Positions 1 to 26,218 of a stretch of 26,218 nt of DNA are shown here, piece after piece (within the stretch, counting starts at the first letter, position 1; every line of letters starts with the position of its first letter). Under the pieces are notes generated by a model. It had not been told where the DNA came from. It was given only the letters and a program-made list of their open reading frames with translations, and did not search any database. The position numbers and the translations under genes were made by a program. The stretch covers positions 1 to 26,218 of the IMG/VR virus record IMGVR_UViG_3300021478_000103; one strand, written 5' to 3'. Source of the stretch: a virus.

Positions 1-42
1 TGGCAGAAGTTCGCCGGTCTCCTGCGCTGGAGGAAATCATGA
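1..42 (+). CDS. C-terminal end of an unknown upstream gene (partial)
   Basis: Frame 1 is open from the window edge and stops at the TGA at 40-42. The last residues read WQKFAGLLRWRKS. The stop overlaps the ATG at 39 in the ATGA arrangement used throughout this region, which supports real coding. Too little is visible to name the product. A terminase large subunit would fit the position upstream of a portal gene, but five other genes lie between, so this is only a guess. Confidence 0.5.
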   Translation, partial: WQKFAGLLRWRKS

Positions 43-221
43 TGACGCCGCGCATCGTCAAAAGCAGTAACGGCACAGATCCCGCGATGATTCTCACCAC
101 GAAGGAAGTCCGCCGCCAACTGAAGATTATCGCAGTACACACGGATTCGACCATGAAGGCCGTGCTCGCCCGCCTGGTCTCCGAGGAATTTAAACGCACA
201 GCGCCGTCGGTGAAATCATGA
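39..221 (+). CDS. small ribbon-helix-helix-like protein
   Basis: A 60-residue basic protein. Residues from about 22 to 54 (pattern TTKEVRRQLKIIAVHTDSTM, then a helix ending EEFKR) resemble the beta-helix-helix layout of small ribbon-helix-helix DNA-binding proteins, such as ParD/CopG-type antitoxins and plasmid partition regulators. A good GGAGG at 29-33 precedes the start. ATG codons at 39 and 42 are both possible, and 39 is preferred because it overlaps the upstream stop. No toxin partner is recognisable next door, so a phage regulator is as likely as an antitoxin. The family assignment rests on pattern only. Confidence 0.55.
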   Translation: MMTPRIVKSSNGTDPAMILTTKEVRRQLKIIAVHTDSTMKAVLARLVSEEFKRTAPSVKS

Positions 222-424
222 ACCCCGCAGGAGAAACAGTCGAACGCATCATCGAACTCTCGGGCGCGCTGTTCGTCGGAATCCAAAAAACGGACGAAGG
301 TCCTCTCGTGCTTTTCCGCGATCCCGTGACGATGTCCACCTGCGCTGTCTTTGAGTGCGTGCTAACCATCTCAGCGGTGAGTGCCAGGCTCATCGCCGCG
401 CGCCGGCGGTTCAGAGTCGCATGA
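218..424 (+). CDS. hypothetical protein of 68 residues
   Basis: The start overlaps the preceding stop by four bases (ATGA at 218-221), and its own stop overlaps the next start in the same way. The first half has a regular alternating pattern that could form a small beta-sheet (GALFVGIQKT, GPLVLFRDP), and the C-terminus is arginine-rich. No known family is recognised. The operon position between coupled genes is the main evidence that it is translated. Confidence 0.5.
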   Translation: MNPAGETVERIIELSGALFVGIQKTDEGPLVLFRDPVTMSTCAVFECVLTISAVSARLIAARRRFRVA

Positions 425-615
425 GCTTCGTCGTTTGCAAGTATTGGGAATACCGCGACCCGGCGACTCTGATAGACAGGCGCCGGACGCCATGCTCGGT
501 CTGCGGCCTGGACCTGGTCATCGAAGCGGGAAATCTCGAACTCGGCAAGCCGGTCTGCATCCTCTGCTTTCTTTCCGCTGGCGGCGTGATTGAGATCACA
601 GGAGACGACTCGTGA
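421..615 (+). CDS. small CxxC zinc-ribbon-like protein
   Basis: Starting at the ATG at 421 (ATGA overlap with the previous stop) gives 64 residues. A longer in-frame start at 355 exists but would overlap the upstream gene by 70 bases. Two cysteine pairs are visible, CSVC and CILC, separated by about 20 residues, which is the spacing of a small zinc ribbon or treble-clef-like fold. Such mini-proteins in phages may bind nucleic acid or host proteins, but no specific function can be given. The stop overlaps the GTG start of the next gene. Confidence 0.6.
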   Translation: MSFVVCKYWEYRDPATLIDRRRTPCSVCGLDLVIEAGNLELGKPVCILCFLSAGGVIEITGDDS

Positions 616-830
616 AGTCCTTTAGCGTCACCGCGTTCTTTCCAGAAGTGAAGGCGCACCTGGCCTGGCAGACCGTCACGGTTCACGCCGGAAGTTACGA
701 CGTGGCCGCCAGCCGCGGCCTTAAACAGATCCGCGCGCGTCCGGGCATTGCCGGAAAGCGCATCACCGAAGTCCGTGTCACGGTCAAGCAGTCAAAGCCT
801 GAGTTAAACTCAGATGGAGGAAAGCCATGA
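612..830 (+). CDS. hypothetical protein of 72 residues
   Basis: Starts with GTG at 612 inside a GTGA overlap with the preceding stop. The protein has a short beta-strand-rich N-terminus (FSVTAFFPEV, TVTVHAG), a helix (SRGLKQIRARPG) and another strand (RITEVRVTVK), an alpha/beta miniprotein pattern. No family is recognised. It ends in an ATGA overlap with the exported protein gene, so it belongs to the same coupled operon. Confidence 0.5.
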   Translation: MKSFSVTAFFPEVKAHLAWQTVTVHAGSYDVAASRGLKQIRARPGIAGKRITEVRVTVKQSKPELNSDGGKP

Positions 831-1357
831 AAACAGGGATAGCTCTACTTGCGGTATGCTTGCTCGTTCCGCTCGCCGCGGTCGCCGCAGGAAACGACAA
901 AAACATCGTGGTGCAAGTCGATAAGTTCACCGGAAAGACCATGGTGTCGATGAAGGAGATAAGCCTCGGGCAGGGCTTCACCAATAGCGCGCATCCCAAC
1001 GACCTCGTCGGTATCTATCTGTCCGCGTTTTTCTCGCCGGGACCGAATCCCACGGCTCTTGTGATCACCTGCTACTCTTCAAACTGGCAATTCCTCGGCG
1101 GCGCCGACGTCCGCCTGCTCGTTGACGGCGAACGCATTGACTTGGGGCATTTCGCCAAGATGAAGGGGAACGTTGACCGTGGAGTCGTAACCGACACCAT
1201 CGCTGGCCCGGTAAGCCGTTCAGTGTTCGAGAAAATCGCCGGCGCAAAGATCGTCGAAATGCAATTCGGGACGTATGAGACGAAGCTCAAAGACAAATGC
1301 CTAGATCGAGTCCGCGCATTCGTCGCTGCGCTTCCCGTCGAATCCGCTGTGAAATAG
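827..1357 (+). CDS. exported protein with signal peptide, putative lysogenic conversion factor
   Basis: A 176-residue protein with a clear Sec signal peptide: a short basic start, a hydrophobic core (IALLAVCLLVPLAAV) and a likely AxA cleavage site near residue 21. The mature part is a soluble alpha/beta-looking domain with only two cysteines (CYS near the middle, DKCLDRV near the end). There is no lipobox, so it is probably periplasmic rather than a lipoprotein. GGAGG lies just upstream of the ATG, which overlaps the previous stop. A secreted protein is not needed for head or tail assembly, so the inference is a moron gene altering the host envelope. No enzyme motif is visible. Confidence 0.7.
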   Translation: MKTGIALLAVCLLVPLAAVAAGNDKNIVVQVDKFTGKTMVSMKEISLGQGFTNSAHPNDLVGIYLSAFFSPGPNPTALVITCYSSNWQFLGGADVRLLVDGERIDLGHFAKMKGNVDRGVVTDTIAGPVSRSVFEKIAGAKIVEMQFGTYETKLKDKCLDRVRAFVAALPVESAVK

Positions 1358-1381
1358 AACACAAGAGCGAGAACTCTCTAC

Positions 1382-1410
1382 TGGAAGCGTTCGGGTTTCG
1401 GAAGTAAAAT
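1382..1410 (+). promoter_or_regulatory. candidate promoter for the head and tail genes
   Basis: TAAAAT at 1405-1410 matches five of six bases of the bacterial -10 consensus and lies 17 bases after TGGAAG at 1382-1387, a weak -35 with three of six matches. It sits in the first sizeable gap upstream of the structural genes, a sensible place for a late promoter. The match is modest and could be chance, and a phage-specific activator may be needed. Confidence 0.3.
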
Positions 1411-1464
1411 AGAAGCAGCACATCCCCCCCTCGTTGTGACCGCCTTTCAGTTTGTCCCTAAATC

Positions 1465-1491
1465 GCTGCTCCCTGCGCTACAGGGAGCAGC
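1465..1491 (+). terminator. 11-bp perfect hairpin in the leader, possible terminator or attenuator
   Basis: The arms GCTGCTCCCTG (1465-1475) and CAGGGAGCAGC (1481-1491) pair perfectly around a five-base loop, CGCTA. The following bases are pyrimidine-rich (TCCTTCCTCCC) but not a true T-run, so intrinsic termination would be weak. It could end the upstream accessory operon, or act as an antitermination-controlled attenuator if the promoter candidate at 1382-1410 is real. Confidence 0.5.
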
Positions 1492-1574
1492 TCCTTCCTC
1501 CCATTGCCTTAACTAACAACTGAGTAAGTCTCTGCTAACAGACCTCCGGGCAAACAGGCAAGCATTGTCCTGTA

Positions 1575-2204
1575 GTGTCGCCAAACATCCCCGCTAACGT
1601 GCCGGCCCATTTCCCCGCAGGCACGACTGTCAAGTTCACCCGTTCCCTCGACGACTTCTCACCATCGGACGGATGGAGCTATACCATCTACCTGAATGGT
1701 CTCACCCAGAAGTTCAGCAAAGCCGCCACGGTCGTCAACGGCATCTTCCAGGTCGAATTCGTTCCCGCCGACACCGCCTCTTTGAATCCCGGCCCCTACC
1801 GCTACGCCGAGCGGCTCGTGAACGATGGCTCGGTCGATTCGACCCTCACGGGCGAAACGTACGACATCACGGGCGACGAGCTCGTGATCAACATCAAGGC
1901 GAACGTGGCGAGCTCCGCGGCCGGCGCGTTCAATACGTGGGAAGAGAAAACGCTCGCAGTGATTGAGGCTGTGCTTTCCGGCCGGGTCACAGCAGACATT
2001 CAGGCGTACCAAATTGCCGGCCGTTCTGTCACCCGGCACACTTTCGCGGAGCTCCGCACGATGCGCGGCGAACTGAAGGCGGCGATCTGGCGACAGAACC
2101 ATCCTGGCCAGCTCGGCATCCCGTACCGCGTGGAATTTTCGCTCGAGGACGATGCGCCGAACTTCCCGCCGACGTTCGTTGACAACACTGGTTCGGGTGG
2201 ATGA
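1575..2204 (+). CDS. gpW-like head connector protein with an extra N-terminal beta domain
   Basis: 209 residues starting at GTG 1575, the first start after the in-frame TAA at 1536-1538. The Shine-Dalgarno is poor. Residues 145-175 (IAGRSVTRHTFAELRTMRGE and following) match the pattern of lambda gpW and related connectors, whose small alpha/beta fold plugs the portal before tails attach. The preceding 110 or so residues form a strand-rich, Ig-like domain (KFTRSLDDFS, YTIYLNGL, YRYAERLVNDG) that lambda gpW, at about 68 residues, lacks. The stop overlaps the portal start (ATGA), as expected for a connector next to a portal. The gpW part is inferred from pattern and position. Confidence 0.65.
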   Translation: MSPNIPANVPAHFPAGTTVKFTRSLDDFSPSDGWSYTIYLNGLTQKFSKAATVVNGIFQVEFVPADTASLNPGPYRYAERLVNDGSVDSTLTGETYDITGDELVINIKANVASSAAGAFNTWEEKTLAVIEAVLSGRVTADIQAYQIAGRSVTRHTFAELRTMRGELKAAIWRQNHPGQLGIPYRVEFSLEDDAPNFPPTFVDNTGSGG

Positions 2205-3751
2205 AGACGCCTAACTGGTTACGCAAACTCTCCAATCTGTTTTCCGGGAAGCGCTCGCTCACCGTGTTCCACGGCGCGGCGGGCGGCCGCCTGACGATGG
2301 ACTGGGTCGCCTCGATCCTCTCGGCCGACCAGGAAATCAAAGGGAACATTCGAATGCTTCGCGCGCGTGCGCGCGAACTGTCCCGAAATAATCCCGTCGC
2401 GAAGTCCTACCTGAAGATCCTCACGGCGAATGTGCTCGGCGAAAAGGGCATTGGCTACAAGCCTCAGGTGCGGAACAACGACAAATCCCTCAACACCGCG
2501 TTCAACCAAAAAATCGAGGACGCGTGGAAGGACTGGGGGACGTTTGGGAATTGCACGGTCGACGGCAAGCTCTCTTTCCGCGGCGTCCAGACTCTCGTGC
2601 TCAAGAACATCGCGACCGATGGAGAGGTCTTCGTTCGGAAGGTCCTCGGGTTCCCGAACAAGTACCGCTTCGCGGTTCAGGTGATCGACGCCGATCAGGT
2701 CGACCCCACCTTCAACCGCTACGCCGAGAAGGGCCAAAACGAAATCCGTATGGGCGTTGAAGTCGACGAGTGGGGACGTCCTGTCGCCTACCACGTTAAC
2801 GAGAGGCACCCATCCGATCTCGGCGGCTCTTTTATCCGTACGCGCATTCCGGCGGACCAGATCCTCCATCTCTACGATCCCGAGCGCGTGAACCAGACCC
2901 GCGGGATTACCTGGTTCCATCCGTGCATGTTCGAACTGCGAATGCTCGGCGGTTACGTTGAGGCGGAGCTTATTGCCGCGCGCACGGGCGCCGCGAAGAT
3001 GGGCTTCTTAGAGTCCACCGATGCCGCTGCGTTCGTCGAGCCCAATGACGAAGCGAAATACCGCATCGAGGCACAGCCAGGGGTCATCGAGCAGATCCCG
3101 CCAGGTCTGAAGTTTACGGCGTGGAGTCCAGACCATCCTGCGTCTGCCTTCCCTGCGTTTGTGAAGGCCATGCTCCGTTTCGTCGCGTCTTCGATGGGGG
3201 TCTCCTACAACGCGCTCGCATCCGACCTCGAGGGTGTCAACTACTCTTCGATGCGCTCGGGTCTGCTCATCGAACGCGACCAGTGGAAGATGCTGCAGTC
3301 GCTCCTGAAGGAGCAGATGCTGCAGCCAATCTTCGAGCCGTGGATCTCGATGGCGCTGCTCTCGGGTGCTCTCTCGCTCGACTCCCGCGATCCCGCGCGC
3401 TTCTGTGCCGGCAAATGGGAGCCACGCGGATGGGTCTGGGTCGACCCGCTCAAGGACGTGCAGGCGACAATTCTCGGCATCGGTGCGGGTCTCACATCGC
3501 GCGATGCGGCGATCTCCGAGCAAGGCGGCGACGTCGAGGAAGTCTTCGAGCAGCTCAAGGAAGAAGACGATCTCGCGAAGGAATACGACCTGCAGCTCAC
3601 GATCACCGCGAAGGCTCCCATCGTCGACAAGGGTCCGAAGGACCAGATAGTCGAGGAAGACAACCCGGATGCAGCGGGCACCGCTGCCGAGGACGGAAAG
3701 AAATCTGCGGCTGGAACACGCCGCCTCATTTCACTTGGGGGGAGAACATGA
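2201..3751 (+). CDS. portal protein, lambda gpB family
   Basis: A 516-residue portal, close to the usual size of the lambda-type family. It forms the dodecameric ring at the capsid vertex through which DNA is packaged and ejected. Recognisable stretches are RARARELSRNNPVAKSYLK near residue 50, the DGEVFVRKV region, the IDADQVDPTFN block, the DEWGRPVAYHV strand pair, the PADQILHLYDPERVNQTRG segment, and NYSSMRSGLLIERDQWKMLQ before the C-terminal clip or barrel. The acidic, low-complexity C-terminus (EEDNPDAAGTAAEDGKK) is typical of a disordered tail. It starts at ATG 2201 overlapping the connector stop and ends overlapping the protease-capsid start. Confidence 0.93.
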   Translation: MKTPNWLRKLSNLFSGKRSLTVFHGAAGGRLTMDWVASILSADQEIKGNIRMLRARARELSRNNPVAKSYLKILTANVLGEKGIGYKPQVRNNDKSLNTAFNQKIEDAWKDWGTFGNCTVDGKLSFRGVQTLVLKNIATDGEVFVRKVLGFPNKYRFAVQVIDADQVDPTFNRYAEKGQNEIRMGVEVDEWGRPVAYHVNERHPSDLGGSFIRTRIPADQILHLYDPERVNQTRGITWFHPCMFELRMLGGYVEAELIAARTGAAKMGFLESTDAAAFVEPNDEAKYRIEAQPGVIEQIPPGLKFTAWSPDHPASAFPAFVKAMLRFVASSMGVSYNALASDLEGVNYSSMRSGLLIERDQWKMLQSLLKEQMLQPIFEPWISMALLSGALSLDSRDPARFCAGKWEPRGWVWVDPLKDVQATILGIGAGLTSRDAAISEQGGDVEEVFEQLKEEDDLAKEYDLQLTITAKAPIVDKGPKDQIVEEDNPDAAGTAAEDGKKSAAGTRRLISLGGRT

Positions 3752-5793
3752 ACCTGACAGAGCGCGCTCCAAAGGAAAAGCTCGGCGACTCGCTACCGAT
3801 GCTGATGAGGGAGTTCGAAGTTCTGGAAATGGTTCCCGTGGTGAAGCGGGTGCTCACCGACGAGGAGCGCCTTGCTCGCAAAGAGCGCCGCAAGAAGAAA
3901 GCCGACGCCGGCGAGAAACCAGATCCCGAGGACGAGGACGAAGACGACGGGCCGGACGCGGACCGCTTTGACATCTCCATCTCCTCCGAGGCTCCAGTGG
4001 AGCGGTGGTTCGGGAAGGAAATCCTCGACCATTCTCCCGAGGCCATCGATCTCTCCCGTGCAAAAAAAGGTCTTTCGTTTCTCGATTCACACGATGCGAA
4101 GTCGGTCATCGGCATCGTCGAGAAAGCGAAAGTCGGCGACGACAAAAAGCTCCGCGGTCGACTCCGGTTCTCTCGGAGCGCGCCGGCGCAGTCCATTAAG
4201 CGGGACATCCAGGACGGGATTCGCCGGTTCATCTCCGTCGGTTACTCGGTCAGCGAGTACACGCTGGACAAGTCCTCGAAAGAGGAAGGCGAGACGTACC
4301 GTGCGACGAAGTGGACGCCGATGGAGGCGAGTTCGGTCGGAGTTCCCGCAGATCTGACCGTGGGCCACGAACGCAAGGCAGGAGACACGCTGTACCCAGT
4401 TTTAGTTCGAAGTGCAAATCCGGCTCCCGAGCCGAATCCTAAGGAGGTTACCGTGGAACCAACTGTTGCAGAAGCACGGGCCGCCGGCGCTGAAATTATT
4501 CGGCTCGGCAAGGTCCACAACATCGATCAGGAACGCGTGGCGAAAGCAATCGCTGACGGCGAGTCCGTCGATGCATTCTCGCGCCACTGTCTCGATGAAG
4601 TCACCAAGCGCGGCGCGAAGCCGCTCACGCAGGCCCCGGCTGAAAACCAGGACCGCGTGGAGCTCACCGACGACGAGCAGAAGAGGTACAACCTGGCGCG
4701 CGGGATCATGGCCTCGATCACCAACATCGAGACTGGCACGCGCAAGGTGAAATCTCTCGAGACGGAGATCTCGGAGGACATCGAGAAGAACTGGAAAGGC
4801 GAGCGGCACGGTGGGTTGTTCGTGCCGTGGAGTCTCCGCCACGTCTGGACGCCGCAGCTGCAGGAGCTATTCGGCGACCGGATGAAATCCCGAGCGGGTT
4901 TGGACTCGGCGACCGCGACGGCCGGCGCGGAATTGAAGTTCACCGAGGCGGGGGAATTCATCAAGTTCCTCTACAACGCCATGCGCGTAAAGCAGCTCGG
5001 CGCGCGAACTATCACGGGTCTCAGGGAGAACGTCTCCTATCCAAAGCAGACCGGGAAAGCGACCGGCTCGTGGGTGGGTGAAAATCCCGGCACCGACGTG
5101 GCGGACTCCGCTCTGACGCTCGGCTCCATCCTGGCGTCTCCGCACACCTATCAGTCTTCGACCAGCTATTCGCGGCAATTGCTGGCTCAGGCCGTTGTCG
5201 ACGTCGACTCGCTCGTGCGTGAAGACCTCGCGCGCGACCAGGCGCTGGCCATTGATAGCGTCGCGCTCATCGGTGGCGGCACGAACCAGCCGACGGGCAT
5301 CGCCGGCACGACCGGCGTGCAGGCCTACGTCATGATTGCGGACTCCGCGAACGGCGGCTTGCCTACATGGGACGACATCGTGCTCATGAACGAGAAGCTT
5401 GAGGACGCGAACACCGACCAGCTAGGCGCCGGCGCGTGGCTCACCACGCCGGGCGTGAAGTCCAAACTGAAGCGCACCGCGCAACTGGGAAACACCATCG
5501 GTCTGCCGATCTGGGCGAATGACAATACCGTCGACGGCTATCCCGCGGCGTCGTCCAACCAACTGAAGAAGAACACCACGAAGGGGACGAGCGGCGCGAC
5601 GCTGCACACCCTGATTCGCGGCATCTTCGAGCAGATGATCATCAGCATGTGGGGCAGCGGATTTGAACTGATCGTCGATCCGTATCGCCTGAAGAAGCAG
5701 GGGATGATCGAGCTCACCACCTTTATGATGGCCGACGTTTCGATTCTCTACCCGCCGGCGTTCGTCATCGCCACCGACGTCATCGTCGCGTAA
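3748..5793 (+). CDS. HK97-type prohead protease fused to major capsid protein
   Basis: A single 681-residue ORF. The start at ATG 3748 is chosen because it overlaps the portal stop and follows a G-rich Shine-Dalgarno. The open frame continues back to 3121 but would lie inside the portal gene. After an acidic/basic linker (residues 38-72), residues 75-210 are a U35/HK97-type serine protease with candidate catalytic His115 (FLDSHDA) and Ser195 (EASSVGVPAD). Residues 236-375 form a charged helical delta or scaffold-like segment. Residues 380-681 are an HK97-fold capsid protein (ENPGTDVADSALTLGSI, TSYSRQLLAQAVVDVDSLV, FFxxD-like PDxxRLKKQG near the end). The protease presumably cuts away the linker and scaffold as the procapsid matures. 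A strong internal start at 4453 suggests that separate capsid chains are also made. Confidence 0.92.
   Translation: MNLTERAPKEKLGDSLPMLMREFEVLEMVPVVKRVLTDEERLARKERRKKKADAGEKPDPEDEDEDDGPDADRFDISISSEAPVERWFGKEILDHSPEAIDLSRAKKGLSFLDSHDAKSVIGIVEKAKVGDDKKLRGRLRFSRSAPAQSIKRDIQDGIRRFISVGYSVSEYTLDKSSKEEGETYRATKWTPMEASSVGVPADLTVGHERKAGDTLYPVLVRSANPAPEPNPKEVTVEPTVAEARAAGAEIIRLGKVHNIDQERVAKAIADGESVDAFSRHCLDEVTKRGAKPLTQAPAENQDRVELTDDEQKRYNLARGIMASITNIETGTRKVKSLETEISEDIEKNWKGERHGGLFVPWSLRHVWTPQLQELFGDRMKSRAGLDSATATAGAELKFTEAGEFIKFLYNAMRVKQLGARTITGLRENVSYPKQTGKATGSWVGENPGTDVADSALTLGSILASPHTYQSSTSYSRQLLAQAVVDVDSLVREDLARDQALAIDSVALIGGGTNQPTGIAGTTGVQAYVMIADSANGGLPTWDDIVLMNEKLEDANTDQLGAGAWLTTPGVKSKLKRTAQLGNTIGLPIWANDNTVDGYPAASSNQLKKNTTKGTSGATLHTLIRGIFEQMIISMWGSGFELIVDPYRLKKQGMIELTTFMMADVSILYPPAFVIATDVIVA
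4440..4455 (+). promoter_or_regulatory. internal ribosome binding site and in-frame GTG start for free capsid protein
   Basis: TAAGGAGGT at 4440-4448 is a full-length match to the anti-Shine-Dalgarno of bacterial 16S rRNA. It is followed by TTACC spacing and GTG at 4453, which is in frame with the fusion ORF (codon 236). Initiation here would give a 446-residue scaffold-plus-capsid protein without the protease. It lies exactly at the protease/scaffold junction. The sequence is directly visible; its use in vivo is inference. Confidence 0.6.
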
Positions 5794-5812
5794 TTTTTCG
5801 CTCACCTTCTTC

Positions 5813-5828
5813 CCGCGCGTAGGCGCGG
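5813..5828 (+). terminator. GC hairpin just after the capsid gene
   Basis: CCGCGC (5813-5818), loop GTAG and GCGCGG (5823-5828) form a perfect 6-bp stem in the 62-base gap following the capsid stop. No T-run follows, so it is more likely a partial terminator, pause site or mRNA 3'-end stabiliser than a full terminator. Confidence 0.35.
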
Positions 5829-5855
5829 CGGTCCGCAAAAGAGACGGAGGTCTCA

Positions 5856-6329
5856 ATGAGTACGAACAAAGAAAGAAACGAAGAGGCTGCTGCTCGCAGG
5901 TCCGATGAGAACGTGACCCGCGCCGGCGAAACCAGCCGGATCGCCCCGGACGAGCTCGATCCCCGACGGGAATCGCCTGGTTTTCTTTCCGACGAGAAAG
6001 AGAAACGAGAACGGATGCGGGACGCAGAAACGGTTCCGATCAAGCTCACGCGATCCATCGTGCTGGACGGCGCACCCGCGGATGCGGGGTCGGTCCACGA
6101 GGTGCCACGGCCGCTTGCCCACCGCCTCGTGGGCGAAGGCTCCGCGGTCCATCATGGCGATGCTGCTCCGCAGCCTGGCCAACCGAAGGACCCGAGGCGC
6201 GTCGGAACGCAGGGGAATCGCATGGCTCCGACAGAGCACCGCGATCCCGACACCGGGGAGATGATCCACGGCCCCGAAACGCACACCAGGCCGGCCGCCG
6301 GGAAATCGCCGACGGTCACCAAGTCCTAA
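5856..6329 (+). CDS. small capsid-associated or hypothetical head protein
   Basis: 157 very hydrophilic residues, preceded by a good GGAGG Shine-Dalgarno. The N-terminus (about 60 residues) is charged and probably disordered. Residues from about 62 to 100 (VPIKLTRSIVLDGAPADAGS, then VHEVPRPLAHRLVGEGSA) follow the pattern of short modules common in phage head genes, two strands followed by a helix, often annotated as hypothetical near capsid genes. The C-terminal 50 residues are again low-complexity and polar. It could be a decoration or head-stabilising protein, judged by location between capsid and head-closure genes. No homologue can be named with confidence. Confidence 0.6.
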   Translation: MSTNKERNEEAAARRSDENVTRAGETSRIAPDELDPRRESPGFLSDEKEKRERMRDAETVPIKLTRSIVLDGAPADAGSVHEVPRPLAHRLVGEGSAVHHGDAAPQPGQPKDPRRVGTQGNRMAPTEHRDPDTGEMIHGPETHTRPAAGKSPTVTKS

Positions 6330-6959
6330 ATGCCGGCGCCGTCCACTGCTCCCGCTTTCGGCGACTCCGATATCCCCGCTCTGATGGCAGACATGGGTAT
6401 CGCGGTCACCGTCGGGGGCGTGGCCGGCATCGGTTTGCTCGACGAGGCGGACCAGATCCTCGTGCAGGACGTCAACCGCGGCGAAGTAGTGGCCACGGCG
6501 ACGACCCTCACGATTCAGACGTCCGCTTTTCCTGGCATTCAGATCGGCCAGGCCGTGGTGGTGCTTGGAACCAGGAACTTCACGATTCGCGAGCGGCTCC
6601 GCGAGAGCGACGGTGGACTGACAAAGCTCTTGCTTGGAAACGGTCCGCCAACCGTGGCGAACGCAGGCAGTGGTGACTACATGAATGTGGTCGAGAAATC
6701 GAGCAACTACAGCGCGGTCGCGAACGACTTCGTTCTAGTCGACTCCTCTGCCCGTCCGGTCACGATCACGATCCCGGCTTCATCCGCGAACGCCAATAAG
6801 CGGATTACGGTGAAAAAGGTTTCATCGGATCGCAACATGGTCACCCTCGCGCGGACTGGTTCCGACCTGCTCGAATTCGACACCAGCATCACCTTCGACG
6901 ACCAAGGAGTCTCCGTCGATCTGATTGCCGATGGCATCTCGTCGTGGGTGCTTTCATGA
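6330..6959 (+). CDS. head-closure (head-tail joining) protein with C-terminal beta domain
   Basis: 209 residues. The ATG directly abuts the previous TAA, with no Shine-Dalgarno, so translation is presumably coupled. Residues 1-110 contain LLDEADQILVQDVNRGEVVA, TIQTSAFPGIQIGQAVVV and NFTIRERLRESDGGLTKLLL, a pattern like the small gpFII-type head-closure or head-tail joining proteins. Residues about 115-209 are a separate module (SNYSAVANDFVLVDSSARPV, ITVKKVSSDRNMVTLARTGS, GVSVDLIADGISSWVL) that matches a beta domain widely seen in phage fibres and decorations. The fusion suggests a joint protein that also displays a surface domain. The stop overlaps the next ATG. Confidence 0.65.
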   Translation: MPAPSTAPAFGDSDIPALMADMGIAVTVGGVAGIGLLDEADQILVQDVNRGEVVATATTLTIQTSAFPGIQIGQAVVVLGTRNFTIRERLRESDGGLTKLLLGNGPPTVANAGSGDYMNVVEKSSNYSAVANDFVLVDSSARPVTITIPASSANANKRITVKKVSSDRNMVTLARTGSDLLEFDTSITFDDQGVSVDLIADGISSWVLS

Positions 6960-8404
6960 CCTTCATACCAGGCGGAGCGACTTCCGCGAACCAGACGACG
7001 GAAAACACAGACCTCAGCGCGATTGTTTCCGGCATGCCCACGCTCGTTTCGGGGCGCGTTCCGGTCGATCCATCCGGCGTCACCTCTCCCGTTTCGGCGG
7101 CCGCCTTGCCTCTTCCGGCCGGCGCATCCACGGAAGCGACGCTCGCTCTGGCGAAGGCGGACCTCGATACGCTTGCGGGCGCGGTCGCGGCGGGAAAAGT
7201 AAAAGTCACGCCGGATGCGCTCCCAGCAGGTTCCGCGGTCATCGGTCACGTCATTGTCGATTCAGCACCGTCGACAGCGGTGACAGGCGCGGTAACGGCG
7301 AACGCGGGAACGAATCTGAACACGTCCACCCTTGCACTTGAGACGGGCGGAAATCTCGCCGCAATCAAAGCGGACGTCGACAAAATTCCTTCACAGGGCC
7401 AGGCGCTTGCGGCCGGATCTATGCCAGTCGTTCTCACTGCAGCGCAAGTGGCAGCTCTCACACCGCCAGCGCCGATCAGTGGTTTTGCTCTGGAGACGGG
7501 CGGAAATCTTGCAGGAGCAAAAACGGATTTAGACACGCTGGCCGGCACGGTGACGGGCGGAAAAATCAAAGTCACGCCAGACCTGCCAGCACTCGCAGCG
7601 CAAGACGGAACGGACGGCGCGGCTCCGCCGACGATTCCTGGGACCGGGATTCGCGGATGGCTACGCTCGATCTACGACAAGCTGGCTGGAGGTCTAGCGG
7701 TCACGGGGACGTTCTGGCAAGCAACGCAGCCAGTGAGCGGCACCGTCACGGCGAATGCTGGAACGAATCTCAACACGTCCACCCTCGCGCTAGAGACGGG
7801 CGGAAATCTCGCGACGGTAGCGGGGGCGGTGACGGCGGCGAAGGTTCAGGTAAACGAATCTCAGGTGGGCGGCACTGCAGTCGACACGAATTCCGGCAAC
7901 AAGTCCGCGGGGACCCAACGCGTGGTGCTCGCCACAGACCAGCCGGCGCTCACAAACGCGCTGAAAGTAGATCCCTCTGGCGTTACGTCTCCCGTCTCTC
8001 TCGCATCGCTCCCGGCGATCCCCGCGGGCACGAACCTCATCGGCGAGACTTCGAGTCCGCAAGAAACCAGCACGATCTTCAACGGCACGACGGCGCTCAC
8101 GCCGAAGTTCGTGACCATCGTGGCCTCTTCATCGGGAGTCACCAACGTATTAGCGGCGGTCGCTGGAAAGAGGCTCCGCGTCCTTCGTCTTTCGCTCGTG
8201 GCTAACGGCGCGGTGAACGTGAAGTTTCAATCTCACGTCACGCCGACCGATCTGACGGGGCTCTACTACCTCGCGGCGAACGGCGGATGGGTGGAACCGT
8301 TTTGCCCCGTCGGAATTTTTCAAACGGTGTCAGGCGAAGCTCTGGACATCAATCTCTCGGGAGCCGTCGCAGTCGGCGGCTGCCTGACGTACGTGGAGGT
8401 CTGA
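6956..8404 (+). CDS. repeat-containing decoration or neck fibre protein
   Basis: 482 residues starting at ATG 6956 (ATGA overlap). A GTG at 6944 is also in frame but would lie further inside the previous gene. The body is Ala/Thr/Gly-rich with repeats: NAGTNLNTSTLALETGGNLA occurs twice and ALETGGNLAGAKTDLDTLAG once more. The motif VPVDPSGVTSPVS-like also recurs (VDPSGVTSPVS twice). The final 110 residues form a compact beta domain (AGKRLRVLRLSLVANGAVNV, LTGLYYLAANGGWVEPF, ALDINLSGAVAVGGCLTYV) of a kind found at the ends of phage structural proteins. It is probably a trimeric or fibrous surface protein at the head or neck. The exact location is inferred from gene order. Confidence 0.65.
   Translation: MTFIPGGATSANQTTENTDLSAIVSGMPTLVSGRVPVDPSGVTSPVSAAALPLPAGASTEATLALAKADLDTLAGAVAAGKVKVTPDALPAGSAVIGHVIVDSAPSTAVTGAVTANAGTNLNTSTLALETGGNLAAIKADVDKIPSQGQALAAGSMPVVLTAAQVAALTPPAPISGFALETGGNLAGAKTDLDTLAGTVTGGKIKVTPDLPALAAQDGTDGAAPPTIPGTGIRGWLRSIYDKLAGGLAVTGTFWQATQPVSGTVTANAGTNLNTSTLALETGGNLATVAGAVTAAKVQVNESQVGGTAVDTNSGNKSAGTQRVVLATDQPALTNALKVDPSGVTSPVSLASLPAIPAGTNLIGETSSPQETSTIFNGTTALTPKFVTIVASSSGVTNVLAAVAGKRLRVLRLSLVANGAVNVKFQSHVTPTDLTGLYYLAANGGWVEPFCPVGIFQTVSGEALDINLSGAVAVGGCLTYVEV
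7295..7813 (+). repeat. three in-frame repeats inside the decoration gene
   Basis: A 66-base unit at 7295-7360 recurs at 7748-7813 with only scattered, mostly synonymous differences. Both encode the same core, NAGTNLNTSTLALETGGNLA. A shorter third copy (GCTCTGGAGACGGGCGGAAA and flanks) lies at 7487-7513. The near-identity of the DNA suggests recent duplication or homogenisation within the gene. Confidence 0.75.
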
Positions 8405-9060
8405 TGATCACCCACGTCCAACAATTCGGCACTAACGTCAGCGGAGGTCTCGGCAGTGCCACGACAGGCAACGCAACAGTCACCAAAGGGAACACGATTA
8501 TTTGCGGAATTTTTGGATACTCCGACGGCGGCCTCGGAATCGCCACGCCTTCTGACACCTTAGGCAATTCCTGGTCAACCGCAATAGGTCCCTTCCGCAT
8601 GACTGTCGGCGGCTCTCAGTGCGTGATGTACGTGTTTTATATAAAGGCCTTGAATGGGAGCGGAACAGATGCAGTGAAGATCACGTGGACGGGGCAATCA
8701 CCGTCTACAAGCCGTGTTCATTGCCACGAAGTATCCGGCCTCGCAGCGAATCCACTGGACCAGACGAACACCAATGCGGCGACTTCTGCTTCGATGACCA
8801 GCGGGAACGTGACGACGACTTTAGCCAGCGAGTTTTTGTACGGCTACGGTGTCGACAACTCTGGAAACCCGACGGTGGGCTCTGGCTGGACGCAAGGAAT
8901 CACAGAGGGGAGCGAATACGACGAGTGGCGAATCACTTCTTCTGTCGGGACATACGCGGCCACGTACACAGGAGACGGCGGCGCGTACGGGGACGTGATC
9001 GCGACCTTCAAGGGCGCCCCTGGAGGCGCGCAACGGGCGCTGGTGGGAGCAGGAACATAG
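8404..9060 (+). CDS. beta-sandwich surface protein, paralogue of the large fibre-like protein
   Basis: 218 residues starting at ATG 8404, which overlaps the previous stop by one base (TGATG). An in-frame start at 8287 lies too deep in the upstream gene. The sequence follows a jelly-roll-like layout: MITHVQQFGTN start, GNTIICGIFGYSDG, DTLGNSW, VMYVFYIKAL, and VKITWTGQS followed by HEVSGL. The same order (VQ, AVTW, NDTAHGVW, VFFIPY, IHEIS) is seen at the N-terminus of the gene at 21728. Such domains occur in surface and exported proteins of environmental bacteria. A role in binding cell surfaces or particles is plausible but unproven. Confidence 0.6.
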   Translation: MITHVQQFGTNVSGGLGSATTGNATVTKGNTIICGIFGYSDGGLGIATPSDTLGNSWSTAIGPFRMTVGGSQCVMYVFYIKALNGSGTDAVKITWTGQSPSTSRVHCHEVSGLAANPLDQTNTNAATSASMTSGNVTTTLASEFLYGYGVDNSGNPTVGSGWTQGITEGSEYDEWRITSSVGTYAATYTGDGGAYGDVIATFKGAPGGAQRALVGAGT

Positions 9061-9071
9061 GAGCGTAAAAA

Positions 9072-9404
9072 ATGGCGAAGCAAATCATCATCCTGGGCGC
9101 GGCCGCGGACAACATCATGCTGAACGTGTCCTGCGCGTTCTGGTTTCCCATCTCGAGCGGCGCGAAGGCGCAGATCAGCGGCAGCGTATGGCCTGGCGCC
9201 AGCGGGGCTGAGAACACCGCCATCCAGAACGGCAGCGTGCAGGAAGAGCAGAACACCTTTTCTTTTCCTGTGGGCCTCGCCGTCGCGAACATCAAGGCGT
9301 TTCTCCTGCAGTACTGGACGAATCGAAACGCGCGCATTGGCGGCGTGGGTCAGGCTCTGTATGCAGGAGTCTACGATGATTCGATCACAGCGTGGAGCGC
9401 TTAA
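9072..9404 (+). CDS. small beta-rich structural protein
   Basis: 110 residues with an AGGAG Shine-Dalgarno (9059-9063) before ATG 9072. The protein is mostly hydrophobic/polar strands (CAFWFPISSGAKAQISGSVW, NTFSFPVGLAVANIKAFLLQ) without transmembrane segments or charged helices, consistent with a single-domain structural protein. It is not recognised as a known family. It lies last in the decoration cluster, three bases before the tail terminator gene. Confidence 0.55.
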   Translation: MAKQIIILGAAADNIMLNVSCAFWFPISSGAKAQISGSVWPGASGAENTAIQNGSVQEEQNTFSFPVGLAVANIKAFLLQYWTNRNARIGGVGQALYAGVYDDSITAWSA

Positions 9405-9407
9405 GAA

Positions 9408-9872
9408 ATGCCGACGTCGATTCGCGAACAGATCATGGTTGCGCTCGTGGCAGCTCTCTCCGCCGGCGGCTCCGGGAGTCCTTCTGGACTCACCGTTCAC
9501 CGGGAACGAACTCGGCCGATAGAGATCGATTCGCTGCCGGCAATCATGGTCTACGCGGACGACGACGTTCCAAAACCTTTGGCAGGACAGACCTACAAGG
9601 CTCCGCTCACCGAGCGGCAGTTATCTGTGGCGCTGGAATGCCGGGCGCAGGGCTCGACAAGCGTCTCACCGGACGAGGCGCTAGATCCCGTGCTCGTGTG
9701 GGCGGCACAGACGGTGCTCGCGAACGAACAGTTCGGAGGTCTCGCGAACGGCGTCGAGGAAGGCAGAACGGTGTGGGCTTCCCGCGAGGGAGACGTTCCG
9801 GTCGCATCGGCGAAGTGGGGCATCACCATCAGGTACCGGACGAGCAGGCTCGATCCGACTTCAAAGTCTTAA
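9408..9872 (+). CDS. tail terminator-like protein (gpU role)
   Basis: 154 residues. The layout fits tail terminators: an N-terminal helix (SIREQIMVALVAALSAG), a strand with RERTRPIEIDSLPAIMVYAD, a central strand TERQLSVALECRAQG, a helix DEALDPVLVWAAQTVLANE, and a final strand WGITIRYRTS. In lambda, gpU caps the finished tail tube and joins it to the head. The position immediately upstream of the tail tube gene supports the call. Sequence identity to named families cannot be judged by eye, so this rests on pattern and synteny. Confidence 0.65.
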   Translation: MPTSIREQIMVALVAALSAGGSGSPSGLTVHRERTRPIEIDSLPAIMVYADDDVPKPLAGQTYKAPLTERQLSVALECRAQGSTSVSPDEALDPVLVWAAQTVLANEQFGGLANGVEEGRTVWASREGDVPVASAKWGITIRYRTSRLDPTSKS

Positions 9873-9882
9873 GGGAGGGAAT

Positions 9883-10677
9883 ATGCAGCCGATTTCGTAT
9901 CCAATTCCGCACGTCCCGATGCTCGGCAAGGGGTCTATCCTGCTCGACCGTTTCGATCCGGTTACAGGACTACCCACGGGTCTTCAGCATCTCGGGAACT
10001 GCACCAAGTTCGAGCTCGACCTGAAGGACGACATCGCCGAGCTCTACCAGTCGCTGAACAGAAACGTGACGCTCATCGCGACCGCGGTGAAAAAGCGCCA
10101 GCCGAAAATCGCCATCACGGGCACGGACTTTTCCGCGTCGCACGTCGCCATCGCACAGATGAGCGCCGGCAAAACGACGCTCGCTCAAACTGTGCAGACG
10201 GTCACGGCCGAGACGCTCATCTCGACGGCGCAAGCTCCGAACGCGATCGGCCGGTATTTTCGCGCGGCGCAGATGAATGCCGATCCTGCGACTCCGCCTG
10301 TGCTGACGTCGAACGCCGTCGTCCTAGTGGCCGGCACGGACTACGTTGTGGTGGACCTAGTGCAGAACCTGTACTACATCCCCGCCGGCTCGAGCATCTC
10401 GACTCACGCGGTGACGATCACCTACCACACGCTCGTGGGGAACTTCGACCAGGTCGCCGGCGCCTCGGTGCCGTTCGTTCAGGGTCACATCCTTTTCGTT
10501 CCCGATCCGGTCGACGGCCAGAAAATCGGCTGTGACATCTGGCGCGTGAACCTGAATCCGAACGGGCAGTTCGGTCTGATCACGGAGGACTACGGGAACT
10601 GGACGCTCGACGGAAATATTCTCGATGACACGGCGAACCATCCGACGTCCCCGTTCTACGAGTACACGTTCTTCTAG
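9883..10677 (+). CDS. major tail tube protein
   Basis: 264 residues after a strong GGGAGGG Shine-Dalgarno, as expected for an abundant protein. The sequence has the mixed strand pattern of tube proteins: LGKGSILLDRFDP, LGNCTKFELDLKDDIAELYQ, KKRQPKIAITGTDFSASHVA, VTITYHTLVGNF and WRVNLNPNGQFGLITEDYG. The DTANHPTSPFYEYTFF end is typical for this kind of siphovirus tube. It lies between the terminator-like and assembly chaperone genes. It forms stacked hexamer rings around the tape measure. It may carry an inserted loop at residues 110-180. Confidence 0.78.
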   Translation: MQPISYPIPHVPMLGKGSILLDRFDPVTGLPTGLQHLGNCTKFELDLKDDIAELYQSLNRNVTLIATAVKKRQPKIAITGTDFSASHVAIAQMSAGKTTLAQTVQTVTAETLISTAQAPNAIGRYFRAAQMNADPATPPVLTSNAVVLVAGTDYVVVDLVQNLYYIPAGSSISTHAVTITYHTLVGNFDQVAGASVPFVQGHILFVPDPVDGQKIGCDIWRVNLNPNGQFGLITEDYGNWTLDGNILDDTANHPTSPFYEYTFF

Positions 10678-10721
10678 GGTCTGGCGCGCCCGGCAACGGG
10701 AAGACGGGCCATAGAAGTGCC

Positions 10722-10751
10722 GAGGGGAGTTCCTCCAACGAGGCTCCCCTC
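10722..10751 (+). terminator. hairpin after the tail tube gene
   Basis: The arms GAGGGGAG (10722-10729) and CTCCCCTC (10744-10751) are perfectly complementary with a 14-base loop. No T-run follows. It sits in the 113-base gap between the tube and chaperone genes, where many phages reduce expression of downstream genes relative to the tube. The function is inferred. Confidence 0.4.
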
Positions 10752-10790
10752 ATCGCAGTCAGCGGGCGGCGATCCCGTCCCGGAGGATGA

Positions 10791-11255
10791 ATGCTCGAAA
10801 CCATCACGCTCGACGGCAGGAAGTTCCGCAGCATCACCGAAGCTCTCACCGCAAGCCAAGACCATTACATCCTCGCGCACGTCCGGGCCGCCGGCGCGGT
10901 CGAAATCCTGGCAGACCTCGACGGTGTGAACCGCTCGTCTGAAACGCGCGCGGAAGACCTCCTCACTCGAATCCTGCTCTCCGGCCAAGAGCACTACATC
11001 CTGGCCGGTTGTCTCACCGAAGAAGGTAAGGACTGGAACCGCAAGGACGCGGACGCTAACGCGGCGCGGTTCGCGGTGATCACCGACCCCGAGGAGAAGC
11101 TCTCGATGCTTAGAGAAATCGTGGGGTTCGTCATCGGTTTTTTTCGATCAGGGAGACCATCATCGACGACTTCCCAGAAGTCTTCGAGCCGGAGCGCAAA
11201 GGTCCCCCCTACAAAGAACGCGGCTCCGTCGACTTCGGAGACTTCTCGGGGATGA
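10791..11255 (+). CDS. tail assembly chaperone, short form (gpG-like)
   Basis: 154 residues in the zero frame, with GGAGG at 10782-10786. Residues 1-118 are the folded part (LDGRKFRSITEALTASQDHY, ILLSGQEHYILAGCLTEEGK, DPEEKLSMLREIVGFVIGFF). After the T-run the zero frame becomes a low-complexity Ser/Thr/Lys tail of 36 residues ending at TGA 11253-11255. In lambda, gpG and the frameshift product gpGT coat the tape measure during tail assembly. The gene order (tube, chaperone, tape measure) and the slippery site make this assignment solid, although sequence similarity to gpG is not obvious by eye. Confidence 0.8.
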   Translation: MLETITLDGRKFRSITEALTASQDHYILAHVRAAGAVEILADLDGVNRSSETRAEDLLTRILLSGQEHYILAGCLTEEGKDWNRKDADANAARFAVITDPEEKLSMLREIVGFVIGFFRSGRPSSTTSQKSSSRSAKVPPTKNAAPSTSETSRG

Positions 11256-11461
11256 TTCGCGAGGTCGCGCGCCACGACGCCGGCCGGGTTCGCGAAATGT
11301 TCGAGTGGCCGCTGCGGGATCTCTTGCTCGCGTACCTCGAGTACTTGAGAGCCGGAGCGCGGCGGAACTACGAGATGGAATTGCTCGTGTGGAGCGCGCT
11401 GGCTCCGCACCAACGAAGAAAGACAGATCCGCCGAGGCTTCCGCGGATTCTACGGAGTTAA
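10791..11461 (+). CDS. tail assembly chaperone, -1 frameshift form (gpGT-like)
   Basis: A ribosome slipping back one base on the seven T residues at 11138-11144 would leave codon 118 and continue in the frame reading SIRETIIDDFPEVFEPERKG, then the 69 codons of the downstream ORF to the TAA at 11459-11461, 223 residues in all. The -1 frame sequence looks like real protein (acidic segment, then FEWPLRDLLLAYLEYL helix, ARRNYEMELLVW), in contrast to the low-complexity zero-frame tail. The T domain would recruit tube subunits in the lambda model. Frameshifting itself is inferred from sequence. Confidence 0.75.
11138..11144 (+). promoter_or_regulatory. programmed -1 ribosomal frameshift site (T TTT TTT)
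   Basis: Seven consecutive T bases are phased as T TTT TTT relative to the zero-frame codons GGT TTT TTT CGA. This allows both tRNAs to re-pair after a one-base backward slip. The position, 111 bases upstream of the zero-frame stop, in a gene between tail tube and tape measure, is the classical location for tail chaperone frameshifting. Confidence 0.8.
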
Positions 11462-11464
11462 CCG

Positions 11465-14152
11465 ATGGCCGACGCTCCTGAGATCAAAGTCAAACTGACC
11501 GCTGAAGACACCGGCGTGTCTGCCGCGATTAAGGAGCTCACCAGCCAGCTCAAAAACCTGAAAAAACAGCAGGACGATACGGCCTCGAGCTCGATGAGTC
11601 TCTCCCGAGCGTTCCAAGGAATTGCCGTCGGCGCCGCGGCCTTAAAGCTCGTCGAGTTCGGAAAAAGCGTCTTCGATTCGGCGACGCAGATCGCGCGCGC
11701 TTCGCAGATCACGGGAGCCTCCGCCCAAATGCTTGGAGTGTTCCACAAGGCAGCGGGCGATCTCGGTATTTCCGTAGAGGTTGTCGACAAAAGTTTCGTC
11801 AAGCTCTCGAAGTCCATTCTTTCGCTTCAGCAGGGAAGCTCGCAATCTGTGCAGGCGTTCCGGCAGCTCGGCCTCTCCGCGAAGGATTTCGTGGGCCTGA
11901 ATACCGACCAGAGAATAAAGCTCGTCGTGGACAGCCTCGGGGCAATGGCAGCAGGAACAAACCGCGCGGCGCTCGCGCAGGTACTGCTCGGCCGCGGCGG
12001 CGCCGAGGCGCTCCCTATTTTTAAGTCGCTCGCCGGCGACGGTTTCGCCAAGGTACAGGAAGAAGCCCAGAAGATGGGGCTCCTGTTCGACAACAAGACC
12101 GCCGCCTCGATCCTCGCGATGAAAAAGCAGATTGAGGACCTGAAGGGCGAAGCGGAGGGCGCTGCCACGCAATTTGAAGTCGGCCTCATTCCAGCGATCA
12201 CCGACGCCGCCGGCGCGATGATGCAAGCCATCGACGGCGGCGGTTCGAACAAAGGGTTTAAGCAGTTGGGCGAGGAGATCGGAAACCTCGTCAAAGATGT
12301 GACCTACGGGCTCATCGTCGACGGTCAGAAAGCCGCTGAGATCCTCGCTGAGATGGAAGTCGAATGGGAATTCGCGATGAATCACAAGAAGACCGTCGCA
12401 AAGGCGACGTGGGAGGCGATCAAGGGGTACATGTACGGAGGAATTGGCGGCGCCGTGACAGCCGGATCGCTCACGCTGGCGGAAGATCCAGCAGCGAAGG
12501 ACGCCGCGACGAAGATCGCGGGAATCCAGAAGGCCTTCGAGGACGCGAAAGCTAAAGCGAACATAGATGTTTTCGGCGGCGGTACCGGAGGCGCGCCGAC
12601 CAAGCCGCCGGCCGGCGGCGAGGGCGCTGGCGGAGAGATTGCGCCGAGCGATGCCGCGGCGAAGGCTGCGCTCTCGCTGCTCGAGAAACAATCCCAGGAC
12701 CAGGCTGAAATCAAACGCGCTGAGGCCGCTCAGATAGCTCAGATCGAGAAGGAAAATTACGACGCAGGATTGACGTCTCTGAGCAAATACTTTGCCAACC
12801 GTCGCGCAGAGGTTCTACAGGCCAGCCAGGCCGAGATCGCGGCCATACAGGTTGGCCTCGATGCTGCGAACAAAGCCGCGTCGAAGGCAGCAGCCGCCAG
12901 GGACGCAGCCGCGAAGGCAGGGAACGCGAAAGATGCCGACAAGCAAGAGGCGCAGCGTCTCAATTCTCTGCAGAAAGTCGACGAGCTCGAAACGAAGATC
13001 GCCGTGCTCCAGACAGAGTCCGGGACGAAGATCCAGGCGCTGAACACCGAGCAGTTCAAAGCCACGAATGAGAACCAGCTAAAAATTCTGGAGTTTCACA
13101 AGCTCATCGACGCCGCGCAGCACAACGCGCTCGAGGTGGCGAAGCAGGAAATCGCCATCGAGCAGCAGAAGCTCCAAATCATCCTCGCGCAGGCGGGCGA
13201 GTCGCAGCAACAAATCGACAAGGAACTCGCGCACTATGCCGCGGTGAAAACGGCCGAGGCCACCTTCACCGACGAGAAGACGGCCAGCTCCGCGAAGCTA
13301 AAGCTCCTCGAGGACCAGAAAGCTGGCATCGAGAATAAAGTTCAGGACGGGAAACTGTTCCAGCTCCAGGCGGACCAGCAGATCCTGGACCTCTACCGGC
13401 AGCAACTCCCCGCTCTGCAGCTCATCGCCGACCAGATGAAGGAGAACGCGACGACGGAAGAGCAAATCGCGCAGGCCGCCGATTACCAGAAGAGTCTCGA
13501 CAAAATGAAATCGGCCACGGACACCGCCGGCCAGCAAATGAAAACTCTACGAGCCGGCGTGCAGGAATCTCTCACCACCGGGCTGTCGGGCGCCTTCGAC
13601 ATGCTTTTCCAGGGGACGCAGAACGTCGGCCTGGCGTTCAGGAACCTGGCCTCGAGTGTGGTCTCTTCCATCGCGAAGATCATCGCTCAGATGTACATCC
13701 AGCTCATCGTCACAAAACTTTTGAAGGCTGCGGGCGGGTTCTCCGGCGGCGGCTCTGTCGGCGACGGTGTCGGCGCGGCCGAGGGCGGACTCATCCAGGG
13801 ACAAGGCGGTCCGAAGTCCGACTCCATCCACGCGCGCGTTTCTCCCGGCGAGTACATCTTGAACGCGGCCGCGGTCGCCTCGTTCGGCGCTCACAGACTT
13901 GAAAAGATCAATCGCGGCATAGAGCTCCCAGAGTTCGCGCGGCCAGAGTTCGGCAGGTTCGCCGAGGGCGGTCTCGTGGGCGGCGCCGCCGGCGGCGAAG
14001 GCGGAGGTGACTCGAACATCAATCTCGGAATCAGTCTCGACGAGGGACTGGTTCTGAAACACCTCAGTTCTAAAGCGGCGGCAAATATCATCATTCAACA
14101 TCTCGTCAACAATCCGAAGGCCGCGGGGAAAGCGCTTTCGAGGAGCTCTTAG
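11465..14152 (+). CDS. tail tape measure protein
   Basis: 895 residues, the longest tail gene before the tip, directly after the chaperone. The N-terminus has a helical/hydrophobic segment (FQGIAVGAAALKLVEFGKSV) followed by SQITGASAQMLGVFHKAAGD and LGRGGAEALPIFKSLAGDG, the conserved head of many tape measures. Residues about 395-680 are long Gln/Lys/Ala-rich coiled coils, and residues about 710-760 are hydrophobic (VSSIAKIIAQMYIQLIVTKL). The C-terminus contains AEGGLIQGQGGPKSDSIHAR and SPGEYILNAAAV, a motif typical of lambda-like tape measure ends. With about 0.15 nm per residue the tail would be near 130 nm, a rough inference. The ATG lies 3 bases after the chaperone stop. Confidence 0.92.
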   Translation: MADAPEIKVKLTAEDTGVSAAIKELTSQLKNLKKQQDDTASSSMSLSRAFQGIAVGAAALKLVEFGKSVFDSATQIARASQITGASAQMLGVFHKAAGDLGISVEVVDKSFVKLSKSILSLQQGSSQSVQAFRQLGLSAKDFVGLNTDQRIKLVVDSLGAMAAGTNRAALAQVLLGRGGAEALPIFKSLAGDGFAKVQEEAQKMGLLFDNKTAASILAMKKQIEDLKGEAEGAATQFEVGLIPAITDAAGAMMQAIDGGGSNKGFKQLGEEIGNLVKDVTYGLIVDGQKAAEILAEMEVEWEFAMNHKKTVAKATWEAIKGYMYGGIGGAVTAGSLTLAEDPAAKDAATKIAGIQKAFEDAKAKANIDVFGGGTGGAPTKPPAGGEGAGGEIAPSDAAAKAALSLLEKQSQDQAEIKRAEAAQIAQIEKENYDAGLTSLSKYFANRRAEVLQASQAEIAAIQVGLDAANKAASKAAAARDAAAKAGNAKDADKQEAQRLNSLQKVDELETKIAVLQTESGTKIQALNTEQFKATNENQLKILEFHKLIDAAQHNALEVAKQEIAIEQQKLQIILAQAGESQQQIDKELAHYAAVKTAEATFTDEKTASSAKLKLLEDQKAGIENKVQDGKLFQLQADQQILDLYRQQLPALQLIADQMKENATTEEQIAQAADYQKSLDKMKSATDTAGQQMKTLRAGVQESLTTGLSGAFDMLFQGTQNVGLAFRNLASSVVSSIAKIIAQMYIQLIVTKLLKAAGGFSGGGSVGDGVGAAEGGLIQGQGGPKSDSIHARVSPGEYILNAAAVASFGAHRLEKINRGIELPEFARPEFGRFAEGGLVGGAAGGEGGGDSNINLGISLDEGLVLKHLSSKAAANIIIQHLVNNPKAAGKALSRSS

Positions 14153-15328
14153 ATGTCTCTGAAAATTGGAACCGCGACCGACTACGCCGATCTGCTGAAT
14201 ACGCTCGACACGTTTCTGACGGCGACCGGCATGGCGCTCACGCCAGCTTTTGTTGGCACGGGGAACGGCACGATCGCTGCGCTCGGCGGATCCGCCGGCG
14301 TCGCCGAAACGATCACCGTCACGTTCACCGACGCGACGCATTTCGGTGTGGTGGGATCTGTCTCCGGCTCGCTCGGTACCGGCACCGTCGGTACGGCGTT
14401 CACTTCGACAAAAGCGAATTTGACCATCACCGCCGGCGGGACGGCGTTCGTCTCTGGCGATATGTTCACGTTTGCCGTGTGCCCACCGTGGACTTCGCTC
14501 CGGCGCGTGGCCGGCTCGGAGATGATCTGGCAAGCTCCGGGGAACGGCGGCCTCAATCAGATCATCGTCGGCGCCAAGACTTTCGCGGATGTCCCCACCG
14601 ATTACTACAACTGGCGGCTCGGCGGATTCAGCTCGTACAACTCCGCTGCAGCTTTCAACGCGCAGCCAGGCTACGTCGGCGGCGCGGCGCAGGCTCACTC
14701 TTCGCCAGTGCTCACGCTCTGGAACTCCTCCATTCCGTACTGGATTGTCGCGAACGGCCGGCGCGTGATCGTCGTCGCCAAGGTCTCGACGGTGTACGTC
14801 ACGGCCTATGTGGGTTTCCTGGCCAGTTACATGGCTCCGGGGTCTTTCCCCTACCCGCTCATCGTCGGAGGAAACCTCGCGTTCTATACCGAGCCAGTGA
14901 CGACGAGTCCGTCGTGGCGCTGGAGTTACACGGGGGGCGAGATGCGGAACTTCGCAATCCCCTACGCGGTCCAGATAGGGCCGGAGGACGTGAGCACTCT
15001 TAAGCTTCGGCTCGCTTCGGGATCTTGGCGAGGGTTCGATATCAGTCCGTCCGAGGCGGCCTACGGGCAAGTGTGGCCGTTCGCGTATGTCGACCAGGCC
15101 GCTCTCTGCGACTGGCGGCCAAATCTTGACGGCGGATACCCGCTGCTCCCCGTCGTTCTATTCGACAACACTCCGAACGTGTACGGCGAACTCGACGGTG
15201 TCCACGCGACGAGCGGATTCTCCCAAGGGTCCGAGAACACCGTCACCGTCAAAGGGATTCCGTACCTCGTGGTGCAGAACGTCTTCCGCAACACGAAGGC
15301 GGACTTTTTCGCGGTGCGCCTGAGTTAG
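14153..15328 (+). CDS. tail protein with inserted beta domain
   Basis: 391 residues. The ATG abuts the tape measure TAG. Residues 1-30 are a helix (DYADLLNTLDTFLTATGMAL). Residues about 36-109 form a beta module (GNGTIAALGG, FGVVGSVSGSLGTG, LTITAGGTAFVSGDMFTFAV) that recurs in the tip protein at 18882. The remainder has WYIVANGRRV-like strands (PYWIVANGRRVIVVAKVSTV) and a C-terminal SENTVTVKGIPYLVVQNVFR. Proteins of this size and order follow the tape measure in many siphoviruses, where distal tail and tip proteins lie. The exact role is unknown. Its C-terminus resembles that of the next gene. Confidence 0.6.
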   Translation: MSLKIGTATDYADLLNTLDTFLTATGMALTPAFVGTGNGTIAALGGSAGVAETITVTFTDATHFGVVGSVSGSLGTGTVGTAFTSTKANLTITAGGTAFVSGDMFTFAVCPPWTSLRRVAGSEMIWQAPGNGGLNQIIVGAKTFADVPTDYYNWRLGGFSSYNSAAAFNAQPGYVGGAAQAHSSPVLTLWNSSIPYWIVANGRRVIVVAKVSTVYVTAYVGFLASYMAPGSFPYPLIVGGNLAFYTEPVTTSPSWRWSYTGGEMRNFAIPYAVQIGPEDVSTLKLRLASGSWRGFDISPSEAAYGQVWPFAYVDQAALCDWRPNLDGGYPLLPVVLFDNTPNVYGELDGVHATSGFSQGSENTVTVKGIPYLVVQNVFRNTKADFFAVRLS

Positions 15329-15338
15329 GGGGAGATCC

Positions 15339-16331
15339 ATGAGCTATCAAACCGGCAGCGCGAGCTCCTCAACCGATCTGGTGAAGCAGATCGTGACCTG
15401 GCTCGTGAGTCTCGGTTGGACGCAGGACCGCAGCGCGGTCGAAGGCGCCGGCTGGACCGCCTCGCTTCACCACAATGCGAACTACGTACATCTCCGCGCC
15501 GGAGAGAATGAAGCCGGGCCGTGGCATGTGGTGGGGAACCCGGTTCTGCATTACAGCGTCCAGATGTACACAGGCACGGCGTTCGACGGTACCCAGCCAT
15601 TCAACAATCAGGCCGGCGGTCCACTCGGGAGTTCCACGTTCCCTGTCGGCGTAGGCGCGCAGCTCACTCCGGGTCCGTTCCCTAACTATTATTTTTTTGC
15701 GGACTCGACCGCCGACAACATCGTCGTGGTCATCGAGAAGACTCCTGGTCTCTACGTTCACATCGGATGGGGGCTCTCGATTCAGAAGGAGGGAAGCTAC
15801 ACGGGAGGTCCTTATTTTTTTGGCTCGTGCGCTGGCTACTGGACGTACGTGGCGGCCGGAGCGAACACTCCGGGATTCACGATCAGCTCCGATTCTCCTG
15901 GCGTGAACCAGGACGGTATCGGTGGAGGTGTCGCGTTCGTTCGCGTCGACGTGGACTCCTGGACTGGAAAATGGATAGGCATCCACGGCGTCGACTCCGC
16001 GGATGCGGGATACACAGGAAAGGCCGGCGACACTTCGGTTCGCGGCAAGAACACTGCCATGAAGCCTAACTTCCCGGTCTACGCCTCGAGCGCCGGGAGC
16101 AATCAGTTTCAGTACGAGCAAACCAGCGAGCAGGACGGCCGCGCGAACCTGCTCCCGATCATCTTGTGGGCGTTGCGCGACGGCACAACCACGGGCTACT
16201 CGATGCTCGGGACGGTGCCGAATGTTTTTTCGACGAACGCCGTGGGAAACGGGTTCTCCAACGCCGATGAATACGTGCTCGGCGGGACCACGTACAAGAT
16301 CTTCCCGAACTTCGCAGTCGTGAAGCAGTAG
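15339..16331 (+). CDS. tail-associated protein, likely paralogue of the preceding gene
   Basis: 330 residues with a strong GGGGGAG Shine-Dalgarno. It opens with a helix containing TDLVKQIVTWLVSLGWTQDR and then beta-rich segments (GWTASLHHNANYVHLRAGEN, NIVVVIEKTPGLYVHIGWGL). The C-terminal stretch (VPNVFSTNAVGNGFSNADEY, then GGTTYKIFPNFAVVKQ) parallels the PNVYGELDGVHATSGFS, GIPYLVVQNVF end of the preceding protein. It is probably a tail-tip structural protein. No enzymatic motif is visible. Confidence 0.6.
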   Translation: MSYQTGSASSSTDLVKQIVTWLVSLGWTQDRSAVEGAGWTASLHHNANYVHLRAGENEAGPWHVVGNPVLHYSVQMYTGTAFDGTQPFNNQAGGPLGSSTFPVGVGAQLTPGPFPNYYFFADSTADNIVVVIEKTPGLYVHIGWGLSIQKEGSYTGGPYFFGSCAGYWTYVAAGANTPGFTISSDSPGVNQDGIGGGVAFVRVDVDSWTGKWIGIHGVDSADAGYTGKAGDTSVRGKNTAMKPNFPVYASSAGSNQFQYEQTSEQDGRANLLPIILWALRDGTTTGYSMLGTVPNVFSTNAVGNGFSNADEYVLGGTTYKIFPNFAVVKQ

Positions 16332-16338
16332 GAGTCCG

Positions 16339-18051
16339 ATGGCCGATTTCGCAGGACAGAAGGTTTCATTTCCCGGCGGGCTGGATCCGACGAACCGTTC
16401 GTCGGACATCACCGCGGCGGTGTTCGCCGGCGCTCTCACATTGAGTCTGGGATCTTACCCGCTGGCTGCGAGCGCCGGTGTCCGGCAGCCAGCCGTTTCC
16501 ATCGCGCATCACGATCACGCCGGCCAGCGTGTCGAAACGTTCGGCGGGCAGCTCTTCGAGAAGGTCATCGTCATTCCGGGCGTGAAGGCGCTAGGGTTCG
16601 TTCTCTCGGCGACGCAGTTCCCAGTCGAGGTGTGGAACACTTTCCGCGATTCGGATCAGACCCTCGAATCCATCACCATCACCGGCGCCGGCGGTCTCAC
16701 GCTCGCAGACACCCACGGCGAGCCGCTGATCTTCGCGGCGCTCGACTCCTACATCTACCAGGCGACTGTCCCGAGCGTGGGACCAGCACAAATCAGCGAG
16801 GACCTGGTCTTCGTTTTTCTCAGCGGCATGGTCGCTGACCTTCGAGTAACAGGCGCTCGCATCGTACTCTTCTCGATCGCGCCAGAGTGGGGCGAGGGGA
16901 TGGAGGAGACGGTCGAGTACTTCACGGACGTGCTCCGCTCCTATTCGGACAACGAGCAGCGGCGGGCACTGCGTCAACTGCCGCGGCGCGCGATGCGCTA
17001 CCGCGCACTCACGCTCAACGCGCGCGACGCTGCCGGCATGGAGTCGCTCATCTGGGGCTGGCAGAACCAGCCGTTTGGCGTCCCCTGGTGGCCGGACGCG
17101 CAGCCGCTGCTCTCCGACGTCCCGGCCGGAACGTTTGTAATCCCCGTGTCCACGGCGGACCGCCAGTTCGCCGCGGGCGGTCTTGCGGCGATCTGGGTCG
17201 ACGAGTTCACGTTCGAGGCGCTGTCCATTCTGAGCGTGGCTACTAATTCGCTGACGGTCTCTTCTCCGACACTGTTCGCATGGAAGGGCGGACCGCAGAC
17301 GCGCGTCATTCCGGTCTTTCTCTGCCGGCTGCCGTCCGCGGTCGACGTCTCGAGGCAAAGCAGCGAAATCGACCAGGTGGACTTGAACTTCATCGGCGAG
17401 GCCGGCCAGCCGGCGCCGGCTCCGGCGACCTCGCCGACGCAGTTCAAAGGCTTTGACGTCCTTGAGATCCCGCCGAATTGGGCGAAGTCGCCGCTCAAGC
17501 GAAGCTATAAGCGGTCGATGGTGACCATCGATCCGAAAGTCGGGCCGATTCAAGTCATCGACAAAGGCGGCACGGCGCTCGTGGGCCAGGAGTTCCCCTG
17601 GTGGCTGGACACTCATCCGACGGTCACCGCGTTCCGCGCGTTCATTCTCCGGCGGTTCGGGCAGCTCATTCCGTTCTGGATTCCGACGTGGGACCAGGAC
17701 CTGGTGCTAGCTCAGGACGTCTCATCGACGGACACGGGCATCAAGATCCGATCGGAGTTTTACTCGCGATTTTTCTTTCCCTCGGAGGCACGGCGTTTCA
17801 TCGCCTTCATTCCTATGGATGGTTCCGGGAACGTGTACGGAAAAATCACCGGCGCCGTCGACAACGGCGACGGCACCGAGACTCTCACGCTCGAGGCGCT
17901 AACGGGGAAGATCTTCCCGGCCGCCAGCACCATGGTCTCGTTTCTCACCCTCGTGCGGCTCGAGGCCGACCGCGTGTCGATCAAGTGGGATAGCGCGGAC
18001 CATGCCGAGGCGCTGCTCGCGCTGCAGGAAGTTCCGCGGGAGGTCCCGTGA
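16339..18051 (+). CDS. large tail-tip structural protein
   Basis: 570 residues after a good AGGAG. The sequence is beta-rich with aromatic patches: WGWQNQPFGVPWWPDAQPLL near the middle, YKRSMVTIDPKVGPIQVIDK and FPWWLDTHPTVTAFRAFILR in the C-terminal third, followed by FIPMDGSGNVYGKITG. The pattern of repeated short sandwich domains and its position directly before a BR0599-type protein fit distal tail or tip proteins of non-contractile tails. The call is by synteny and composition. The stop overlaps the next GTG by four bases. Confidence 0.6.
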   Translation: MADFAGQKVSFPGGLDPTNRSSDITAAVFAGALTLSLGSYPLAASAGVRQPAVSIAHHDHAGQRVETFGGQLFEKVIVIPGVKALGFVLSATQFPVEVWNTFRDSDQTLESITITGAGGLTLADTHGEPLIFAALDSYIYQATVPSVGPAQISEDLVFVFLSGMVADLRVTGARIVLFSIAPEWGEGMEETVEYFTDVLRSYSDNEQRRALRQLPRRAMRYRALTLNARDAAGMESLIWGWQNQPFGVPWWPDAQPLLSDVPAGTFVIPVSTADRQFAAGGLAAIWVDEFTFEALSILSVATNSLTVSSPTLFAWKGGPQTRVIPVFLCRLPSAVDVSRQSSEIDQVDLNFIGEAGQPAPAPATSPTQFKGFDVLEIPPNWAKSPLKRSYKRSMVTIDPKVGPIQVIDKGGTALVGQEFPWWLDTHPTVTAFRAFILRRFGQLIPFWIPTWDQDLVLAQDVSSTDTGIKIRSEFYSRFFFPSEARRFIAFIPMDGSGNVYGKITGAVDNGDGTETLTLEALTGKIFPAASTMVSFLTLVRLEADRVSIKWDSADHAEALLALQEVPREVP

Positions 18052-18845
18052 GTTTCGACGCTCTCGAGCAATCCGGGTCCGGCGCGCAACCCTACGAGCT
18101 CTATCTCTTCCAGGGCACGGGAATTTCGTTCGCGCTCACGAGCGCCGAGAATCCGATCACCTACTTGGGCGAATTGTACGCGCCGTCGACGATCTCGCGC
18201 ACCGGCGTCGAGCAGTCGAACGAAGTCGTCTCTGGTCAGATCAAAGTCTTTATTCCGAAGGACCACCCGCTCGCCAGGCTGCTCATCCCCTACCTGCCAT
18301 CATCGCCGATCGCCATCACGGTCTTCGGCTCGCACTACGCCGACATCGAGACCGTGGTCCTTTTCACCGGAGCTATCGCCTCGGCGCGTTTCACGGACCA
18401 GTGCGAGCTCACCTGCAACTCCGCGCAGTACCTGCTGCAGCGGAAAATTCCGCAGCAGCTCTACCAGGCGCCGTGCTCGCACATCTTCGGCGACGCCGGC
18501 TGTGGCGCGGATCTCTCGGCACACACCTACGTCGGCACGGTCACCGCGATCGATTCGACAGGAACGGTACTGACGATCCCCGCGTTTGCCGCGCTGCCGG
18601 ACACGTTGCAGGCCGGCTACCTGCAAGTCGGCGATGACTTCCGCATGATCGTCGCTCACGCCGGCGCAACGGTGACGCTCATTTCGCCGGTCACAGGCCT
18701 CGAGGCCGGCGCGACCGTGAGCGGGACGGCCGGCTGTGCCTTGACTTTCTCCGCGTGCGCGCATTACGGGCGGACGATCAGTTTTCTCGGGTTCGATCTG
18801 ATTCCGACGGTGAACCCGTTCGATGGCAGCGCGAGCGTAGGGTGA
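18048..18845 (+). CDS. BR0599/DUF2163-type tail protein with four conserved cysteines, gpL-like
   Basis: 265 residues starting at GTG 18048 (GTGA overlap). The C-terminal half contains C143 (APCSHIFGDAGCG), C152, C230 and C237 (GCALTFSACAHYG), followed by FLGFDLIPTVNPF. This is the cysteine layout of the phage BR0599/DUF2163 family. Lambda gpL, the functional counterpart, binds a 4Fe-4S cluster with conserved cysteines, so a metal site is plausible here. The N-terminal half (residues 15-115) has the DUF2163-like strand order. It links the distal tail to the tip fibre protein encoded just downstream. Confidence 0.75.
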   Translation: MSFDALEQSGSGAQPYELYLFQGTGISFALTSAENPITYLGELYAPSTISRTGVEQSNEVVSGQIKVFIPKDHPLARLLIPYLPSSPIAITVFGSHYADIETVVLFTGAIASARFTDQCELTCNSAQYLLQRKIPQQLYQAPCSHIFGDAGCGADLSAHTYVGTVTAIDSTGTVLTIPAFAALPDTLQAGYLQVGDDFRMIVAHAGATVTLISPVTGLEAGATVSGTAGCALTFSACAHYGRTISFLGFDLIPTVNPFDGSASVG

Positions 18846-18881
18846 GCTCGCTGAATGTGAGGTGACGTCTTCTTCTGGCTC

Positions 18882-21728
18882 TTGCTGCTGCTCTTCGTCG
18901 CGACGACCGTGGTGGGTGTCTTGCTGTCCCCGCATCCCGTGGGGCCGCAGCCATCGGCGCTCGGGGACTTCTCCGTTCCGACGGCCGAAGAAGGCCGCGC
19001 GATCCCCGTGGTCTTCGGCACCTGCATGATCAAGGGAGGGAACACGGTCTGGTGGGGAGATCTCCGGTCCTGGGCCATAAAGACCGGCGGCGGAATCCTC
19101 GCGTTAGGGCGGACGCAAATCAGCGGCTACGAGTATTTTCTCGGATGCCAGTTCATGCTGTGCCACGGGCCGGTCGACGCGCTCGTGGACATTCAGGCGG
19201 ACGTTAAGAGCATTCCGAAAACCACCGCGGTCATCACCAACGGCGCCGGGAGCGAGAACTACATCCAGGTCACCGCGGCCGGCATAAATCTTTTTGGCGG
19301 TACCGCTCCGGGCGGCGGCGGCGGCATCTCCGGGATCATCAATTTTTACCGCGGCCTCGAAACGCAGCAGCCGGACGACTATCTCAGCGCGAAGCAGAAC
19401 CGCATCGTCACCGACCAGTCGGGAATCGGCAGCGACTTCCACGGCGTAGGGAACGGCACGATCACTTCGCTCTCCGCCGGCAGCAGCGCGCTCGACGAAA
19501 CGTTCACTATCACCGCCATCGGCATCGACGCGAACCCGCTGCACGGTACGTTCCAGAAAATGAAGTTTTCCGTGGTGGGCTCCGTCTCCGGCTCGCAGAG
19601 CAACAGCACGGAAAACAGCGATGCATCTTTTGGATGCTGGGCGGACCAGGCCTTTTCCTGCAACCGGATTAACGTCCTCATCGCGACAGGCTCGACGCAG
19701 TTCGCCCCGGGGGACCAGTTCGTCATCGTGACGCAGCACTCGCACGTCGCGTCCGCGTACCGCGGGAAGTGCTACGCGGTCTTCAAGCAGCTTTATGTGG
19801 GGACCTCGAACTACCTGAAGCCGCTCGCGTTCGTTGTGCGGCGTTGTCCCGATCCGCTTTCTCAAGGGCCGAGCATCGCCAACATCGCCGGCGACGCGAA
19901 CCCGGCGCTCGCCGTCTACGAGGCGCTCACGAACGTCGACTACGGTCTCGGCATTCCGACGGTGCGGATGAACGCAGCAAGTTTTGAAGCCGCGGCGGTC
20001 ACCCTGGCTGCCGAGGGCCTCGGCATATCGATGCAGTTCGACACGCAGGCTACGGCGGACCAGCTCGTCGGCGAGATCCTCCGGCATTGCGATGGCCTGA
20101 TTTACACGGACCCGGCGACGGGCCTCTTCACCATCGTGCTCGCGCGCGGCGGCTACGATCCGTCGACTCTGCCGCTCTTGACCGTCGACAACGTACTGGC
20201 GACGCCGGACTTTTCGCGTGGCTCGTGGAGCGAGACGAGCAACGTGCTCAACGTTCGCTATACCTCGCGCGAGGCGAACTTCAATGACCGGACGATCCGC
20301 GCCTACGACCCGGCGAATATCTCAGTCACCGGAGAGGTCCGTCCACAAATTATCGACTTCAAGGGACTGAGCTCCGAGGCCGCAGCGGGCCTCGTGGCGA
20401 TGCGCGTTCTGAAGACGCTGACGTATCCCCTGGCGAAGATCAAGTTGGTGGCGAACCGCACCGCCTGGCAGTTCCGGCCTGGTGGGGTCTTCAGGTTCAC
20501 TTGGATTCCTCTCGGCGTCGAGAACCAGGTGTTTCGCATCACGCGCATCAGCTATGGCGAGCTCACCGACGGGAAGATCAGCATCGACGCCGTCGAGGAC
20601 ATCTTCGGAATTAACAGCGTGGCGTTCGTCGCTCCGCCGGCGTCTGGTTGGGTGAACCCGGCCGGCGCCGCCACTCCATGTTCGGCCGAGCAGCTCGTGG
20701 AACTTCCGTACCTGCTCGTCGAGAGCGCATCGCTCCCGCTCGGCATTTATGCGCTCGCGATGGCCGCGCGCGATCCCGCGCTTCCTGAGAAGTCTTTCGA
20801 GATCTGGAACAAGTCCGGGACCGGGTTCACCGACTCCGGGATTCTGTCGGAGTTCTGTCCCGTCGGGGTACTCAATGCCGCGTATGCCGCCGGCGGGCCG
20901 GCGTTCGATTCCACCGGGTTCGTTCTCTCTGCAGCCAGCGGCGTCGACCTCGACTCGCTCGCAGCCGCGGCGCCGGCCGACTTCCTGGCTGGCAAGAATC
21001 TCTGCATGATCGATAACGAGATCCTGGCGTGGACCACGCCGACGCTCAATCTCGACGGCACCCACTCCATCGCCGGCGTCGCGCGCGGCCTGCTCGACAC
21101 CGTCCCCGCGGACCACGCGTTTGGCGCTAAGGTGTTTTTCTTCTCGCTCGGCGCGAACGTGACGCAAACGACGCCTTATGTCGCGGATCTCACCGTGACG
21201 GCGCGCTTCACTCCGAACACCTCCGTCGACCAGCTGGCAGTCTCCGCGGCGTCCGACGTGACGCTCGCCACGGCCTCGAGGCACGCCAGGCCGTATCCGC
21301 CAGGGAACATCAGCGTGAACGGGCACGCCTACGGAGTTCGGCCAGCAACGGTCGCCGGAGATCTCACCGTCACATGGAGCTCGAGGAACCGGCTCACGCA
21401 GGCGCTCACTGTTCAGCAGGACGCGGCCGACGTCGCCGGCGAGCTCGGGCAATTCTTCACCGTGCAGAAGAAGATCGCCGGCGTCGCCGTCGGAGCTCCG
21501 GTCAATGTGGACGCGGCCGAGGCCTTCACCTACACCGCGGTGCAGCGCGGCATCGACGATGCCGACTTCACGAAGCTCACGACTCTCGAGATCCGTTCGA
21601 ACGTCGGCGTGCTCGCTAGCTATTTCCCGCAGGTGGTGTCGACAAAGATGTTCGGGCCCGCCACGACACTACCGTCGCCCGGGCGCTATGAATTCAGCGC
21701 GATCGCAGTCGGAGGCCTGCTGCTCTGA
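18882..21728 (+). CDS. tail tip/host-specificity protein, J-like
   Basis: 948 residues from TTG 18882, the only usual start codon in frame before the hydrophobic segment. The N-terminus has a membrane-like stretch (LLLLFVATTVVGVLL). It is followed by RAIPVVFGTCMIKGGNTVWW and FMLCHGPVDALVDIQADVK, typical of tip attachment proteins. Residues about 187-285 are a beta insert shared with the gene at 14153. Later come VYEALTNVDYGLGIPTVRMN, GEILRHCDGLIYTDPATGLF and TAWQFRPGGVFRFTWIPL, the central tip domain of gpJ/GTA-like proteins. The last 250 residues look like fibronectin or fibre modules. The true start is uncertain: the frame immediately upstream holds TGA at 18852-18854 and 18858-18860, and a Shine-Dalgarno-like GAGGTGA lies about 16 bases from the TTG. 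Confidence 0.82.
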   Translation: MLLLFVATTVVGVLLSPHPVGPQPSALGDFSVPTAEEGRAIPVVFGTCMIKGGNTVWWGDLRSWAIKTGGGILALGRTQISGYEYFLGCQFMLCHGPVDALVDIQADVKSIPKTTAVITNGAGSENYIQVTAAGINLFGGTAPGGGGGISGIINFYRGLETQQPDDYLSAKQNRIVTDQSGIGSDFHGVGNGTITSLSAGSSALDETFTITAIGIDANPLHGTFQKMKFSVVGSVSGSQSNSTENSDASFGCWADQAFSCNRINVLIATGSTQFAPGDQFVIVTQHSHVASAYRGKCYAVFKQLYVGTSNYLKPLAFVVRRCPDPLSQGPSIANIAGDANPALAVYEALTNVDYGLGIPTVRMNAASFEAAAVTLAAEGLGISMQFDTQATADQLVGEILRHCDGLIYTDPATGLFTIVLARGGYDPSTLPLLTVDNVLATPDFSRGSWSETSNVLNVRYTSREANFNDRTIRAYDPANISVTGEVRPQIIDFKGLSSEAAAGLVAMRVLKTLTYPLAKIKLVANRTAWQFRPGGVFRFTWIPLGVENQVFRITRISYGELTDGKISIDAVEDIFGINSVAFVAPPASGWVNPAGAATPCSAEQLVELPYLLVESASLPLGIYALAMAARDPALPEKSFEIWNKSGTGFTDSGILSEFCPVGVLNAAYAAGGPAFDSTGFVLSAASGVDLDSLAAAAPADFLAGKNLCMIDNEILAWTTPTLNLDGTHSIAGVARGLLDTVPADHAFGAKVFFFSLGANVTQTTPYVADLTVTARFTPNTSVDQLAVSAASDVTLATASRHARPYPPGNISVNGHAYGVRPATVAGDLTVTWSSRNRLTQALTVQQDAADVAGELGQFFTVQKKIAGVAVGAPVNVDAAEAFTYTAVQRGIDDADFTKLTTLEIRSNVGVLASYFPQVVSTKMFGPATTLPSPGRYEFSAIAVGGLLL

Positions 21729-23113
21729 TGGTTTCGTTCGTGCAATCCAAAAGTGCGATGTCCGCGTCCGGGGACGTGGTCTCCGAGACGTTTACTTCGG
21801 CGCTGCTCGGCGGCACCGGGTTGCTCGCGGCGGTGACGTGGATCGATCCCAACAACAACGCGACGCCGTATCCGACGATCATCGTGAACGACACCGCGCA
21901 CGGCGTGTGGACTCCGAGCGTCGCGTCGCGGGCCGGGCTGGGCGCGGACATCCTCACGCAGGTCTTTTTCATTCCCTACTCCAAAATCGGAGCGAACGGC
22001 GCGGTGGTCGCGACGGCCGACGCTCCCGGCCTTATGTTCATCTCAATCCACGAAATCTCCCCGAACGCCGGCGAGATTTTTATCCCCGACCTTTCCGGTA
22101 TCAATTGGGGGATCGGCTGGGACTCGTACTTTTCCTTTCCGTACGGGAATCTCATCAGGACCGCGGGAGGCAGCTCGACGCACAACGTCACGCAGTACGG
22201 GCTGCTGGTGTTCGCGACGCGCTCCGGGAGCATCAACCCGACTTGCTCGGGAATGTCGGCTCGAGAGTACGTGCCGAACACGACGGCCGTCGGAAGTCTC
22301 AACGTTCTCGGCTCGCAGGCGACGTTCGATCTCATCGCAAACTTTTTCAGCGGCGCGTTTCAGGAGACTCCGATCTGGTCTTATCCGTCTTCCATCGTGA
22401 ACGCGGTCATGCTCACGCTCGCGTCGATCCCGGCCGTCGCGGACGCTCCGACGGGCATGGGCGGCGGTGAATATCCCGCAGCCCAAACGGTGACGCTCAC
22501 GCAGGACCAGGGCCTCGATATTCGGTACACCACCGACGGCTCGACGCCCACCTCCGCCTCGACGCTGTACACCGGACCGATCTCCATCACCACCACGACG
22601 ACGGTGAAGGCCATCGCGACGCAGCCGGCGACCGGATGGCCGCCGGGATTCTGGGCGTCGAGCAGCGTGGTGACGGGGGTCTACGACATCTTCACCGGGA
22701 TCTGCCTGAATCCGACGAACGTCATCGACGGAGACGATACGACTTTCGCGACGCTCACTTGCTCCGGTTCGCCAGGGGACGTGGTCGCCGTGAGAGCCAA
22801 CCTGATGAACGGGACGACCGGCGGCACGGGTCACCTCAAAGTGGATTTCGAAGTGACGCAGAACGATCTCGTGGCGCCGTCGCAAACGCTTCCCGCGTGG
22901 AAGGTGAGCGCGTTCATCGGAGGGACCGAGACAGTGCTCGCTTCAGCGATACCCGGCGCCGGAATAGTGGCGAGGAACACCGTTTCGCTGGCAGTTTCGG
23001 CGGGCGTGTCGGCGCCGACGCTGGCGGCGAAGATCTCGGCGATCTGCCAGATTCCGGGAAGCACGGGAGGCGTGCAGTTGAAAGTGTACGGGGCGTATCT
23101 CGTGGAGCCATGA
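21728..23113 (+). CDS. fibre-like adhesin with chitobiase-type C-terminal domain
   Basis: 461 residues starting in a TGATG overlap. Residues 1-230 form a beta-sandwich of the same pattern as the gene at 8404. Residues about 240-320 (GEYPAAQTVTLTQDQGLDIR, YTTDGSTPTSASTLYTGPI, TTVKAIATQP) match the chitobiase/beta-hexosaminidase C-terminal (CHB_HEX_C) repeat, a carbohydrate-protein-associated domain. The final 140 residues contain NVIDGDDTTFATLTC, similar to discoidin-like sugar-binding modules. Located directly after the J-like tip protein, it is a strong candidate for the receptor-binding protein. No enzyme motif is visible. Confidence 0.7.
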   Translation: MVSFVQSKSAMSASGDVVSETFTSALLGGTGLLAAVTWIDPNNNATPYPTIIVNDTAHGVWTPSVASRAGLGADILTQVFFIPYSKIGANGAVVATADAPGLMFISIHEISPNAGEIFIPDLSGINWGIGWDSYFSFPYGNLIRTAGGSSTHNVTQYGLLVFATRSGSINPTCSGMSAREYVPNTTAVGSLNVLGSQATFDLIANFFSGAFQETPIWSYPSSIVNAVMLTLASIPAVADAPTGMGGGEYPAAQTVTLTQDQGLDIRYTTDGSTPTSASTLYTGPISITTTTTVKAIATQPATGWPPGFWASSSVVTGVYDIFTGICLNPTNVIDGDDTTFATLTCSGSPGDVVAVRANLMNGTTGGTGHLKVDFEVTQNDLVAPSQTLPAWKVSAFIGGTETVLASAIPGAGIVARNTVSLAVSAGVSAPTLAAKISAICQIPGSTGGVQLKVYGAYLVEP

Positions 23114-23403
23114 ACGGACGAACGCACAACGTCGACGACACTCCGGCCGGCCGCATCGCTGCGGTCGCGCGCTCGCTCACGATGAAGATGGCGGTCAAAT
23201 TCGAGAGGACCGGCCAAGGTTGGAAGGAACCGGACTATGCCGACTTCCGCGCGGCGCTCGAGCCATTTCTGAGGAGGGAATTGCTGCTCGCGAGAATCGA
23301 TGAAGCCAGGAAGACCGCGGCGACAGCGCTCACCACGCGCATGAAAGAGCTCGCCGACGAACTCTTCGAGTGCGACGCGACGATTGCGAAGGTGGGTAAA
23401 TGA
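23110..23403 (+). CDS. small helical protein upstream of lysis genes
   Basis: Starting at ATG 23110 (ATGA overlap with the fibre stop) gives 97 residues. The frame is open far upstream, but only within the fibre gene. The sequence is charged and helical (PDYADFRAALEPFLRRELLL, ARKTAATALTTRMKELADEL), with a possible coiled coil from about residue 50 to 90. No signal peptide or membrane segment. Not recognised. It is coupled to the XhlA-like gene and may be a tail-end or lysis-accessory protein. Confidence 0.6.
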   Translation: MNGRTHNVDDTPAGRIAAVARSLTMKMAVKFERTGQGWKEPDYADFRAALEPFLRRELLLARIDEARKTAATALTTRMKELADELFECDATIAKVGK

Positions 23404-23690
23404 GTCCTGTCGAAACGTCCGGCGAGTGGCGCGACGAGCGGCTCTATGTTCTGAAAACGCTCGAGGCGGTGCAACTGGAACAGCGCAGGAAAGCAGAATC
23501 GGACGCGCTGCTCATCCAGGGGCAGATGGTGAAGGCGTCGCAGGACATCAAGGCCGCTCACGACAAAATCCGCATCCTCGAGAGCTCGGGGTCTGTTCTA
23601 AAAATAAAGAACTGGATCATGACCGCTCTGCTCTCGGTGATCGTGATGCTGGCCTTCGAACTGGTGAAGGGTTACGTGCGGCACAAATGA
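23400..23690 (+). CDS. XhlA-like coiled-coil membrane protein (lysis accessory)
   Basis: 96 residues. A coiled coil (YVLKTLEAVQLEQRRKAESD to about residue 60) is followed by one transmembrane helix at about 71-88 (NWIMTALLSVIVMLAFELVK) and a short basic tail. This is the layout of the XhlA hemolysin-like family, which sits beside holin and endolysin genes and works with the holin at the inner membrane. It is joined by four-base overlaps to the genes on both sides and lies directly upstream of the endolysin. Confidence 0.65.
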   Translation: MSPVETSGEWRDERLYVLKTLEAVQLEQRRKAESDALLIQGQMVKASQDIKAAHDKIRILESSGSVLKIKNWIMTALLSVIVMLAFELVKGYVRHK

Positions 23691-24271
23691 ACTTCCCGCT
23701 ATCACCGGAAATCATCGCGGCGATCCTCGGGCCCTACGGTCCGTTCGTCAACGTCAGCGCGAACTGGCCGCTCATCGAAGCGGCGCTCGACAGGCGCGGA
23801 ATCTACTCATCGCTGTGCGCTGTCGCGGCGATCTCGACGGTGGCGCTCGAGACGGGGAAGTTCGGTCCCATCAAAGAGCAGGGCGGGCCCACCTATCTCA
23901 CAAATCTGTACGAAAACAGGAAGGACCTCGGCAATACGAATCCCGGCGACGGCGTGAGGTTTCGCGGCCGCGGGTTCATCCAGATCACGGGGCGCTGGGA
24001 CTACGCGCATTTCGGCGCCGAAATCGGGCGGGACCTCGAGAACACTCCCGACCTGGCGCTCGATCCCGCCGTCGCCGCCGACATCCTCGCTTTGTACTTT
24101 CACGAGCGCGGCGTCCCCGCGGCCGCGGACCAGCAGAATTGGGAGATGGTCCGGCGCAAAGTGAACGGCGGCCTCACCGGCTGGCCGCGCTTTATCGACA
24201 CCGTCACGCGGCTCGTGGCCGCGCTCAGAAATCCCCCGCCAGCGGCGGGCACTTCACAGGAGGTAACGTAA
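23687..24271 (+). CDS. GH19-type endolysin
   Basis: 194 residues starting at ATG 23687, which overlaps the previous stop. The GH19 chitinase/lysozyme hallmarks are present: AISTVALETGKFGPIKEQGG with candidate catalytic Glu55 and second Glu64, YENRKDLGNTNPGDGVRFRG, then GRGFIQITGRWDYAHFG, and LDPAVAADILALYF. The enzyme would cut the peptidoglycan sugar backbone. No signal peptide or separate binding domain is visible, so export would depend on the holin. The length is typical for single-domain members. The gene is followed by an AGGAGG Shine-Dalgarno for the next small gene. Confidence 0.88.
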   Translation: MNFPLSPEIIAAILGPYGPFVNVSANWPLIEAALDRRGIYSSLCAVAAISTVALETGKFGPIKEQGGPTYLTNLYENRKDLGNTNPGDGVRFRGRGFIQITGRWDYAHFGAEIGRDLENTPDLALDPAVAADILALYFHERGVPAAADQQNWEMVRRKVNGGLTGWPRFIDTVTRLVAALRNPPPAAGTSQEVT

Positions 24272-24480
24272 TGCACATGCTCATCGTGGCAGTTCTCTGC
24301 TCGCTCGGAGGGATCGTTGTCGGAGCCGTCTTCCACGCGGTCTTCGCGGCGAAGGAAGCAGCGTCAAAGGAAGAACTCGCAGCTTTTTCGAAGCGGCTCA
24401 AGAGCGCTTTTGATTCTGATACCCAAACGGCGAGGGCCAAGGTCGCGACTGTCATCGACGACATCGAAAAGAAACTGTGA
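24271..24480 (+). CDS. small single-helix membrane protein
   Basis: 69 residues in a TAATG overlap with the endolysin stop, preceded by AGGAGG. An N-terminal transmembrane helix (MLIVAVLCSLGGIVVGAVFH) is followed by a charged helix (KEELAAFSKRLKSAFDSDTQ). It could be an antiholin, holin partner or other membrane-anchored helper. No named family fits well. Confidence 0.6.
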   Translation: MHMLIVAVLCSLGGIVVGAVFHAVFAAKEAASKEELAAFSKRLKSAFDSDTQTARAKVATVIDDIEKKL

Positions 24481-24761
24481 CCCGCATGGATCCTTCTACG
24501 ACACCGAAAACCGGATGGTTCCGCAATCTCACGCACAAAATCCTCCAGATCACCCACGGAAGGTCGACTGCGTTCTTCATCGCTTTCTTCATCGCGGGGC
24601 ACGTGATGGCTCTTCTCGGCAAGCTCACCCCTGTCTACGTCGGGTTCATGGGAACGCTCGGCGGTCTCGTGCTCGGGCACGCGATCCAGGAGAACGCGCT
24701 CGGGCAGAACCTGCCGCCGCAGCCAGGAGGACCGGATGTTGACCCTAAGACACAAACTTGA
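24477..24761 (+). CDS. putative holin with two membrane helices
   Basis: 94 residues from GTG 24477 (GTGA overlap). An ATG at 24486 would shorten it by three residues. Two hydrophobic segments, about residues 29-48 (RSTAFFIAFFIAGHVMALLG) and 50-70 (PVYVGFMGTLGGLVLGHAI), are separated by a short turn containing lysine. This is a class II-type holin topology with a polar tail. It opens the inner membrane for the endolysin. Assignment rests on size, topology and location between the endolysin and the spanin-like gene. Confidence 0.6.
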   Translation: MTRMDPSTTPKTGWFRNLTHKILQITHGRSTAFFIAFFIAGHVMALLGKLTPVYVGFMGTLGGLVLGHAIQENALGQNLPPQPGGPDVDPKTQT

Positions 24762-25356
24762 ACTCGCGGGCACGCTCGTCGCGCTGGTGGTGATCGGCAT
24801 CATCGGCGGTTCATGGATCGGGTCGCGCGAGGAGGGCATCCGGCTGAAGGCCACTCTCGATGCCCAGAACTCCATTATTGCCGAAGCCGCCAAGCGGGAG
24901 GACGCTCGCGCGGCGGCTCTCCGGGATTCGCTCGCGCAGCTCGAGGACCTCAAGAAACGCACCCAGACGCCTACACAGGTGATTCAGGCGATGCCCACGG
25001 TACTTCCCCTTCCCCAACCCATTACGCTCAATCTGCCGGCGGCGCTGCTACAGGGGAACCCAAATGTCGCGGGGATCCAACCGGCGGCGACTGCCACGAT
25101 CCCGGCGGCGGATCTGAAGCCGCTTTTCGATTTCGCGGCGACCTGCAAGGAATGCCAGGCGAAGGTCCTCGTGCTTCAGCAGGACAAGGCCGACGATGCC
25201 GTAAAAATCGGCGGTCTCGTGAAGGAGCGTGACGAGGCGGTGACGGCGGCGAAGGGCGGAAGCAAGCTGCAGCGGATTAAAAAGGCGGGAAAGTACTTGG
25301 TGATCGGAGGCGGCATCGCCATCGCGCTTCTCGCCGGCGCGGGTCACGTCAAGTGA
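24736..25356 (+). CDS. spanin-like protein with helices at both ends
   Basis: 206 residues with AGGAGG five bases before ATG 24736. The N-terminal helix (ELAGTLVALVVIGIIGGSWI) is followed by a coiled coil (LKATLDAQNSIIAEAAKRED), a proline-rich linker (PTVLPLPQPITLNL), CKEC with a second coiled coil, and a C-terminal helix (YLVIGGGIAIALLAGAG). Classical i-spanins have only the N-terminal helix, and u-spanins a lipobox and C-terminal helix. No lipobox is visible here. Rz-like function is inferred from location and layout. It overlaps the holin gene by 26 bases. Confidence 0.5.
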   Translation: MLTLRHKLELAGTLVALVVIGIIGGSWIGSREEGIRLKATLDAQNSIIAEAAKREDARAAALRDSLAQLEDLKKRTQTPTQVIQAMPTVLPLPQPITLNLPAALLQGNPNVAGIQPAATATIPAADLKPLFDFAATCKECQAKVLVLQQDKADDAVKIGGLVKERDEAVTAAKGGSKLQRIKKAGKYLVIGGGIAIALLAGAGHVK

Positions 25357-25590
25357 CGTTACCTTTCGTCCAACATTGCCTTGGGAGTGACTTAAAGTAC
25401 TTAAACTTATGTAATCACTGGGGTTATAGGCGAGTTCTGTACTATTTCTCTTGACAGACATTCCTGAGTAATAGTAACGTCCACAACCCTTTCGCAAGAA
25501 AGCAGAAAAACTCAGTCGAAACCGATCGCAACTTTCTCTCATTCCCCCCGCAACGGTTTCTGCTGAGAAGCAAAAGGAAAGGTCAAGTCC
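25357..25590. other. AT-richer non-coding gap before the recombinase, with a possible promoter
   Basis: A 234-base region with no convincing ORF and visibly more A/T than its surroundings. It contains direct repeats ACTTAAA at 25390-25396 and 25399-25405, flanking arms AGTGA (25386) and TCACT (25415), and TTGACA at 25451-25456 followed 15 bases later by TAGTAA. The TTGACA is a perfect -35, but the -10 and spacing are poor. This could be the promoter and operator of the small gene and recombinase, or an attachment-site region. Large serine integrases often have attP near their own gene. Confidence 0.35.
25451..25477 (+). promoter_or_regulatory. candidate promoter for the recombinase genes
   Basis: TTGACA at 25451-25456 is a perfect -35 match. 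TAGTAA at 25472-25477, after a 15-base spacer, is a weak -10. It lies 114 bases before the ATG of the small gene upstream of the recombinase, the only sizeable gap there. Confidence 0.35.
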
Positions 25591-25779
25591 ATGTCTCAAA
25601 CGCACCAGCCCGGTCTCATCGATGCTCTCGTGGAAATCGGCAGAGAGCGACAGCGAATCCTCACAAACCTGCGAACCGCCTATGAAGCGCACGACCTCGA
25701 CGGGGTCCTGAAGCACGTCGGGGAAATTGTGGGAGTCGAAGAAAAGATCGAGGAGGAGCCGCGTGAAAAAAGTCATTGA
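25591..25779 (+). CDS. small helical orphan protein preceding the recombinase
   Basis: 62 residues with an AAGGAAAGG-type Shine-Dalgarno. Two predicted helices (DALVEIGRERQRILTNLRTA and a second containing GVLKHVGEIVGVEEK) separated by a short turn, acidic at the end. No family is recognised. Its stop lies 17 bases inside the recombinase gene, so the two are translationally linked. It might be a regulator of the recombinase, but no recombination-directionality motif can be seen. Confidence 0.55.
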   Translation: MSQTHQPGLIDALVEIGRERQRILTNLRTAYEAHDLDGVLKHVGEIVGVEEKIEEEPREKSH

Positions 25780-26218
25780 GCTCATCCGGGTCTCTACATC
25801 CGAGCAGGCGGCCGACGACCGCGCGAGCATCCCCGCGCAGCGTGCGGTGAACCGCAAGACCGCGGCGGCCTACGATCTTACGATCATCAAGTCCGTCGAA
25901 CTGTCGGATGTCTCCGGCACCGCGGTGCTCCGCACTCCCGAGATGCAGGACCTGCTCCGGCTCATCGAGTCCCCAGATATCAAAGGCGTGGTGGTGCGCG
26001 AGTTCTCCCGCGTCATGCGGCCCGACAACTTCGGCGACTACGTGCTATTCCAAGTTTTCCAGGACACCGGCACATTGCTGTACCTTCCCGATGGGCCGCT
26101 GGACTTCAACAGCAAAACGGGGAAACTCGTTGCAGGCCTCCGCGCGATCATCTCGGGAAACGAACTCTCGGAAATTCGGGAGCGCATCTGGACCGCCAAG
26201 GAAGAGATGCGCCGCGAT
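25763..26218 (+). CDS. serine recombinase/integrase, N-terminal part (cut by window edge)
   Basis: Starts with GTG 25763 after GGAGGAG and stays open for 152 codons to the edge. ELIRVSTSEQAADDRASIPA contains the catalytic-serine pattern (RVSTSEQ, Ser11), and KGVVVREFSRVMRPDNFGDY carries the resolvase REFSR block. NELSEIRERIWTAKEEMRR is the start of the linker helix to a larger C-terminal part, which suggests a large serine integrase rather than a small resolvase. It would integrate or excise the phage at att sites. The C-terminal region is outside the window, so the class is inferred. Confidence 0.85.
   Translation, partial: MKKVIELIRVSTSEQAADDRASIPAQRAVNRKTAAAYDLTIIKSVELSDVSGTAVLRTPEMQDLLRLIESPDIKGVVVREFSRVMRPDNFGDYVLFQVFQDTGTLLYLPDGPLDFNSKTGKLVAGLRAIISGNELSEIRERIWTAKEEMRRD

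Follow-up and report, generated by a model that had tools for sequence, protein, structure and literature searches.

In phage HK97, the prohead protease gp4 and the delta-capsid protein gp5 are encoded by separate genes. In lambda, C and Nu3 share one frame and are annotated as nested: a start downstream of the protease domain of C, which is annotated as an S49 family peptidase, gives a short product that lacks the protease. This lambda product is a distinct scaffold protein; the capsid protein comes from another gene. In P2-type phages, the gpO ORF encodes a protease joined to an assembly domain; the two parts are separated by proteolysis and the capsid protein has a gene of its own (PMC10612066). 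Protease-capsid fusions are also already known, for example as a 'fused major capsid and protease' (PMC8601537), and phrog_617 and phrog_4523 fusions are found in VP882, phiHAP-1, R4C, S-CBS1, Arya and S1.

The window, that is, the whole stretch of DNA analysed, spans the 26,218 bases of an IMG/VR virus record and encodes a full-length member of this last kind. Like HK97 it has a prohead protease, a delta domain and an HK97-fold capsid protein, but here they form one ORF with an in-frame Shine-Dalgarno (SD) sequence and start codon inside it.

Organization of the protease-capsid fusion

The fusion ORF and its upstream parts are as follows.

3737-3744, plus strand: SD of the fusion start, GGGGGGAG, -9.5 kcal/mol, weaker than the internal SD
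3748-5793, plus strand: fusion ORF, prohead protease, delta domain and HK97-fold major capsid protein (PF04586, PF05065, phrog_617)
4036-4350, plus strand: S78 prohead protease domain, residues 97-201 (PF04586)

The product has 681 aa (74.5 kDa). Its match to PF04586 (Peptidase_S78) at residues 97-201 scores 21.5 bits, just above the curated cut-off of 21, while PF05065 at residues 409-675 scores 118 bits against a cut-off of 24.2. The single ORF thus encodes a protease followed by an HK97-fold capsid protein, as in phrog_617 fusions, and it matches phrog_617 over nearly its whole length (residues 73-678, E=1.8e-98). Within the protease domain, H115 and S163 are invariant in both alignments of relatives, and we infer that they are the catalytic-type His and Ser of an S78 protease.

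Directly upstream lies a lambda-like portal gene (PF05136), whose stop codon, ending at 3751, overlaps the fusion ATG at 3748. Further downstream, the ORF at 23384-24271, probably an endolysin, has a weak match to glycoside hydrolase family 19 (chitinase-like) and is overlapped by a short ORF in a different frame (23400-23690). An incomplete ORF at the right edge (25727-26218) contains a serine resolvase N-terminal domain (PF00239) and is a possible integrase or recombinase.

An internal Shine-Dalgarno sequence at the domain boundary

Two short elements lie inside the fusion ORF, at the end of a linker.

4372-4461, plus strand: disordered linker, residues 209-238 (pLDDT < 50; AlphaFold2 model)
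4440-4448, plus strand: internal SD, the 9-mer TAAGGAGGT, read from the sequence and conserved in relatives
4453-4455, plus strand: internal start codon GTG, codon 236, read from the sequence; GTG or ATG in relatives

The local sequence reads ...CCT AAG GAG GTT ACC GTG GAA..., and the GTG is in frame with the ATG at 3748, from which it is codon 236. The first-pass annotation had placed a full anti-SD match five bases before this codon, at the boundary between protease and scaffold/capsid. Both statements hold: the AGGAGG core (4442-4447) ends five bases 5' of the GTG and the 9-mer four bases 5' of it, and the Pfam domains together with the AlphaFold2 model put codon 236 at that boundary. Since the model shows residues 209-238 as disordered and the helices of the delta region from residue 240 onwards (240-348), codon 236 lies where the linker ends, four residues ahead of the scaffold-like domain.

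The 8-mer AAGGAGGT (4441-4448) occurs once in the 26 kb window and in 35% of shuffles, and its occurrence alone proves nothing because 0.43 copies are expected by chance. It is the position, frame and conservation of the internal SD that are not explained by chance. Computed against the standard anti-SD, which may differ from the host's 16S tail, the internal SD has a duplex energy of -13.2 kcal/mol, the strongest of 24 putative starts scored in the window and well beyond the -9.5 kcal/mol of the fusion's own start. RNA structure around GTG236 is weak (-7.8 kcal/mol, compared with a gene mean of -13.4 kcal/mol).

The predicted short product

Initiation at GTG236 would give a product of 446 aa (48.2 kDa) composed of the following parts.

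4453-5793, plus strand: predicted short product, delta domain and major capsid protein without the protease, deduced from the internal start
4453-4923, plus strand: delta (scaffold-like) helical domain, about residues 236-392 (AlphaFold2 model; R4C chain alignment)
4924-5790, plus strand: mature HK97-fold capsid part, about residues 393-681, about 31 kDa (PF05065; PDB fold match)

The best PDB fold match of the capsid part is the R4C capsid (8gta), described as a T=7 shell of 415 capsid protein copies in a paper whose text contains neither the word 'protease' nor 'cleav' (PMC10276861). The solved mature R4C chain comprises residues 362-629 of the R4C fusion, and its first residue, 362, aligns to residue 393 of the window fusion; the short product therefore divides into delta (about 236-392) and capsid (about 393-681). 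The delta domain is presumably removed at maturation. The R4C fusion has an internal SD-ATG of its own at residue 189, upstream of the solved chain.

With its conserved in-frame SD and start after the protease domain, the window fusion is probably of the lambda C/Nu3 type, although its protease belongs to PF04586 and not to S49. It differs from C/Nu3 proper, in which scaffold and capsid are different proteins: here PF05065 and the 8gta fold match mark the predicted short product as delta-capsid itself. Such nesting, with protease-free capsid taking the place of scaffold, had been proposed in the first-pass annotation. The predicted product is not bare capsid, however; it is scaffold-like delta plus capsid, like the whole HK97 gp5 precursor.

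Conservation of the internal site among fusions

In IMG/VR relatives with 57-93% identity, SD and start are retained at the domain boundary in essentially all cases. A search of genome contigs found no relatives. Within the clade the start codon is GTG or ATG, a swap between Val and Met, and the SD appears as AAGGAG, AGGGAG, CAGGAG or CGGAGG, with the encoded residues differing accordingly. One such change replaces the Lys codon AAG with the Arg codon AGG, which makes up only a few percent of Arg codons. As SD and start are kept through these residue changes, it is the nucleotide signal that is conserved and not the protein sequence. In one relative (L014) the internal start is an ATG at aa238 with an SD of -9.5 kcal/mol.

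Fusions were then gathered, from 21 annotated phage records as well as from IMG/VR, and reduced to 72 representatives below 70% identity. The linker zone was set by alignment after the first relatives had been viewed by eye, which means that this set was not tested blind. Although linkers are hypervariable in sequence, they contain an in-frame ATG in 69 of the 72 fusions, and ATG or GTG in all 72. The SD energy reached -6 kcal/mol or lower for 54% of linker ATGs compared with 9.9% of the 928 in-frame ATGs elsewhere in these genes (p=6e-21), with medians of -6.1 and -2.25 kcal/mol, respectively. The best internal ATG of the gene falls in the linker in 39 of 72 fusions, where 6.9 are expected. 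RNA at the linker site is less structured than in the rest of the gene (-6.7 and -13.5 kcal/mol). The residue following the linker Met is S, T, A, P or E in 51 of 69 cases, compared with 320 of 928 elsewhere, and thus looks like that of a protein N-terminus.

At least a weak SD match was present in 66 linkers. The energy was above -4 kcal/mol in the other six, so some subgroups may start with little help from an SD. Several subgroups have the linker Met with a weak SD. Among them is an Arya/PPpW-3-like group (L028, L030, L033, L034, L035, L037, L038 and L039), in which the linker Met opens a conserved motif, MxxKxLRDAxGNLVR; this suggests that the same internal start is reached through other initiation signals.

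A second fusion family, of the Stenotrophomonas phage S1 type, was analysed by the same procedure with 35 representatives, of which the query, phage S1, had been seen beforehand and the other 34 were fetched later. Here the best internal ATG lies in the linker in 19 of 35 fusions, where 3.0 are expected (p=6e-12). In both families the P-values are optimistic because representatives were treated as independent despite residual relatedness, though each set shows a large effect. A lack of SD conservation in relatives with the same fusion had been named in the first-pass annotation as grounds for rejecting an internal start; the SD and start are instead conserved in two fusion families.

Three other explanations of the site were considered. 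According to the first, translation yields nothing but the full fusion, with one protease per capsid subunit; the capsid is released when the protease cuts within the linker, and the SD-like sequence arises as a side effect of the charged Lys/Glu residues there. The linker is indeed disordered in the AlphaFold2 model, and P2-type phages use self-cleavage of the protease from a fused scaffold (PMC10612066). However, permuting codons within the linker, which preserves composition, abolishes the coupling of SD and start in the 72 fusions (Fisher p=1.5e-17) and in the S1-type family (p=1e-10). Shuffling synonymous codons gave moderate support (Fisher p=0.003, Wilcoxon p=3e-4); this test is the weaker one, since the Lys-Glu residues of the linker already spell out the SD. 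The SD core also occurs in all three codon phases (23/17/14) at SD-like spacing, with a normal core-to-start peak of 7 nt, whereas out-of-frame ATGs of the same linkers lack SDs (only 10% at -6 kcal/mol or lower). We consider it very unlikely that the fusion is the sole product.

The second explanation, slightly less probable still, is that the site is a little-used relic of once-separate genes in which the old ribosome binding site of the capsid gene persists. Related phages such as Cellulophaga phage phi39:1 do have separate, adjacent protease and capsid genes, which makes it plausible that the internal site may be the former start of the capsid gene, kept once the intergenic stop was lost. 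A relic should decay, yet the site persists across fusions that are about 30% identical and have hypervariable linkers. The least probable explanation, that the SD-like sequence pauses elongation so that the protease can fold ahead of capsid synthesis, fits the location at a domain boundary but requires no start codon, and leaves the in-frame ATG or GTG of every linker, the normal SD spacing, the interchange of GTG and ATG and the N-terminus-like second residues incidental.

Proposed mode of capsid expression

Judging from these sequence features, the fusion gene very probably has two initiation sites, the upstream one giving smaller amounts of protease-delta-capsid and the internal one larger amounts of delta-capsid, and the two proteins co-assemble. 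The fusion would be made by ribosomes that start at ATG 3748. Those that the strong internal SD directs to GTG 4453 would make protease-free delta-capsid, which corresponds to the HK97 gp5 precursor. Because the delta and capsid parts are common to both forms, the two could co-assemble. The protease domains that reach the prohead, all of them carried by the fusion, would be limited in number, and most capsid subunits would be of the short form; after assembly, the protease would cut away the delta domains and itself. The strength of the internal SD suggests that the short form is the commoner of the two, which would ease the stoichiometry problem of a protease fused to the capsid protein.

On this reading, joining a protease to a capsid protein need not mean one protease per capsid subunit, as the ratio of the two would be set by translation and not by separate genes.

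Annotation of internal starts in fusions and in lambda

An internal start was annotated in none of the 21 annotated phage records examined. We also found no description of an internal capsid start in protease-capsid fusions in the open-access literature, although an earlier account may exist elsewhere. The nested-gene principle is ordinary; internal starts in protease-capsid fusions are apparently both new and general. It is likely that initiation at the junction of protease and delta is a general, unannotated rule, that the true capsid subunit is internally initiated, and that the sequence deposited as major capsid protein for many such phages is that of the minor form, which carries the protease. 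Capsid annotations in many marine, soil and enterobacterial phages would then misplace the N-terminus of the main capsid precursor, and this would affect expression constructs, proteomics and structure work.

Lambda C was scored as a positive control, and its annotated nu3 start, at codon 239, was not among the six best internal SDs of the gene. The strongest, at -10.8 kcal/mol, precedes an ATG at codon 309 (lambda position 5342). The protein gpNu3 has a reported size of about 13 kDa, which would fit codon 309, and the annotated lambda Nu3 start may be wrong.
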